Of a stretch of DNA of 64,000 nt, positions 1 to 64,000 are shown piece by piece (positions within the stretch are counted from its first letter, which is position 1; each line of letters begins with the position of its first letter). The DNA lies in NCBI GenBank assembly GCA_013388855.1, contig JACAEM010000005.1, positions 1 to 64,000 on the forward strand. The letters are read 5' to 3'. The stretch is from Chloroflexota bacterium (GTDB lineage Bacteria; Chloroflexota; Anaerolineae; Anaerolineales; Villigracilaceae). Made by a program: the position numbers and the translations under genes. The notes beneath the pieces are model-generated. The model was not told the origin of the DNA. It made no database searches and saw only the letters and a list, made by a program, of their open reading frames with translations.

Positions 1-123
1 ACAACGATATCTTTGCAAACCTGCATTTGTTGTTCCCGCTTTGTTCTGGCGGGTTGTCTCTTGGCAATATGGACATCTGTTCATTTCTCTATTTTAGCCC
101 ATCCATTTGGACACTCCCCAAGA

Positions 124-129
124 TATAAT
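124..129 (+). promoter_or_regulatory. possible -10 box of the first gene
   Basis: A perfect TATAAT preceded by AGA lies 22 bases before the ATG at 152, but no good -35 box stands 16-18 bases upstream. Further upstream a short stem CCCGC/GCGGG (about 35-55) followed by a T-rich stretch could end transcription of a gene outside the window. Weak evidence for both. Confidence 0.3.
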
Positions 130-151
130 TCCCTGTTCGAGGAAATCCACC

Positions 152-1348
152 ATGACATCCTTCAACAAAAAAATCGACGAATGGATGAAAGAAGCCGAAG
201 CGCGACCTGCATCTGCGGTGGCGATCGTGAAATTGGTCGCCAACCGTTTGCGTGAATTGACCGAGCGTAATGAGGAATTGCTGTCGGAGAACATCGCGCT
301 TGAGAACGGCACGCGCGTGGAGGAGTATCAAAAGCGCATTGCCCATCTCGAATATCAACTCGAACTGCTCAAGCGGCGCTTCGGCGTGGACGAAGGCACA
401 CTCGTGGAATTTCCAGCCACGCCAGCCGTGGAAGCATCCACGCTCAGTTTATTGATCTACAACGCGCGCGGTCGCGTCTTCCGCCTTGATCTGGACGAAG
501 ATGCGAAAGAGATCGGTCAAATTGTGGGTGATGTTGTAGGCAATGACGAACCTCCGCGCATATTGGCTGTTCCAGCCAACGAGGAGATTTGTCTGCTGTT
601 CACTTCGGGGCGCATTGAAACGCATTCGGTGAGCAACATCCCCACTGTGGAACTGGGCGGGAAATGGGATTGGAGTCAAGCCGCGTTGCCCGATGAGCCG
701 CGCGCGGGCGAACTGCTGGCTTGCGTCGCGCCATTCTCACACCTGCCGCTCTCCGATTTTTTCCTCCAGATCAGCCGCCGCGGCTGTGCAAAGAAGAACA
801 TGACATCCCTGGCGCAGTCCATTCTCGGCAATCACTACATCGGCAAAGGCGCATTGCAAAAATCCGACCAGCCTTTCGATCTCATGTTGTGTCACAAACA
901 AGACACCGCGATATTCGTCACCTACGAAGGCAAGGTCATCGCCCTCGATGTGGACGACCTCTCATATGCCATCGAGGAGCGAATCAAACTTTCTACCACC
1001 GATTACGTCATCGCCTCGTTCATCGCTCCTGTGGATGCCACGCTTCTCTGTGTGACTCAAACTGGCAAGGTCATTCAACGCGAAAGCAAAAGCATCGACA
1101 CATCCAAATCGTCCACGGCGAAGGGACAGGTGCTGATTCCTCCGTCGCGGCTCGAGCAGGGGGTCCGTTTTATGGGCGCGGCGGCAGTGCAGGATGGAGA
1201 CAGAGTCGTGGTGCTGGATGCCACGGGGAGACTCAATCTCCTCGAGGCGGAATCAATGACCGGCGCCGGTTCGATCGAAGCTGGAGGGCTGATCTTGTCC
1301 ATTGGCAGAATCCCGGCTGACAGTTGGATGAACCTTGTGAAGGTTTAG
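152..1348 (+). CDS. coiled-coil protein with GyrA C-terminal-like beta-propeller repeats (hypothetical)
   Basis: 398 residues from the ATG at 152, which has GAGGAA about 8 bases upstream; an upstream start at 107 has no such site. Residues 1-80 are charged and heptad-like (LRELTERNEELLSENIALE), so a coiled coil is likely. The rest contains repeated strands ending in small-residue/charged turns such as LLFTSGRIETHS, IFVTYEGKVIALD and LCVTQTGKVIQRE, resembling the blades of the GyrA/ParC C-terminal DNA-wrapping domain. There is no topoisomerase catalytic part. The last codons (NLVKV and stop) come from a palindromic repeat. It sits 30 bases before an Hsp70-like gene and is probably co-transcribed with it. 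The function is unknown; the propeller reading is an inference from strand pattern. Confidence 0.75.
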   Translation: MTSFNKKIDEWMKEAEARPASAVAIVKLVANRLRELTERNEELLSENIALENGTRVEEYQKRIAHLEYQLELLKRRFGVDEGTLVEFPATPAVEASTLSLLIYNARGRVFRLDLDEDAKEIGQIVGDVVGNDEPPRILAVPANEEICLLFTSGRIETHSVSNIPTVELGGKWDWSQAALPDEPRAGELLACVAPFSHLPLSDFFLQISRRGCAKKNMTSLAQSILGNHYIGKGALQKSDQPFDLMLCHKQDTAIFVTYEGKVIALDVDDLSYAIEERIKLSTTDYVIASFIAPVDATLLCVTQTGKVIQRESKSIDTSKSSTAKGQVLIPPSRLEQGVRFMGAAAVQDGDRVVVLDATGRLNLLEAESMTGAGSIEAGGLILSIGRIPADSWMNLVKV

Positions 1349-1363
1349 AACCTTCGCAAGGTT
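1331..1363. repeat. tandem AACCTT/AAGGTT palindromes
   Basis: Two 15-base palindromes, AACCTTGTGAAGGTT and AACCTTCGCAAGGTT, separated by TAG. The first encodes the last five residues of the upstream protein and the TAG is its stop codon. Confidence 0.8.
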
Positions 1364-1378
1364 GACGGAGTCATCTTT

Positions 1379-2704
1379 ATGAGTCTTAAAGTCGGCATTG
1401 ATTTTGGCACGTCCAATTCGGGTGTGGCGGTCTTCGATGGTCAGAAGGTCAGGCTGCTGCCGGTGGATCCGAAAAATGTTCTGCCGGAAGTCATCAAGAC
1501 CGTGTTGTACATCACAAAAGATTACCGTACATATCTCGGGCACGAGGCGGTAGAGACGTATTACCGCGATAACGTCAATCGCCAGCGGCGCTACGTGAAG
1601 CAGTGGGCGGGCGAGATCGAATATCGCGGCGCGGACATGTTTTACGTGGACGATGTCTTTGTGTACGTGGATGAGTTGAAGCCGGGGCGCTTGCTGCAAT
1701 ATCTTAAGACCGCCCTGCGCAAGGATAATTATCAGGGCACGCAGATCTTCGAACGGTTTTACAGCGTCGGCGACCTGGCGCAGACGTATTTGAACCTGTT
1801 GAAGAAACGCGCCGAAGAGGTGCTGGGTGAATCGATCGACGCGGTGACGCTCGGCCGCCCGGTCAAATTTTCCGAGTCGCCTGAAATGGATCGCAAAGCG
1901 CAAGAAACATTGCGCCAAGCCGCGCACGAGGCAGGCTTCAAAGCGGTGGACTTTGAACTGGAGCCGATTGCCGCGGCGTTGTATTACGAGCAATCCATTA
2001 CAGAGCCGCAGAACGTCGTCATCTTCGACTTCGGCGGCGGCACCCTCGACATCGCCGTGATGCGACTCGGCGACGCGAAGAGTCGCAAGGTCTATGCCAG
2101 CGGCGGCGTGGACATTGCAGGCTCGGACTTCGACCGCACGATCATCGAGAAGCGCATGTTGCCACACTTCGGATATGGGAAGGTCAAGCATCATCCCGAG
2201 ATCATGCAAATGATCGAAGCCATCCCCGATTGGATGGCGCTCCCTGAATTGGGCACGCCGATTAACAAGAATATTTTGGAGAAGGCGATTCAGGCAAAAG
2301 TGGCGCCTGTCCGTTTGAAAGCGCTGGAGCATTTGATCTACAACGACCTGGCGTTCACGTTCTACAACCGCGTCGAGGCAGGGAAGATCGCTTTGTCGAG
2401 TGAAGGTGCGACGATCATCAGCCTGGAAGATAAAAACATCGCACTGTGGGAACTGTACACGCGCTCTCAGTTTGAGTCCGATATTCAGCATTATGTGGTG
2501 GATGTGGAAAAAGTCCTGCTGGATACCATAGCAAAATCGGGATTTGATATCGAAGAAATTGATGCAGTCGTGAAGACGGGCGGCTCGTCGAATATTCCGT
2601 TGTTCACGGGGATGCTTGAAAGAATCTTTGGGGCTGAGAAGGTAAAGGAATCCAGCTCGTTCAGCAGCGTGGTCGCGGGGTTGGCGATTAAGGCGTGGAT
2701 GTAA
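1379..2704 (+). CDS. Hsp70-family ATPase (YegD-like, lacks substrate-binding domain)
   Basis: 441 residues, about the length of an Hsp70 nucleotide-binding domain alone. Phosphate-1 loop GIDFGTSNSG near residue 6, phosphate-2 loop FDFGGGTLDIAV near 218 and adenosine loop VVKTGGSSNIP near 400 are all present, so ATP binding is expected. The DnaK substrate-binding and lid domains are absent, as in YegD-type proteins of about 450 residues. A GGAG site lies 9 bases before the ATG. It follows the propeller protein by 30 bases, suggesting a two-gene operon. Client and role unknown. Confidence 0.9.
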   Translation: MSLKVGIDFGTSNSGVAVFDGQKVRLLPVDPKNVLPEVIKTVLYITKDYRTYLGHEAVETYYRDNVNRQRRYVKQWAGEIEYRGADMFYVDDVFVYVDELKPGRLLQYLKTALRKDNYQGTQIFERFYSVGDLAQTYLNLLKKRAEEVLGESIDAVTLGRPVKFSESPEMDRKAQETLRQAAHEAGFKAVDFELEPIAAALYYEQSITEPQNVVIFDFGGGTLDIAVMRLGDAKSRKVYASGGVDIAGSDFDRTIIEKRMLPHFGYGKVKHHPEIMQMIEAIPDWMALPELGTPINKNILEKAIQAKVAPVRLKALEHLIYNDLAFTFYNRVEAGKIALSSEGATIISLEDKNIALWELYTRSQFESDIQHYVVDVEKVLLDTIAKSGFDIEEIDAVVKTGGSSNIPLFTGMLERIFGAEKVKESSSFSSVVAGLAIKAWM

Positions 2705-2757
2705 ATCTTGCTCACTGCAAAGGGCACAAAGAAAAATGCTTGTCTTCGTAGTTACAA

Positions 2758-3531
2758 TTACCGCAACACCTCTCTAAAACTCCTCGCAAACTCCCTCGCC
2801 GCCTCAACTGGCTTCTCGCTCCCCCCAATCATTTTCACGCACGCCGAACCGACGATGACGCCGTCCGCCATCCTCCCAACTTCTTTGGCTTGTTCGGGCG
2901 TGCTGATGCCAAACCCCACACACACAGGCACGGATTGCAAAGCATGCTCGCGCACTTGCGCAATCAAACCTCCAAGCCCTTCCGCCAGGGATTGGCGTTC
3001 TCCCGTGATGCCCGTCACGGAAACGAGATAGATGAACCCCTTTGCATTGCGGGCAATCATTTCCATGCGTTCGGGAGGCGTGGTGGGGGCAAGCATTTGA
3101 ATCAACGGCAAATCGCCAGCCGCCTCTTCAAATTCCTTCGACTCTTCTGCCGGCAAATCGGGGATGATGAATCCGTCTGCGCCCGCCTCGCGTGCATCGC
3201 GGACGAATTTTTCCAGTCCATACGCCAGCATGGGGTTGTAGTAGCCCATCAGAATCAGGGGGATGTCCACGCCGCGCCGCCGCAATTCCTTCACGGCTTC
3301 GAGCGATTTCTTGACGGTGATTCCTTTTTCCAATGCAATTTGCGTAGCGTGTTGAATCACCGGTCCATCGGCGAGCGGATCGGAGAAGGACAAGCCCACC
3401 TCGATCAAGTCTGCGCCGTTCCTGGCAAGCGCTTCGATCACGTCAATGGACATGTCCAGGTCAGGGTAGCCCAGCGGGAAGTAGGGCATGAAGATGGGTT
3501 TGGTTGTAAAAGCAGTTTCAAGTCTGGTCAT
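2758..3531 (-). CDS. trpA: tryptophan synthase alpha chain
   Basis: 257 residues starting MTRLETAF at 3531, with GAGGAACTC before the ATG. An upstream in-frame start would add MVSGNYHLP, which is translated repeat and not part of the family. TrpA cleaves indole-3-glycerol phosphate to indole and glyceraldehyde 3-phosphate. The catalytic Glu44 (LIEVGLSFSDP) and Asp55 (PLADGP) are present; the TIM-barrel phosphate motif GFGISTPEQA is near residue 207. It is the last gene of the trp operon and converges with the Hsp70 gene; 53 bases separate them with no clear terminator. Confidence 0.97.
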   Translation of the reverse strand: MTRLETAFTTKPIFMPYFPLGYPDLDMSIDVIEALARNGADLIEVGLSFSDPLADGPVIQHATQIALEKGITVKKSLEAVKELRRRGVDIPLILMGYYNPMLAYGLEKFVRDAREAGADGFIIPDLPAEESKEFEEAAGDLPLIQMLAPTTPPERMEMIARNAKGFIYLVSVTGITGERQSLAEGLGGLIAQVREHALQSVPVCVGFGISTPEQAKEVGRMADGVIVGSACVKMIGGSEKPVEAAREFARSFREVLR

Positions 3532-3547
3532 GAGTTCCTCGTCATAA

Positions 3548-3583
3548 GTAACTGGTAAATGGTAATTACCGCTTACCACTTAC
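3548..3583. repeat. 36-bp GGTAATTACC-centred palindrome (trpB-trpA gap)
   Basis: Imperfect 36-base palindrome centred on GGTAATTACC with TGGTAA/TTACCA arms. It fills the trpB-trpA gap and supplies the trpB stop codon (TAA at 3580-3582). Near-identical copies lie at 16873-16908 and 33157-33192. Confidence 0.85.
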
Positions 3584-4773
3584 TCTTTACCCAATTCCTT
3601 TATCACCGTATTCAAATCCTTGTCCCCCCGCCCCGAGAGATTGACCAGAATGACCTGATCCTTCCGCATCTTCGGCGCTCTCTTCAGCGCCTCCGCCACC
3701 GCATGGGACGATTCCAGCGCGGGGATGATGCCCTCCGTGTGGCATAACGTCTGGAAGGCGTTCAATGCCTCCTCATCCGTTGCGGATGTGTAAAAGGCGC
3801 GCTCGTGGTCGCGCAGCAGGGCATGTTCGGGACCGACCGCCGCGTAATCCAACCCCGCCGAGACGGAGTGCGTTTCGGCAATCTGACCATCTTCATCCTG
3901 CAGGACATACGTCCGCGTGCCGTGGATGACTCCCACGCGCCCCTTGGATGGGTCGCCGAAACGCGCGGCGTGTCTGCCCGTTTCGATTCCGCTGCCGCCT
4001 GCTTCGACGCCAATCAACTCCACCTGCTCATCGTTCACAAACCCGCTAAAGACACCAATCGCATTCGATCCGCCGCCCACACAGGCAATGACCGCATCGG
4101 GCAAGCGTCCCACTTCCATCAGCATTTGTTCCCGCGCCTCCCGTCCAATCACTGATTGGAACTCGCGCACCATCGTCGGATAGGGATGCGGTCCCAGCGC
4201 CGAGCCAAGCAGGTAATGTGTATCACGCACGTTCGTCACCCAATCGCGGATGGCTTCATTGATGGCGTCCTTCAGTGTTTTCGTCCCCGAACTGACGGGT
4301 CGCACCTCCGCGCCGAGCAGTTTCATGCGGAAGACGTTCGGCTCCTGGCGGGCGATGTCCACTTCGCCCATGTACACCACGCATTCGAGTCCCAGCAGCG
4401 CCGCCGCCGTCGCCGAAGCGACTCCGTGCTGACCCGCGCCCGTCTCTGCCACGATGCGCCGCTTGCCCATGCGCTTGACGAGCAATGCCTGTCCTAGCGC
4501 GTTGTTGATTTTGTGCGCGCCCGTGTGCGCCAAGTCTTCGCGCTTCAGGTAGATTTGCGCGCCGCCCAATTTTTCCGAGAGACGTTTGGCATACGTCAGC
4601 GGCGTGGGTCTGCCGACAAACGAAGCCAGCAACTGATTGAACTCGCGCTGAAATTCAATGTCTGCTCTTGCCGATACGAACGCCTCTTCCAACTCGATGA
4701 GCGCGGGCATGAGCGTTTCGGGGACGAACTGTCCGCCGTAGGGACCGAACTTGGGAGGGAGTAGTGTGGTCAT
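3580..4773 (-). CDS. trpB: tryptophan synthase beta chain
   Basis: 397 residues from [10 protein letters not shown], the usual TrpB length. The open frame continues upstream but only as overlap with trpF. TrpB condenses indole with serine in the alpha2beta2 complex. The PLP lysine is Lys88 ([13 protein letters not shown]); the phosphate-binding glycine loop [10 protein letters not shown] is present. The ATG overlaps the trpF stop as ATGA (4770-4773), indicating translational coupling. The stop codon lies within a palindromic repeat. Confidence 0.98.
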
Positions 4774-5417
4774 AATTCCTCGTGGTGGTGGTTGGTTATC
4801 TCTGCTCTCTTGACTTCTCTTACGAATTGCATCATCTTCCCCGCGTCTTTCTTCCCCGGGGCTGCCTCGACGCCCGAAGCCGCATCCACGCCCCAGGGTT
4901 GGACTCGGCAAACCGCCTCGGCGACGTTTTCGGGAGTCAATCCGCCTGCGAGCAATAACGGATATTTTTTCGCCAATTCTGCGGCGGCTGTCCAATCGGC
5001 AGTGACGCCGCTCCCGCCGTACACGCCTTTCACAGAAGAGTCCAGCAAAAATGCGGGCGGTTCGCTTCTGGCAAAGCCATCCACGCTTGCAGGGATTCCA
5101 CGAAACGCTTTGAAGGCTTTGCCGTTGAGAGCGGAGAGCGTTTCGGGCAGTTCGTCGCCGTGAAGTTGGGCAAGGTCGAGGTAACAGGTTTGCAGGATGT
5201 CTTTGATTTCTTCGACGGATGCGTTGACGAACACGCCGACAAGTTTAATTTGCGGGTATTCACGCTTCAAAACGGAGGTGATTTCGACGCAGGCGTTTTT
5301 TTCGATGAAGCGGACACTCTTAGGGTAGAAGTTGAATCCGAGATAGTCCGCGCCGGCTTCGATGGCGGCGAGGGCGTCGGGAAGGGTTTTGATTCCGCAG
5401 ATTTTTACCGTTATCAT
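4770..5417 (-). CDS. trpF: phosphoribosylanthranilate isomerase
   Basis: 215 residues. It isomerises phosphoribosylanthranilate to CdRP. The catalytic general base Cys7 (VKICGIKT) and the C-terminal acid motif [11 protein letters not shown] are visible, as is the TIM-barrel AGGLTPENV loop. Start overlaps the trpC stop and its own stop overlaps trpB, both as ATGA. The C-terminal tail contains a His-His-His-Glu-Glu run just before the stop, which carries the trpB ribosome-binding GAGGAA. Confidence 0.97.
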
Positions 5418-6280
5418 GAGTTTGAATGTTTGAAGGTTGACAGGTTTGAACGTTCTAACTTTTCAACCTGTAAACCTGATAACTCCCTCACTTTCGCAGG
5501 GATGTTTTCGGACGTGACCAACGCTTCGCCGACGAGAATTGCATCCACATTGGCTTTCTCCAGGCGCTCGACATCGGCGGCGGTGAAGATGCCGCTTTCG
5601 GCAACGACAGCGATTTCGGCGGGAATCATCGGGCGCAACCGCTCTGTCGTTTCGAGGGAGACTTCAAAGGTGGACAGGTTGCGGTTGTTGATGCCGATGA
5701 GTTGGATGTTTTTCAACTTCAGGGCGCGTTCGGTTTCGGCTTCGTCGTGGACTTCGACCAACGGGGTCAAGCCGAGTTCGAGGGCGAGGGCGTGCAAATC
5801 GGCGAAGAGGGCGTCGTCGGTCAGCGCGGCGGCGATGAGGAGGACGGCGTCCGCTCCGCTGGCGCGGGTTTCGTAGAGTTGGGTTTGGTGGAGGATGAAG
5901 TCTTTACGTAAGAGGGGTAATTGGTGATTGGTAATTCGTAATTGGTGTAGGGTTGCCAGACTACTCATGAAAAATTTTTCGTCGGTGAGGACGCTGATGG
6001 CAGAAGCGCCATTTTGGGCGTAGAGGCTGGCAAGTTGGAAGAGATCGAGGTGCGGGGCGAGGAGTCCTTTCGAGGGAGAGGCGCGTTTGAGTTCAGCGAT
6101 CAGGCTTACCCTCACCCTTTCCTCTCTCCCATTGGGAGAGGGGTGATGGGGTGAGGGGAAAATAGCGGCAAGAAAATTTCGAGGCGTTGGGCTCTGTTCG
6201 GCGGCGCGGCGCAATGCTGAGGCGTCGAGCGCCGCAATTTCCGTCTTTTTGTGTTCGAGGATTTTGGCAAGAATGCTCAT
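5414..6280 (-). CDS. trpC: indole-3-glycerol phosphate synthase with two in-frame repeat insertions
   Basis: 288 residues. TrpC closes the indole ring of CdRP. Conserved motifs: [41 protein letters not shown] and [10 protein letters not shown]. Three parts look foreign. About 16 extra residues ([17 protein letters not shown]) precede the LIAELKR strand and are encoded by a palindromic CCCTCTCCC repeat (6109-6158). HQLRITNHQ before LPLLRKDF is encoded by a GGTAATTGG repeat (5916-5947). The tail after about residue 268 is encoded by a third repeat (5419-5478). The reading frame and catalytic motifs are intact, so the enzyme is probably active. Start overlaps the trpGD stop as ATGA. Confidence 0.95.
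5419..5478. repeat. AAGGTTTGAA-type palindrome at the trpC/trpF junction
   Basis: Imperfect inverted repeat with arms AGGTTTGAACGTT and AACTTTTCAACCT. It codes for the last about 20 residues of TrpC. Similar elements lie at 7921, 9084, 11911 and 36481. Confidence 0.75.
5916..5947. repeat. GGTAATTGG repeat inside trpC
   Basis: Low-complexity run of GGTAATTGG-type units matching the half-arms of the intergenic 36-base palindromes, read in frame within trpC just before the conserved PLLRKDF strand. Confidence 0.75.
6109..6158. repeat. CCCTCACCC-CCTCTCCC palindrome inserted in frame in trpC
   Basis: Arms CCCTCACCC/GGGTGAGGG-like and CTCTCCC/GGGAGAG around ATT. Copies of the same type occur between genes at 31568 and 34497 and inside lysK at 27256. 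Confidence 0.85.
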
Positions 6281-7905
6281 TGGACGGTCTGGAATTGTCG
6301 CGTGAATTCAACCAGCGCGTCGAGTTTGGCGAGGGCGGCGCCGCTATCGAGCGAGGCTTGGGCTTCGGCAAGGGCGGATTTGAAATCGCCCGTTTCGGCG
6401 GCGAGGGCGGCGGCGGCGTTGAGCAGGACGGCATCGCGGCGCGCGCCCCTGACTGCCGAAGGCGTGTTGCCGAGGAGGTCGCGCATCATTTGAGCGGATT
6501 CGTCGGGCGTGCCGCCGCGTAAATCTTGAACGGTGGATGGCGCGAGACCGAGGTCAGCGGGATCGAGGTCGTAGGTTTCGACGACGCCGTTTTTCAAATG
6601 GCTGACGCGGTTGACGCCTGTGGTGTTGAGTTCGTCGAGTCCGTTCGCGCCGTGAACCACGAGCGCGGCTTTGGAGCCGAGTTCCTTGAGGACGTGCGCG
6701 AGCGGCTCGGTGAGTTTGGGGTCGAAGACGCCCGTGAGTTGGATGTGCGCGCCCGCAGGGTTGGTGAGCGGACCGAGGATGTTGAAGATGGTGCGCTGTC
6801 CGATTTCCTTGCGCGGACCGACGGCGTGCTTCATGGCGGGATGAAACTTGGGGGCGAACATAAATCCGATGCCGATTTCTTGGATGGCTTGCGCGACCTG
6901 TTCGGCGGTGAGGTCGAGGTTGACGCCGAGGGCGGAGAGGACATCCGCACTGCCGCATTGGGAGGAGGCGGCGCGGTTGCCGTGCTTGGCGACTTTGCGT
7001 CCTGTGCCTGCGAGGACGAAGGCGGCGGCGGTAGAGATATTGAAGGTGTGCGCGCCGTCTCCGCCTGTGCCGACGATGTCGTAAACGGATTCGTCCACGT
7101 TGAGTTTGACCTTGACTGCGTTAGCGCGCATAGCGCGGACAGAGCCTGTGATTTCGGGAATGGTCTCGCCTTTCATGCGGAGCGCGACGAGATACGCGCC
7201 GATTTGCGCGGGCGTGGCTTGCCCCGTCATGATGATGTTCATGGCTTGTTCGGCTTCGCCGTCGGTGAGGTCGGTGCGGTTGATGGCTTTTGCAATAAAG
7301 GGCTTGAGCATGGAGAGTTCTCCTTTCGAGGCGGGAGCGGGGTTCAGGTCAAGGAAGTTTTTGAGAATCTGTTTGCCATGTTCGGTGAGGATGGACTCGG
7401 GATGGAACTGCACGCCATAGGTGTGGTGCTGGCGGTGTTTGAGCCCCATGATTTCCTCTTCTGGGGTGATGGCGGTCACTTCCAATTCGGGGTGGATGGG
7501 GTCATAGACGACGAGCGAGTGATAACGCATCGCTTCAAACGGCGAGGGGATGCCTTTGAAGATGCCCTGTCCGTTGTGGGTCACTTTGGATGTCTTACCG
7601 TGCATGAGCCGCTGGGCACGGTCCACTTTGCCGCCGAAGACCGCCGCGAGCGCCTGATGCCCGAGGCAAACGCCCAGCACAGGGATTTTGCCGTCGAAGT
7701 ATTTGAGGGCGTCAGATGAGATGCCGTCGTCTTTTATCGGTTCGCCTGGACCGGGCGAGATGACCAGATGCGACGGATTGAGGGCGATGAGTTGATTCAA
7801 CGTCACCTGGTCGTTGCGGAAGACTTTGACCTCCGCGCCGAGTTCGCCGAAGTATTGAACCAAGTTATAGGTAAACGAGTCGTAATTATCTATTAGGACT
7901 AACAT
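6277..7905 (-). CDS. trpGD: fused anthranilate synthase glutaminase / anthranilate phosphoribosyltransferase
   Basis: 542 residues. Residues 1-190 are the class I glutamine amidotransferase TrpG: nucleophile Cys80 (GVCLGHQAL) and His-Glu in QFHPESI supply ammonia to TrpE. A short linker leads to TrpD (from [10 protein letters not shown], about residue 199), which transfers phosphoribose to anthranilate; its PRPP loop [14 protein letters not shown] and the [15 protein letters not shown] motif are present. Fusion of the two is known in enterobacteria and some other phyla. The stop overlaps the trpC start as ATGA. The 5' neighbour is trpS, separated by a palindromic repeat. Confidence 0.97.
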
Positions 7906-7920
7906 TGTTATGCTCCTTAC

Positions 7921-7994
7921 GGTTCGAAAGTTTGAAGGTTGGAAAGTTGACAGGTTGCAAACTTTCTAACTTTCCAACTTGTAACTTGCAAACC
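7921..7994. repeat. AAGGTTTGAA-type palindrome between trpS and trpGD
   Basis: 74-base imperfect inverted repeat: arms GGTTGGAAAGTT and AACTTTCCAACTT plus outer GGTT/AACC. It fills almost all of the 93-base gap. Confidence 0.8.
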
Positions 7995-7998
7995 GTAT

Positions 7999-9054
7999 TC
8001 AGCCTTCATTCCCGAAAATATCCACCTGATCTACGAACAAATCAAGCGAATAAGATAAGCCTGTCTTCTCGCGAACGAGTTCCATCGTCGCTTTGGCTTC
8101 GGCTTGCATACGCTGAATGCCCTGCGCGAGTACATCGTTGGCGATGAGGGGATGGGCAAGGTAATAGGCGCGTTTTTCACGGATGGGTTCGAGGAAGTTG
8201 TTGATGGCGCGGGCGAGTTTTTCCTTGACTTCCACATCGCCAACCTGACCCTTGCGATAACGTTCCTTGAGGTCGTCCACTTCGGCGCGGGAGGGGTTGA
8301 AGGCGTCGTGGTAGATGAAGACGGGGTTGCCCTCCACCGTTCCAGGGTCGGTGGCGCGGAGGCGTTTGGGGTCGGTGTACATGTTCATCACCTTTTGCCT
8401 CACCGTCTCGGCGTCGTCGGAAAGGTAGATGGCGTTGTTGAGCGACTTGGACATCTTGTTCTGCCCATCCGTGCCGACGAGGAGCGGGACATCGCCGATG
8501 ATAGGTTCGGGTTCGGGGAAGGTCTCGCCGTAGAGGTTGTTGAAGCGGCGCGCCAGTTCGCGGGCAAGTTCGACGTGAGACTGGTTGTCGCGCCCGACGG
8601 GGACGACTTGCGCACGCGGGAGGAGGATGTCCACCGCCTGCAGGACAGGGTAGCCAAGCAGACCGAACGGCATAGAGTCCATGTGGGCGTCGCGCGCCAT
8701 GTCCTTGAGGGTGGGCATTCGTTCGAGGCGCGGCACGGTGACGAGCATTTCGAAGAGCAGGTTCAACTGGTAGGTTTCGGGAATCGCCGACTGCACGAAA
8801 ATCGTGCTGACATTCGGGTCAATGCCGACAGCGAGATAATCCAGCACGGTCTCTTTGATGTAGGTGGGGATTTCCTTGATATGTTCGGGTTCGGGTCTGG
8901 TCGTGAGCGTGTGCAGGTCGGCGATGATGAAGAAGGATTCGTACTGGTATTGCAGACGCACCCGATTGGCGAGCGAGCCGACGTAGTGACCGAGGTGGAG
9001 GCGTCCTGTGGGACGGTCACCAGTAAGGAGGCGGGGTTTGGGGGAGGGTGTCAT
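7999..9054 (-). CDS. trpS: tryptophanyl-tRNA synthetase
   Basis: 351 residues from [25 protein letters not shown] lies 8 bases upstream. Further upstream in-frame codons encode a translated repeat and are rejected. Class I signatures: [12 protein letters not shown] (HIGH-like) near residue 16 and KMSKS ([10 protein letters not shown]) near 203. Lying inside the trp operon behind a tRNA-Trp-sensing T-box, synthetase and amino acid supply are controlled together. Confidence 0.97.
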
Positions 9055-9083
9055 GGTCTTTGTTCCTTTCAAGTTCAGTTGGT

Positions 9084-9146
9084 GGTTGACGGTTGATAGT
9101 TGACAGCGGAAAGCCGCCAACTGTCCACTTACAACTGTCAACCGTT
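9084..9146. repeat. GGTTGACAGTTG-type palindrome between trpE and trpS
   Basis: Imperfect inverted repeat with GGTTGACGGTTGATAGTTG facing CAACTGTCAACCG. It supplies the last two codons and TGA stop of trpE (9138-9146). Confidence 0.75.
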
Positions 9147-10601
9147 CGTTTCTGCCATTTCGATTGCTTTCAGCATGGCGCTGGCTTTATTGACGGTTTC
9201 CTGATACTCCGTGTTCGGATTCGAATCGGCGACGATGCCCGCGCCCGCCTGCACGCTGAAGGTATTTCCGCGCGCAACCATCGTGCGGAGGGCGAGGCAG
9301 GTATCCATGTTGCCGTCGAAGCCGAAGTAGCCGACCATGCCCGCATACGCGCCGCGCAGGTCGGGTTCGAGGTCGGCGATGATTTCGAGCGCCCGCACTT
9401 TCGGCGCGCCGCTGACGGTCCCTGCGGGGAAAGAGGCGCGGACCAAATCGAATGCAGTCAGGTCGGGTCGCAGTTTGCCTTCGACGTGCGAGACGATGTG
9501 CATGACGTGGGAATATTTCTCGATGGTGAAAAAGTCCGAAACGCGCACCGTGCCGTATTCGCAGACGCGCCCCAGGTCGTTGCGCCCTAAATCAACCAGC
9601 ATGACATGCTCGGCGCGTTCCTTGGGGTCAGCGAGGAGTTCCTGCACGAGTGCGTCGTCAGCGTTGGCATCTGCCCCTCGTGGGCGCGTCCCGGCAATCG
9701 GTCGGAGAGAGGCGGTGCGTCCTTCGAGGCGCACGAACATCTCAGGCGACGATCCGACCAAAAAGAGCGGCTCGCCATCCACCATCCCAAAATCGAAAAA
9801 GAACATGTACGGCGAGGGGTTGAGTCGGCGCACGGCGCGATAGACATCGAACGGCTCGACGTCCGTTTCGCGCGTGAAGCGCTGCGAAAGCACCACCTGA
9901 AAAATATCACCCGCCGCGATGAACTCCTTGGCGTCGCGCACCATGTCCTCGAAGCGTCCCTGCGTCATGTTCGAGCGCGTCTTCGAGGCTTTGACTTCAC
10001 GATGTTGTGACGGCGGAAGCGACGCATGGATGCGCGCCTCGATTTCATCCAGTCTGCGATTGGCGGCTTCGACATCCCCATCTAGGACATTGGCGATGAG
10101 CGACAGACTGCGGCGTGCGTGATCGAAGGCGACGACGGTATCGGCAAGGAGGAAGATGCCGTCGGGTATCGCCGCCCGCTTCATCCTGGACGCTTCGACA
10201 CGGCTCAGCGCAAGCCTTAGAACTGGTTCAAAAAACCGAACCGACTCAAAGCCGAGGAATCCCACCAGCCCGCCGATGAAACGCGGCACGCCAGGCTGGG
10301 TTTTGAAGTTGAAGCGGCTCATCTCCCGTTGAAGGAAAGAGGTGGGGTCATCGCTGTAAGCGGTCGTTGGGGGTTGGTAATTCTGTTTAATTTCAATTTC
10401 GTTCCCGCGAAGGATGTATTGCGCTTTGGGTTGGACGCCGATGAACGAATAGCGCGCGATCCGCTCCCCGCCCTCGACGGATTCGAGCAGGAAGGATGGA
10501 GTCTCCCCGCGCAGTTTCATGTAGACGCTGATGGGGGTTTCGAGGTCGGCGGAAATTTCGCGGATGACGGTTTGGGTGATTGCAGGCGCTTCGAGTAACA
10601 T
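9138..10601 (-). CDS. trpE: anthranilate synthase component I
   Basis: 487 residues, normal length. With the TrpG domain it makes anthranilate from chorismate. N-terminal Trp-binding region includes the [16 protein letters not shown] motif; the chorismate-binding half has [24 protein letters not shown] and [26 protein letters not shown] precedes the ATG. First gene of the operon, expressed from the promoter at 11042-11070 through the T-box leader. Feedback inhibition by Trp is expected from the family. Confidence 0.97.
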
Positions 10602-10618
10602 GGCTCTCCTTTAGTGGA

Positions 10619-10669
10619 CAATTACCAATCACCATTTACTCCACATTGGTCATTGGTAAATGGTAATTG
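10619..10669. repeat. CAATTACC/GGTAATTG palindrome upstream of trpE
   Basis: Imperfect inverted repeat with about 20-base arms, between the T-box terminator and the trpE ribosome-binding site. Confidence 0.8.
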
Positions 10670-10674
10670 CAGTT

Positions 10675-10716
10675 AAAACAGACTCCCCTCCAGTCCATTG
10701 GGACGAGAGGGGAATC
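10675..10716 (-). terminator. T-box controlled terminator of the trp leader
   Basis: Minus-strand GATTCCCCTC pairs with GAGGGGAGTC (one mismatch), with inner GTCC-CAAT-GGAC and a following TGTTTT. Its 5' arm overlaps the 3' part of the T-box antiterminator, so the two folds exclude each other. Confidence 0.85.
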
Positions 10717-11035
10717 TCGCGGTGCCACCCAAATTACGCGTGCTTGTAAAGAAAAATCCCTGTCGGTGATGCAACAGGGAGGAAAAAGCCAGCGTCACTC
10801 TTTTCAGGTACGCCGCACTACTGCGGTTATACCCTTGCTCTATAACGGGAGCTCCCGAATTGGGTTACTTGCGCTTGTGTGCGTTCGCCCGTTCAACTCG
10901 GAGGTCCATTCGGTTTCTGCGCTTTTGCCTTGCTCGCACCACGCTGGTTTCGATTTTGCTCTCGACCAACGGCTCGGCTCTCTGAAAACCGCTTTGAAAC
11001 GTACTCGTCCTCGTCAGCGTTTTTGGATTATGTTG
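10681..11035 (-). promoter_or_regulatory. T-box riboswitch, tRNA-Trp
   Basis: The minus strand carries the T-box core GGGTGGCACCGCG at 10718-10730, the hallmark of the antiterminator that captures the uncharged tRNA acceptor end. Upstream is a long stem-I region; its presumed specifier loop reads GAATGGACC with UGG (Trp) at 10906-10908. This fits the downstream trpE. The leader is about 430 bases and fills the gap to pheA. Uncharged tRNA-Trp should favour antitermination and trp expression. Confidence 0.93.
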
Positions 11036-11041
11036 GGCAGG

Positions 11042-11070
11042 ATTTTATGACGGAGAGGGGAGGATGTCAA
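11042..11070 (-). promoter_or_regulatory. sigma-70 type promoter of the trp operon
   Basis: TTGACA (11065-11070), 17-base spacer, TAAAAT (11042-11047) on the minus strand; predicted start near 11035. It begins only 14 bases after the pheA stop codon. Confidence 0.85.
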
Positions 11071-11083
11071 GAGGGAATATATT

Positions 11084-11896
11084 TTAGCCTTTATATCTTG
11101 GATAACTCCCTAATACCCGCAACATCAACGCGTACTCTCCTAAATGGTCGAGAGCTTTACGAACTGTCTCGTCATGTTCCGCCCCGATGAAGTCAATGTA
11201 GAAGAGATATTCCCACGGTTTCCCCTGCAATGGGCGGGATTCGATCTTGGTCAGATCGATATCGCGCAAGGCAAAGACACTCATGGCTTTGAACAACGAA
11301 CCGGGTTGATTTTTCAGCGTGAACACGATGGATGTTTTTGCCTCCACGCTTGGCTCCACTGCCTTCTTTGAGATGGCGAGGAAGCGTGTGTAATTTTCGG
11401 GATTATCTTCGATACCTTCTTCAAGGATCTGCATCTCATACAATTCTGCGGCACGACGAGAGGCAATCGCGGCGGTGGTCCCCTCGCCATTGGCTTTAAG
11501 CATCTTCACGCTCCCGGCGGTGTCATAGACGGCTTCAGCTTTAATGCCCAGATTGCGAAGATACGCGGCACACTGCCCCAGCGCCTGCGGATGACTGATG
11601 ACTTTTTTGATCTCCTCCTTTTTCACGCCAGGCAAGGTAATGAGACAATGCTGCACGCGCAAAAGATATTCGCCGACGATATGCAGATCATGCCGCAGGA
11701 GCAGGTCATAGTTCTGATGGATGCTGCCAGCCAGCGAATTCTCGATGGGGATCAAACCTTGTCCACATTCGTCGGAAACAACCGAATCAAAAACTACATC
11801 GAACGACTCGCATGGCTTTGTCTCGACTTTTCCAAAATAGTTGAAAACGGCTTGTTCGCTATACGCACCGGGTTCGCCCTGGAATGCTACTCTCAT
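11084..11896 (-). CDS. pheA: prephenate dehydratase
   Basis: 270 residues from MRVAFQGEPGAYSEQAVF; AAGGAG stands 4 bases before this ATG, while an upstream start would only add translated repeat. It converts prephenate to phenylpyruvate for phenylalanine. The periplasmic-binding-like catalytic domain contains the NYTRF motif (catalytic Thr) near residue 175; the C-terminal ACT domain (FALRDIDLTKIESRP) is the Phe sensor. No chorismate mutase is fused. It is the last gene of the branched-chain superoperon and follows an aminotransferase that could act on its product. Confidence 0.95.
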   Translation of the reverse strand: MRVAFQGEPGAYSEQAVFNYFGKVETKPCESFDVVFDSVVSDECGQGLIPIENSLAGSIHQNYDLLLRHDLHIVGEYLLRVQHCLITLPGVKKEEIKKVISHPQALGQCAAYLRNLGIKAEAVYDTAGSVKMLKANGEGTTAAIASRRAAELYEMQILEEGIEDNPENYTRFLAISKKAVEPSVEAKTSIVFTLKNQPGSLFKAMSVFALRDIDLTKIESRPLQGKPWEYLFYIDFIGAEHDETVRKALDHLGEYALMLRVLGSYPRYKG

Positions 11897-11910
11897 AAAG
11901 CTCCTTGTCG

Positions 11911-11968
11911 AAGGTTTAAGGTTGAACGTTCCAAGTATACAAACCTTCAACCTTTGACCTGCAACTTG
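11911..11968. repeat. AAGGTTTGAA-type palindrome upstream of pheA
   Basis: Inverted repeat AAGGTTTAAGGTTGAACG facing CCTTCAACCTT, in the gap between the aminotransferase stop and the pheA start. Confidence 0.75.
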
Positions 11969-11971
11969 TGA

Positions 11972-13162
11972 CTATTGCTTTTCCGCCCACTCGACGATCT
12001 TACGGAAGCCCGCTTCTACATCTTCATCCGAGGCTGCTACCGTCATACGGACAAATCCTTCACCCTGACTCCCAAATGCCGAGCCGGGAACCAGCCCCAC
12101 ATTAGCTTCCTCGAGGAGGCGCTCACAAATTTCAAGCGAAGACATTTTCAACGGACGAAAATCGAGGAAGAAGTAGAACGCTCCCTGCGGCGGGGTGACC
12201 AGGACTTTTTCACACTCCAACTCACGAGCAAGTCGCAGCACAAGTTCACGCCGACGGGCATACGCAGCGCGCATGTTTGCAGTGAACTGCTGTATCTCAG
12301 GATCAGTCAACGCAAATGCGGCGGCTTTCTGAATGAACGGTGCGACACAGGTGATGGAGTTTTGTCCCGCCTTCAAAGCATTGTCGATGACCGCTTTCGG
12401 CGCGGCAAGGAAACCTACCCGCCAGCCGGTCATCGCATAGGATTTCGACAGACTGTTGACAAGAATTGTTCTCTCTTTGGCACCCTCAAACGCCGCGGCG
12501 CTGGTTGGTCTTTCGCCATAATACAGACTTCCATATACTTCATCGCTGACGATCCATAGGTCATGAATTTTAGCAAAGTCTTGCAGTTTTTGCAGATATT
12601 CACGAGTGGGATATGCGCCGGTCGGGTTGGAGGGATAATTCAATACGATGACGCGCGTCCTGGGGGTCAACGCCTTTTCCCATTCTTCGAACGGAGGGAT
12701 GAAACCATTCTCAGCGGGCGCAGGGATGCGGATGACATTTCCGCGCAACATAATCGCCATATTGGAATGAGTCGCCCAGGAGGGATCGGGAATAAGCACA
12801 TCGTCGCCCGGGTTCAGAATGGATTGCATCGCCGTGTAATAGGCATGGATGCCTCCATGCGTAACCAGAATCTCGGAAGCGGGGTCGTAGGGTACGCCTT
12901 CGTCGCGCAGCAACTTGGAAGCGGTGGCAGCCAGAAGGTCCGGGTAGCCGCGGGAGGGCCCGTAGTGGGTCAATCCGCTTCGAAGGGCTTTCATCGCCAC
13001 ATCCATGATCGCGGGGTGAGTCCCAAAATCCGGGTCGCCCACTTGCAGACCGACGATCTTTTGTCCGCTGGCTTTGAGCGCAAGAATACGATCCGCCATC
13101 GCTACGGTGGCAGACTGGCGGATCAATTCAAATTGATGGTTGAGATTCAAAGGAACATCCAC
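11972..13162 (-). CDS. PLP-dependent class I/II aminotransferase
   Basis: 396 residues, fold type I. Motifs: NYPSNPTGAYP, VSDEVYGSLYYG and the PLP lysine in NSLSKSYAMTGWR near residue 237, with the arginine of GSQGEGFVRMTV near the end. It starts with GTG overlapping the ilvE stop as TAGTG, so it is translationally coupled. Between ilvE and pheA it may transaminate aromatic or aspartate-family keto acids; the exact substrate cannot be read from sequence. Confidence 0.93.
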   Translation of the reverse strand: MDVPLNLNHQFELIRQSATVAMADRILALKASGQKIVGLQVGDPDFGTHPAIMDVAMKALRSGLTHYGPSRGYPDLLAATASKLLRDEGVPYDPASEILVTHGGIHAYYTAMQSILNPGDDVLIPDPSWATHSNMAIMLRGNVIRIPAPAENGFIPPFEEWEKALTPRTRVIVLNYPSNPTGAYPTREYLQKLQDFAKIHDLWIVSDEVYGSLYYGERPTSAAAFEGAKERTILVNSLSKSYAMTGWRVGFLAAPKAVIDNALKAGQNSITCVAPFIQKAAAFALTDPEIQQFTANMRAAYARRRELVLRLARELECEKVLVTPPQGAFYFFLDFRPLKMSSLEICERLLEEANVGLVPGSAFGSQGEGFVRMTVAASDEDVEAGFRKIVEWAEKQ

Positions 13163-14082
13163 TATTCAACGTATTCGCACCATGCTTCATACTTGTGGTT
13201 CCTGCCTCGGATGGCGTCATGATAGACGTTCTGCAATTTGCGAGTGACCGCACCGGTCCTGCCATCACCGACCTTGCGAAAGTCGATCTCGCTCAAGCCG
13301 ATCACTTCAGCCGCGGTACCACACACGAAGACTTCGTCGGCAATGTAGAGTTGGTCGCGCGAGATGGGCTGTTCCAAAATGCGGTAGCCGAGATCTTTCG
13401 CAATTGTGTGAATTGAATGCCGCGTCACGCCTTCGAGCACCGGGGCGGTAGCCGGGGTGACGATTTTGCCGTGACGCACCATGAACAGATTCTCACCGGT
13501 ACATTCCGCCACATATCCCTGCGGATCGAGCATGATGGCTTCTTCAAATCCAAGCCGCACCGATTCAGTCTTGGCGAGGAAACTATTGGCATAATTGCCC
13601 GACACCTTTGCCTTAGTCATCAACACATTCGGGTGATGACGAGTGTACGATGAGATGTTGGCGCGAATCCCTTTCGCCAGCGCTTCCTCGCCGAGATAGT
13701 TGTTCCATTCCCATGCCGCGATTGCCAGCGAGGGTTGTCCGTTATCCACATTCAGGTTCCAGCCGCCGTTATCCAGATACAATAACGGGCGGATATAGCA
13801 ATCCTTAAACCCATTGGCTTTTACAACCTGCTTGGTCGCTTCGACGATCTCCTCCACACTCCACGGAAATTCCCGGAAACCGAAGACGCGCGCCGAGTCG
13901 AACAGGCGCTCGATATGATCGGTCAGGCGAAAAACCGCCGGTCCCTTCGGCGTATCGTAGGCGCGAATCCCCTCAAACACCGCCGCGCCGTAATGCAACG
14001 CGGGCGTCAGAAAATGCAACGTGGCCTTCTCGAACGGCACCATTGTACCGTTCATCCAGATAAATTTGGATTCCATTCCCAT
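13162..14082 (-). CDS. ilvE: branched-chain amino acid aminotransferase
   Basis: 306 residues from MGMESKFIWMNG; AAAGGAG lies about 9 bases upstream. Fold type IV PLP enzyme: PLP lysine in AKVSGNYANS, EGIRAYDT at the N-terminus and the LEGVTRHSI loop. It interconverts the 2-keto acids and Ile/Val/Leu, the final step for the upstream ilv and leu genes. Stop overlaps the next gene as TAGTG. Confidence 0.96.
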   Translation of the reverse strand: MGMESKFIWMNGTMVPFEKATLHFLTPALHYGAAVFEGIRAYDTPKGPAVFRLTDHIERLFDSARVFGFREFPWSVEEIVEATKQVVKANGFKDCYIRPLLYLDNGGWNLNVDNGQPSLAIAAWEWNNYLGEEALAKGIRANISSYTRHHPNVLMTKAKVSGNYANSFLAKTESVRLGFEEAIMLDPQGYVAECTGENLFMVRHGKIVTPATAPVLEGVTRHSIHTIAKDLGYRILEQPISRDQLYIADEVFVCGTAAEVIGLSEIDFRKVGDGRTGAVTRKLQNVYHDAIRGRNHKYEAWCEYVE

Positions 14083-14107
14083 GATAATTTCTCTCCTTTT
14101 GATTCTG

Positions 14108-14165
14108 CAGGGGCGCAACGCGTCGATCCATCGACAAATTCCTGATTCGTTTCGCTGTGCCCCTG
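14108..14165. repeat. CAGGGGCGCA palindrome between leuB and ilvE
   Basis: 58-base element with ends CAGGGGCGCA and GTGCCCCTG and an inner GTCGATCCATCGAC palindrome. Confidence 0.7.
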
Positions 14166-14171
14166 TGAAGA

Positions 14172-15230
<1,059 letters not shown>

Positions 15231-15246
15231 GAGAGTCTCCGTAGAA

Positions 15247-15289
15247 TTCCCAATTACTATTTACCAATCAGGTAATCAGTAATTGGGAA
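15247..15289. repeat. TTCCCAATTAC palindrome between cimA and leuB
   Basis: Inverted repeat TTCCCAATTACTATTTACC / GGTAATCAGTAATTGGGAA around AATCA. Confidence 0.85.
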
Positions 15290-15298
15290 ATGATAATT

Positions 15299-16861
15299 TT
15301 AGTGCGCCACCATCAATCCATATTCCATCGAATCCGCCAGTGCACGCCAACTGGCTTCGATAATATTCGTTCCCGCGCCGACCGTACTCCAGCGGGAGGT
15401 GCTGTTGCGGGTGTCTATCAAGACACGGGTGACGGCTTTAGTGCCGTGATCCGAATCGAGGATACGAACTTTGTAATCTGACAAATGAAAATTCTTGATT
15501 TGCGGATAATAACTCGTCAGCGCCTTGCGCAACGCCAGATCGAGCGCATTGACGGGACCGTTCCCTTCCGCGGCAGTGTGAAGCACTTCACCCTGCACCC
15601 GCACCTTGACCATCGCTTCAGCAAAGATGCCGCGCCCCTGGCGGTGTTCGACATTGACAAAGAAGTCGATTAATTCGAATGGCGGCTTGTAGCCGTATTC
15701 CTGTCGCTTGAGCATGATCGCCACGGACGCCTCCGCCGCTTCGAACGAAAAGCCCTTCGCCTCAAGTTCCTTGATTTCGTTCAGCACCGGCACAACTTCC
15801 GTGCCTTCCACCTCGACACCATGCTCTTCTGCCTTGCTGAGCAAATTGCCGCGACCCGACAAATCCGAGACGATCACGCGCATCTTGTTCCCGACCTTTT
15901 CCGGCTCCACGTGCTGATACGATTGCGGTGAACGCCGGGTCGCCGCCACGTGCACTCCGCCTTTGTGGGCGAACGCAGATTTCCCTACGAAGGGCAGATG
16001 CTCGTCCGGCGTGAGGTTCGCCACCTCCGCCACAAAATGGGACAAGTCATACAAATGTCGGATATGTCCCTTGGGGAGGCATTGGTAGCCCATCTTCAAT
16101 TCAAGATCAGCCATGATGGAACACAGGTTGGCGTTACCACAACGCTCCCCCACACCATTGATTGTGCCCTGCACTTGAATGGCGCCCTGACGGACAGCCG
16201 TCAATGAATTGACGACGGCGCATTCAGAATCGTTGTGGGTATGAATGCCGAAAGGATGGTTCAGCACGGGTTTCAATTCGCCGATGATACTTTCCACCTC
16301 CCACGGCATGGTCCCGCCATTGGTATCGCACAGCACAACCGTCTCAGCCCCGCCGCGGATCGCCGCGTGCAAGGTCTCAAGAGCATAGACCTTGTCCGCT
16401 TTGTAGCCATCGAAGAAATGCTCGGCATCGTAGATGACCCGCTTGCCGTTAGCCTTGAGATACGCCACGGATTGTTCGATGATTCTCAAATTATCTTCAT
16501 GGGTGGTTTGCAGAACCTCGGTGACATGCAAAGTCCATGTTTTGCCGAAGATGGTACAGATGGGCGTTCGCGAATCGATAAGCGCCTTGATGTTGGCGTC
16601 GTCTTCGGGTCCACCTTTGACGCGGCAGGTGGAGCCGAACGCCGCAATGAGGGCATTCTTCCATGGCATATCCTTTGCGCGCTCGAAAAATTCAACATCC
16701 TTCGGATTCGAACCCGGCCAGCCACCTTCAATGAACGCCACGCCCAGTTCATCCAGTTTTTGAGCGATGCGAACCTTGTCGTTGGCGGACAGGTTGAAGC
16801 CCTCGGATTGCGTTCCGTCGCGCAGGGTGGTGTCGTAAATCTGTATGAGGGGCAAATCCAT
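15299..16861 (-). CDS. cimA: (R)-citramalate synthase
   Basis: 520 residues. N-terminal HMGL-like TIM barrel with YDTTLRDGTQSEGFNLS, FIEGGWPGSNPKD, CDTNGGTMPWE and the metal-binding GIHTHNDSECAV; C-terminal LeuA-type allosteric domain. The pattern (GGWPGSNPKD rather than the Leu[10 protein letters not shown] seen in the leuA product at 19142) matches citramalate synthase, which condenses pyruvate with acetyl-CoA and gives 2-ketobutyrate without threonine. No threonine deaminase gene is in the window. GAGGTAAAAA precedes the ATG. The stop lies next to a palindromic repeat. Confidence 0.93.
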   Translation of the reverse strand: MDLPLIQIYDTTLRDGTQSEGFNLSANDKVRIAQKLDELGVAFIEGGWPGSNPKDVEFFERAKDMPWKNALIAAFGSTCRVKGGPEDDANIKALIDSRTPICTIFGKTWTLHVTEVLQTTHEDNLRIIEQSVAYLKANGKRVIYDAEHFFDGYKADKVYALETLHAAIRGGAETVVLCDTNGGTMPWEVESIIGELKPVLNHPFGIHTHNDSECAVVNSLTAVRQGAIQVQGTINGVGERCGNANLCSIMADLELKMGYQCLPKGHIRHLYDLSHFVAEVANLTPDEHLPFVGKSAFAHKGGVHVAATRRSPQSYQHVEPEKVGNKMRVIVSDLSGRGNLLSKAEEHGVEVEGTEVVPVLNEIKELEAKGFSFEAAEASVAIMLKRQEYGYKPPFELIDFFVNVEHRQGRGIFAEAMVKVRVQGEVLHTAAEGNGPVNALDLALRKALTSYYPQIKNFHLSDYKVRILDSDHGTKAVTRVLIDTRNSTSRWSTVGAGTNIIEASWRALADSMEYGLMVAH

Positions 16862-16872
16862 TTTTTACCTCT

Positions 16873-16908
16873 GTAATTGGCAGATGGCAATTACCATGTA
16901 CCAATGGC
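16873..16908. repeat. 36-bp GGTAATTACC-type palindrome between leuD and cimA
   Basis: Imperfect palindrome GTAATTGGCAGATGGCAA / TTACCATGTACCAATGGC. It encodes the last codons and the TAA stop of leuD. Confidence 0.85.
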
Positions 16909-17487
16909 GAATCTTTGTTCGTAAGCTGTTATTTCTTTTTCAAAACCCATGATGTAACCAAGTTCATCCACGCCATTCAAGAGACAGGTCTTGTTGAATG
17001 CATCAATGGGAAAGGTGAAGGAGCCTCCGGGGAAGGACACAGTCTGGGTTTCCAGATCAACCGTAAGTTCGGCGTGAGGCGCCTCCTCCGCCAGGTCGAA
17101 GAGCATCTTGTGCATCTCATCGTCCACGATGATGGGGATGAGTCCGTTCTTCAGCGCGTTGTTTCGGAAGATATCCGCAAAGGATGTGGAGATGACCGTG
17201 CGGAATCCGTAGGACGTGAGCGCCCACGGAGCATGTTCCCGGCTCGAACCGCACCCGAAGTTGTCTCCGGCTAATAGAATCTGCGCCCCCTTCGACTCGG
17301 GCTTGTTCAAGACAAAATCCGCTTTTGGGGATTTGTCGTCGTTATAACGCCAGTGGAAGAACAGCGCATCGGCAAGGCCGTTCTTGTCGGTGACTTTCAA
17401 AAATTGCGCGGGGATGATCTGGTCCGTATCGACATCGTTGACAGGGAGGGGGATCATGCGGGAAGTGAGTGAAGTAAACTGCGCCAT
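16891..17487 (-). CDS. leuD: 3-isopropylmalate dehydratase small subunit
   Basis: 198 residues. Swivel domain of the aconitase-like dehydratase that isomerises 2- to 3-isopropylmalate. Motifs: DVDTDQIIPAQFL near residue 18 and GCGSSREHAPWAL near 77. It starts 5 bases after the leuC stop with AGGAT upstream. The last residues (AIGTW) are encoded by a palindromic repeat, so the C-terminus differs from the usual LeuD. Confidence 0.96.
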   Translation of the reverse strand: MAQFTSLTSRMIPLPVNDVDTDQIIPAQFLKVTDKNGLADALFFHWRYNDDKSPKADFVLNKPESKGAQILLAGDNFGCGSSREHAPWALTSYGFRTVISTSFADIFRNNALKNGLIPIIVDDEMHKMLFDLAEEAPHAELTVDLETQTVSFPGGSFTFPIDAFNKTCLLNGVDELGYIMGFEKEITAYEQRFAIGTW

Positions 17488-17492
17488 GATAT

Positions 17493-18911
17493 TTATCCTG
17501 CCAGTGTGCGTGGGTCGGTCACCTTGCCGTGGATGGCAGAAGCAGCCGCCGTGAGTGGGGAAGCCAAGAATGTCCGTCCGCCTTTGCCCTGCCGACCTTC
17601 AAAGTTGCGGTTGCTGGTGGAGACGGCATACTGACCGGGATGGAGCTGATCGCCGTTCATTGCAATACACATACTGCATCCCGCCTCACGCCACTCGGCG
17701 CCGGCTTCCTTGAAGACTTTATCGAGACCTTCCTGTTCCGCCTGCTTCTTCACATCTTGCGAACCGGGGACGACCATCACCCGTGTGCCGTCGGCAACCT
17801 TGCGTCCCTGCAACAACGACGCTGCCAGGCGCAGGTCGGAAATACGCGAGTTGGTGCAGGAGCCGATGAAGACCACGTCCACCTTTTGACCAAGCAGGGA
17901 TTGACCGGGCTGCAAGCCCATATAAGTCATGGCTTTTTCAAAGGCGGCTCTTTGCGAGGGATCGGTGAACGATTCGGTGCCGGGAATGCGATCTGTGATT
18001 TTCATGCCCATGCCGGGGTTTGTGCCGTACGTGATCATCGGCTCCAACTCAGAGGCATCCAGCGTAATATATTTGTCGTAAGCGGCGCCTTCATCGGAGG
18101 GCAACGAGCGCCATTTGGAAACGGCTTTGTCCCATTCTGCGCCTTTGGGGGCGAATTCACGTCCGTGCAGGTATTCGAAGGTGGTATCGTCAGGGGCGAT
18201 CATGCCTGCGCGTGCGCCGCCTTCAATGGACATGTTGCAGATGGTCATACGTTGTTCCATGGACAGTGCGCGGATGGCAGAACCGGTGTACTCAAAAACG
18301 TGACCCGTCCCACCGCCAACGCCAATACGGGCGATGAGCGCAAGGATGATGTCCTTGGCAGAAACACCGGGGGCGAGTGCGCCATCTACTCGCACTTCGT
18401 AGGTCTTGGGCTTTTTCTGCAGGAGGCATTGAGTGGCAAGGACATGCTCCACTTCGCTGGTGCCGATGCCAAACGCCAGCGCGCCGAACGCGCCGTGTGT
18501 GGCAGTGTGACTGTCGCCGCAGACGATGGTCATACCAGGCTGTGTGCGCCCCAGTTCGGGACCGATGACATGCACGATCCCGCGGTGCGGGCTGTTCATG
18601 CCATGCAGGGTGATGCCAAACTCGGCAGCGTTCGTTTCCATTTGCTTGATCTGCGCTGCGGCCAGGGCATCGGTGATCGGCGCATCGAGCGGTGTGGTTG
18701 GGATGGAGTGATCCATCGTGGCGAGGGTCTTATCCGGGCGGCGGACTCCGAGTCCGCGCTGGCGGAGACCGGTGAACGCCTGGGGTGAGGTCACTTCGTG
18801 GACAAGGTGGAGGTCAATATAGAGGATGGCGGGAGCATCGGGTTGCTCGGCGACAATGTGGGAGTCCCAGATTTTTTGAAATAAAGTTTTCGGCATAGGA
18901 GTAAATGACAC
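17493..18911 (-). CDS. leuC: 3-isopropylmalate dehydratase large subunit
   Basis: 472 residues if it starts at GTG 18911, 467 from the ATG at 18896 ([11 protein letters not shown], the usual LeuC N-terminus). The GTG overlaps the stop of the small ORF upstream as TAGTG, the same arrangement as ilvE/aminotransferase, so GTG is favoured. 4Fe-4S cluster cysteines: FIGSCTNSR and the CSMC pair of [25 protein letters not shown] is the conserved substrate loop. Pairs with leuD. Confidence 0.96.
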
Positions 18912-19069
18912 TAGGCGTTAGCAGAGTTATCCTCTTCCATAACGGAATCAGGTTGTGGCGCGGAAAGAATCGCGCTGGCGTCCCATCCAGCAGGAATGGT
19001 CTGCGGTTCGGGAAATGGATTGTAGGCGGAGTTGAAGGCGGCATCCTGAGTTTCATTCTGCGGGTTCAT
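18911..19069 (-). CDS. small conserved-context ORF between leuA and leuC, unknown function
   Basis: 52 residues, beginning [17 protein letters not shown] and ending EEDNSANA, rich in Pro, Ala, Asn and acidic residues; probably disordered, with no membrane segment or cysteine. AAGGAG stands 7 bases before the ATG and its TAG overlaps the leuC GTG as TAGTG, both good signs of real translation. It contains no run of Leu codons, so it is not a classical leucine leader peptide, and no terminator hairpin follows. It may couple leuC translation or be a small accessory protein; I do not recognise it. Confidence 0.65.
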
Positions 19070-19116
19070 GATATTCTCCTTGTATTCGTACCAAGATATT
19101 CATATCGCACGACTGG

Positions 19117-19136
19117 CGCCGAAATGAATTTCGGCG
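19117..19136. repeat. perfect 9-bp stem-loop between leuA and the small ORF
   Basis: CGCCGAAAT-GA-ATTTCGGCG. No T-run follows on the transcribed minus strand, so it is more likely a repeat or RNA stability element than a terminator. Confidence 0.6.
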
Positions 19137-19141
19137 TACGG

Positions 19142-20788
19142 TTATCCAAGCATAACGCCATGCAGATGATTGGCAGGCGTGGGATTGAGTCCTTCGGTCT
19201 GGGCGATGATTAGTTTGTTCAAGGCATTAAGGTATGCCTTGGCGCTGGCAACGATGATGTCAGTATCTGCGCCATGACCGCCGAAGACGCGTTGATAAGG
19301 AATCTCGCTTTGTGCATCCATCGTGTGCAGTCCATCCTGCCCCTGGATGCGGACCGTGACCTCGCCCAGAGCGTCGATGCCTTCAGTGATGGCGTGGACA
19401 TTGAACTCAAGCAGGGTGTTTGGCATTTTGACAATGTGATCGATTGCCTTGTATGCCGCATCGACCGGGCCGGACCCCATCGCGGCAAAGACATGCAGTT
19501 TACCGTCCGGTCCCTTTAAGCGGACGGTGGCGGTGGGCATGCCCATCGTCCCACAGGTGACCTGCATCCCATCCAGAATATATACATCGCGCGGGCGGTA
19601 AAATTCGTCGGCAATCAAGGCTTCCAGATCGACATCCGTGATGACCTTCTTGCGGTCTGCCAGTTCCTTGAAACGGGCAAAGGCTTTATCAAGTTCGACA
19701 TCGTCGAGTGAATGACCCATCTCGGCAAGACGATTGCGCAAAGCGTGACGACCCGAGTGCTTACCCAACACCAGTTTCGTTTGATTGACGCCAACATCTT
19801 CCGGGCGCATGATCTCGTAGGTAGTCTGATGCTTCAACATCCCATCCTGATGGATGCCCGCTTCATGGGCAAAAGCGTTCGCCCCGACAATTGCCTTGTT
19901 CGGCTGGACGACGATACCGGTGTAATTGCTGACCAGCTTGCTGACGCGCGCGATCTGCCGGGTATCGATGCCTGTCTCCAGATTGAAGATGGGCTTGCGC
20001 GTCCGCAATGCCATGACCACTTCCTCCATGGACGTATTCCCGGCCCGTTCGCCGATGCCGTTGACCGTCACTTCCGCCTGGCGTGCGCCCGCGCGGATGC
20101 CCGCCAGCGTATTCGCGGTCGCCATCCCCAGATCATCGTGGCAATGTACCGAGATTGTGATGCCATCATGCATTCCCGGCGTATTCTTGATGATGCCGTC
20201 GATCAGTGCAAAATACTCATCGGGTGTGGTGTACCCAACCGTATCAGGGATGTTCAACGTCGTCGCGCCGGATTTGATCGCTTCACCCAACACGACATAC
20301 AGGAACTCAGGGTCGGAACGTCCCGCGTCTTCGGGGCTGAACTCCACATCCTCACATTTCGATTTTGCATACGCCACCATCTCAGACACACGTTGCACCA
20401 CTTCCTCAGGGTCCATCTTCAATTTGTGCTTCATGTGGATGGCGGATGTGGCAAGGAACGTATGGATGCGCGGCTTTGCAGCGCCCTGGATGGCCTCCCA
20501 TGCCTTATCAATATCGGATTTGTTGGCGCGCGCCAGCCCCGCAATGACCGGGACTTTCGCCTCCGACTCACCCGGAGCTGGTCTCCCCACTTCGAGCGCG
20601 ATCCGTCTGACAGCTTCCAGGTCATCCGGCGAGGCGGCAGGGAACCCGGCTTCGATGATATCCACGCCCATGCGCGCCAGTGACCGCGCCACTTCGAGTT
20701 TCTCGGCGGAGGTCATCGTCGCGCCGGGAGATTGCTCGCCGTCGCGGAGGGTGGTATCAAAGATTTTGACATAGTTGTTTTTGGTCAT
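19142..20788 (-). CDS. leuA: 2-isopropylmalate synthase
   Basis: 548 residues. Condenses 2-ketoisovalerate with acetyl-CoA, committing to leucine. TIM barrel: [48 protein letters not shown] and [16 protein letters not shown]; Leu-sensing C-terminal domain with [23 protein letters not shown] precedes the ATG. The presence of separate leuA and cimA supports distinct roles for the two synthases. Confidence 0.96.
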
Positions 20789-20812
20789 AAAATCTTCCTT
20801 TCACAGTGGTGC

Positions 20813-20838
20813 GTGGTAATTTGGCAAGTGGCAATTCC
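20813..20838. repeat. half copy of the GGTAATT repeat between ilvC and leuA
   Basis: GTGGTAATTTGGCAAGTGGC followed by AATTCC, matching one side of the 36-base palindromes, just downstream of the ilvC stop. Confidence 0.6.
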
Positions 20839-21890
20839 TACTTCTTCCAGTTTTCGGGGCGTAAAGACCTGACCGCCGCACCGGCACGCCACATTTCCGA
20901 ATCGCGGAAGGCGGCAAGTTCCTTCTCAAGTTGCTCGCGGTAATCGGGGCGGGAATTGGCTTCGAGGGTGATACGGGCTTCGTTGCCACTCTTCACCGAC
21001 TCGTATAACTCTTCAAACACCGGCGCAACAGCATCACGAAAACGCGGATGCCAGTCCAACGCGCCGCGCTGAGCGGTGGTGGAACAATTGGCATACATGA
21101 AATCCATGCCGTTCTCGCCTACAAGGCGGATCAATGACTGGGTCAATTCTTCGACCGTTTCATTGAAGGCTTCCGAGGGGGAATGTCCGTTCTTGCGGAG
21201 AACGTTGTACTGGGCCTCCATCACACCAGAAAGAGCGCCGATCAAAATGCCGCGCTCTCCGGTCAGGTCGCTGTACACTTCGTTCTTAAATGTGGTCGGA
21301 AATAAATACCCTGCACCGATGGCAATACCGAGAGCGATCGCGCGCTCCGTGGCTTTACCCGTGTAATCCTGGTGGACGGCATAACTGGCATTGATGCCGC
21401 TGCCCGCCAGGAAATTGCGCCGCACACTGGTGCCCGATCCCTTTGGCGCGACAAGCGCCACATCCACATGTGGAGGCGGGATCACGCCGGTATCATCCTT
21501 GAACGTGACCGAGAACCCGTGCGAGAAATACAGCATATCGCCTTCGTTCAAACACTCCACGATCCTGGGCCACTGCGAACGTTGGCCGGCATCTGACAAC
21601 AAATACTGAATAACCGTACCGCGTTCGGCGGCTTCCTCCACCGAAAACAGCGTCTCACCGGGAACCCAGCCATCCGCCACCGCGCGGTCCCAGTTCTTCG
21701 TCCCCCGGCGCTGACCCACGATGACCTTGATGCCGTTATCGCGCATGTTCATCGCTTGCGCAGGTCCCTGCACACCGTAGCCAAGCACAGCAACAACTTC
21801 GTTCTTTAGCACCTCACGCGCCTTCTCAAGCGGAAATTCCTCGCGCGTAACAACGTCCTCTTCCACACCGCCAAAATTGATCTTTGCCAT
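20838..21890 (-). CDS. ilvC: ketol-acid reductoisomerase
   Basis: 350 residues. NADPH Rossmann motif GYGVQGPAQAMN and specificity loop VGQRRGT at the N-terminus; the knotted C-terminal domain carries the Mg-binding region DLTGERGILIGALSGVMEAQYN and the later EANSRPDYREQ. It isomerises and reduces acetolactate and acetohydroxybutyrate. Downstream of ilvN by a 150-base spacer holding repeats. Confidence 0.96.
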   Translation of the reverse strand: MAKINFGGVEEDVVTREEFPLEKAREVLKNEVVAVLGYGVQGPAQAMNMRDNGIKVIVGQRRGTKNWDRAVADGWVPGETLFSVEEAAERGTVIQYLLSDAGQRSQWPRIVECLNEGDMLYFSHGFSVTFKDDTGVIPPPHVDVALVAPKGSGTSVRRNFLAGSGINASYAVHQDYTGKATERAIALGIAIGAGYLFPTTFKNEVYSDLTGERGILIGALSGVMEAQYNVLRKNGHSPSEAFNETVEELTQSLIRLVGENGMDFMYANCSTTAQRGALDWHPRFRDAVAPVFEELYESVKSGNEARITLEANSRPDYREQLEKELAAFRDSEMWRAGAAVRSLRPENWKK

Positions 21891-21918
21891 GGTAATGATT
21901 TCTCCTGTTTAAAGTATC

Positions 21919-21954
21919 GGTGGTTCAGTGGGCAAGGCCCGTATCGAAACCACC
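21919..21954. repeat. GGTGGTT...AACCACC inverted repeat in the ilvN-ilvC spacer
   Basis: GGTGGTT (21919-21925) faces AACCACC (21948-21954) around CAGTGGGCAAGGCCCG. A second GGTGG/CCACC pair follows near 22001-22017. The rest of the 150-base spacer shows no gene. Confidence 0.6.
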
Positions 21955-22041
21955 ACGTTTCAAGGTATAGATTGTTTTATTCAAACTTGTCAGACTCAAT
22001 ACGGTGGACAAACACCACCTACTCAACCAAACATTGAAAGG

Positions 22042-22599
22042 TTACGGCACCATTGCGGCAACAGATATGTCATCGTAATGGCGGTCACTCATACCAGGCA
22101 TGCGGCGCACACCCTCATTGACTCCGCGCGTCATCGAAACCTGACCAGTGCGGACCATCTCCACGATGCCGATCGGGCGCAAAAGTTCGATCATGCCCTC
22201 GATCTTGTCTTCGGTACCGGTGACCTCGACGATGACTGAGTCCGCTGCCACATCCACAATGCGGGCGCGGAAGATCTCGGCAAGGCCGTTCACTTCAGCG
22301 CGGCGTTCAGGTCCAACCTTGACCTTGATCAGAGCCAGGTCGCGGGTCACCGAAGGCTGATGCGTAACGTCCTGCACATCGATCACGTTGACCAGTTTGT
22401 ACAGGTTGGCTTCGATGCGATGGGCGTCCACATCCCCATTTGGGCAGTCCACTACGATGGTCATGCGCGAGACATCGGGGTTTTCCGTCCGCCCGACAGC
22501 GAGCGACTCGATATTGAAGTTGCGGCGTCGAAACAAGGATGCCACGCGGTTCAACACGCCGGGTTTGTTTTCTACTAATGCGATGAAGGTGTAGTTCAT
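22042..22599 (-). CDS. ilvN: acetolactate synthase regulatory subunit
   Basis: 185 residues. N-terminal ACT domain (FIALVENKPGVLNRVASLFRRRNFNIESLAVGRTE) followed by the conserved C-terminal domain (ARIVDVAADSVIVEVTGTEDKIE). It binds IlvB and confers valine feedback. AGAGGACATC precedes the ATG. Separated from ilvB by 97 bases with a strong hairpin. Confidence 0.95.
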   Translation of the reverse strand: MNYTFIALVENKPGVLNRVASLFRRRNFNIESLAVGRTENPDVSRMTIVVDCPNGDVDAHRIEANLYKLVNVIDVQDVTHQPSVTRDLALIKVKVGPERRAEVNGLAEIFRARIVDVAADSVIVEVTGTEDKIEGMIELLRPIGIVEMVRTGQVSMTRGVNEGVRRMPGMSDRHYDDISVAAMVP

Positions 22600-22632
22600 G
22601 ATGTCCTCTTTTCCAATCTCGCCGATTCACTT

Positions 22633-22674
22633 TCCGTTTTCTACTATTCCCTTGAATGGAAAGTAGAAAACGGA
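22633..22674. repeat. long inverted repeat in the ilvB-ilvN gap
   Basis: TCCGTTTTCTACT facing AGTAGAAAACGGA (13 perfect pairs), extended by TTCC/GGAA across one bulged A, loop CTTGAAT. No T-run. It may modulate mRNA processing between the large and small subunit genes. Confidence 0.7.
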
Positions 22675-22696
22675 GAAGTTCTCAGGTGAATTATTT

Positions 22697-24388
22697 TCAT
22701 TTGGCTAGCTTGACCGGTCTCCGAATCATCTCGTGCAACGCCGCCCCCGCGGGGACCATTGGATACACGGCATCTTCCTGCTCCACGCGGAATTCCAACA
22801 CCACGGGACCTTGCGTCTTGCGCGCCCATTCGATGGCTTCTTCCACTTCTTCGCGTTTGGTCACGCGCCGTGCTGGGACGCCATGCGCGTCGGCGAGTTT
22901 GACAAAATCAGGCGTGAGCATATTCACGGCGGAATAGCGCTTCTCGAAGAAAAATTCCTGCCACTGACGCACCATCCCCAGGAAATTGTTATTCATGATG
23001 GCAACTTTTACGTTCGCGCCCTCCTGCACGGCAGTGGTCAGTTCGGCGGCGGTCATTTGGAATCCGCCATCACCCGCGATTGCCCAGATCTCCTGATCCT
23101 TCGCCGCGAACCACGCGCCAATCGCCGAGGGGAGACCAAAGCCCATTGTCCCGGCGCCGCCCGAGGTCAGCCAGCGATTCGGCTTTTCCATCTGGTAATA
23201 CTGCGCAGTCCACATCTGGTGCTGACCGACATCCGTGGTCACAATGGCATTGCCGCCGGTCGCCTTCCAAATATCCGCGATCAGATGCGCCACGTATAAC
23301 TTGCCATCCTCCTCCCAGTTCATGATGTCACGTGAATCGGTCTCGTTCTTCCAGCCTTGAATTTCTTGCAACCAATCATCATGGTCATATTCATCCACCA
23401 ACGGGATCAGATCGCTCACAACAGTATTCACGTCTCCAACGAGAGGGACATCCACAAAAACATTTTTATGAATTTCAGAAGGATCGATCTCGATATGGAT
23501 TTTCTTGGCTTTGGGAGCATAGGTCTTGAGCGTTCCAGTCACGCGGTCATCGAAGCGCATACCGAAGGCAAGAATCAGATCGGAATTTTGGATCGCCAGA
23601 TTGGCATACGCTTCGCCATGCATCCCCATCATGCCGAGGCTCAACGGATGGGAAGCGGGAAACGCTCCGAGACCCAACAGCGTACTTGCCACCGGCGTTT
23701 GCGTCTTGACCGCAAACTGCATCAATGCCTCCTCGGCATGCGACATCAACACGCCGTGCCCGCACAGGATGACGGGCTTGTGCGCCTGCTCGATCAATGC
23801 TACTGCATCATCCAACAACGCCTTTGGCGAACGCGTCACAGGTTGATAACCCGGCAGTTTCGGTTCATCGGGATACACAAACTCACACGATTCCACCTGC
23901 GCGTTCTTGCAGATATCGACCAGCACGGGACCTGGTCGTCCACTGCGCGCGATGTAGAATGCTTCGCGCAGAGTCTCGGCGATTTCATCCGCGCGGGTCA
24001 CAAGATAATTATGCTTTGTGATCGGCAATGTAATCCCGGTTACATCGGTCTCTTGAAATGCATCCCCGCCGATCAAATGTGCGGCTACCTGCCCTGTGAT
24101 GAAGACGACCGGAACCGAATCCATCATCGCCGTGGCAATACCCGTAACCAGGTTCGTGGCACCCGGGCCCGACGTCGCCATCGCCACGCCAACTTTTCCC
24201 GAGGCGCGAGCGTACCCATCCGCCATATGCGCGCCACCCTGCTCGTGCCGCACCAATACATGATGAACGGGATAATTCAACATCGCGTCGTAGATCGGCA
24301 TGTTCGCGCCGCCGGGGTAGCCAAACACCACCTCCACCCCTTCACGCACCAGGCACTCCCAAACAATTTCTGCACCTTTTTTCTTCAT
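22697..24388 (-). CDS. ilvB: acetolactate synthase catalytic subunit
   Basis: 563 residues. ThDP-dependent: catalytic Glu in VLVRHEQGGAHMADGYAR near residue 48 and the ThDP motif from GDGGFQMTAAEL to NNNFLG near 440-475; central FAD-binding domain. AAAGGAGCAATC precedes the ATG. It makes acetolactate for Val/Leu and acetohydroxybutyrate for Ile; pairs with IlvN. The gap to ilvD is filled by a dispersed repeat. Confidence 0.97.
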   Translation of the reverse strand: MKKKGAEIVWECLVREGVEVVFGYPGGANMPIYDAMLNYPVHHVLVRHEQGGAHMADGYARASGKVGVAMATSGPGATNLVTGIATAMMDSVPVVFITGQVAAHLIGGDAFQETDVTGITLPITKHNYLVTRADEIAETLREAFYIARSGRPGPVLVDICKNAQVESCEFVYPDEPKLPGYQPVTRSPKALLDDAVALIEQAHKPVILCGHGVLMSHAEEALMQFAVKTQTPVASTLLGLGAFPASHPLSLGMMGMHGEAYANLAIQNSDLILAFGMRFDDRVTGTLKTYAPKAKKIHIEIDPSEIHKNVFVDVPLVGDVNTVVSDLIPLVDEYDHDDWLQEIQGWKNETDSRDIMNWEEDGKLYVAHLIADIWKATGGNAIVTTDVGQHQMWTAQYYQMEKPNRWLTSGGAGTMGFGLPSAIGAWFAAKDQEIWAIAGDGGFQMTAAELTTAVQEGANVKVAIMNNNFLGMVRQWQEFFFEKRYSAVNMLTPDFVKLADAHGVPARRVTKREEVEEAIEWARKTQGPVVLEFRVEQEDAVYPMVPAGAALHEMIRRPVKLAK

Positions 24389-24407
24389 GATTGCTCCTTT
24401 GGTTTAT

Positions 24408-24500
24408 GTCATTGCGAGGGCGCCTTTGCTCTTTGCCCAAAGCAATCTCCTCATCAATAGGAGATTGCTTCGTCGTCGCTTTGCTCCTCCTCGCAACGAC
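24408..24500. repeat. GTCATTGCGAGG dispersed palindromic repeat
   Basis: 93-base element with ends GTCATTGCGAGG and CCTCGCAACGAC and an inner AGCAATCTCCT/AGGAGATTGCT pair. Elements of this type are common in many bacterial genomes. It fills the ilvD-ilvB gap. Confidence 0.85.
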
Positions 24501-24501
24501 A

Positions 24502-26169
24502 TTAGCTCATCAACACCGCGCCTGTATCTGCACTGGTGACAAAATGCGAATACCGTTTCAACCATTTGGATGTGGTCCTGGATTGAAACGGAGGTAGCGC
24601 ATCCAATCGGCTCTGGATCTCTGCATCGCTTAACCTCACATTGAGGCTGCGTTCCGTTAAATCGATTTGGATCAAATCTCCAGGCTGCAACGCCGCGATT
24701 GGACCGCGCGCCGCCGCTTCCGGTGAAACGTGACCGATGCACGTACCACGCGTCCCGCCGCTGAAGCGACCATCCGTGATCAGTGCAACCTTGTCGCCAA
24801 GCCCCTGCCCCATGATCGCCGACGTGGGCGAGAGCATCTCCTGCATCCCCGGCCCACCCTTCGGGCCTTCGTAACGGACAACAACACAATCTCCCGCTTT
24901 AACCTTGCCCGCCAAAATCCCAGCCATGGCTTCGTCTTGCGATTCAAAGATCACCGCCGGACCCTCAAACTTCATCATCGCCGGGCCGACTCCGCCCACT
25001 TTGACCACCGCCCCATTCGGAGCAAGATTGCCAAACAGGATCGCCAGCCCGCCGCGTTTGGAATGTGCATTGTCATAACGTCGAATCACCTCATCATCTT
25101 TAATATCGTAACCCTGGATCGATTCTCCCAATGTCTTGCCTGTCACCGTCAAACGATCAAAATGCAGCATACCCGTTCCCCATTGGATTTCGTTCAAGAT
25201 TGCCGGGATTCCACCGGCGCGATGGACATCCTCCATGTGCCACTTGCCCGCTGGACTGACCTTACAGATGTGCGGAACCTTATCCGCAACGGCATTGATA
25301 CGTTCCAACGGATAATCTACACCTGCTTCATTTGCCAATGCCAGTGTATGCAAAACGGTATTCGATGATCCGCCCATCGCCATATCCAATGCAAAGGCAT
25401 CGTCGATGGCTTCGGCGGTGACAATGTCACGCGGCTTGATATCTCGTTCGATGAGCGTTACGATCTGCGCGGCGGCTTGACGCGCCAATGCTTCACGCTC
25501 CGGGGTTTTCGCCAAGGCTGAACCGTTGAATGGCAGCGCCAGCCCCAATGCTTCCATCAAACAGTTCATCGAGTTGGCGGTAAACATCCCTGAGCATGAA
25601 CCGCAGGAGGGACAGGCAAATTTTTCGAGAGTGGTGAGTCGTCGATCGTCGATCTTCCCCGCTGAATAAGCGCCGACTCCTTCAAAGACGGAAATCAAAT
25701 CAATCGTTTCGCCTTCAGGAGTCATCCCCGCCTTCATCGCCCCGCCGGAAACGAAGATGGTCGGTATGTTGACGCGCATCGCCGCAAGCAACATGCCCGG
25801 CACGATCTTGTCACAGTTTGGGATGCAAACCATGGCGTCAAACCTATGGGCTTCGATCATCGTCTCGACACAGTCCGCAATCAATTCCCGCGAAGGAAGC
25901 GAGTACTTCATCCCCAGGTGCCCCATTGCAATGCCATCATCCACGCCGATGGTGTTGAACTCGAACGGCACACATCCCGCGGCGCGAACGGCGTCTTTCA
26001 CCAGCTTGCCGAACTCCTGTAAATGCACATGCCCGGGCACCACATCCACATACGAATTGACGATGGCAACAAACGGCTTGTTGAAATCATCATCTTGCAA
26101 ACCGGTCGCGCGCAACAATGCACGATGCGGCGCTTTTTCATATCCCTTTTTGACAGTATCTGATCGCAT
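24502..26169 (-). CDS. ilvD: dihydroxyacid dehydratase
   Basis: 555 residues from [29 protein letters not shown] stands before the ATG. Fe-S dehydratase: CDKIVPGML and [17 protein letters not shown] cysteines, and catalytic [15 protein letters not shown] region near the end. It produces the 2-keto acids of Val and Ile. First structural gene behind the branched-chain attenuator. Confidence 0.97.
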
Positions 26170-26181
26170 ATTTCCTCTTTG

Positions 26182-26224
26182 CTCCCCTCTCCATGATGAA
26201 GTCATGGGGAAGGGTCGGGCGGGG
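26182..26224. repeat. degenerate CCCTCTCC-type palindrome in the ilvD leader
   Basis: CCCCTCTCCATGA faces TCATGGGGAAGGG; resembles the family at 6109, 27256, 31568 and 34497. It lies between the attenuator terminator and the ilvD start. Confidence 0.5.
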
Positions 26225-26230
26225 GATAAC

Positions 26231-26262
26231 AAAAAAGCCGCCCATGGTTAGGGCGGCTTTTT
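26231..26262 (-). terminator. attenuator terminator of the ilv-leu operon
   Basis: GCCGCCC/GGGCGGC stem (26237-26243 with 26251-26257), loop ATGGTTA, flanked by A and T runs so minus-strand RNA ends in UUUUUU. The loop plus 5' arm (minus-strand CCTAACCA, 26245-26252) also pairs perfectly with TGGTTAGG in the leader peptide gene (26301-26308), giving an alternative antiterminator. Confidence 0.9.
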
Positions 26263-26276
26263 GCATTTACGTAGAG

Positions 26277-26378
26277 TTATCTCGCTCTCTCCGGCACCAT
26301 CCTAACCACAAATAGATCCTTAATAATAAGGACCGCAATAAGGATGACAATAAGGGAGAGGTTGAAGATTGAATTCAT
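26277..26378 (-). CDS. ilvL: Ile/Val/Leu leader peptide (attenuator)
   Basis: 33 residues: begins MNSIFNLSLIVILIAVLIIK and ends DLFVVRMVPERAR. Sixteen residues are Ile (6), Val (5) or Leu (5), clustered at positions 9-19, like the ilvGMEDA leader of enterobacteria. Shortage of charged Ile, Val or Leu tRNA should stall ribosomes there, freeing TGGTTAGG (codons 24-26) to pair with the terminator loop and block termination. A competing stem pairs CATCCT (26341-26346) with AGGATG (26298-26303). The ATG is about 16 bases from the predicted transcript start. Function inferred from structure; all components are visible. Confidence 0.9.
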   Translation of the reverse strand: MNSIFNLSLIVILIAVLIIKDLFVVRMVPERAR

Positions 26379-26400
26379 TTGGGTTAATGTATTTCGCCCG

Positions 26401-26428
26401 ATTATAGGCAGAAACGGAAATCCGTCAA
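26401..26428 (-). promoter_or_regulatory. promoter of the ilv-leu superoperon
   Basis: TTGACG (26423-26428), 16-base spacer, TATAAT (26401-26406) on the minus strand; predicted start near 26394. It begins 21 bases after the lysK stop with no terminator between. Confidence 0.85.
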
Positions 26429-26448
26429 GGGATGATTTTCCGATTCGG

Positions 26449-27534
26449 TCAGGCGCTCAAATGCGACAACACAACTGACAAAACATTCACCGCTTTTTGA
26501 TAATCATTCAAATTGATATATTCGTTTGGTGTATGATCCAAATTGGAATCGCCGGGGCCATACACCACAGCAGGGCATTTCCACACAGGAGCGACAATGT
26601 TTAGATCGGCGGTTCCCGTTTTATAGACGAAACGCGGCTCTCCGCCGTTTGACCTGATCCCGCTTAAAAAAGCGCGTACCAATTTTGTGTTTTTTTCACA
26701 TCCCCACGCCGGGACAGCAAAACCGATTCGTTCCACATCCGCGTTCCCCGCAATCTCTCCCAATTTCTTGTACCAATCCTCAGGCGAAACATCCACAGGC
26801 AAACGAACTCCCACTTTCAGCCTCGTCCATTGTTCAAAATCATTCGAATCCGATTCCATGCCGCGTAAGGTCAATAACAATTGATCGAATATTTTTTGTT
26901 TATCAGCATTGAACGCATCGACGTACGCCTTGATCCTCAGCCATACTTCGACCGCTGCTTCCGCTGCCGTCTCCTCCCCGCTGGCGGTGTGCGTCTGTTC
27001 GCGTTTGATGGTCACACTTGCCCAGGCGCTGCCTTTGTACCCCAGCCCGACACGATCCCATTGGTTTGGTTCACCGATAATGGCGTAGTCTGGCCGATAT
27101 TTATCGACAATAAAACGCGCCCCTTCCGAGTCGCGTTCTTCTTCCACCGCACCGATGACAACGCACTGCCATCCAGCTTTCGCGCCAACCTTTGCCACCG
27201 CGTCCACAAAACACGCCAGCGGGCCCTTCGCATCCACCGAACCGCGCCCGTACAGACTCCCCTCTCCCTGCAGGAGAGGGCGACCCGAAGGGTCGGGTGA
27301 GGGAGGAATGAGGGCAACCTCTATCTCCCCCGGCACAGTATCAATATGACCCAACAGGACCACCTGTTGGGGTCCTTTTCCCATCACACCGACGGCATTC
27401 CCGGCACCATCGATATAGGCATCATCATAGCCCAGCAATTTCATCCGCGTTACGAGCCATTCCACCGCTCCCCGCTCCTGCCCGGAAGGGCTGTACTGCG
27501 ATACCAGCCCAACCAGTGTTTCAAACTCACTCAT
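26449..27534 (-). CDS. lysK: LysW-ornithine (or LysW-lysine) hydrolase with in-frame repeat insertion
   Basis: 361 residues, M20 zinc peptidase family. It releases ornithine (or lysine) from the LysW C-terminal Glu. Metal-binding motifs: VVLLGHIDTVPGE (His, Asp), GSVDAKGP and GAVEEERDSEG. Between VALI and GSLYGRGSVDAKG lie about 16 extra residues (PPSPDPSGRPLLQGEG) encoded by a palindromic CCCTCTCCC repeat. Last gene of the arg operon, 3 bases after argD. Context with argG/argH favours ornithine release for arginine. Confidence 0.9.
   Translation of the reverse strand: MSEFETLVGLVSQYSPSGQERGAVEWLVTRMKLLGYDDAYIDGAGNAVGVMGKGPQQVVLLGHIDTVPGEIEVALIPPSPDPSGRPLLQGEGSLYGRGSVDAKGPLACFVDAVAKVGAKAGWQCVVIGAVEEERDSEGARFIVDKYRPDYAIIGEPNQWDRVGLGYKGSAWASVTIKREQTHTASGEETAAEAAVEVWLRIKAYVDAFNADKQKIFDQLLLTLRGMESDSNDFEQWTRLKVGVRLPVDVSPEDWYKKLGEIAGNADVERIGFAVPAWGCEKNTKLVRAFLSGIRSNGGEPRFVYKTGTADLNIVAPVWKCPAVVYGPGDSNLDHTPNEYINLNDYQKAVNVLSVVLSHLSA
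27256..27303. repeat. CCCTCTCCC palindrome inserted in frame in lysK
   Basis: CCCCTCTCCCTGCAGGAGAG followed by GGCGACCCGAAGGGTCGGGTG. The insertion leaves the frame open and adds a Pro/Gly-rich loop. Confidence 0.85.
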
Positions 27535-27537
27535 CGG

Positions 27538-28722
27538 CTACGCTTCCACAAGTTCGGGTTCTACCGCCAATACTTCTGTCAAAACACCTACAAGGCGATC
27601 GATCTGCCCATAAGTGATGACGAGCGGCGGCAACAAACGGATCACCGTCATCCCCGCATTCAACACGATGATGTTTCGTTCCTGTAATTCCTTGATATAC
27701 GGAGCAACCTTTTCTTTCAATTCGATGCCAATCATCAGCCCTTTACCGCGCACTTCACGAATCAAGGGTGATTCGATTCGGCGCAGTTTATCCATCAAAT
27801 ACGCGCCCTTGACCAGAGCTTGCCGCGGCAAATCTTCCTCTTCGATCACGCTCAACGCCGCAAGCGCCGCCGCGCACGAAAGCGGATTCCCGCCAAACGT
27901 CGAACCATGCACGCCCGGTGTAAGATTCTTCACCTTCGAACTAATCAACACCGCGCCCATCGGCACACCACCCGCCAGCGACTTGGCACAGGTCAGCATA
28001 TCTGGCATCACATCAAAATGCTGGACGGCGAACATCTTGCCTGTGCGTCCAAAGCCAGATTGGATTTCATCCACGATCAACAATGCGCCGCGTTCATCAC
28101 AGATCCGCCGCGCCGCCTGCATGTATTCCTCCGTTGCCGGATGCACACCGCCCTCGCCCTGCACCACTTCAAGGATCACCGCAGCCGTCTCTTCATTGAC
28201 CGCCTGTTCCAGTGCTTCGATGTTGTTATACGCCACATGACTGAACCCGGGCACGAACGGCTCAAATCCTTCGCGATATTTTTTGTTGAACGTCGCAGAG
28301 AGCGCACCATACGTCCGCCCGTGAAAGGCGCGCATTGCGGCGACAATGTTCTTTCGTCCCGTGGAGAGGCGCGCAAACTTGAACGCCGCTTCGACTGACT
28401 CCGTCCCAGAATTGCAGAGAAAGACTCGATCAAGTCCGTCAACAAGTGAAGTCAGTTTCTTCATCAATTCAGCACGCTTGTCATTGGGGAAAGACTCGAA
28501 AAGTGTTATCAGCGTAGACGCCTGCTTATAGATTGCCTCAGCAACTTTCGGGTTGGCATGACCGAGATTGGCAACGCCATGCCCCGACGAACAATCCAGA
28601 TATTCCACGCCGTCCGCATCGAACAACGATGCGCCTTCTCCGCGCACGATAACGAGCGGCTGCTTGGCATATGTCCCTGCCGAGTGTTTCGATTCAATTT
28701 CTAAAATTTGTTGTGTGTTCAT
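27538..28722 (-). CDS. argD: LysW-gamma-semialdehyde aminotransferase (ArgD/LysJ family)
   Basis: 394 residues, class III aminotransferase. PLP lysine in TCAKSLAGGVPMGA near residue 245; other motifs CNSGTESVEAAFKFAR, LIVDEIQSGFGRTG and GSTFGGNPL. In the LysW pathway it transaminates the carrier-bound semialdehyde using glutamate. Its start overlaps the argB stop as ATGA. Confidence 0.94.
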   Translation of the reverse strand: MNTQQILEIESKHSAGTYAKQPLVIVRGEGASLFDADGVEYLDCSSGHGVANLGHANPKVAEAIYKQASTLITLFESFPNDKRAELMKKLTSLVDGLDRVFLCNSGTESVEAAFKFARLSTGRKNIVAAMRAFHGRTYGALSATFNKKYREGFEPFVPGFSHVAYNNIEALEQAVNEETAAVILEVVQGEGGVHPATEEYMQAARRICDERGALLIVDEIQSGFGRTGKMFAVQHFDVMPDMLTCAKSLAGGVPMGAVLISSKVKNLTPGVHGSTFGGNPLSCAAALAALSVIEEEDLPRQALVKGAYLMDKLRRIESPLIREVRGKGLMIGIELKEKVAPYIKELQERNIIVLNAGMTVIRLLPPLVITYGQIDRLVGVLTEVLAVEPELVEA

Positions 28723-29534
28723 TGGATTACCGTTCCATTTCCTGCTAAAGCATTTGTAATAGGATTTTGAATTCGACCGTCCGCAATGATGACCTGCGTC
28801 ACACCGCCTTGGAGCGCCTCTTCTGCGCCCAATACTTTTTTCTTCATGCGACCTTGCGCCGCTTCACTCGCCGCCGATAACTGACTCTGCGGCAGTTGCC
28901 GAATGAGCGTTGACTCATCCGGGAAGTTTTTCATCAACCCGGGCACCGCTGTGAGCAGGATCAACGTCTCCGCCTTGAGCGCGGATGCCACCATCGCCGC
29001 GGCGCGATCTGCATCCACGTTGAGCGCTTCACCTTTTTCACTGACCGCCACCGGTGCAATGACCGGCAGATACCCGGCATGCAACAACATGTTCAACAAG
29101 TCGCTGTTGACCGTTTCGATCTTACCGGTGTAATCATCGCGGATGATCTTGCGCTTGCCATTTTCTATGCTCTGAATGGAATCTTTGCGCACGGCTTGCA
29201 TCAACCTCCCATCAAGACCACATAACCCTAACGCATTGACTCCTAACATCTGCAACTGCTCAGTCAACAACGAATTGACCTTGCCGTTTACCGCCATCAA
29301 AAAGATCTCAAGCGTTTTCCGGTCGGTGTATCGCGACGTGTATCCCGAAGGCGATGTGATCATCTTCGGTGGAGTACCCAGCGATTCGCCGAGCAAGTTC
29401 GCTTCTGCTGAACCGCCATGCACGAGAACCAATTGCCTGCCTTGTTTCAATAACTCAGCGGCATCCGTACAGATCGCTGAGAAGTCAACACCTTCCGTGC
29501 CGCCGAGTTTCACTACGATAATTGAATTATTCAT
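28719..29534 (-). CDS. argB: [LysW]-glutamate/aminoadipate kinase (ArgB/LysZ family)
   Basis: 271 residues, amino acid kinase fold. Glycine loops VVKLGGTEG and VLVHGGSAE near the N-terminus and the C-terminal nucleotide-binding KKKVLGAEEALQGGV. In LysW pathways the family phosphorylates the side-chain carboxylate of the carrier-linked glutamate. Upstream gap to argC is 97 bases and holds an AGTACCC palindrome; GGAA precedes the ATG. Confidence 0.92.
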   Translation of the reverse strand: MNNSIIVVKLGGTEGVDFSAICTDAAELLKQGRQLVLVHGGSAEANLLGESLGTPPKMITSPSGYTSRYTDRKTLEIFLMAVNGKVNSLLTEQLQMLGVNALGLCGLDGRLMQAVRKDSIQSIENGKRKIIRDDYTGKIETVNSDLLNMLLHAGYLPVIAPVAVSEKGEALNVDADRAAAMVASALKAETLILLTAVPGLMKNFPDESTLIRQLPQSQLSAASEAAQGRMKKKVLGAEEALQGGVTQVIIADGRIQNPITNALAGNGTVIQ

Positions 29535-29557
29535 ACATTTCCATCTTTCAGCAAAAG

Positions 29558-29575
29558 AGTACCCAAATGGGTAAT
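29558..29575. repeat. AGTACCC-AAAT-GGGTAAT palindrome (argC-argB gap)
   Basis: Same 18-base motif as at 34765-34782 and 37618-37635. Here it is inside the arg operon without an obvious promoter, so whether it is an operator or a repeat is open. Confidence 0.5.
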
Positions 29576-29631
29576 AAAGAACGCTGAATTATGGATCTTC
29601 GTTCTTCATTCCACATTCTGGCTTTTGTGTT

Positions 29632-30687
29632 CTATATTGGATGCAATCCCATGAACTCAAGACCAAGGGTCTCATCCCAGCCCATCATCAAATTCATACA
29701 CTGCACCGCCGTGCCTGAGGCGCCCTTCATGAGATTATCGATCGCGCACATCGCCACAATATGACCGTTACTTTCATCGAGTTCAAATCCCAGATCGGCG
29801 TAATTCGTTCCGGCAAGGATCTTCGGCTCCGGCACGCGATAAATACCGCGCTGTTCCTTGACCATCCGTACGAAGGGATTTTCGTTCGCCACGGCACGAT
29901 ACGCTTTCCACAGATCTTTATTGGCAACACCGGGTTTCACTTTCGCATGAGCCGTCGCCAGCACGCCGCGCACCAAATCGACAGCGGTCATGGTTAGCGA
30001 AACACGCGAAGCGTTGACGCCCATTTCCTGAATGACCTCCGCCGTGTGGCGATGACCGAACGCGGAAAATGTTCGTATCACATTGGCGCGTTCGGCGTGA
30101 AGCGAACCGGAATTCCCCTCCGCGCCGCCTTCCGACGAACCCACTTTGACCTCGACAAAAATCGGGGAGGATACGTCTAACAAATCTGCTTTTACCAGCG
30201 GCAGTAACGCCAGGTTGCTCGCCGTGGCATTACACCCCACCCCGCTGATGTAATTCGCCGTCGCCATTTCGGCACGATGTAATTCCGGCAGACCATACAC
30301 GAATTTGCTCAACCACTCCGGCGCTGCGTGTTTTTCCCCGTACCACTGCTCGTAGAATGCCGCATCCCGCAAACGAAAGTCCGCCGCCAGATCGATAATT
30401 TTCGGAGCAAGTTTGGCATACTCTTCGATATGATGTTGCGCTTGTCCATGCGGTTGGGCAAGGAAAAGGATATCGGCTGGTTCCAGCGAAACTGGGTCAC
30501 TGAATTTCAGCTGACTCCGTTTACGCAGGTTTGGGTGGACCTGATACACGTACTCGCCCAAATGCGAGCGGGAAGTCACCTGCCTCACTTCCACATTCGG
30601 GTGTCCAAGCAGTAAACGCAGAAGTTCGCCGCCGCCATACCCGGAACCACCGATAATAGAAACTGTTGTTTTTACTCCATCATTCAT
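29632..30687 (-). CDS. argC: [LysW]-glutamyl/aminoadipyl phosphate reductase (ArgC/LysY family)
   Basis: 351 residues. NADPH loop [17 protein letters not shown] and catalytic Cys in [14 protein letters not shown] near residue 152; His in the [12 protein letters not shown]...HRTAEV region. It reduces the acyl phosphate to the semialdehyde on the carrier. Start overlaps the lysX stop as ATGA. Confidence 0.94.
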
Positions 30688-31556
30688 ACTTCAGCCTTCA
30701 TCCTTGCTGCCTGCACCACATATTCCACAATCTCACCCGCAATATCGATCCCGCTCACCGGCTGCATCGTATGAAATTCCATCGTGTGATTGATCTCGTT
30801 GACGACCAATCCCTTTTCGGGATGCTCCACCAAGTCCACTGCCAGCACACCGCCGCCAACCGACTTCGCCGCCCGCAAACACAGGTCTTCGATCTCCGGC
30901 GTGATGGGACACAATTCTCCTTCACCGCCGCGCGCCGTGTTCGTGATCCAATGATCGGATTTGCGATACATCGCCGTCAATACTTGGTCGCCGATCACGA
31001 TCGCGCGGATGTCACGTCCGGGCTTCTCGATATATTCCTGAATATAAAAAACGGAATGCTGCACCGAACCCAACGTGGATTTGTGTTCCAGCACTGCTTC
31101 CGCCGCATCCCGATCGTTGACTTTTGCCAGCAGCCGCCCCCACGAACCGACGACTGGCTTCAACACCACGGGGTATCCAAACGCTTCGATGGCTTCGAGT
31201 GCGGCTTCCGGCGTAAACGCCGTTGCATTATGCGGCTGCGGCACACCATCGCGCGCTAACGCGGCACTCGTCATCAACTTATCACCGCAGATCTCGGCAA
31301 CCGATGCCGTGTTCACCGTTGGCACACCGAACGCGTTCAACAACCGCAGCGCATACAATCCGCTGTTATAGCTGATGCTGCGCTCCAGCACCGCGTCATA
31401 TTGCTGCCATGGTTTTGGGTCGTTCAGATCAAAATGGATGGTGCGGTCATCGAGTCGGTCATAGTCAATGCCGCGCTTTTCCATCGCGCCAAAGATCCAC
31501 TTCTCTTCGACGCGCACACGAGAAAACAGAACACCAAGTTTGAGTCGTCGTTGCAT
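30684..31556 (-). CDS. lysX: LysW ligase (LysX/ArgX, ATP-grasp)
   Basis: 290 residues, RimK-type ATP-grasp. [45 protein letters not shown] and the metal-binding [10 protein letters not shown] motif are visible. It joins the alpha-amino group of glutamate (ArgX) or aminoadipate (LysX) to the C-terminal Glu of LysW. Operon mates argG and argH, and a separate aspartokinase nearby, favour glutamate and hence arginine. GAGGAACT precedes the ATG; lysW is the preceding gene. Confidence 0.92.
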
Positions 31557-31567
31557 AGTTCCTCATG

Positions 31568-31607
31568 ACTCCCCTCTCCCTCTGGGAGAGGGGCTGGGGG
31601 GTGAGGG
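31568..31607. repeat. CCCTCTCCC palindrome between lysW and lysX
   Basis: ACTCCCCTCTCCC-TCT-GGGAGAGGGG followed by CTGGGGGGTGAGGG, ending directly at the lysW stop codon. Confidence 0.85.
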
Positions 31608-31778
31608 TTACTCTCCCCAATCTTCCTGTTCCATGGGCGCGAGTTGTACGGTGGCAGGGTTGAGCGAAACCACTTCGAGATCCACTCCGCAATCCGGGCA
31701 CACGATGATCTCACCGGTTTCGGTTCCGGATGTCAATTCGATCTGGGCTTCACATTCAGGGCAGGGAACAGTAGACAT
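31608..31778 (-). CDS. lysW: amino-group carrier protein LysW
   Basis: 56 residues, too short for most length cut-offs. Two zinc-binding CPxC pairs, CPEC (Cys6, Cys9) and CPDC (Cys27, Cys30), and the diagnostic C-terminus EDWGE, whose final Glu side chain carries the amino acid being built. The protein is acidic, as expected for electrostatic contact with the basic faces of its partner enzymes. It lies 3 bases after argH and before lysX. Confidence 0.97.
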   Translation of the reverse strand: MSTVPCPECEAQIELTSGTETGEIIVCPDCGVDLEVVSLNPATVQLAPMEQEDWGE

Positions 31779-31781
31779 GAT

Positions 31782-33143
31782 CTAGACTCCTTTGATTTTC
31801 TTGATTTGATTCTTGACGGATTGGAGACTCGTGCCGCCAATCGCGTCTCTTTTTTCGACGGATTTCATCGGATCAAAGACCTGATATACATCCGCTTCAA
31901 ACGCGGGACTGATCGCCTGATACGCTTCGAGCGGCATTTTCTCCAGCGACACCTTCCCCTCCCCCGCCGCACGGACGGCTTTTCCCGCCAGCGCATGCGC
32001 CTCCCGGAACGGAACTCCCTTGTTGACAAGGTAATCCGCCAGATCGGTCGCCATCATCGTCGGGTCAATCGCGTTACGCATCTTTTCTGGTTTCACAGTG
32101 ATTGTCCGCAATGCACCGGCAAGAACGGGCAGAATTGCCAGCAAGGTATCTGTCGCTTGAAAGACGGGTGCTTTATCTTCCTGTAGATCTTTGTCATACG
32201 TGGACGGCAATCCTTTGAGCGTAGCAAGCAACCCGGTAAGTAAACCGAGCAATGTTCCAGCTTTTCCACGCGTCAACTCGAACACATCTGGATTCTTTTT
32301 CTGGGGCATCAAGCTCGAACCGGTGGAGAAAGCATCGGACAATTCGAAGAAGCCAAACTCCGCACTCGTGCACAAAACGATTTGCTCTGCCAACTTGCTT
32401 AAATGGACTCCGGACATCGCCGCGCAAAATAAATACTCGGCGGCAAAATCTCTATCAGAAACAGCATCCAAACTGTTTTGCGAAACATCTGCAAAACCAA
32501 GAGCCTGCGCCAAAGCAACGCGGTCGATCTCGAACGGAACGCCAGCCAAAGCGCCCGAACCTAATGGCAGTACAGAGACTCTCTTGATCAGATCGTGCAA
32601 CCGTTCCACATCTCGTTGCAGCGACCAGTAGTGACTCAACCACCAATGCGCAAGAAGAATTGGTTGCGCCCGTTGCAAATGGGTGTATCCCGGCATGATA
32701 ATCTTCCCTGCGGTTTCAGCCTGCTCAACAATGGCATTTTGCAGAAGGCGGAAAGCAGAGACCACCTCAGGAATAGTTTGCAGCATCCACAAGCGGAAAT
32801 CAGTGGCAACTTGATCGTTGCGGCTGCGTCCCGCGTGGAGCTTGCCTGCCGCGTCGCCGATCAATTCGGTAAGACGGCGTTCCACTGCGGTGTGGATGTC
32901 CTCATCAGATGGCGCGAAGTTAAACCGTCCCGAAGAAAACTCTTCCTTGATGGTGACCAGCCCGAGGGAGATGGAGGCGTATTCTTTATCCGAGAGAATG
33001 CCCGCTTTGTGGATCGCGTCTGCCCAGGCGCGACTCCCATCCACATCCTGCAATGCCATGCGTTTATCGACAGGCAGGGAGGTGTTGAGATCCCATGCCT
33101 GATCGTTGAGTTTGGTTGAAAAGCGACCGCCCCAGAGGGTCAT
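31782..33143 (-). CDS. argH: argininosuccinate lyase
   Basis: 453 residues from MTLWGGRFSTKLNDQAWD; AAGGAG is 6 bases upstream. A longer frame would add MVSGNYHLP, a translated repeat also seen before trpA. Fumarase/aspartase superfamily: signature GSSLMPQKKNPDVFELTRGK near residue 275, and the GYTHLQRAQP catalytic-His loop. Splits argininosuccinate into arginine and fumarate. Confidence 0.97.
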   Translation of the reverse strand: MTLWGGRFSTKLNDQAWDLNTSLPVDKRMALQDVDGSRAWADAIHKAGILSDKEYASISLGLVTIKEEFSSGRFNFAPSDEDIHTAVERRLTELIGDAAGKLHAGRSRNDQVATDFRLWMLQTIPEVVSAFRLLQNAIVEQAETAGKIIMPGYTHLQRAQPILLAHWWLSHYWSLQRDVERLHDLIKRVSVLPLGSGALAGVPFEIDRVALAQALGFADVSQNSLDAVSDRDFAAEYLFCAAMSGVHLSKLAEQIVLCTSAEFGFFELSDAFSTGSSLMPQKKNPDVFELTRGKAGTLLGLLTGLLATLKGLPSTYDKDLQEDKAPVFQATDTLLAILPVLAGALRTITVKPEKMRNAIDPTMMATDLADYLVNKGVPFREAHALAGKAVRAAGEGKVSLEKMPLEAYQAISPAFEADVYQVFDPMKSVEKRDAIGGTSLQSVKNQIKKIKGV

Positions 33144-33156
33144 ATGCATCTCCTTG

Positions 33157-33192
33157 GTAATTGGCAAATGGTAATTACCACTTACCAATCAC
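33157..33192. repeat. 36-bp GGTAATTACC palindrome between argG and argH
   Basis: Nearly the same 36-base imperfect palindrome as at 3548-3583, 30 kb away; both, when read on the minus strand, give the peptide VSGNYHLP in front of the next gene. Confidence 0.88.
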
Positions 33193-33205
33193 TACTCTCC
33201 ATTCA

Positions 33206-34477
33206 CTAGTCTCTCTTGAACCTTGAATAATCCGGCTTCGGCATATTCATGCCGGAAACAGGCAGCCCATTGAGCGCGCGGACTTTGAGGCTGAGTCCGT
33301 ACAGGCGGATAAAACCCTCGGCATGACTCTGATCGTAGACATCTTCCTCACCGAACGTGGCGAAGTCTTCGCGATAGAGGCTGAACGGCGATTTGCGACC
33401 CGCAACGATGATGTTGCCCTTGTAGAGTTTCAGGCGCACAGTGCCGGTCACCGGTCCCTGTGTGGAATCGACGAACGCATCCAGCGCTTCGCGCAACGGC
33501 GTGAACCACAACCCGTTGTAGGTAAGTTCGGCATATTTGACGGCGACCATCTCTTTGAAATGCAGCGTCTCGCGATCCAGCACCAGCGACTCGAGTTCGC
33601 GATGGGCATAGAGTAGGATCGTGCCGCCGGGCGTTTCGTAGACGCCGTGCGACTTCATGCCAACGAGTCGATTTTCCACGAGATCGACACGCCCGATACC
33701 GTGTGCGCCGCCAATGGCGTTGAGTGTCTCGATGATTTTTGCAGGCGAAAGTTTTTCGCCATTGACGGCAATTGGTTTGCCGCTCTCAAATTCGATTTCC
33801 ACGTATTCGGGTTGTTCGGGCGCATTCTCGGGCGACGTGGAAATCTGGTACATTATTTCTTCCGGTTCATTCCACGGGTCTTCGAGCAAGCCACCTTCGT
33901 GCGAAAGATGCCAGAGATTGGAATCGCGCGAGTAAATGGATTTGATCGTCGCCGTCACAGGGACGTTATGTTTCGCAGCATAGGCAATCGCATCTTCACG
34001 CGAGCGGATATCCCATTCGCGCCAGGGAGCGATGATCTTGAGTCTTGGGTCAAGCGCCATCACGGTCAACTCGAAACGGACCTGATCGTTGCCTTTGCCG
34101 GTCGCACCATGTGCCACGGCATCTGCACCGAGTTCGTGAGCAACATCCACCAAATGTTTTGCAATTAAAGGACGGGCAACCGATGTGCCCAATAAATACT
34201 TGTGTTCATACACTGCCCCCATCTTCAACATGGGAAAGAGATAATCCGACGCAAATTCCTCCTTCATGTCGTGAATAACGAACTGACTCGCACCGCTCTT
34301 GATGGCCTTCTGCTCCAGCCCTGCCAGGTCCTCATCGCCCTGACCCACATCGGCACAGAAACAAACGACCTCACAACCGTAATTCTCTCTCAACCACGGC
34401 ACGATCACAGAGGTATCCAGCCCACCCGAATAGGCTAATACAACTTTCTTCACTTGCGGTTTTGGTTTTGGATTCAT
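33206..34477 (-). CDS. argG: argininosuccinate synthase
   Basis: 423 residues. ATP-binding P-loop [12 protein letters not shown] near residue 13; citrulline/aspartate motifs [18 protein letters not shown] and [14 protein letters not shown]. It joins citrulline and aspartate. AAAGGAGTAATCA precedes the ATG. First structural gene of the arg operon, behind the arginine attenuator. argF (ornithine carbamoyltransferase) is not in the window. Confidence 0.97.
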
Positions 34478-34496
34478 TGATTACTCCTTTTTTTAT

Positions 34497-34530
34497 CCCC
34501 TGTCCCTCTGGGAGAAGGACAGGGTGAGGG
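34497..34530. repeat. CCCTGTCCCTCTGGGAGAAGG palindrome upstream of argG
   Basis: CCCTGTCC facing GGACAGGG plus GTGAGGG; member of the CCCTCTCCC family. It lies between the attenuator terminator and the argG ribosome-binding site. Confidence 0.75.
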
Positions 34531-34537
34531 CAAAATA

Positions 34538-34569
34538 AAAACAGCCCGCCTTTGAAGGCGGGCTGTTTT
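34538..34569 (-). terminator. attenuator terminator of the arg operon
   Basis: CAGCCCGCC/GGCGGGCTG stem (34542-34550 with 34557-34565) extended by AAAA/TTTT; minus-strand RNA ends CUGUUUUUAUUUU. The 5' arm (AGCCCGCCTTC, RC of 34554-34564) can instead pair with GAAGGTTGGGTT of the leader (RC of 34633-34644): eleven pairs with one bulged T, an antiterminator. Confidence 0.88.
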
Positions 34570-34616
34570 GGTTGATACGGTACGGTGTGTGTCAGTTCAC
34601 GCTGCGTTTGCTTCCA

Positions 34617-34700
34617 TCATCCAAATAAAAAGAACCCAACCTTCTCGAAAGAAGTAGGCTTCGGACGACGGGTACGCGGGAACGCAAATGGGTAATACAT
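34617..34700 (-). CDS. argL: arginine leader peptide (attenuator)
   Basis: 27 residues, MYYPFAFPRTRRPKPTSFEK then VGFFLFG. Arg occurs at 9, 11 and 12 (CGT ACC CGT CGT), just before a stem CCTACTTCT...AGAAGGTTGG (34636-34658) whose 3' half is the antiterminator strand. Stalling at the Arg codons would cover the first half of that stem and favour antitermination. The ATG lies only about 4 bases after the predicted transcript start, so it is probably translated leaderless. The symbol argL is descriptive. Confidence 0.85.
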   Translation of the reverse strand: MYYPFAFPRTRRPKPTSFEKVGFFLFG

Positions 34701-34710
34701 ATTGGGCGGT

Positions 34711-34738
34711 ATTCTACTCGAAATACGAAATGAGTCAA
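34711..34738 (-). promoter_or_regulatory. promoter of the arg operon
   Basis: TTGACT (34733-34738), 16-base spacer, TAGAAT (34711-34716) on the minus strand. Divergent from the lysC promoter; the two -35 boxes are 61 bases apart. Confidence 0.8.
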
Positions 34739-34764
34739 TGATTTTTTCTCATCAACTTTGAAAG

Positions 34765-34782
34765 AGTACCCAAATGGGTACT
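34765..34782. promoter_or_regulatory. AGTACCC-AAAT-GGGTACT palindrome between divergent arg and lysC promoters
   Basis: Perfect 7-base arms around AAAT, about midway between the two -35 boxes. Copies at 37618-37635 (abutting the metY -35 box) and 29558-29575. Candidate operator for an unidentified regulator. Confidence 0.55.
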
Positions 34783-34799
34783 TTTCTTAAACTTACCTC

Positions 34800-34828
34800 T
34801 TGACATGAATCCATCAAGCGCATAGAAT
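34800..34828 (+). promoter_or_regulatory. promoter of the lysC-asd operon
   Basis: TTGACA (34800-34805), 17-base spacer, TAGAAT (34823-34828). Confidence 0.87.
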
Positions 34829-34842
34829 TCCGCCCAATTATT

Positions 34843-34932
34843 ATGAACAAGTTCGGCTTCGGTACTATGACCATGACCACTACCTCCGGTATAAACCGTG
34901 AGGCGTTTGCACGTAGTGATGGGCAGAAGTAA
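34843..34932 (+). CDS. thrL: Thr/Met leader peptide (attenuator)
   Basis: 29 residues: MNKFGFGTMTMTTTSGINR then EAFARSDGQK. Positions 8-14 read TMTMTTT (five Thr, two Met), with Ile at 17, resembling the thrABC leader. Codons 19-21 (CGTGAGGCG, 34897-34905) are perfectly complementary to CGCCTCACG in the terminator 5' arm (34964-34972), and also form a competing stem with CCTCCGGT (34883-34890). Stalling at Thr or Met codons should favour antitermination. The ATG is about 8 bases from the predicted start, so nearly leaderless. The symbol is by analogy. Confidence 0.9.
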   Translation: MNKFGFGTMTMTTTSGINREAFARSDGQK

Positions 34933-34963
34933 CTGAGTCAAAAGTTATCTCGCAACAACACAG

Positions 34964-34997
34964 CGCCTCACGTCTACGGACTGGGGCGTTTTTATTT
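34964..34997 (+). terminator. attenuator terminator upstream of lysC
   Basis: CGCCTCA-c-GTC, tetraloop TACG closed by C-G, GAC-TGGGGCG, then TTTTTATTT. The cUACGg loop is of the extra-stable UNCG class. Confidence 0.88.
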
Positions 34998-35049
34998 CCC
35001 CCTGCCCTTTTCACCAACTGATGAAGAAGGGCGAACAAAGGAGCAAGTC

Positions 35050-36480
35050 ATGAAACAGCAAACATTGGTCATGAAATTTGGAGGCACATCTGTTGGATCA
35101 GTGGACGCCTTGAAACAGGCAACGCAGATCATTCGGGATGCGCGGGATGAATTTGCACGCATGGTGGTCGTCACTTCGGCGATGTCTGGCGTAACAGACT
35201 TGCTGCTGAAATCCGCGTCGCTCGCCGCGCAGGGGAAGGTTGATTCGTTACCCCAGGCGGAATCCACGCTGAGAGAGAAACACTTCTCCGCCATCGATGC
35301 GCTTGTCCACGATCAGCAGCGCTGTGCAGAAGTGAAAGCTGAGATCAACGCGCTCATTCTTTCCCTCGTAGATTTGTGTAAAGCCATCGCGGTGCTTGGC
35401 GAAGCCAGTCACCGAGCAATGGATGCAGTAGCGTCTCTGGGCGAACGGATGAGCATCCGATTGCTGGCAGCAGCCGTTCAGGAGGCGGGGATCAAAGCCA
35501 AGGCAATCGAAGCAACGGAATTTATTGTCACAAACGCACACTACCAGAATGCACATCCCGATTTTCGAGTGACGACAGAAAAGACCAGGGCGGTATTGAA
35601 TCCCTTGATGGACGAAGGAATTGTTCCCATTACGACAGGTTTTATTGGTGCGACACCTGAAGGCGTCACTACGACTCTGGGGCGCGGCGGCAGCGACTAT
35701 AGCGCCGCGATCATCGGCTCGGTTCTTCCCGCTGAGGATGTCTGGATCTGGACGGATGTAGACGGCGTGATGACCACCGATCCGCGCATTGCGCCCGAAG
35801 CGCAGACATTGCCTGAGATCAGCTACGGTGAAATTGCCGAACTGGCTTATTACGGTGCAAAAGTGCTGCACCCGAAGACCATCCGCCCGGTGGTGGAGGC
35901 TGGTATTGGACTGCGCATCTGCAACACGTTCAACCCATCCCACCCGGGCACGCGTCTGATCGCCAATGGACACGCCAACGGTCACAACGGGGAACCGGAA
36001 AAGATCATCAAAGCGGTGACGGCTATCCGCAAGCAAAGATTAGTGACCATCGAAGGGCGCGGTATGTTGGGTGTCCCTGGTGTGGCGGCGCGGGCGTTCG
36101 GCGCGGTGGCATCCACGGGCACAAGCGTTCCACTCATCACCCAGGCTTCCTCTGAACAGTCCATCTGTTTTGCCGTACCCGCCGAAGCGGGCCCGTTCGT
36201 GTTAAGTGCACTGGAAAAAGCCTTTGTCCACGAGATCGAAGATGAAGATATTGACCGGGTCTGGTCTACAAGCGATGTATCCATTGTCACGGTGGTTGGC
36301 GCGGGGATGCGTCACACGGTTGGCGTGGCAGGACGGGTCTTCAGTCAGCTTGGAAACAGCGGCGTCAACGTGCTCGCCATTGCACAAGGGTCTTCGGAGG
36401 TATCCATTAGCCTCGTGGTGGACAATGCAGATACCGAGAACGCGGTCAAGGCGCTGCATAGGTTAATTATTGCAGATTGA
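35050..36480 (+). CDS. lysC: aspartokinase
   Basis: 476 residues. Kinase domain: MKFGGTSVGSVDALKQA at the start and LGRGGSDYSAAIIGS near residue 215; two C-terminal ACT domains (RLVTIEGRGMLGVPGVAARAF and SIVTVVGAGMRHTVG). Monofunctional, no homoserine dehydrogenase fused. AAAGGAGCAAGTC precedes the ATG. Makes aspartyl phosphate for Lys, Thr, Met; the Thr/Met leader upstream fits this position in the pathway. Confidence 0.96.
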   Translation: MKQQTLVMKFGGTSVGSVDALKQATQIIRDARDEFARMVVVTSAMSGVTDLLLKSASLAAQGKVDSLPQAESTLREKHFSAIDALVHDQQRCAEVKAEINALILSLVDLCKAIAVLGEASHRAMDAVASLGERMSIRLLAAAVQEAGIKAKAIEATEFIVTNAHYQNAHPDFRVTTEKTRAVLNPLMDEGIVPITTGFIGATPEGVTTTLGRGGSDYSAAIIGSVLPAEDVWIWTDVDGVMTTDPRIAPEAQTLPEISYGEIAELAYYGAKVLHPKTIRPVVEAGIGLRICNTFNPSHPGTRLIANGHANGHNGEPEKIIKAVTAIRKQRLVTIEGRGMLGVPGVAARAFGAVASTGTSVPLITQASSEQSICFAVPAEAGPFVLSALEKAFVHEIEDEDIDRVWSTSDVSIVTVVGAGMRHTVGVAGRVFSQLGNSGVNVLAIAQGSSEVSISLVVDNADTENAVKALHRLIIAD

Positions 36481-36540
36481 AAAGTTCACAAGTTTGAAGG
36501 AAAAAACCTGATAACCTTCAAACTTTTCAACATTCAAACA
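36481..36540. repeat. AAGTTTGAAGG palindrome between lysC and asd
   Basis: AAAGTTCACAAGTTTGAAGG facing CCTTCAAACTTTTCAAC; fills most of the 74-base gap. Confidence 0.75.
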
Positions 36541-36554
36541 TTAAAGGAGTTAGT

Positions 36555-37616
36555 ATGTCTTCCTCGCAAATTCCCGTAGCCGTGCTCGGCGCGACGGGTT
36601 CTGTCGGTCAGCGGTTCATTTCGCTACTGGATAATCATCCATGGTTCAAGGTGGTCGCACTGGCGGCATCCGATCGCTCGGCAGGACAAAAATATTCCAA
36701 GGCAACGCGCTGGGTGCTCGATGTTCCGATGCCTGATTACGTCAAGGATATGGTCATTGTCCCTGCCGATACGGAGGCGGTGCAGGCAAAAATCGTTTTT
36801 TCTGCATTGCACACGGAAATCGCCAATGAACTGGAACCAGCGTTTGCGAAAGCAGGCGCGGCAGTCTGTTCGAATGCGTCTTCATATCGACGCGGTGAAG
36901 ATGTGCCGCTGTTGCTGCCCGAAATCAATGCAGATCATATCCATCTCGTCAAACAACAACGCGCGAACAAAGGCTGGAGTGGATGTATTGTGACAAATCC
37001 AAATTGCACCAGCACGGGCATGACCATCGCGCTCAAAGCCCTCGATAATGCATTTGGCGTAAAGAAGGTCTTTGCAGTTTCGTTGCAGGCACTTTCGGGC
37101 GCGGGGTATCCCGGCGTTTCTTCGCTCGATATTATGGATAACATCATCCCCAATGTTGCCAACGGCGGCGAAGAGGAAAAGGTGGAATGGGAGCCGCGCA
37201 AGATGCTGGGCAAATTGAATGGCAACAAAATTGAATTGGCTGATATTAAGTTCAGTGCTCACACAAATCGCGTGGCTGTGATCGATGGTCATACCGTTTG
37301 TGCCAGTGTTGCCCTTGCAAATCCCATTGAGCCGGAAGCAGCGATACAAGCCTTACGTGACTACTGCGCACCTGAATCGGCGAGGGAGCTTCCCTCGTCA
37401 CCACGACCCGTGATCAGCGTAAGAGACGAAGCGGATCGTCCTCAGCCGAGACTCGACCGGTTAAACGGGAACGGCATGACAACCGTGGTCGGTCGCGTAC
37501 GCCGCGATCCCATCCTTGATCTTAAGTTCGTGGTGTTGTCTCACAATACGATCCGCGGTGCGGCAGGCGCGTCGATCTATAATGCTGAGTTGCTGGTGAA
37601 TGAAGGGTTGCTATAA
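36555..37616 (+). CDS. asd: aspartate-semialdehyde dehydrogenase
   Basis: 353 residues. VAVLGATGSVGQRFISLL dinucleotide loop, catalytic Cys in IVTNPNCTSTGMTIALKAL near residue 152 and SGAGYPGVSSLDI; the layout resembles the archaeal/fungal type. Reduces aspartyl phosphate. AAAGGAG precedes the ATG. The stop codon abuts the AGTACCC palindrome. Confidence 0.95.
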   Translation: MSSSQIPVAVLGATGSVGQRFISLLDNHPWFKVVALAASDRSAGQKYSKATRWVLDVPMPDYVKDMVIVPADTEAVQAKIVFSALHTEIANELEPAFAKAGAAVCSNASSYRRGEDVPLLLPEINADHIHLVKQQRANKGWSGCIVTNPNCTSTGMTIALKALDNAFGVKKVFAVSLQALSGAGYPGVSSLDIMDNIIPNVANGGEEEKVEWEPRKMLGKLNGNKIELADIKFSAHTNRVAVIDGHTVCASVALANPIEPEAAIQALRDYCAPESARELPSSPRPVISVRDEADRPQPRLDRLNGNGMTTVVGRVRRDPILDLKFVVLSHNTIRGAAGASIYNAELLVNEGLL

Positions 37617-37617
37617 G

Positions 37618-37663
37618 AGTACCCGTTTGGGTATTGACACAAAACGAAGCGTTATGATATAAA
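37618..37663 (+). promoter_or_regulatory. metY promoter with abutting AGTACCC palindrome
   Basis: AGTACCC-GTTT-GGGTATT (37618-37635) overlaps the first bases of TTGACA (37634-37639); TATAAA follows after 18 bases (37658-37663). A factor bound here would touch the -35 region. Confidence 0.7.
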
Positions 37664-37692
37664 CCGCCCCTAATAATAAAACTAAATACTCG

Positions 37693-37811
37693 CTCTTATC
37701 CAGAGAGGCTGAGGGACCGACCCTGTGAAGCCTCGGCAACCAAACGAAAGTTCCGGTGCCAATTTCGGCAAATAGGAATGGCAAATGTCATTCGTATCTG
37801 GAAGATGAGAG
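37693..37811 (+). promoter_or_regulatory. SAM-I riboswitch aptamer
   Basis: P1 pairs CTCTTATC (37693-37700) with GATGAGAG (37804-37811). Inside are the conserved AGAGAGGCTGAGGGAC, GAAGCCTCGGCAACC and AAGGTGCC-like GTTCCGGTGCCAATT segments of the S-box. Located between the promoter and metY; SAM binding should stabilise P1 and allow termination. Confidence 0.95.
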
Positions 37812-37827
37812 GATGGTGTAGACGTAT

Positions 37828-37864
37828 ACCTCTTCTTGTACTTTCAGGAGAGGTTTTCTTTTTT
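37828..37864 (+). terminator. SAM-I expression-platform terminator
   Basis: ACCTCTTCT (37828-37836) pairs with AGGAGAGGT (37846-37854), followed by a T-rich run. CCTCT can instead pair with AGAGG of the P1 3' strand, giving the antiterminator when SAM is low. Confidence 0.88.
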
Positions 37865-37925
37865 AGCGCTGAAAGAAATCTCTTCTGGAGGGCGGGTAAA
37901 TTTATAAACAAGAGGAGTTTCGCCA

Positions 37926-39221
37926 ATGGCTACTGCAATTCAAGGACGACAATTAGGTTTTGCCACCCGTCAGTTACATGCGGGCTATTCCCCTGACCCC
38001 GCCACAGGAAGCCGCGCGGTGCCGTTGTATCAGACCACCAGTTACCAATTCAAGAGCACGGAACATGCCGCAAATCTATTTGCGCTCAAAGAGTTGGGAA
38101 ATATTTATACGCGCTTGATGAATCCAACCACCGATGTATTGGAACAACGCATTGCAGCACTCGAAGGCGGTGTGGCTGCGCTGGCTTCGAGCTCCGGTCA
38201 TGCCGCGCAGGCGCAGGCAATCTTCACATTGTGCAATGCCGGTGACCATATCGTTTCGTCATCGCGTTTGTACGGCGGCACCTATAACCAATTCGCTTAT
38301 ACCCTGCCCAAATTGGGAATCGAAGTCACATTCGTGGATCCGCGTGACCCGAAGAACTTCGAAGCGGCAATCAAGCCGAACACCAAGATTTTGTACGGCG
38401 AGACATTGGGCAATCCCGACATTGCTGTGTTCCCTTTCGAAGAAGTGGCTGAGATCGCGAGGAAACACAAACTGGTGTTATTCATCGACAACACATTCGC
38501 CACACCGTACCTCTTCCGCCCGTTCGAATGGGGCGCCCATGTGGTCACTCACTCAACCACCAAGTTTATTGGCGGACATGGCACATCCATCGGCGGCATC
38601 ATTGTGGATGGCGGCAATTATGATTGGAGCAACGGCAAGTTCGAGAACTTCAATACGCCTGACCCTTCGTATCATGGGTTGGTGTATTCCACACTTTCGA
38701 GCGTTGGTTTGCCTCCGTTTGCGATCAAGGCGCGCGTACACGTGCTGCGCGACATTGGCGCGTGCCAATCGCCATTCAATTCATGGCAGACGCTTCAAGG
38801 CATCGAGACCTTGAGCATCCGCATGGAACGCCATGTACAGAATGCGCAAATCGTAGCCGAATATCTCGAAGATCATCCAAAGGTGAGTTGGGTGAAGTAT
38901 CCTGGTCTGAAGAGTCATCCCGATTATGAGCGAGCCCAACAGTATTTGCCGAAGGGTGCAGGCGCCATCCTTGGCTTTGGCGTGAAAGGCGGTTTGGAAG
39001 CGGGCAAGAGATTTATTGAAAACCTGCAACTTTTCAGCCACCTTGCCAATGTTGGCGATGCACGGAGTCTGGCGATCCATCCTGCCACAACGACGCACAG
39101 CCAGTTGACCGAAGAACAGCAGATATCCGCAGGCGTCAGTCCGGACTTTGTCCGCTTATCCATTGGGCTGGAGGATATCGACGATATCCTGTGGGACCTG
39201 GATCAGGCGCTGAATAGCTGA
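37926..39221 (+). CDS. metY: O-acetylhomoserine sulfhydrylase (first copy)
   Basis: 431 residues, Cys/Met metabolism PLP family. PLP lysine in [17 protein letters not shown] near residue 209; other motifs YTRLMNPTTDVLEQR and SSGHAAQAQAIF. It makes homocysteine from O-acetylhomoserine and sulfide. First gene after the SAM-I switch. Very similar to the gene at 40264, and the two flank metA. Confidence 0.95.
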   Translation: MATAIQGRQLGFATRQLHAGYSPDPATGSRAVPLYQTTSYQFKSTEHAANLFALKELGNIYTRLMNPTTDVLEQRIAALEGGVAALASSSGHAAQAQAIFTLCNAGDHIVSSSRLYGGTYNQFAYTLPKLGIEVTFVDPRDPKNFEAAIKPNTKILYGETLGNPDIAVFPFEEVAEIARKHKLVLFIDNTFATPYLFRPFEWGAHVVTHSTTKFIGGHGTSIGGIIVDGGNYDWSNGKFENFNTPDPSYHGLVYSTLSSVGLPPFAIKARVHVLRDIGACQSPFNSWQTLQGIETLSIRMERHVQNAQIVAEYLEDHPKVSWVKYPGLKSHPDYERAQQYLPKGAGAILGFGVKGGLEAGKRFIENLQLFSHLANVGDARSLAIHPATTTHSQLTEEQQISAGVSPDFVRLSIGLEDIDDILWDLDQALNS

Positions 39222-39238
39222 TCCGTTGGTTTCGATAT

Positions 39239-39261
39239 GGGGCGGGAAAATCACCCGCCCC
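39239..39261. repeat. GGGGCGGG hairpin between metY and metA
   Basis: GGGGCGGG-AAAATCA-CCCGCCCC; no T-run, so likely a repeat or RNA element. Confidence 0.65.
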
Positions 39262-39287
39262 ACCCAACCACTGTATATGGAAGACAA

Positions 39288-40229
39288 ATGCCTGTAAAAA
39301 TCCCGACCACTCTTCCGGCGCGCGTGACGCTTGAGAATGAAAATGTCTTCGTCATGGACGAGGATCGCGCTTTGCATCAGGACATCCGCGCATTGCGGGT
39401 GGCCATCTTGAATCTCATGCCGACCAAGATCGCGACCGAAACACAGCTACTGCGGTTATTATCCAACTCGGCATTACAGGTTGAGATCACGCTTCTACAT
39501 ACCGCCACGTACGAATCCAAAAATACGAATGCGGATCATCTGCTCAATCACTATGTCACCTTCGACGAGGTCCGTCATGAAAAATTCGATGGACTCATCA
39601 TCACTGGCGCCCCCGTGGAGCAGATGCCCTTTGAAGAAGTGGATTACTGGAATGAACTAACACAGATCATCGACTGGGGTGAGACAAACGTCGAATCGAA
39701 TTTTTATATCTGCTGGGGGGCACAAGCCGCGTTGTATCACAAATACGGCATTCCCAAATATGACCTGCCGCGCAAAATGTTCGGCGTCTTCGAGCATCGC
39801 ATCCTTTCACGGACCGAAAATCTGCTGCGCGGCTTCGACGACATTTTCCTGGCTCCCCACTCCCGCCACACCGAGATTCGCAGCGAGGACATCGCCAGGG
39901 TTAACGAGATTCAGCTTCTGGCTGAGTCAGATGAAGCGGGCGTGTATATCGTCGGCTCGAAAGATGGGCGTCACATCTTCGTCACTGGTCACTCGGAATA
40001 CGATCCATTTACGCTCAAAGCCGAATATGACCGCGATATTAATAAGGGATTACCCATTCACATCCCGAAGAATTACTATCCGAACGATGATCCGACCAAG
40101 ACACCCCATGTTCGCTGGCGTGGACATGCCAATTTGTTATATTCGAACTGGTTGAACTATTACGTCTATCAGGCAACTGCGTTCGACCCGAATGAGATCC
40201 CGGTCAAACCTGCCCAAGCCGGCCAATAG
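39288..40229 (+). CDS. metA: homoserine O-acetyltransferase (MetA type)
   Basis: 313 residues from [18 protein letters not shown] is 6 bases upstream. Catalytic Cys in [13 protein letters not shown] near residue 142, His/Glu in VTGHSEYD. The substrate-choice loop reads [14 protein letters not shown] with Glu where E. coli MetA has Gly; from family knowledge Glu at this position goes with acetyl-CoA rather than succinyl-CoA. This agrees with the two O-acetylhomoserine-type sulfhydrylases on either side. Confidence 0.92.
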
Positions 40230-40263
40230 CGAAGTATCATAGAGTTACACAAAAGGAACTCCT

Positions 40264-41553
40264 ATGAACAACATTCGCAAATTTGGTTTCACCACTCGAC
40301 AGTTACACGCCGGTTATGAGCCAGACCCCGTTACGGGGAGTCGCGCTGTCCCCATTTATCAGACCGCGGCGTATGATCTCAAAAGTACGGAACGCGCCGC
40401 CCGGCTTTTTGCCTTGCAAGAGACCGGGCATATTTACACGCGCATTTCCAACCCGACCACCAGCGTTTTCGAGCAACGTATGGCAAGTCTGGAGGGAGGC
40501 GTCGGCGCAGTGGAAACCAGTTCGGGACATGCCGCGCAAATGACCGCCATACTCACCATTTGCGAAACAGGCGATCACATCGTCGCCTCCTCCACACTCT
40601 ACGGCGGGACGATTTCACAATTTCAATACACGTTGCCCAAACTGGGGATCACCGTCACGCTGGTTGATCCGAAAGACCCGGAAAATTTCCGTCGCGCCAT
40701 CCAGCCCAATACCAAGATCATCTATGGCGAGACGATCAGCAATCCGCTCGTTAATATCTTTCCGTTCGAGGAAGTCGCTGTCATTGCTCAGGAGTACGGC
40801 ATTCCCTTGATGATCGATAACACTTTCGCCACGCCATATCTGTGTCGTCCCTTCGAGTGGGGCGCGGATATCGTCACACACTCCACGACAAAATTCATCG
40901 GTGGGCATGGCACCTCCATTGGCGGTGTGATCGTGGACAAAGGGAACTTTGACTGGAGAAAGAGTGGGCGCTTCTATAACTTCACCGCGCCTGATCCCGC
41001 CTACCACAATGTTGTTTACGCTGACGATTTTGGCCCCACCGCCTTCATCTCCAAGGCACGGGCGGGGATGCTGCGTGACTTCGGTGCCTGTCAACAACCC
41101 ATTGCCTCCTGGTGGTTCCTGCAGGGGCTTGAAACACTCTCCCTGCGAATGGATCAGCACTGTAGGAACGCACAATGCGTCGCAGAGTTCCTGTCAAGTC
41201 ATCCGAAGGTCAAGTGGGTCACATACTCCGGTTTACCGAACCACCCAGATCATGAAAAGGCAAAGAAATATCTACCCAAAGGTCCCGGCGCCATGCTGGG
41301 ATTCGGCGTCCACGGAGGGCGGGAAGCGGGCGCGCGTTTCATTGACAATTTGCGCCTTTTCAGTCACGTGGCAAATTTGGGAGATATGAAGTCCATGGCG
41401 ATCCATCCCGCCAGCACGACTCATTCCCAGTTGAACGAAGCCGAACAAATTGCGGCGGGTGTCAGCCCGGATTTCATCCGCTTGAGTGTTGGATTGGAGG
41501 ATGTTGAGGATATTCTCTGGGATCTGGATCAGGCGCTCAATCAGGCGGGGTGA
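40264..41553 (+). CDS. metY: O-acetylhomoserine sulfhydrylase (second copy)
   Basis: 429 residues, same domain layout as the copy at 37926 ([32 protein letters not shown]). AAAGGAAC precedes the ATG. The high similarity across the whole length and the flanking position suggest duplication around metA, possibly with different sulfur donors. Last gene of the SAM-I operon. Confidence 0.94.
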
Positions 41554-41554
41554 A

Positions 41555-41574
41555 AATTGAAGCGCCCTTCAATT
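41555..41574. terminator. small stem-loop at the convergent 3' ends
   Basis: AATTGAAG-CGCC-CTTCAATT (8 pairs) between metY copy 2 and the convergent HEAT gene. T-run is poor, so a weak candidate. Confidence 0.4.
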
Positions 41575-41593
41575 CCTGGATTGGACTCTTATT

Positions 41594-42373
41594 TCAATTT
41601 GTCAGATCCCGCCACACATCCGCATACTTTTTCTTATACTTCGTATCCCTCTCCAGTTCGATCAACGCCAAAGCCTTCTCTTTGATCTCGCTGGACGCAG
41701 TGGCTTCGTAAAGATTGCGTAACCCGACAAGAATGTCATAACGGATGAGCGTTCCGTTCTTCTCGTTGGCACATTCCTTGAAGCGTTTCTCCAATCCCTT
41801 CACGACCAATTGTTGCGCGTTCTTGCCTCCCAAGCCGACCTTCCAGATGTTCTGTAAACAATGCCGTGCTGTGACGAATTTCTCATCCCTCGTCACGTTG
41901 AGCAGTTTGTCAAAGTCTTTGAACATCCTGCCCTTGGGATCGCTCTTGGCGAGATTGGCAAGCAACTGTGACGAGATTGCACGGACGTGATTGTCCTTGT
42001 GCGTCAGTCCCTCGACGAGTTCATCCCACGCTTCGTATGCCCAGTCCACGGGCTTTTCGGTTTTCTCCATCAGGAAGTGATAAGCCTTGTTTTGCAACTC
42101 CCTATCTGCCGAACGGATGTTATCCAAATGCGTGCGGATGGTCCTGTCCATTTTGCCAGCCTTCGTTGACTCACGAAAGGACCATCCCTTTGACTTCAAC
42201 GCCTCGCGCAGGATGCGAATCGCCTTTGGACCCATGCCGTGCAACATCAACAGTTCCGCTTCAGTGAAATCGGTCAGTTGCTTTAGTGTGGTAACGCCAA
42301 CACTTTCAAGGGCACGACGGGCAGGCACGCTGATTTTGGGGAGGTCGCTGCTGCTTTGGGGAGCTTTCGTCAC
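41594..42373 (-). CDS. helix-hairpin-helix plus HEAT-repeat protein
   Basis: 259 residues. Residues 10-70 (LPKISVPARRALESVGVTTL, LHGMGPKAIRILREALKSKG) resemble the RNA polymerase alpha C-terminal/helix-hairpin-helix fold. The rest is helical with HEAT-like units (AWDELVEGLTHKDNHVRAIS, KFVTARHCLQNIWKVG). Start is GTG overlapping the MFS stop as GTGA. Possibly a nucleic-acid-associated scaffold; function unknown. Confidence 0.8.
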   Translation of the reverse strand: MTKAPQSSSDLPKISVPARRALESVGVTTLKQLTDFTEAELLMLHGMGPKAIRILREALKSKGWSFRESTKAGKMDRTIRTHLDNIRSADRELQNKAYHFLMEKTEKPVDWAYEAWDELVEGLTHKDNHVRAISSQLLANLAKSDPKGRMFKDFDKLLNVTRDEKFVTARHCLQNIWKVGLGGKNAQQLVVKGLEKRFKECANEKNGTLIRYDILVGLRNLYEATASSEIKEKALALIELERDTKYKKKYADVWRDLTN

Positions 42374-43698
42374 GCTGGTTCTCCTTCGGGCAAGGCGGCA
42401 GACTCGTTTTCTTCCATGTAGCGTTTCGAGAGCAAGCCATAGTATTTTGTGTTCATCGCAATCAAGGTGACAATCAAGCCGATGATACCCGTCAATGTGA
42501 AGACGAGGGCAATGCCGCGATCCGCGCCTGTGCCGAACCAGCCGCCGATCAGGTCAACGCCTGCGCCGGTGGTCATGAACGGGATGAAGATCAGCTCGGT
42601 CACGGGACCAATCATAAAGGTCGTCAGAGGCGAAGCGGACATCTCCACGCTTTGGGCAAAGCCGAAAACGCGTCCCTGCCTTTCGAGCGGGACAACTTTC
42701 TGGATGATGGTATGTTCCGCCGCTTCGATGAACGGGATGACACTGATGTAAATGAACATGCCGATGGAAAGCAACACGATGGACGGCTGAACGGTGAACA
42801 CGCTGGAGATGATCCAGATGACGATGTTGGCGGCAAACATGGCAAAGAGCGGATTTTTGCCCAAGCCGAATTTTGCAATGAGCAGACCGCCGACGATAAA
42901 GCCGCAACTGAGGACTGCCCATAGCACGCCCCACACCTGAACCGAAACCAGCGACAGCCCGTAGGCGTCCATCAAGCCCATGAAGACGCCGCCCAGAAAG
43001 TTGTTGAAGGTGCTGAAGAAAATCAGAGCGAGCAAGCCGGGGATGGTAAGGACCACAGCGAATGTACCGCGCAAGTCCACTTTGGGAGGTTGTCCCTCCA
43101 GATGAACGATTTCTTTCTCCGGGATTTCCGTAAAGAAGAGATGCGCAATCGAAAGAGCCATCACAATGACGGCAGGAATCAGAACGAGGTACATGCCCGA
43201 ATGCGCAACAAGGAACCCGCTGATGGCGGAAGTGATGAGAAAGATGACGCCCGTCGTTGTACCGACGAGACCGTTCGCCCTGTCGCGCGAATCTTCGGGA
43301 ATGAGGATTGTGACCAGTGTCGGGAGGGCAATGCCGCGCAGGTTGCCTGCAATCACGCCGAGGAGGAGAAGCGGAACGAATATCCAAAGCGTGGGACTGG
43401 CGGCGTTCTTCCACGTTTCGGCGGGAACGTTCAGATACACCACAAGACCGATCGAGTAAATGAACAGCGAGACGAAGCCCGAAAGGAGCATGACATTCTT
43501 TTTCTTGTTGTGGTCAACGATGCTCCCGAACCAGATGCCCGAGACCGCAACAACGACAAGATAGATTCCCGAAACGATGGAGGTCGCTGTGACCGATTTT
43601 GTTTCGAGGTAGATAAAGAAGATCAACGCAAACCAAACGGTCATGTTGGTGACATTGGTAAGCAGGGTATTGGCAAGGATTTGATAAAAGGTTTTCAT
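42370..43698 (-). CDS. MFS transporter
   Basis: 442 residues with about 12 hydrophobic segments and an MFS cytoplasmic loop (GSIVDHNKKKNVMLL) after helix 2. A second basic loop (GKNPLF) follows helix 8. Similar to the drug/macrolide-efflux-like MFS_3 families; substrate unknown. Overlaps the HEAT gene by 4 bases, so the two form an operon. Confidence 0.88.
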   Translation of the reverse strand: MKTFYQILANTLLTNVTNMTVWFALIFFIYLETKSVTATSIVSGIYLVVVAVSGIWFGSIVDHNKKKNVMLLSGFVSLFIYSIGLVVYLNVPAETWKNAASPTLWIFVPLLLLGVIAGNLRGIALPTLVTILIPEDSRDRANGLVGTTTGVIFLITSAISGFLVAHSGMYLVLIPAVIVMALSIAHLFFTEIPEKEIVHLEGQPPKVDLRGTFAVVLTIPGLLALIFFSTFNNFLGGVFMGLMDAYGLSLVSVQVWGVLWAVLSCGFIVGGLLIAKFGLGKNPLFAMFAANIVIWIISSVFTVQPSIVLLSIGMFIYISVIPFIEAAEHTIIQKVVPLERQGRVFGFAQSVEMSASPLTTFMIGPVTELIFIPFMTTGAGVDLIGGWFGTGADRGIALVFTLTGIIGLIVTLIAMNTKYYGLLSKRYMEENESAALPEGEPA

Positions 43699-43699
43699 G

Positions 43700-43835
43700 T
43701 GAATTGTTACCTGTAAATTGTTATGTCACTCTCCCGAAGGACATCGGGACGATGTGAGGGAGCGGTTGTTGCGACCGAAAAGTCTCGCACGCTATTGGCA
43801 GAGACCCTTCGCTCCGCTCAGGGCGACATGTTCGA
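43700..43835. repeat. mosaic of dispersed repeats between the MFS and oxidoreductase genes
   Basis: Contains a TAAATTGTTA half-repeat, a CTCTCCCGAAGGACATCGGG element ending in GTGAGGGAG, and an AGACCCTTCGCTCCGCTCAG element of the CCCTTCG/GCTCAGGG type. No gene seen. Confidence 0.55.
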
Positions 43836-43841
43836 GGGGTA

Positions 43842-45245
43842 TTATTTCGGCGGAATATTCTGATTCAAGCGGAAAAGATTCGTCGGGTCGTATTTCGCTT
43901 TGACCTGTCGCAACCGATCCCAAGTCTTGCCTGGATATGCCGCGCGGACCGACGCCTCGCCTTCGTCGCCGATAAAGTTGACGTACATCCCCTTATCGCT
44001 TTGCTGCAAGGAGGAAAAGAATTCGGTCACCCATTCCTCGTGAACTTCCTTCTCTTCGGGCTTTTCATATAACGCGGCAAGATTCGCCATGATCTTGGAT
44101 TGACGGTGGGAAAACGCGGTCGCATCGGACGGGACGCGCACCATCGCGCCGCCCAGCACGCGTAGTTGGGTCACCGCCATCGAAGCCGTGGATTTGGCTA
44201 ACGTCTCGAGGATGAATTGGGCGACGGACCGATCCACACGGTCGAGGAACATCGTGCGGCTCGCGGCGACGGGGTGATAATCCCCGTTTTCTTCGGGCGG
44301 GAACATTTCAGAGTATGCCATGGGTCGCAGCATGTCGGCATAGGGAGCGGCAATTGCGCGAAACCTGGACATGACTTTCTCGCCCGCTTCAACATCGCCG
44401 GCATAGACCATCATCGCCATCATAATCATCTTGCCGTGCACATCTTCCGAAAGGAAGGGCATGGGGGGCGCCGGCATCACGTTCAGGATGGTGGAAAGTT
44501 CATCGGGAGCAGAATCAGCTTCGGCTAAGAAAGAAGCGATGGTATCCGCCGTCGCAGGTTGGAAGAGCATTCCGCCGTAGACCTTATCCAGTTTATGAAG
44601 TTTGAACTTGAAGCGCGTCGCCACGCCGAAGTTGCCGCCTCCGCCGCGGATCGCCCAAAAGAGATCGGCGTGAGAATTTTCATCCACATGCAAAAGTTGA
44701 CCATCGGCGGTGACCACCTCCGCCGCGAGAAGGTTATCAATGGTCAGCCCATATTTGCGGACCAAATACCCGACGCCGCCGCCAAGCGTGATGCCGCCAA
44801 GTCCCACTGAACCAGTATCGCCAAAGCCGGTGACAAAGCCATGCGCGCCGACAGCGGTTGTGTATTCGCCAGCGGTCAACCCAGTCTCTGCCCAGGTGGT
44901 TTGTTCTTCCAAATCAATTTGTAGATCCTTCATCGCAGATAGGTCAAGAACGACACCGCCTTCAGTCGTGCTGTGACCTGCCCCACTATGACCCCCACTG
45001 CGGATTGCGAATTCAAATCCGTGTTCGCTTGCCAATTTCACAAGTCGTGAGACATCGCCCGCATCTGCCACACGGACAATTGCCGATGGGCGGCGGTCAA
45101 TGTTCCCGGCGAAAACCTTCCGCGCAGTCTCGTAGCGTGGATCGTCCGGGGCGATGACCCTGCCGTTGAAAAGCGCGCGCAGGTCCGAGGTCGAGGGAGA
45201 AGTGGAAGGGGCATTCCGTTTGGCTGGTCGGTTTTTGTTTCTCAT
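43842..45245 (-). CDS. FAD-linked oxidase with BBE domain
   Basis: 467 residues from MRNKNRPAKRNAP; longer frames (ATG 45332 or GTG 45338) exist and would make a leaderless start with a Cys-rich head, so the start is uncertain. FAD_binding_4: AIRSGGHSGAGHSTT, where the His after SGG is the usual covalent flavin site, GGITLGGGVGYLVRKYG and AIRGGGGNFGVAT. C-terminal berberine-bridge motif KYDPTNLFRLNQNIPP. Probably oxidises a small alcohol, sugar or amine. Expressed from the operator-containing promoter at 45348-45376. Confidence 0.88.
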   Translation of the reverse strand: MRNKNRPAKRNAPSTSPSTSDLRALFNGRVIAPDDPRYETARKVFAGNIDRRPSAIVRVADAGDVSRLVKLASEHGFEFAIRSGGHSGAGHSTTEGGVVLDLSAMKDLQIDLEEQTTWAETGLTAGEYTTAVGAHGFVTGFGDTGSVGLGGITLGGGVGYLVRKYGLTIDNLLAAEVVTADGQLLHVDENSHADLFWAIRGGGGNFGVATRFKFKLHKLDKVYGGMLFQPATADTIASFLAEADSAPDELSTILNVMPAPPMPFLSEDVHGKMIMMAMMVYAGDVEAGEKVMSRFRAIAAPYADMLRPMAYSEMFPPEENGDYHPVAASRTMFLDRVDRSVAQFILETLAKSTASMAVTQLRVLGGAMVRVPSDATAFSHRQSKIMANLAALYEKPEEKEVHEEWVTEFFSSLQQSDKGMYVNFIGDEGEASVRAAYPGKTWDRLRQVKAKYDPTNLFRLNQNIPPK

Positions 45246-45300
45246 GTCAAATTTCCAATCATTAAAGTTTTCATGGCAAGGGTCGCGACAATTAACGCAA

Positions 45301-45331
45301 TGGGTGGGGAAAGTCGGGCTTTCCCCACCCA
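45301..45331. repeat. 13-bp perfect inverted repeat in the oxidoreductase leader
   Basis: TGGGTGGGGAAAG-TCGGG-CTTTCCCCACCCA, between promoter and the favoured ATG. Similar in kind to the GGGGCGGG hairpin at 39239. Confidence 0.75.
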
Positions 45332-45347
45332 TAAACACATTTTCATT

Positions 45348-45395
45348 ATTTTAGAATATTTGTTCTATTTAGTCAAGACTTAAATTGTCCGAATT
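45348..45395 (-). promoter_or_regulatory. operator-containing promoter of the FAD oxidase
   Basis: Minus strand TTGACT (45371-45376), 17-base spacer, TAAAAT (45348-45353). A palindrome TAGAACAAATATTCTA (45352-45367) fills the spacer, and AATTCGGACAATT lies 6 bases upstream of the -35 (45383-45395). The 48-base block matches 50605-50652 at 41 positions. Confidence 0.85.
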
Positions 45396-45417
45396 CGGGT
45401 TGCGGCAGGATTGGTCC

Positions 45418-45888
45418 TCAATCCACCGCCTTCCTTACGAGCGCGGCGATCTGCGCTTCTTCGACGGGAGTCAACTTGATGAGGGCGAAACTGGCCGCCC
45501 ACATATTTCCGTCGTCGAGTTTCGCCTCGGGCTGGAAGCCGAAGGTTGCATACCGCACCCCGAACTTGCTCGCGGCTTGAAAGAAGCAAATGACCTTGCC
45601 CTCTGCGTTGGCATAGGCAGGCATCCCATACCAGGTCTTGGGCGTGAGACCCGGCGCAGCGGCTTTGACAATCTCATGGATCCGCGTCGCCATGGAACGG
45701 TCTGGCTCAGACATTTTGGCGATCGCCGCAAACACCGCTTTTTCCGCCTCTTCCTTGTTCGCATTCGCCTTCCTCTCTTTGAGGGTTTCTTTCATGGCAG
45801 CGATTTCTTCAGGTGATAATCCCGCGTACTTCTTACTAGCCGCAGTGGACTTCCCGGCAGACTTTTTGGTAACGGTTTTTGGACTCAT
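45418..45888 (-). CDS. DUF1801-family protein with Lys-rich head
   Basis: 156 residues from MSPKTVTKKSAGKSTAASKK; AGGAGATTACT precedes the ATG. The N-terminal 50 residues are Lys/Ala/Ser-rich, histone-H1-like. The DUF1801 part follows (IHEIVKAAAPGLTPKTWYGMPAY, KVICFFQAASKFGVRYATFG). DUF1801/YdhG-like proteins are small, of uncertain role. Divergent from the MarR gene and probably under its control. Confidence 0.85.
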   Translation of the reverse strand: MSPKTVTKKSAGKSTAASKKYAGLSPEEIAAMKETLKERKANANKEEAEKAVFAAIAKMSEPDRSMATRIHEIVKAAAPGLTPKTWYGMPAYANAEGKVICFFQAASKFGVRYATFGFQPEAKLDDGNMWAASFALIKLTPVEEAQIAALVRKAVD

Positions 45889-45943
45889 AGTAATCTCCTT
45901 ATCTGACTTGGTTTGATACCTTGCCACTAAATGAATTTTGTTA

Positions 45944-45966
45944 TATAATAAAGATACTTTATTATA
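45944..45966. promoter_or_regulatory. TATAATAAAG-ATA-CTTTATTATA operator
   Basis: Perfect 10-base inverted repeat in the 80-base divergent region between the DUF1801 and MarR genes, close to both starts; likely the MarR binding site. Confidence 0.75.
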
Positions 45967-45972
45967 AAGATA

Positions 45973-46455
45973 ATGTCAAGGGTAAATTCTATGCCAAACT
46001 CAACAAAGATTGATCTGAAAAAACGAGCCTTGATGGCAGTGCGCGATTACGGGGTAAACCTCACCCATTTCCGCAACGCCATGAGCGAATGGGCTGGGCT
46101 GAACGTTACCGACATGGAATGTCTCAGGCTGCTTTTCCAAAAAGGCATTGCAACACCCTCTGAACTTTCCAGGTTTACGGGTCTCACTTCGGGTGCAACG
46201 ACAGCCATGCTTGACCGGCTGGAAAAGGCTGGCTTGATCGAACGTCGACCCAACCCCAATGACCGCCGTGGGACTTTAATCGCTCCTGAAAAATCGAGCG
46301 GCGAAAAAATGGCGGCATGGTTTGAGTCGGCGAGAAAAGCGCAAGACGAATTGATCTCAAGTTATTCCGAAAATGAGCTGGAGATCATTGCCGATGTATT
46401 TGAACGCTTTGCCAAACTGTGGGACGATGAACGCAAGAAAGTTCAAAAGGATTAA
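45973..46455 (+). CDS. MarR-family transcriptional regulator
   Basis: 160 residues from ATG 45973, or 154 from MPNSTKIDLKK at 45991. Winged helix: TDMECLRLLFQKGIATPSEL, SGATTAMLDRLEKAGLIERRP and NPNDRRGTLIA wing. MarR proteins usually repress their divergent neighbour, here DUF1801. Confidence 0.92.
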   Translation: MSRVNSMPNSTKIDLKKRALMAVRDYGVNLTHFRNAMSEWAGLNVTDMECLRLLFQKGIATPSELSRFTGLTSGATTAMLDRLEKAGLIERRPNPNDRRGTLIAPEKSSGEKMAAWFESARKAQDELISSYSENELEIIADVFERFAKLWDDERKKVQKD

Positions 46456-46495
46456 CAACAGATTCCGAAATCTCTAAAAGGCGTTTAAAAAAATC

Positions 46496-46610
46496 ACCAC
46501 AGATGAACAAGGATGAACACTGATTGTTGATGAATCTCTGCAAAAGAACACCTACATCCAATTCTCTGTGTCCATCTGTGGTTAAAAGAGTCTTTGTGCC
46601 TTTGTGGTTA
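46496..46610. repeat. ACCACAGATG ... CATCTGTGGT dispersed repeat
   Basis: ACCACAGATGAACAAGGATG on the left faces TGTCCATCTGTGGTTAAA on the right; followed by TTTGTGCCTTTGTGGTTAAG. Such elements are common in bacterial genomes. The 179-base gap contains no gene. Confidence 0.75.
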
Positions 46611-46634
46611 AGAAACCGTATCTTCCAAAAGCAT

Positions 46635-47225
46635 TCAACTGGTTGTGATCGCGCCTGCGCGCTCGTAATTCACAACAATGACGCCTTTCGACGTGGTTGT
46701 GCTTTCAGTCACCTTGAACGCTGCAGGGATCGTGCCATCAGCAAACAAACGCTTCCCACTGCCCAACGTGACCGGATAAATCATCAGCCAGAATACGTCG
46801 ACCAGATCATGCTTGATGAGCGTCTGCAGGAGATTACCGCTCCCCCACACGTGCAGATCCGGTCCCTGCTGCTGCTTGATCTTGGCGACTTTCTCTGCAA
46901 TATCTCCGTTCAGAAATACAGACGGCTGCCATTGGCTGGACGTTCTGGTATTCGAAACAACATACTTGGTGGCTGTGTTGACGTTTTGCCATATATCTGC
47001 ATGCTGAGACCAGTACGGTTCCCAAATATCAAAGGTTTTTCGCCCTACCAACAAGTCGAACGGACTGTCCATCTGCTTTCTCAAAAGCTTTCCACTCACC
47101 TCATCGGAGTATGGCATCACCCAACCGCCATATCCGAAGCCGCCGCTGGTATCTTCCTCTGCGCCACCTGGGGCTTGAATGACACCATCTAGCGAGATAT
47201 GTTCAAGCACAACAACTTTTCGCAT
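46635..47225 (-). CDS. dihydrofolate reductase-like protein (RibD C-terminal family)
   Basis: 196 residues. Starts [18 protein letters not shown], then [15 protein letters not shown] and [20 protein letters not shown], the NADPH-fold motifs of the YyaP/RibD_C family. These are rarely true folate reductases. Last gene of the eight-gene operon. Confidence 0.9.
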
Positions 47226-47228
47226 GAT

Positions 47229-47738
47229 CTATGCTCCGTCATACGCCTTTTGCAGATCTGCAACAATGATCTTGTGCATCTTGAGCATGGCATTGATGAC
47301 CCGCTTGGATTTGACCGGATCCGGGTCGCCCATCAATTCGCCCAACTGCTTCGGCACGATCTGCCATGACAAACCGAACTTATCCTTGCACCAGCCGCAT
47401 TGCTCGGCTTCGGGAACGGCGGACAGTTTGCTCCAGAAGTAATCCACCTCCTTCTGGTCTTCACATTCCACATAGAACGAAATCGCTTCGGTGAAGTTAA
47501 AAGTTGGTCCCCCATCGAGCGCCATAAAGCGCTGACCCGCCAGTTCAAAAATCCCAGTAATGACCTTGCCTACCATCTGTTCCGCGCCGGGCGCTTCCAT
47601 GCCTTTTTCATAGCGGGTGATGGACACGATCTTTGACTCTTCCTTTTTGTGCGGCGCACCGTTGAATGTATCCACATAGTAGTTCATTGCCTCTTCACAT
47701 TGCATATCGAACCATAAACACGGGACTATCTTATTCAT
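47229..47738 (-). CDS. PhnB-like VOC protein
   Basis: 169 residues. PhnB/3-dmu-9_3-mt family: MNKIVPCLWFDMQCEEAMNY at the start, FMALDGGPTFNFTEAISFYV and SWQIVPKQLGELMGDPDPVK. A glyoxalase-like fold; many members are not methyltransferases despite that annotation. 3 bases before the reductase-like gene. Confidence 0.9.
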   Translation of the reverse strand: MNKIVPCLWFDMQCEEAMNYYVDTFNGAPHKKEESKIVSITRYEKGMEAPGAEQMVGKVITGIFELAGQRFMALDGGPTFNFTEAISFYVECEDQKEVDYFWSKLSAVPEAEQCGWCKDKFGLSWQIVPKQLGELMGDPDPVKSKRVINAMLKMHKIIVADLQKAYDGA

Positions 47739-47739
47739 T

Positions 47740-48111
47740 TCAATCTCCTTTGGTTAACTTTTTATTTACCTCTAAATGCAATTTGACAACTCTTTCGATC
47801 AACTTAAGTGGAAGCGGCTCATCAAGCGGAAATTTCAACGTCCCTTTGCCGTTCACATACTTTGCGATCTGACGCTCGAACGCCTCACTCCCCGCCGGAA
47901 CCGGGTACAGCGACACATGCTTTTTCCACCCCGCAAAATGGATCAAGTTCTTCCCGTTCAGTTCAAAGCATGCGATCTGATAACTGATCTTCTCTTTGGC
48001 ATCGGGCACCAACTTGCGAAACAATTTACGAATCTCCATCAGATACGCCTGCGAATCGGGCGGACATGCCGCGATGTATTCATCAATGGATTGGAAATTT
48101 GTCTTAGCCAT
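47740..48111 (-). CDS. DUF1801-family protein
   Basis: 123 residues. IDEYIAACPPDSQAYLMEIR, KISYQIACFELNGKNLIHFA and HVSLYPVPAGSEAFERQIAKY match DUF1801. Overlaps the DUF1697 gene by 8 bases. No basic N-terminal extension, unlike the copy at 45418. Confidence 0.9.
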   Translation of the reverse strand: MAKTNFQSIDEYIAACPPDSQAYLMEIRKLFRKLVPDAKEKISYQIACFELNGKNLIHFAGWKKHVSLYPVPAGSEAFERQIAKYVNGKGTLKFPLDEPLPLKLIERVVKLHLEVNKKLTKGD

Positions 48112-48655
48112 TTTGTCCTTCCATAAGCGCCAACAATTTGGTTGTCGTATTCCAGTTGCGGATGGTCATATTCTGATAGACCGGCATGCCAATGATCTTT
48201 GTGAGATAGCTTTGCGAAGCGCGGCTGATGAGACGGGAAAAATACAGCGCCTGTTTGCCCGCATGAGCCGTATCCACGCCTTCGCGGAGTTTTACGCTCT
48301 CCATGGCTCCCTGCGGCGTGAGCGGCTCTTTCAAGAAAATGACATCGTACCGAAACTTCTTATCCTCTTTGCCAAATCCCTCCGGTGCAGACTTAACAAT
48401 GCCAGCCAATTCTTTTTGAGCGATCACGACCACCTTCGCATCAAAGTTGAAGCGTTTGGAAAGTCCCTTTTCGATCCTCGTCGTCAAAACAGCCTTATCC
48501 TTTTCATCAGACTGAACCAGGATATTCCCACTTTGGATATAGGTGACCACATTCGAAAAGCCCATCTCTTCAAAACTGGCTTTCAAATCCGCCATTTTGA
48601 TGATGTTCTTTCCTCCGACATTAATTCCGCGCAACAGGACAAGGTATTGGCTCAT
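48104..48655 (-). CDS. DUF1697-family protein
   Basis: 183 residues. YLVLLRGINVGGKNIIKMAD, YIQSGNILVQSDE and the RNWNTTTKLLALM end are the DUF1697 hallmarks. Function unknown in the family. Confidence 0.92.
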   Translation of the reverse strand: MSQYLVLLRGINVGGKNIIKMADLKASFEEMGFSNVVTYIQSGNILVQSDEKDKAVLTTRIEKGLSKRFNFDAKVVVIAQKELAGIVKSAPEGFGKEDKKFRYDVIFLKEPLTPQGAMESVKLREGVDTAHAGKQALYFSRLISRASQSYLTKIIGMPVYQNMTIRNWNTTTKLLALMEGQNG

Positions 48656-48663
48656 GATGTACC

Positions 48664-49038
48664 CTACAAACCTGCTTTTTCATCCACTTCAAAGATTCCA
48701 AAGGTATTGCCTTCTGTGTCAATGAAGTATCCCTGCCAACATCTGCCAACGACCGGGAATTTCTCCAACGCCACCATCCCGCCAAGGGATAGAATCTTCG
48801 CGGCTGTTGCATCAAAGTTGTCCACTTCCAATGAGCAGATGAATGCATTTGTCCCCTGTCCAAGAGAAGGCGCCTTCACAGGTCGCTGCAGTAGGCCACC
48901 ACGCGAGTCGCCGGTTTCAATGTCAAAATATTCAATCGGCACACCAGGGTTTCGGCTCATATTCCATCCAAAGATGGTCTTATAAAAATTTACAGCACGT
49001 TGGACATCGTCAACATGAATTTCAAAAAAGACACTCAT
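48664..49038 (-). CDS. VOC family (glyoxalase-like) protein
   Basis: 124 residues. FFEIHVDDVQRAVNFYKTIF, FICSLEVDNFDATAAKILSL and GYFIDTEGNTFGIFEVDE: two beta-alpha-beta-beta-beta halves with His/Glu at metal positions. Substrate unknown. Confidence 0.9.
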   Translation of the reverse strand: MSVFFEIHVDDVQRAVNFYKTIFGWNMSRNPGVPIEYFDIETGDSRGGLLQRPVKAPSLGQGTNAFICSLEVDNFDATAAKILSLGGMVALEKFPVVGRCWQGYFIDTEGNTFGIFEVDEKAGL

Positions 49039-49048
49039 CCACTCTCTC

Positions 49049-49759
49049 CTATTTCTGGTCTTTCACACTCATATAATACTCTCGTTGTTTCTTCTCAAAA
49101 TGTTCAGTAGCATACCGCAATGTGACTCTCGGCATGTCAACGGCATATTTATCCAAGAATTTCAACAGCTGCTTTCTATCTTTATCGCCTGCAAACCGCA
49201 ATGCCCAGCCGTTCGCCTTGTGGATTAGATCTTCCTTGTCATAAAGCATGATCTCTGCCAGTTTGAAGGCATCTTCCACATCGCCTTTGCCGATGAAGAA
49301 CAGCGTGCTGACAATCGCCGTCCGCCGCTCAGCCATCCTCTTTGACTTCGCCAACTTATACAAAATCTTGCGCGGCTTATCCAAGAGATAACTGCCCACC
49401 ACCCAGGGAGCGGATCGGTCCACCAGGTCCCAGGTGTTGATGCGGTCATGGCGGCGGATGTATAGGTCAAAGAGTTCTTTTTTACGCTCGTCAGTTGTCT
49501 TTTTACTGCGCGCCTGAAAATCCATGATGCTGACCGCGCCGACCCTCATCTCATGAATAGGGCTTTCGAGCATCACCTCGACCTCACCCAACTCCATGTT
49601 CATATGTTCCTTTGCCAGTGCAAAGACTTGTCCCATGCGGACGCCCAGGATTGTATTGCCTTCATTGGAGGCAAGATGTTCGTGAGACTTGGCGATCACA
49701 GGGGAGCGTAAAGCCTTTAACCTTTTGAGGAACTCAGCCGCGGTCAACAGGGCGGGCAT
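49049..49759 (-). CDS. DNA alkylation repair (AlkD-like) HEAT protein
   Basis: 236 residues from MPALLTAAEFLKRLKAL. HEAT-like helices with the family WDLVDRSAPWVVGSYLL region and KANGWALRFAGDKDRKQLL. AlkD-type enzymes excise alkylated bases without base flipping. The ATG follows the SRPBCC stop by one base. A longer frame to 49828 overlaps the upstream gene and is less likely. Confidence 0.88.
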   Translation of the reverse strand: MPALLTAAEFLKRLKALRSPVIAKSHEHLASNEGNTILGVRMGQVFALAKEHMNMELGEVEVMLESPIHEMRVGAVSIMDFQARSKKTTDERKKELFDLYIRRHDRINTWDLVDRSAPWVVGSYLLDKPRKILYKLAKSKRMAERRTAIVSTLFFIGKGDVEDAFKLAEIMLYDKEDLIHKANGWALRFAGDKDRKQLLKFLDKYAVDMPRVTLRYATEHFEKKQREYYMSVKDQK

Positions 49760-49760
49760 C

Positions 49761-50255
49761 TCACGATCCTTCTGCCAAAAGGTCGTCCAAACGTTCGTAG
49801 CCTTCGCGAACGCCCTTTTCCATCCCACTTTGGATCATGCCATCCCGGTCGGCGACGGACTGATAGACAGAATGTATCGTCACACGGGTGCGATTACCGG
49901 GCAGTTCTTCCAATGTCGCCGTTTCCAAAGAGACATGCCCCGGGTAGCCTTCGAATTCAAAGGTCTGGGTCAGTCGCTCAAGCGAAATTTCGTGAAAGCA
50001 GCCGTGAAAGCCAAACGCATTGCCTTGCGGGTCTTTGTGAATGAAACTCCACCTGCCGCCGCTGACCGGCTCGAATTCCCGAAGGATCATCTCGTATCCA
50101 TGCGGACCCACCCACTGGACATACAACGCCGGGTCGGTGTGGGCGTGAAACACCAACTCACGCGGCGCATCGAACTCGCGGGTAATAAACAACTCCTGCT
50201 TGCCGGGTTCGGCGGTCACGGTCACTTTATTTTTTGAGGGCATGTCATCTTTCAT
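49761..50255 (-). CDS. SRPBCC/AHSA1-type lipid-binding-fold protein
   Basis: 164 residues. [29 protein letters not shown] and [14 protein letters not shown] motifs of the AHSA1 (START-like) family, which often sits beside an ArsR regulator. Overlaps the ArsR gene by 11 bases. Confidence 0.92.
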
Positions 50256-50571
50256 CTCTCATCCGTTCCAATAAATCATCGAGGCGGTTAAACCGCGCTT
50301 CCCATACCTGACGATACTTTTCGATCCAATCGGTCACTTCGCCTAACCTGTCAAAACGCGCTTCCACAAAACGCTCACGTCCCTGGGGAATGACGACCAC
50401 CAAGCCGCATTCTTTCAATATCTTGATATGACGCGACACCGCCGGACGGCTGATGCGAAAATTCTCGGCAACGCCATTCAAGGTCAGCCTGTGCTGTGAC
50501 AGCAAAGCAAGAATAGCGCGGCGGTTGGGGTCTGCAATGGCTTGAAATACGTCTCGTCTTGTGTTGATCAT
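50245..50571 (-). CDS. ArsR-family transcriptional regulator
   Basis: 108 residues from [20 protein letters not shown]; a GTG 12 bases upstream is possible. Winged helix [37 protein letters not shown]. No metal-binding ELCVCDL motif, so it belongs to the SRPBCC-linked ArsR branch rather than the metal sensors. First gene of the operon. Confidence 0.92.
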
Positions 50572-50604
50572 ATATGTAACCACTCAGTTACGCGTTATAT
50601 CAAC

Positions 50605-50652
50605 ATTTTAGAACATATTTTCTATTTTGTCAAGGCCAAAATTGTCCGAATT
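50605..50652 (-). promoter_or_regulatory. operator-containing promoter of the ArsR operon
   Basis: Minus strand TTGACA (50628-50633), 17-base spacer, TAAAAT (50605-50610). Palindrome-like TAGAAAATATGTTCTA (50609-50624) in the spacer and AATTCGGACAATT 6 bases upstream (50640-50652), itself inside the inverted repeat CCAAAATT/AATTTTGG (50636-50656). Spacing is identical to 45348-45395. Confidence 0.85.
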
Positions 50653-50702
50653 TTGGATTGCAGTGTTTGGAACTTCTGACAAAGGAGAAACATCTTATTT
50701 TC

Positions 50703-53177
50703 ATGCAATTATTTTTCCTCTTACGAAGAAAACCCATTCAATACTTTCTATTTGGGCTTTTGCTCCTAGCGGCAGGACCCCTTGCCTACACTTTCTGGGA
50801 TATGCCATCGGTCGATTCGCTCCCGGATACGGTTCTGATTCCCAGCGTACGCATTACCGACCGCAATGGGCGTCTACTGTACGAGATCATCCCACAGGAG
50901 GGCGGGCGGAACACAGTGCTTTCCGTCGAAAACCTTTCTCAATGTTTGAAGGATGCCACCATCGCAGTCGAAGACAAAAACTTCTACACCAACCCTGGGG
51001 TCGACCTGACCGGCATTATCCGCGCCTTGTGGATTAACCTCCGCGGCGGCGAGACCATCGCAGGCGGGAGTACCATCACACAACAAGTGGCGCGTAATTT
51101 ATTGATGGACGAAGATGAACGGATGGAGCGCACGTTGCGGCGCAAACTTCGCGAAGCCGTCCTTGCCTGGCAGATGACGCGAAAACTCTCCAAGGATGAG
51201 ATCCTCGCTTTATATTTGAATCAGATCAACTACGGCGGTATGGCATACGGAGTCGAAGCCGCCTCGCAAACCTACTTCGGCAAGCCCGCCAGCGAATTGC
51301 TTTTACCGGAATGCGCTCTCATCGCAGGCTTGCCACAAGCGCCAGGAGTCTACAACCCGTTCACGAATCCCGATCTGGCAAAGAATAGACAAATCATTGT
51401 GCTCGGCGTGATGGAAAAGGAAGGCTACATTACACCCGAGGAACGCCTCAGCGCGGAAAAAACTCCGTTGAGTTTCAACCCGGACCCCTATCCGATCGAA
51501 GCGCCGCACTTTATCTGGATCATCAAAAACCAGCTTGATCAATTGACCGCCGATGGGCTTCTCAGCTCACAACAAAGTCTCGTCGTGCGGACAACGCTTG
51601 ATCTCGATGCCCAACATCTTGCTGAAGAGACAATCAAACGCCGCATCGACGCTTTCAAACAGGAGAACGAAACACTTAGTTACAACGTCAACAATGCCGC
51701 ACTTGTGGCGCTTGACCCGCATAACGGGGAAATCCTGGCGCTCGTCGGCAGCGCGGACTTCTTTGACGAATCCATTGATGGCGCGCTAAACATGGCAACC
51801 TCGCCGCGTCAAACCGGTTCCGCCTTCAAGCCGTTCGTTTACGCCCTTGCCCTGGATCCTACACGCTCAAATGCGTGGACCGTTGCCACTCCCATTCTTG
51901 ATGTCTCCACCACATTCACGCTGCGCGACGGCACGCCGTATACGCCGGTCAATTATGATGGACTCGAACACGGACCGGTCTCGGTGCGCGCAGCGCTGGG
52001 TTCATCGTTGAATATCCCGGCAGTGAAAACGTTGCGAGAAGTGGGCATCGAGAACGCGGTCGATCTTGCCAAACGACTCGGCATCACATCCTTGAGTGAA
52101 GCCGGACAGTATGATCTCTCCCTCGTGCTCGGCGGCGGACAAGTCAGTCTGCTTGAACTTTCGACTGCCTATGGTGCACTCGCCAACCAGGGGAATTTCA
52201 TCGGCAACACATCAATTTTGGGTATCCACGACGCGGATGGGAATCTGCTTTATCAGCCGGATGCAAAACCGGCGGTTCAAGTCCTGGACCCGCGCGTTGC
52301 CTGGCTCATCAGCGATATCCTCAGCGATGACTATGCCCGCCTGATCGGCTTCGGCTTGGACAGCACCCTCAAGCTCGACCGCACTGCCGCCGTCAAAACC
52401 GGTACCACCAGCAACTTCCACGACAACTGGACAATTGGCTACACCCCCGATCTTCTGGTCGGGGTGTGGGTAGGCAACAGCGGATACGAAGCCATGCACA
52501 ACGTCACCGGTCTGACCGGCGCCGCGCCCATCTGGCACGAAGTCATGCGCGGACTCTTGCAGGGACGCCCCGACCATTTCTTCGCGAGGCCCGACGGCTT
52601 GATTCAAGTGGAGGTCTGCGACATCTCAGGCTTGCTTCCCACCCCGGCCTGTCCGCACACGCACAAGGAATGGTTCATCAGCGGAACCGAACCTATACAA
52701 ACGGATTCAACCTATCAACAAGTCTGGATCGATACGCTGACCAATTCTCTCGCGGATGATTCGACTCCCATTGAGCGGCGAAAATCCGTCACGGTTTTGA
52801 ATCTCCCTATCGAAGCACAGGAATGGGCGCGCATACAAGGGTTTCACCTGCTCACCGATTATTCCCGGGCATCAGAAAACAATTCTCCATCAGCAAATCA
52901 ACTGATATTACTCTCCCCGCACAACAATACCACCTACCGCATCGACCCCAACCTTGATCTATCCATGCAACAAATCAAAATCGAGGTCGCGGCGGGAAGC
53001 GGAATCACACAAATCACAATCTGGATGGATGGAAGTCTGCTCACAACTTTATCATCTGCTCCCTACGAAACCTGGTGGACGTTGTCCGCGGGGGAACATC
53101 AATTTTGGGCAGAGGGAGTCGCCGGGAATGGAGAGATAATAAAAAGTGAAATGATAACGATCACCGTAGTGAATTGA
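50703..53177 (+). CDS. pbpC: penicillin-binding protein 1C
   Basis: 824 residues from MQLFFLLRRKPIQYFLFG; an AAAGGAG is about 15 bases upstream, so an upstream TTG or ATT start is possible. One N-terminal membrane anchor; glycosyltransferase domain with AVEDKNFYTNPGVD (catalytic Glu) and GGSTITQQVARNLL; transpeptidase with SAFK (S-x-x-K), SLN and KTGTT motifs; C-terminal BiPBP-like domain. It faces the alpha-2-macroglobulin gene; the two are commonly linked and thought to guard the cell wall. Confidence 0.95.
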   Translation: MQLFFLLRRKPIQYFLFGLLLLAAGPLAYTFWDMPSVDSLPDTVLIPSVRITDRNGRLLYEIIPQEGGRNTVLSVENLSQCLKDATIAVEDKNFYTNPGVDLTGIIRALWINLRGGETIAGGSTITQQVARNLLMDEDERMERTLRRKLREAVLAWQMTRKLSKDEILALYLNQINYGGMAYGVEAASQTYFGKPASELLLPECALIAGLPQAPGVYNPFTNPDLAKNRQIIVLGVMEKEGYITPEERLSAEKTPLSFNPDPYPIEAPHFIWIIKNQLDQLTADGLLSSQQSLVVRTTLDLDAQHLAEETIKRRIDAFKQENETLSYNVNNAALVALDPHNGEILALVGSADFFDESIDGALNMATSPRQTGSAFKPFVYALALDPTRSNAWTVATPILDVSTTFTLRDGTPYTPVNYDGLEHGPVSVRAALGSSLNIPAVKTLREVGIENAVDLAKRLGITSLSEAGQYDLSLVLGGGQVSLLELSTAYGALANQGNFIGNTSILGIHDADGNLLYQPDAKPAVQVLDPRVAWLISDILSDDYARLIGFGLDSTLKLDRTAAVKTGTTSNFHDNWTIGYTPDLLVGVWVGNSGYEAMHNVTGLTGAAPIWHEVMRGLLQGRPDHFFARPDGLIQVEVCDISGLLPTPACPHTHKEWFISGTEPIQTDSTYQQVWIDTLTNSLADDSTPIERRKSVTVLNLPIEAQEWARIQGFHLLTDYSRASENNSPSANQLILLSPHNNTTYRIDPNLDLSMQQIKIEVAAGSGITQITIWMDGSLLTTLSSAPYETWWTLSAGEHQFWAEGVAGNGEIIKSEMITITVVN

Positions 53178-53265
53178 CCATGGTTTATAAGTTGGTCATA
53201 TAAGACTCTCTCGCTACAATTGGTATGCCCAGATGATTTCAGCTTTATGTTGTTTGTGCCCGACG

Positions 53266-53297
53266 CCTTCCCCAAATCCAAATGGAGTTGGGGAAGG
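53266..53297. terminator. hairpin between convergent pbpC and alpha-2-macroglobulin genes
   Basis: CCTTCCCCAA (53266-53275) pairs with TTGGGGAAGG (53288-53297), followed by TTT. Likely ends transcription from pbpC; the minus-strand side has no T-run. The remaining 90 bases show nothing else. Confidence 0.65.
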
Positions 53298-53311
53298 TTT
53301 CCGAAGGAGGG

Positions 53312-56300
53312 TTACTCCTTTACCTCAAACACACTCCCTGCCCCTCTGCCTCCCACATCGGGGAAGTAAAACTCGCTTGCTGTAGGCGGGATGACTTTGA
53401 ACGTCCCGGCAGTACTGGCACGTGCGAGATAGGTGTAGACGTAGGTTCCGGCGGGTAAATAATCGGCAGAGAGCACGACTTTCTCGTCACGCAGTTCGAT
53501 GTGGCTGAAATACCACCAGCCCCAGCCGCGCTCGTTGTAGTCGGTGACTGTATATGAAGTAGGGACAGCCGTGTCGGTCTGGAGGGTGGCGTCGATGGCT
53601 TCGAAACCGGCGGGCAGCGGGTCATCCACCACGATGTAGTGCACCGCGGCAGGGACGACCACCGTCAGGCGCACGCGCACCAACTCGCCACGCTGGATCT
53701 CGGTGATGGGGTTCTTGTTATCGTCCACGCTGAAGTATTGCCGCGAGAGGCTCACGCCCTGATCCAACGGCTGGATGGATTCAACGGGCAGTTCCGCGCT
53801 CAGATAGGCGGTGTAATACAGATTGCCTGTCCCATCGCCGCGGGTGAAGACCAGATAATTCGCGGCTTCTTTCAACAGATCTTTCATCTCCACTTGCAGG
53901 TTGACGGTCTCCGTCAGGTTCTCTTTCGTGGCATTGCCTTGATTCAACATCTCACCGTTCAAGCCGACCGCAAAGTTGTAATTTGTGTCATATTCATTCG
54001 AGATGGTCATCCAGTTGGTGAGGGCGATCAACGACCAGGCGGTCTCCTGCGTGGTGTGCCAGTGTCCGCTGTCGCGGTGAGCCATCAGCCAGCGGACAGC
54101 CTGCGCCGTGACCGGATTCGTCGCGTCCATTTGGACAAAAGCATTCAACACGATGGCGGTCGTGCGCGTGTCGGTGTTCCAGTTCCAGTAATCTTTAGTC
54201 GATTCCTCCCAGTGGGCACCCGCCGCCGATAACACGGCAGCCGACTCAAGGTCAGAAAGAAGCGAGAGCGTCCGCTCGTCATCCTTATCCAGCATGTACA
54301 TCGCCTGCGCCAGATACGCCTTCCCATACAAACTGAGCGACTGCTTGTGTTCGTAAATGAAGTTGACCTGCGAGGGTCGCAATTCGTTCGCGCGCGCCAG
54401 CACGTAGAGCATGAACGCCGTGCGGTTGTATTGCCACGTGGCATCGTTGCGTTTCAGCATCGGCACATTCTCTTCCAAAAATTTTATGCCGCGCGCGAGC
54501 ACACTCTCAGAGACCGTATAGCCCGACTCCTTCGCTTCGATCAAACCATACACCACATAGGCGCTCGTCTGCGGATCGCTCTTCTCACCATCCCACCAGT
54601 TCCAACCGCCGTCGTAATGCTGCTTGGCGTAGATGCGCTGCAGTGCCGCGTTCACCTGCGCGTCGAGTTCGTTTTGCAGATGACCGTTATCAATGCCCGC
54701 GTTCTTGAGGGCGCGCGACGTGATGACGTTCGGCAAAAAGCGTGAGACGGTTTGCTCCATGCACAGGTACGGATAATCTTCGAGATAGGTCAGCCCGCTT
54801 TGCATCGAAGCCGCCAGCGACGGCGAGACTTCAATGGAAAGCGACGCGTCTGCGAAGTTCAACGACTGAGGCAGTTGGATCGCTTCAGTGGACGAGTTCG
54901 CGTTCTGGATCATGCCCGACGTGCCGACCGTTTCGACCGCGGTGTAGTTATAGACCGGGATGCCTTGATCGGACAGCGTGCCGAGTGCCGGTTTGGATGA
55001 GTCGACGTAATCACCGCTCACGGCTTGGACGGTGAAGTCCACCCGCTTCGCTCCCCCTTGGACGGCGACATCCCATTTCACATACGTTTGCTGCCCTGCG
55101 AGAACTTCCGTTTCCTGTGCCGCAGACGAGAGCAACTCCACGCCATCAGCATCCAACGAGACATTGACCTTCATGTCTTTATCTGTGTTGTTGTGCACCG
55201 TCGCGCCGACCGTGGCGGTATCGCCGTTGACGAAGAAGCGCGGCGTCTGCATCTCGACGAAGAGCGGCTTCGTGCTAAGCAGGTCGCTCGTTGTTTGACC
55301 CACCCTGCTATCTACTGTGATTGCACGCACATCCGCTTTCCATGTGGTGAGGTTCTCCGGCAGCGTCACTTTGACCTGTGCTTTGCCATCTTTATCGGTG
55401 ACGACATTCGCTTCGAACCAGGCTGTATCTTTGAAATCCTTGCGCGTGGAAATAATGCCCAGGCTCGGACCACCGCCGCCGCCACCGCCGCGTCCACCAT
55501 CGGGAATGGTCTCGCCATATTGGGCGTTGAAATCTTCGGCGTTCGAGACCAATCCCAGCGCCGTGCGGACACTCAATGCTTGTTGCGGGTAGAATGCATC
55601 CAGCATTGGCGCGGAGTTCATCGGAGCCAGCGCCAGTGCGGCTTTATCCACCACCGCCAGCGACACATCCGCTGAGACGGGTCTACCGTTGTAATCTTTG
55701 GTTTCGATCGTATATGTGACTTCGTCGCCGGGTCCCGCGGACTTGGTATCGGCGGTCACGGTCACATCCAGCGTTTGCTCGCTTGTATCCACGTTGATGC
55801 TTGCCATGCCGATCTTGAAATCGGGCGATTCGTCTTTATACGCGCCACTGATAACGGTTACGGAAACGTACGAGATGGGAGCCATCTCAGAAGTAATTGG
55901 TAATTGGTACGTTGTGCTGTTGCCTTTGAGCAGAATGACGTCCTGTTTGTAGACATGTCCGCGCTCGTATGTGACGAGAGCATAGACATCGTGGTCGAAG
56001 GGTTGGGCAATGAGAATTTCAGCCGTATCGCCCGGTGAATAGGAGTCCTTGTCCACGATCAGGTTGAAGGTGCGATCATTGGTCTGCCGCCAGGCGACGT
56101 AGTCATCGCTTGCCACCCACATATAGGCAGAGGCTTGATGCGTGTGACCCTTCGTATCGCGCACCGTGACAATGGCTTTATACACGCCACCCTGCGGCGG
56201 GATGAACGATACGGTCGCTTTGCCATCTTCGCCCGTGACCGCGTTCGCCGTGGAAATGGGTATCTCCTTGACCGATGTCTCCCAGCGCAGTTGTCCCTGT

Positions 56301-59260
56301 TTATCCTGGGTCTGCACGCTGAACCAGCGGCGTTCCATAAATTTAACGGAAACAGGCTGATCGGCAACAGGAACCGAATTCCAATCCAGCACGACGACTT
56401 CAAACGGCTGTTCCTCCCCCTGTTTGCCTACGTAACTGACCGAGCGAATCCCCGCATAGAACTCGCTCTGATGTACTGTGACGCTCGTCCCTCCGCTGAC
56501 GATATTCCCTGAGATGTCTGTTACGTTGGCGCTGAACGAGATGTTCTGGCTGAGCTTGTTCTTATCCAAACCGAGAGTTTGCGTGATCTCAAAATGACCC
56601 GCGCCATCGGTGACTCCTTTGCCGTTCGCCAAAGTCTCCGTGCCGCTAGCTTTTTGCGGCGACCAGAATTCATCGCGATCCCAGTCCATGAAGTTGAATT
56701 CCCAGTAATCCGACGATGGCTGGAAGTAATACGGGGAGGCTTGTAGGAACCATTCCGTATCCGCGTTGCCCAGATTGCCGCCCGCATAATATTTGGCATC
56801 GAGACTGAACGTCGCCTCTTCCCCGGCCAGGAGATTGCCCTTATCAGAAGAAGCGTTCACTTCGAATTCCGGCTTGTGATATTCCGCCACCCGGAAGGAC
56901 AGGTAGGCAAATGTCGATTCGGCGACGGGAGATGTCCACACGTACATATCGTAGGTTCCCAGCGCGGCATCATCGGAAAGCGTCAACTTGCCGTCAAAAC
57001 TGCCGAGTTCCGAAAGAGGTATGTACTCGCCAAAGACTTTTTCCCCCGCCTGCTCGATGCTTACATAGACCTTCTCCACCCTTGGCAGGCTGTAATGCAA
57101 GTCGTCATTGTCGCGCACGATACCCTTGAAGAACACATCCTGCCCCGGGCGGTAAACGGGACGATCGGTGTACACATAACCGAACAACGGATTCGGGTTG
57201 TAATAGAAATTCTCGTACAGACCGAAATTGCCCGCCCACACGCCGCTGCCCCATTCGATGGACGTAAAGGCGTTGTGATCGGCGCCTTCCAGCCGCGCAT
57301 AGGTGGGATTCTTGATATCCTTTTTATAGGCGATCCCATCCCTATCAGTGGTGACGGTGCCAAGCTTGGTCCAGTTATTGTCGTAGAACGTGACCGAAAC
57401 ATTTGGCTGCGGTCTGCCGGCTTCGAGATCGGTCACCCATGCGGAGGCTTCGCTGTCTGTCGTCTTGAGCGTGATGTTATCGGTGGCGACGATAAAAAGA
57501 AAGCCCTGATAGAAATTGCTCGTATAATCGAGCGGCTTGCCCTTCACACCGATGAAGTAATAACCTGGCTTCAACGGGTTCTCGAGCACGTCTCCCAGTT
57601 TGAACTTTTCATAATTCATCTGATTCCTGGGCGCATCCACACTCGGCTTCCACTCGCGTAATGGCTCAACCTTCGGGTTGAAATTGACCGGGTCCACTTT
57701 ACCCGAGAGCATAAGGCTGAACTGGGAATAATCCAAAGCATATAACATGACAGAGACTTCATCGAGATTGAGATTCTCGAAATACACTTCCTGCGGTCCC
57801 TTGGCACGATAGACCAGCGGAGTCCATGGCAGGACCAGCCGTGCATAGGGATGCAGGTTACCAGTCTTAAACGTGAACGACTGCTCGGTCTGGATGGTGT
57901 TGCCGTATATATCGGACATGCCCGGCAGGATGCGCACCACGTATTCGGTGGCGGGTTCCAGTCCGTAGACTCTCAGTGTCCAATCGTAGTCGTTGAAATA
58001 CCACTGCAATTCATCCCTCGGCTGCGGCGATATTTTGATCTTGTTCTTTAAGCTGTCCAGTTTCATCGGAGAAGCAAAAGCAATCTCAATATGCGAATCA
58101 AAATCCTTTGCCTCCGAATTAGGCTTTGGAAAAATACTCTTGATGGCGGGCAGCGGCACCGTGCCGAATTTCAGATGCAGTCCCTGCTTGAGTTTTCCGC
58201 CATCGCTGGCACGCGCGGTATCCAGAATGTTCAGGTCATAAAAGCTGGCGATCTTGTAGCGTCCCACTGGCTCGATGGTCAGCGTGGTGAAGGTTTTGTC
58301 CCAGGTCAATTTCGTGGGGAAGGGCTTGCCCGTTTCGCGGTTCACCAGCGTGATCGATTCGCGCACGCTTTTTTCATCCATCGGCTGAAGGAAAGTAACA
58401 ATAAACGCCTGATCCAATAAAACGTCTTGGATATTCTCCGGCGGATTGGAATAACCATTCTTCAACATAAAATTGCCGATGAGCGGCGCGCGCGTACTGA
58501 ACGTCCAGGAGAAGGACCGTTTCAACAACTCGCCGTTGGTGTCTTTGAGTCCCGCCTCCACTTTGACCTTGTAATTGGTTCCGCTTAATAACGGTTTCTC
58601 CGGCTGGAACACGTACACTGACGAGTTGATCCACTCGCCCGTCCCTGTGACTTCAGGAGAAAAGGTCAATGGCTGCGGTAAATCCTTTTGCTCCTCCCTG
58701 ATTTGGAGCGGCACGACCGGATGGTTGAAGATGACGGTGATATTCGTCTTCGGGTCGATTTCTTCGGTCCGATCCACAGGAAAGACCTGGGATACGGCTA
58801 ACGCGTCGATGGTTGCCAGTTCGAGGCGGATTTCCTCCCGCAGGGTCTCGCCGTCGCTGGCGGTGGCGGAGGTGGAAAAGATCGCCTTGTAAATGGAAGA
58901 TGGCTCCAGTTTGGAGTTCGGTTTAAAGGAAAAGGTTTTCGGGGAGAGCCAGGCAAATTTACCAGGAACAGGCTCGTTATCAGAGTCCAGAAGCGAGAAC
59001 GCATCCGCTGTTTTATCAGGGTCCATATCTCGGTCGAAGGTAAATTCAAGCGTCGGATTCAATTCCAGCCGCTGACCCTCCGGCGGGGTCTGTCCCACGA
59101 GATATGGTCCCACTGGCTGGACATCCACCTGTAGAATCGATTGGGGTTCGGGGCTTTCCGTCTCTTTGACCGTTGGTACGGCAGTGACCGGCGAACATTG
59201 CACCAAAAGAAAGATGGCAATCAGCGACAAACTGACCAGCGGATTAAGTCTTTTGTACAT
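53312..59260 (-). CDS. bacterial alpha-2-macroglobulin (thioester type)
   Basis: 1982 residues from MYKRLNPLVSLSLIAIF; GGGAGG is 4 bases before the ATG. Signal peptide with lipobox-like LLVQC (Cys22), so probably membrane-tethered. Big_5/Ig-like repeats follow, then MG domains, a Gly-rich stretch (DGGRGGGGGGGPSLG) near the bait/MG10 boundary, and the thioester domain with the CMEQ motif (PYLCMEQTVSRF; Cys1500, Gln1503). Such proteins trap proteases that enter the cell envelope; PbpC next door would repair wall damage. Full length, no frameshift seen. Confidence 0.94.
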   Translation of the reverse strand: MYKRLNPLVSLSLIAIFLLVQCSPVTAVPTVKETESPEPQSILQVDVQPVGPYLVGQTPPEGQRLELNPTLEFTFDRDMDPDKTADAFSLLDSDNEPVPGKFAWLSPKTFSFKPNSKLEPSSIYKAIFSTSATASDGETLREEIRLELATIDALAVSQVFPVDRTEEIDPKTNITVIFNHPVVPLQIREEQKDLPQPLTFSPEVTGTGEWINSSVYVFQPEKPLLSGTNYKVKVEAGLKDTNGELLKRSFSWTFSTRAPLIGNFMLKNGYSNPPENIQDVLLDQAFIVTFLQPMDEKSVRESITLVNRETGKPFPTKLTWDKTFTTLTIEPVGRYKIASFYDLNILDTARASDGGKLKQGLHLKFGTVPLPAIKSIFPKPNSEAKDFDSHIEIAFASPMKLDSLKNKIKISPQPRDELQWYFNDYDWTLRVYGLEPATEYVVRILPGMSDIYGNTIQTEQSFTFKTGNLHPYARLVLPWTPLVYRAKGPQEVYFENLNLDEVSVMLYALDYSQFSLMLSGKVDPVNFNPKVEPLREWKPSVDAPRNQMNYEKFKLGDVLENPLKPGYYFIGVKGKPLDYTSNFYQGFLFIVATDNITLKTTDSEASAWVTDLEAGRPQPNVSVTFYDNNWTKLGTVTTDRDGIAYKKDIKNPTYARLEGADHNAFTSIEWGSGVWAGNFGLYENFYYNPNPLFGYVYTDRPVYRPGQDVFFKGIVRDNDDLHYSLPRVEKVYVSIEQAGEKVFGEYIPLSELGSFDGKLTLSDDAALGTYDMYVWTSPVAESTFAYLSFRVAEYHKPEFEVNASSDKGNLLAGEEATFSLDAKYYAGGNLGNADTEWFLQASPYYFQPSSDYWEFNFMDWDRDEFWSPQKASGTETLANGKGVTDGAGHFEITQTLGLDKNKLSQNISFSANVTDISGNIVSGGTSVTVHQSEFYAGIRSVSYVGKQGEEQPFEVVVLDWNSVPVADQPVSVKFMERRWFSVQTQDKQGQLRWETSVKEIPISTANAVTGEDGKATVSFIPPQGGVYKAIVTVRDTKGHTHQASAYMWVASDDYVAWRQTNDRTFNLIVDKDSYSPGDTAEILIAQPFDHDVYALVTYERGHVYKQDVILLKGNSTTYQLPITSEMAPISYVSVTVISGAYKDESPDFKIGMASINVDTSEQTLDVTVTADTKSAGPGDEVTYTIETKDYNGRPVSADVSLAVVDKAALALAPMNSAPMLDAFYPQQALSVRTALGLVSNAEDFNAQYGETIPDGGRGGGGGGGPSLGIISTRKDFKDTAWFEANVVTDKDGKAQVKVTLPENLTTWKADVRAITVDSRVGQTTSDLLSTKPLFVEMQTPRFFVNGDTATVGATVHNNTDKDMKVNVSLDADGVELLSSAAQETEVLAGQQTYVKWDVAVQGGAKRVDFTVQAVSGDYVDSSKPALGTLSDQGIPVYNYTAVETVGTSGMIQNANSSTEAIQLPQSLNFADASLSIEVSPSLAASMQSGLTYLEDYPYLCMEQTVSRFLPNVITSRALKNAGIDNGHLQNELDAQVNAALQRIYAKQHYDGGWNWWDGEKSDPQTSAYVVYGLIEAKESGYTVSESVLARGIKFLEENVPMLKRNDATWQYNRTAFMLYVLARANELRPSQVNFIYEHKQSLSLYGKAYLAQAMYMLDKDDERTLSLLSDLESAAVLSAAGAHWEESTKDYWNWNTDTRTTAIVLNAFVQMDATNPVTAQAVRWLMAHRDSGHWHTTQETAWSLIALTNWMTISNEYDTNYNFAVGLNGEMLNQGNATKENLTETVNLQVEMKDLLKEAANYLVFTRGDGTGNLYYTAYLSAELPVESIQPLDQGVSLSRQYFSVDDNKNPITEIQRGELVRVRLTVVVPAAVHYIVVDDPLPAGFEAIDATLQTDTAVPTSYTVTDYNERGWGWWYFSHIELRDEKVVLSADYLPAGTYVYTYLARASTAGTFKVIPPTASEFYFPDVGGRGAGSVFEVKE

Positions 59261-59296
59261 CGTGCCTCCCAGGTTTGGCTTCATGAGACTTAAACG

Positions 59297-59340
59297 GGAA
59301 GAGCGCAGTCCTTGTTCCCGACAAGGTGCTGCGCTCTTCC
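59297..59340. repeat. strong two-part hairpin upstream of the alpha-2-macroglobulin gene
   Basis: GGAAGAGCGCAG (59297-59308) pairs with CTGCGCTCTTCC (59329-59340), with inner CCTTGT/ACAAGG. Transcribed in the gap after the DUF2207 gene; without a long T-run it may be a processing site or weak terminator. Confidence 0.65.
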
Positions 59341-59352
59341 ATACAGGTTTTG

Positions 59353-61038
59353 TTATCCCGCGCCGCTTGAGCCGCCTCCCGAGGCGCCTGCCGCTCCGCC
59401 TGCGGCAGCACTCGCTGCCGTAGAATCGGAGGAGGACATCACCGCCACCATCGCGCTGAAGTCGCCTTGAGAACCAGCCATGGCATGGAACCAAACCGGC
59501 AGGGGCACACCGCCAAGTTGTTCAAAGTATTTCGCCCATTTCGCGCCAAGCCCAAAAACCGCCGCGACCGGCAGGTAGATCTCGAACAGGTCGGGACGAA
59601 TGGCTGGCTCTCTACCCTTGCTTACCTGCTCCAGATATTTTGCAAAGCCCTTCCAACGCGCAGACTGCTCCTCACCCAAAGGTGTCAACACAGAAAATGT
59701 TCCAGCATAGATCGCCAGGATCAAGGAAAGCAGGAAACCCGCCACACCCGCACCAAGTATGGCAGCAAACAGCGTCGTTGCGATGCTCCCGCCGCCGAGG
59801 CTCGATCCGAAACCGAACAGGCTGATAATACCAAGTGTCATCATGGCAATCATACCAAGAATAGCCAGTGCCACCTGCCGCGTGCGTTTCTGCTTGCGTT
59901 CGAGATCCAGCCAGCCACGTTCAACGAGTTCACGCTCCAAAGACTCCTCGAACGATTTATTCTTCATCGAAAGCCGGGCGCCAATCTCACTCATATTGAC
60001 CTGCGACTCTCCGGGTTTGAAGAGCGCATCGAGCAAGCCTTGTTCATGAGGTCGCAAAATAACACTTGACGGCTTACGCACAAGGATATGTTTCGTAGAA
60101 CCGAGGAAACCTCTCTCCTCTTGTACTTCCAATACGCCGCGTTGCGCCAGGTCAAAGATCGTGCCCATGAAGCCGCCCTGCTGTCCGGTGAGTTTGCCGA
60201 CAACCGCCGGAGGGACGTTCCCGGGCGGTATGGCAGTGACTACTTCAGAGTAGGCAGGCAGTTCGCGGGAATTCGAGCGGGCATAAGTGAGAAACCCAAG
60301 TCCGCCAAGGACAAGAGTGACGAGTCCCGCAACAAACCCAACCGGCAAGGCTGTGCGAGTCGCCGTATTCCGTTGTGTCTGTCGTATTTGCCATTGCGGC
60401 GTGGCAGCCGTCAGGCTTCCCGCAGCAAATCGGGCAGTAATGATCATCTCCTCATTTTCGGGGATGTTACTGGATGTCAGGATGATCGAGTCATCCGTTG
60501 ATCTGGACTGGAAACTCCGGCTGAGGCCCGGCTGTTCGAGCAACTTCGCATCCGAAGGGTAGATCAATGTGACGGTGGAACTGGCGATGGAATACTCGTG
60601 TTCAGGAGGGATGGCGCGCCAGATGAACGCGTCTGCATCCCCTTTGCGGATGACCCCATCTGCGCGGTAACGAAGGACGAACGTATGCGCGTCAGACGAA
60701 GGCGGGAAATGCCACATTACCTTGAGCGAGTCACCCGCCCGGACTTCCACCTGTCCAGCCCCAGTGCCCGGTGGCATGAGAACGCCATCCATACTGGCTT
60801 CGAGGAAGGTCAGCCCGTCCGTCTCGGTGGCAGAGATGTCACGAAAAACGTAGGTGAAATCCCCGCCCTGGAAGCGAAACACAACCGTCTCGGTGACAAC
60901 CGCAGAACCGTCCTCCTGCAACTCGATATACACGTCAAAACGGTCGGCCGAATAGGTCTTTGCCGCCAGTACCGGATTGACAACGAACAGCGAAAAGAGC
61001 AGAATGATCATGAAAATCAGGGAAAGTTTTCGGGTCAT
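59353..61038 (-). CDS. DUF2207 membrane protein
   Basis: 561 residues from MTRKLSLIFMIILLFSLF; GGAGGAACGA precedes the ATG. Signal peptide (cut likely after VLAA), an extracytoplasmic beta-rich DUF2207 domain (about 30-215), a membrane span near 230, a cytoplasmic winged-helix-like stretch (LRPHEQGLLDALFKPGESQ), two more spans near 390-440, and a Gly/Ser/Ala-rich tail. Precedes the alpha-2-macroglobulin gene on the same strand, so they may be co-transcribed. Function unknown. Confidence 0.9.
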   Translation of the reverse strand: MTRKLSLIFMIILLFSLFVVNPVLAAKTYSADRFDVYIELQEDGSAVVTETVVFRFQGGDFTYVFRDISATETDGLTFLEASMDGVLMPPGTGAGQVEVRAGDSLKVMWHFPPSSDAHTFVLRYRADGVIRKGDADAFIWRAIPPEHEYSIASSTVTLIYPSDAKLLEQPGLSRSFQSRSTDDSIILTSSNIPENEEMIITARFAAGSLTAATPQWQIRQTQRNTATRTALPVGFVAGLVTLVLGGLGFLTYARSNSRELPAYSEVVTAIPPGNVPPAVVGKLTGQQGGFMGTIFDLAQRGVLEVQEERGFLGSTKHILVRKPSSVILRPHEQGLLDALFKPGESQVNMSEIGARLSMKNKSFEESLERELVERGWLDLERKQKRTRQVALAILGMIAMMTLGIISLFGFGSSLGGGSIATTLFAAILGAGVAGFLLSLILAIYAGTFSVLTPLGEEQSARWKGFAKYLEQVSKGREPAIRPDLFEIYLPVAAVFGLGAKWAKYFEQLGGVPLPVWFHAMAGSQGDFSAMVAVMSSSDSTAASAAAGGAAGASGGGSSGAG

Positions 61039-61326
61039 TCGTTCCTCCAATTCATTCTACGCCGAGTCGCCCAATGAGTTTGAGGATGTTTACAAGATCT
61101 TAACATCCGGCGCCGAGTTGCCTGAAAAATGGGATCAGGCTGTGAGGAGAAAGAGGCGGAATTTTGTCTGCATTAACGGTTCTCTGGAACTGGTTCCATC
61201 TGCAACGTTTCCGTAATTCGTGCGTAGGAGTCAATGCGGATTACACAAAACCGTCCAACAGGCTAGGGGCAGTGGGCCTGATACGGGATACAACCGAGGA
61301 GAGGCGTCCCTCGAAAGGAGAATAAA
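61039..61326. other. 288-base divergent intergenic region
   Basis: Between DUF2207 (minus) and the LiaF-like gene (plus). No clear sigma-70 promoter. TTTACA-AGATC-TTAACA at 61089-61105 is a direct repeat with 11-base period, also roughly palindromic (GATGTT...AACATC), and could bind a response regulator; unproven. Confidence 0.4.
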
Positions 61327-61893
61327 ATGCAAACAAATCGTAATACAGGCGGGTTGATCGGCGGCACAGTGCTGATCGCCATTGGTTTGCTCTCGCTGGC
61401 AGGCCGTATCTTTGATAATTTTGACTGGGGATTCGTGTGGCCCTTCATTATCATCGGGATCGGAGCGATCTTTTTCGTAGCGATGTTCGCGGGCGGGAAG
61501 CAGACTGCCGCCTTCGCCATCCCCGGCAGCATCGTTGGCGGCATCGGGCTGGTGCTGCTCTTCCAGAACATCTTTAAACACTGGGAGTCGATGTCCTACT
61601 TCTGGACGTTTATTATCATCTTCGTCGGGCTGGGGATCTACATCATGGGGCTGTACGGCGGCGATGAAGGGCAAAAGCAGTCGGGTTGGCGTGTGATGAA
61701 GGTCGGCGTCATCCTGTTCGTGATTTTCGGCGCCTTCTTCGAGATCCTGATCTTCTCATCGTTCAACAGTCTGGTCTTCCCAATCCTGCTTATTTTGCTG
61801 GGCGTCTATCTGGTGCTGTCACGCACGGGTCTGTTCGGGAGACGAAACAACCCTGAAATCAAAAGCGATGACGTTCTTCCGCCATCGTCATAG
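61327..61893 (+). CDS. LiaI/LiaF-like (DUF5668) membrane protein
   Basis: 188 residues; AAAGGAGAATAAA precedes the ATG. About six hydrophobic segments, with the DUF5668 pattern GLIGGTVLIAIGLLSLAGRI ... WPFIIIGIGAIFF. Short charged C-terminus. Such domains occur in envelope-stress modules. Followed by a related protein after 20 bases. Confidence 0.85.
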   Translation: MQTNRNTGGLIGGTVLIAIGLLSLAGRIFDNFDWGFVWPFIIIGIGAIFFVAMFAGGKQTAAFAIPGSIVGGIGLVLLFQNIFKHWESMSYFWTFIIIFVGLGIYIMGLYGGDEGQKQSGWRVMKVGVILFVIFGAFFEILIFSSFNSLVFPILLILLGVYLVLSRTGLFGRRNNPEIKSDDVLPPSS

Positions 61894-61913
61894 GAAAACA
61901 TAAGGAGAAAGCA

Positions 61914-62879
61914 ATGGAACGTAAACCTTCATTATTCTGGCCCCTCACGCTGATCTCGGCGGGCGTCATCTGGCTGATGGTCAGCGCAGGGATACTGCCG
62001 TCGGAAAATCTGTGGGCGCTCACCCACTTTTGGCCCTTCATCCTGATCGGCGCCGGTGTGGGACTCATCCTGCGCCCGTACTGGAAGTATTCAACGCTCG
62101 TGATGGACGTGCTCATTGTGGGCGGTGGGGTATTCTCAATCCTCTTTGCCCCGCAGTTGGGCTGGGCCAAACCGACCATGTTCATGTTCCACGATGGGGA
62201 TGTGTACTTTGGACCGGGCGAATCCGGCTCAGGAGAGGTGACCATGCAAACACGCGAAGTCGGCGATTTTCATGCCATTGAGATCAGTTACCCGGGCGAG
62301 GTCGTCATCACGCAGGGCAACGCGGTCTCGGTCAAGATCGAGGCGGAGGATAATGTCCTGCCGGGGTTGAAGACCGAGGTCAGGGGCGGCACGCTTGAGA
62401 TCTTCTATAAAGCGGAAAAAGGCAGGCATGTCAATCCCACCGAGCCTGTGAAGATCACCATCGTGGTCAAGGAATTGGACGATGTGCAATTCTCCAGTGC
62501 AGGCGAGTTGACCATTGACGGTTTGAAGACCGACGAATTGGAATTCGGACTGAGCGGAGCGGGAAGGGTGATCGTCAGTGACATTGAGACCCAGAGCCTG
62601 ACCGTCGATCTGAGCGGCGCGGGCAGCATGAACGCATCCGGCACCGCCGACAGTCTCGACCTGAACATCAGCGGCTTCGGTAGTTTCGACGGCGAAGATC
62701 TGCACAGTCAGACTGCCAGTGTGAACATCAGCGGCGCGGGGAGCGCCACGGTGTGGGTGGATGATGAACTCGACGCGAATGTTTCCGGCGCAGGGTCAGT
62801 CAATTACTACGGATCGCCCGCCAGCTTGACCAAGAACGTCAGCGGGGTTGGCGGAGTCAACTCGAAGGGTGAGAAATAG
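61914..62879 (+). CDS. LiaF-type membrane anchor fused to DUF2807 adhesin-head domain
   Basis: 321 residues. Residues 1-90: three to four membrane segments (LFWPLTLISAGVIWLMVSAG, WPFILIGAGVGLIL). Residues 105-321: DUF2807 beta-solenoid with repeating VDLSGAGSM, LNISGFGSF, VNISGAGSA and ANVSGAGSV units. Start preceded by AAGGAG. Probably an extracytoplasmic scaffold or sensor tied to envelope stress. Confidence 0.9.
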   Translation: MERKPSLFWPLTLISAGVIWLMVSAGILPSENLWALTHFWPFILIGAGVGLILRPYWKYSTLVMDVLIVGGGVFSILFAPQLGWAKPTMFMFHDGDVYFGPGESGSGEVTMQTREVGDFHAIEISYPGEVVITQGNAVSVKIEAEDNVLPGLKTEVRGGTLEIFYKAEKGRHVNPTEPVKITIVVKELDDVQFSSAGELTIDGLKTDELEFGLSGAGRVIVSDIETQSLTVDLSGAGSMNASGTADSLDLNISGFGSFDGEDLHSQTASVNISGAGSATVWVDDELDANVSGAGSVNYYGSPASLTKNVSGVGGVNSKGEK

Positions 62880-62897
62880 TCTGTATAGATGGAATCG

Positions 62898-62927
62898 AAC
62901 AGGAGCGGTGTGAGAGCCGCTCCTGTT
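62898..62927. terminator. hairpin between convergent DUF2807 and amidohydrolase genes
   Basis: AACAGGAGCGG pairs with CCGCTCCTGTT (11 pairs) around TGTGAGAG, then TTCCGTT. Likely ends the plus-strand operon. Confidence 0.7.
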
Positions 62928-62953
62928 TCCGTTAACGACACTTCCTCAACCGG

Positions 62954-64000
62954 TTATAGTTTCAACACTTTCATGGCGTTCTTCCGATACACCTTTTCCA
63001 GCACCTCGTCTGGCAGGAATAGACCATAGGCATACCAGCGTCCCTGCATGGGGTATTCACTGGCATTGTAATTGAAGTATTCGTCATCGGTCTCCAGCAG
63101 GCGGTAACTCAACCGGTACGAAGCCAGGTCGGGGCTCATGTCCGAGCCGTAGAGGATACGATCCTGGTATTGGAGGAAAAACCTGCGCGCGGTGTATGGC
63201 TGCCTGCCCAACTCGCCGAGTCGCGCGGAAATATCAATGTAATAGTTCGGGCATTCATCGAGCATCTGTCCCACCCAGCCCAGATTCTCGGCATAACATC
63301 CCACGTGCGCGCCAATGAATGTCGTATTTTTATGTCGTTTCACCAGATTAAAAAATCCATTCATGATTTCCATAAAAGGGGGGAACGGCGGGCTCGTAAA
63401 CGCCCAATCAGGATGCGCGCCCACCTCCTCCCAACGCTCGTTCGTCCCGTCGATTGGGTCGAAGAACGCCGCCGGGTCTGCCACGTGAATCATGACCGGC
63501 AAGCCAAGTTCACCGGCTGTTTCCCAAATCGGACTCAGGCGCGCATCATCGACCTTGACCAACTGTCCCTTCTGATCCCTGACATGCAGACCGAACGGTT
63601 TCCAGATTTTCAACCCCTGCGCGCCCGCATCCTTCTGGACCTTGAGCCTGCCCGCCGCCCATTCAGGGAATGCGTCCCCCATGCTCTCCCACTTCGACCA
63701 GTCCACGCCGCCGAAGATTTGAAACCGCTCCGGCGCGCCCTCCTTGAAATGCTTCAAGTGCGTGTGCAGGATGTCTTCACCCCAGCCGCCGTCGAGGTCT
63801 ACATAGTGCGTCACACCGGCTTCGTCCAAGCGGTCCAGCAGTTGGCTCAACGGTCTTTTATCCCAGCCGCCGCCGAACGTCTCACCGAGATGATTGTGCG
63901 CGTCGATGACTGGGAATTTCGGTTTCTGCACCGGGGTTGTTTTCGTCACGAGCTTCGGTTTTGGTCGGAACTCGTCCAGAGGCATGACATCCCGGGTCAA
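62954..64000 (-). CDS. amidohydrolase-family protein (5' end at or beyond the window edge)
   Basis: At least 348 residues in frame to the edge; an ATG at 63985 (MPLDEFRPKPK) could be the true start. Amidohydrolase-2 fold: metal-binding VIDAHNHLGE, MIHVADP, FIGAHVGCYAENL and ILYGSDMSPDL. Probably a decarboxylase or hydrolase of unknown substrate. It may be complete or partial. Confidence 0.85.
   Translation of the reverse strand: MTRDVMPLDEFRPKPKLVTKTTPVQKPKFPVIDAHNHLGETFGGGWDKRPLSQLLDRLDEAGVTHYVDLDGGWGEDILHTHLKHFKEGAPERFQIFGGVDWSKWESMGDAFPEWAAGRLKVQKDAGAQGLKIWKPFGLHVRDQKGQLVKVDDARLSPIWETAGELGLPVMIHVADPAAFFDPIDGTNERWEEVGAHPDWAFTSPPFPPFMEIMNGFFNLVKRHKNTTFIGAHVGCYAENLGWVGQMLDECPNYYIDISARLGELGRQPYTARRFFLQYQDRILYGSDMSPDLASYRLSYRLLETDDEYFNYNASEYPMQGRWYAYGLFLPDEVLEKVYRKNAMKVLKL

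Follow-up and report, generated by a model that had tools for sequence, protein, structure and literature searches.

Escherichia coli controls its ilvGMEDA and ilvBN operons by attenuators in which a leader ORF rich in Ile, Leu and Val codons is followed by competing 1:2, 2:3 and 3:4 folds and by a terminator before the first gene. According to a 2010 paper, Proteobacteria and Actinobacteria were the only groups with demonstrated leader-peptide systems, apart from the Firmicutes case that the paper itself reports (PMC2965389). Control of ilv genes by leader peptides is described for Corynebacterium (PMC10272879) and predicted for other Actinobacteria (PMC1262725), while that of ilvD was shown or proposed in Listeria and Staphylococcus (PMC5864092, PMC5794164); for Listeria rli60, mutations of the start codon, the RBS and the terminator support ribosome-mediated attenuation (PMC5864092). 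An earlier, sequence-only reading of the locus described here, which called the design best known from Proteobacteria, understated this precedent of ilv leader-peptide attenuators in Actinobacteria and Firmicutes (PMC10272879, PMC1262725, PMC5864092, PMC5794164). As for the phylum considered here, one study counts Chloroflexi among those groups for which its statistics on leader genes lacked a sufficient number of genomes (PMC4833913), and another names Chloroflexota in passing only (PMC9413887).

We analysed a stretch of 64,000 nucleotides from a Chloroflexota bacterium (the window), and its ilv-leu gene row is very probably governed by a classical ribosome-mediated transcription attenuator. 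Our literature search found no amino-acid leader-peptide attenuator described for Chloroflexota; the 2010 survey of Lopatovskaya, Seliverstov and Lyubetsky, which reportedly may list Chloroflexi, was outside its scope.

Anatomy of the leader and the gene row behind it

The leader is located between lysK, which lies directly upstream on the same strand with its end at 26449, and a row of biosynthesis genes for branched-chain amino acids (BCAA). Its parts are:

26401..26428, minus strand: sigma-70-type promoter TTGACG-16-TATAAT, matching the consensus at 11 of 12 bases
26277..26378, minus strand: leader ORF MNSIFNLSLIVILIAVLIIKDLFVVRMVPERAR, 33 codons, 16 of them Ile, Leu or Val (6 I, 5 L, 5 V)
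26322..26354, minus strand: control-codon block LIVILIAVLII, codons 9-19, Ile, Leu or Val at 10 of 11
26325..26347, minus strand: region 1, control codons predicted to be the partner of region 2 when the terminator forms (single-sequence fold and alignment consensus)
26315..26334, minus strand: hairpin GGTCCTTA-TTAT-TAAGGATC from the last control codons, competing with the antiterminator, with covariation; a possible pause hairpin by its inferred role
26296..26308, minus strand: region 2, TGGTTAGGATGGT, 5' strand of the antiterminator, within the leader ORF
26245..26257, minus strand: region 3, GCCGCCCTAACCA, 5' arm and loop of the terminator and 3' strand of the antiterminator
26231..26262, minus strand: intrinsic terminator (3:4) with U-run, -21.0 kcal/mol, with covariation

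The genes behind it are:

24502..26169, minus strand: ilvD, dihydroxy-acid dehydratase, first in the row, start at the conserved MRSDTVKKG
22697..24388, minus strand: ilvB, acetolactate synthase large subunit
22042..22599, minus strand: ilvN, acetolactate synthase small subunit
20838..21890, minus strand: ilvC, ketol-acid reductoisomerase
19142..20788, minus strand: leuA, 2-isopropylmalate synthase
17493..18911, minus strand: leuC
16891..17487, minus strand: leuD
15299..16861, minus strand: cimA-type citramalate synthase (pyruvate route to isoleucine)
14172..15230, minus strand: leuB
13162..14118, minus strand: ilvE, branched-chain aminotransferase

The promoter, the 33-codon ORF with its 16 Ile/Val/Leu codons, the competing stem and the U-run terminator had all been proposed by the sequence-only reading, and each of them was found in its place on the minus strand. 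The BCAA biosynthesis genes after the leader follow one another in the order ilvD-ilvB-ilvN-ilvC-leuA-leuC-leuD-cimA-leuB-ilvE, all on the minus strand, and the whole row from ilvD to ilvE presumably forms one transcript. A mechanically called ORF at 24502-26232 was rejected as ilvD because its start is too early: relatives share the IlvD start ATG at 26169, and the leader and its terminator therefore lie outside ilvD.

In the antiterminator, TGGTTAGG (26308-26301) and CCTAACCA (26252-26245) are perfectly complementary, and beyond one mismatch the helix resumes with UGGU/GCCG. As region 3 is common to antiterminator and terminator, the two folds are mutually exclusive. Region 2 is separated by 13 nt from the last control codon of the block of codons 9-19 and itself coincides with two Val codons, at which a stall would favour termination. 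The RNA 26400-26231 folds with z = -4.09 (0 of 200 shuffles equally stable) and the antiterminator segment alone with z = -3.01 (2 of 200), and none of 200 synonymous recodings of the window's peptide (row L001) reaches as stable an antiterminator duplex. The terminator at 26262-26231 was missing from a simple terminator scan of the window, presumably because its stem runs into the U-run.

In a classical attenuator of this layout, RNA polymerase would start at the promoter at 26428-26401 and make a short leader RNA, on which a ribosome would begin translation at the leader ATG, unaided by a Shine-Dalgarno sequence, and encounter ten Ile, Leu or Val in eleven codons. If charged tRNA were short for any of the three amino acids, the ribosome would stall and mask region 1 and the 26334-26315 hairpin; region 2 (TGGTTAGGATGGT) could then pair with region 3 (GCCGCCCTAACCA), which would remove the 5' arm of the terminator and allow the polymerase to continue into the ilvD row. 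With ample charged tRNA, the ribosome would cover region 2 during synthesis of regions 3 and 4, the terminator would fold and transcription would end; without translation, region 1 would pair with region 2 and the terminator would form too. The support for an attenuator consists of its parts, their conservation and covariation, and the selection at RNA level discussed below, from which we infer translation, stalling and read-through. No Shine-Dalgarno-like motif precedes the leader ATG of the window, and a title cited in PMC10272879 has the C. glutamicum ilvBNC leader peptide formed without a ribosome binding site.

Downstream of the -10 box, the stretch 26406-26392 (minus strand; TATAATCGGGCGAAA) is strongly conserved in the family though outside the leader ORF, and no pairing partner for it was found. 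A pairing of GGGCG after the -10 box with the CGCCC of the terminator was dropped, as it shows no covariation (L002, L018), and a dispersed palindrome between terminator and ilvD was discarded after blastn gave one copy in the genome.

Conservation, covariation and the level of selection

The leader stretch is present in a single copy in its own genome. Blastn found matches in 22 of 61 genomes including its own, 19 of which (again with its own) have the leader and three (G043, G057, G060) the terminator end only. A pattern scan of named genomes yielded 52 stretches, in which the pattern itself is invariant by construction; their names read Chloroflexi or Anaerolineae-type, or belong to groups that we take to be Chloroflexota. 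These partly overlapping sources together gave an alignment (A1) of 55 distinct leaders, the window's included. All 55 carry TTGACn-16-TATAAT, with a spacer of 16 throughout, and a simple motif test found a Shine-Dalgarno-like motif before the leader ATG in 0/55. The gene behind the leader is ilvD in 67 of 71 loci (duplicates included), the four others holding few bases past the leader core (L028 45, L045 181, L057 36, L068 155). At several loci (L004/L058, L014, L017/L070, L036/L086 with the same leader, L066, L096, L099) this ilvD is divergent, being 39-44% identical to the window's; the leader therefore stayed while the gene was exchanged.

Such a context could also arise by chance, if a plain lysK terminator, an unrelated promoter and a random ORF happened to adjoin, and lysK does end at 26449, just upstream on the same strand. 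We give this explanation next to no credit: the promoter precedes ORF and terminator in 55/55 distinct leaders, the arrangement is conserved at many loci where at least about 1.5 kb of upstream sequence is available and holds no lysK match, and the helices covary.

In A1, 92.7% of the antiterminator cells are paired and 6 cells are changed on both sides (0.6 in shuffles), compared with 97.7% and 6 cells for the terminator and 90.0% and 7 cells for the control-codon hairpin; the covariation score of each helix is reached in 0/500 shuffles, which take no account of relatedness among leaders. Sliding the antiterminator partner along lowers pairing to 12-48%. The count of further pair types is unremarkable, being reached by 248/500 shuffles for the antiterminator and by 492/500 for the terminator. 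Two pairs of the control-codon hairpin are missing in 15/55 rows, which we read as a shifted register of the AAAGGA class. Since MAFFT misplaces some indel-bearing terminators, antiterminator partners were also classed directly: GTTAGG in the ORF is paired with CTAACC, CTAGCC, CTGACC or CTAATC in 47/47 leaders, and GTTGGG/GTTGGA with CCAACC, CCAACTA or CCGACC in 8/8. The region 1:2 pairs (GTCCTnATT with GGTnAGGAT, from the single-sequence fold and RNAalifold) are nearly invariant, with no two-sided changes among them. An outer helix (CTCTC/GAGAG) catches the eye in L019, L035 and L023 but is unproven, its score being reached by 48/500 shuffles.

The perfect 8-base antiterminator of the sequence-only reading thus needs a correction: it is an exact complement in the window, but its eighth and outermost pair (26308/26245) is unpaired in 31 of 54 leaders, and the conserved core consists of 7 bp plus 3 bp past the mismatch. 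The covariance of the three hairpins in relatives, to which that reading had looked for a check, is supported in the 55 leaders for antiterminator, terminator and control-codon hairpin, and its interpretation as an Ile/Val/Leu leader-peptide attenuator stands, with conserved control codons and a covarying 26301-26308/26245-26252 pairing in Anaerolineae. Its inference of the taxon, too, passes the comparative tests, the leaders being conserved in Anaerolineae.

Codons and peptide of the leader are conserved to different degrees. Across 16 loci with orthologous ilvD, a set that came from nucleotide similarity and so favours conserved leaders, at positions with an unchanged amino acid the codon is unchanged too in 86.9% of comparisons in the leader core vs 51.6% in ilvD, a gap that is large all the same, and the best of 35 equal-length ilvD windows has 63%; amino-acid identity is 72.9% in the leader core vs 89.5% in IlvD. 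With codons more conserved and peptide less conserved than in IlvD, the comparison argues for selection on RNA structure and codon identity in the leader, and selection at the peptide level was rejected on the same grounds. One might nevertheless suppose that the ORF is conserved for its product, a small hydrophobic (membrane) peptide with a function of its own: the 33 residues include a hydrophobic stretch as well as a basic tail, and they are kept in many genomes. We consider this very improbable, since the amino acids are more variable than those of IlvD and the codons far less variable, the change from AAGGAT to AAAGGA preserves the RNA stem yet turns Asp to Gly, and region 2 covaries with a non-coding partner.

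The leader RNA might also control ilvD by something other than stalling at Ile/Leu/Val codons, namely a small molecule, a protein or translation as such. Such non-classical control is reported for ilvB and leuA of S. coelicolor (PMC1262725), and ppGpp riboswitches govern ilvB in some bacteria (PMC10272879). In the look-alike leader of S. coelicolor ilvB codon mutations left regulation unchanged (PMC1262725), and anatomy alone has therefore misled before. However, at the leader described here no Rfam family reaches its cut-off (minus strand, Leu_leader 18.7/50, Phe_leader 24.7/55 and Thr_leader 18.7/55 bits), compensating changes keep the antiterminator, and Ile/Leu/Val-rich leader ORFs recur in very different leaders across class and phylum, so that we regard non-classical control as unlikely and retain the classical attenuator.

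Distribution of the leaders and their occurrence in series

A covariance model (R1) built from A1, the alignment of leaders from this family, has matches in 103 of the family's 152 genomes, 65 of its 88 good-quality genomes and 19 of its 26 genera (model matches as scored). In the genus that includes the genome of the window, 11 of 18 genomes have an R1 match and 7 have none, and in the class the matched genomes number 95 of 396. We examined 98 of the 100 class matches listed, and a same-strand BCAA biosynthesis gene is found within 1.5-1.7 kb behind 86 of them, 28 of 30 in one batch and 58 of 68 in the other (ilvB 32, ilvD 15, ilvE-like 9, leuC 2). At L150 and L173 the sequence reaches the end of the contig, and L141, L149, L151, L154, L163 and L168 are apparent false matches. 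Two matches (L104 and L106, 1501-1666, minus strand) precede a periplasmic binding protein, probably of Liv type (Peripla_BP_6 in L104, by resemblance in L106); their architecture is the same, their leaders abound in Ile and aromatic codons (L104: VIIIIMWVLYYFYY), and the antiterminator reads GGTTGGG/CCCAACC. In L125 and L135 an Ile/Leu/Val-rich leader attenuator is located before a protein of ~140 aa; Pfam gives no match for the copy in L135.

The sequences of distant leaders diverge while the plan is kept: region 2 has its equivalent in GGTTGGGAGG, pairing with CCTCCCAACC, in GTTTAGGA with TCCTAAAC, in GTTTGAGGCGGC with GCCGCCTCAAAC, and in others. Over 94 loci, the mean energy of the antiterminator duplex is -20.3 vs -15.2 for synonymous recodings and -15.8 for swapped partners. 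Individually, 46 of the 94 beat 95% of their synonymous recodings (in 11 the best duplex lies past the stop codon, where recoding is uninformative); against partner swaps the 95% level is reached by 31 only, probably because one terminator sequence is common to most loci. A lack of antiterminator in nine ilvE-headed leaders was considered and rejected: their region 2 comes after the stop codon, and with more sequence included, duplexes of -17.3 to -24.7 kcal/mol were obtained.

A second model (R2), run on 400 genomes sampled from the phylum, has matches in 97, of which 57 belong to other classes. Sixty of the 62 R2 matches outside the class were fetched, and 41 precede ilvB (32), ilvD (8) or an ilvE-like gene (1) within ~1.9 kb; among the other 19, 11 are without a convincing leader by reading. 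In one family outside the class, short leaders of a GVIVIVLLE type occur (L196, L201, L219, L226 and L242, from G587, G705, G768, G510 and G663), with two or three per genome in G510, G663 and G705. The genes behind them are not or weakly recognised by the window's proteins, and some resemble thiamine-diphosphate enzymes by eye.

In Chloroflexi bacterium GWB2_49_20 (L063, the named copy of L018), a second leader with its own antiterminator and terminator stands between the first leader and ilvD, the pair being located at 1492-1643 and 1662-1823 of L018. Serial leaders 18-25 nt apart are present in 7 of the 152 family genomes (G020, which is L018, and G802, G811, G826, G838, G840 and G841), and in the six cases besides G020 (L248-L253) a promoter-like stretch precedes the first leader and ilvD follows the second. 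An AGGA stretch is found before the second start in L248, L249, L250 and L251 and is absent in L252 and L253; the second antiterminator of G802 is weak (-11.8 kcal/mol). In L097 we noted an apparent decayed second leader copy. Tandem attenuators with two short ORFs are described for Salmonella mgtCBR (PMC3641672), and our literature search found none for any amino-acid biosynthesis operon. The serial leaders offer a natural test of how two consecutive attenuators shape a response.

T-boxes in the same genome and comparison with known systems

The genome of the window has seven T-box (RF00230) matches, two of which exceed the Rfam cut-off. The genes concerned are pheS (above its family cut-off), trpE, then ileS, valS and leuS (identified by the best family match for residues 1-420, hence below full-length cut-offs), and thrS and serS (named from reading the translation alone). 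The T-box before trpE (9138-10601), at 10696-11026 on the minus strand, scores 81.7 bits against a Rfam cut-off of 93, and trpS is found behind it. A SAM riboswitch at 37693-37811 on the plus strand precedes an O-acetylhomoserine sulfhydrylase gene (37926-39221), and three kinds of RNA control are thus seen within one 64-kb window. T-boxes of Chloroflexi were known earlier from Dehalococcoides, for ileS and trp genes (PMC2494555).

The contrast drawn by the sequence-only reading, according to which many other phyla use T-boxes for these genes, is not an either/or. At the leader itself no T-box was found, either in the whole window at gathering or in 26150-26500 at E up to 10, and the same genome has T-boxes before ileS, valS and leuS: charging of the Ile, Val and Leu tRNAs would be sensed by T-boxes where the synthetases are concerned and through translation of the leader where biosynthesis is. 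A wider reading is, in our judgement, about evenly balanced: leader-peptide attenuation may be a phylum-wide and perhaps the prevailing control of BCAA genes in Chloroflexota, beside T-boxes for the same tRNAs (ileS, valS, leuS), and in one family it may be doubled, two non-identical attenuators behind one promoter giving a steeper response because read-through would need both, with related Ile/aromatic leaders controlling a Liv-type binding protein. The leader described here would bring a large phylum, uncultured for the most part, into the range of tRNA-charging control by ribosome stalling, and it provides a covariance-supported family for annotation in Chloroflexota; with both devices in one genome the question of why lineages pick T-box or leader translation becomes directly comparable.

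T-box leaders (RF00230) likewise read tRNA charging, whereas at the ilv-leu leader the ribosome would be the sensor. The attenuators of E. coli ilvGMEDA and ilvBN are alike in plan; the leader of the window differs from them in having ilvD first, region 2 inside the ORF and no Shine-Dalgarno-like motif. The ilvB-II motif of Corynebacterium likewise places a BCAA-rich uORF, an antiterminator and a terminator ahead of an ilv operon, but as described in PMC10272879 it usually has 15-17 codons, is located upstream of ilvB and belongs to Actinobacteria. Listeria monocytogenes rli60 (PMC5864092) and the ilvD attenuator of Staphylococcus aureus (PMC5794164) have ilvD first in an ilv-leu operon, as in the window. 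They differ in being from Firmicutes, in their combination with CodY and in a different RNA (PMC5864092, PMC5794164), and rli60 moreover in its 13-residue peptide with an RBS (PMC5864092). Taken together, the design of this leader is known from other phyla and seems to be common in Chloroflexota too.
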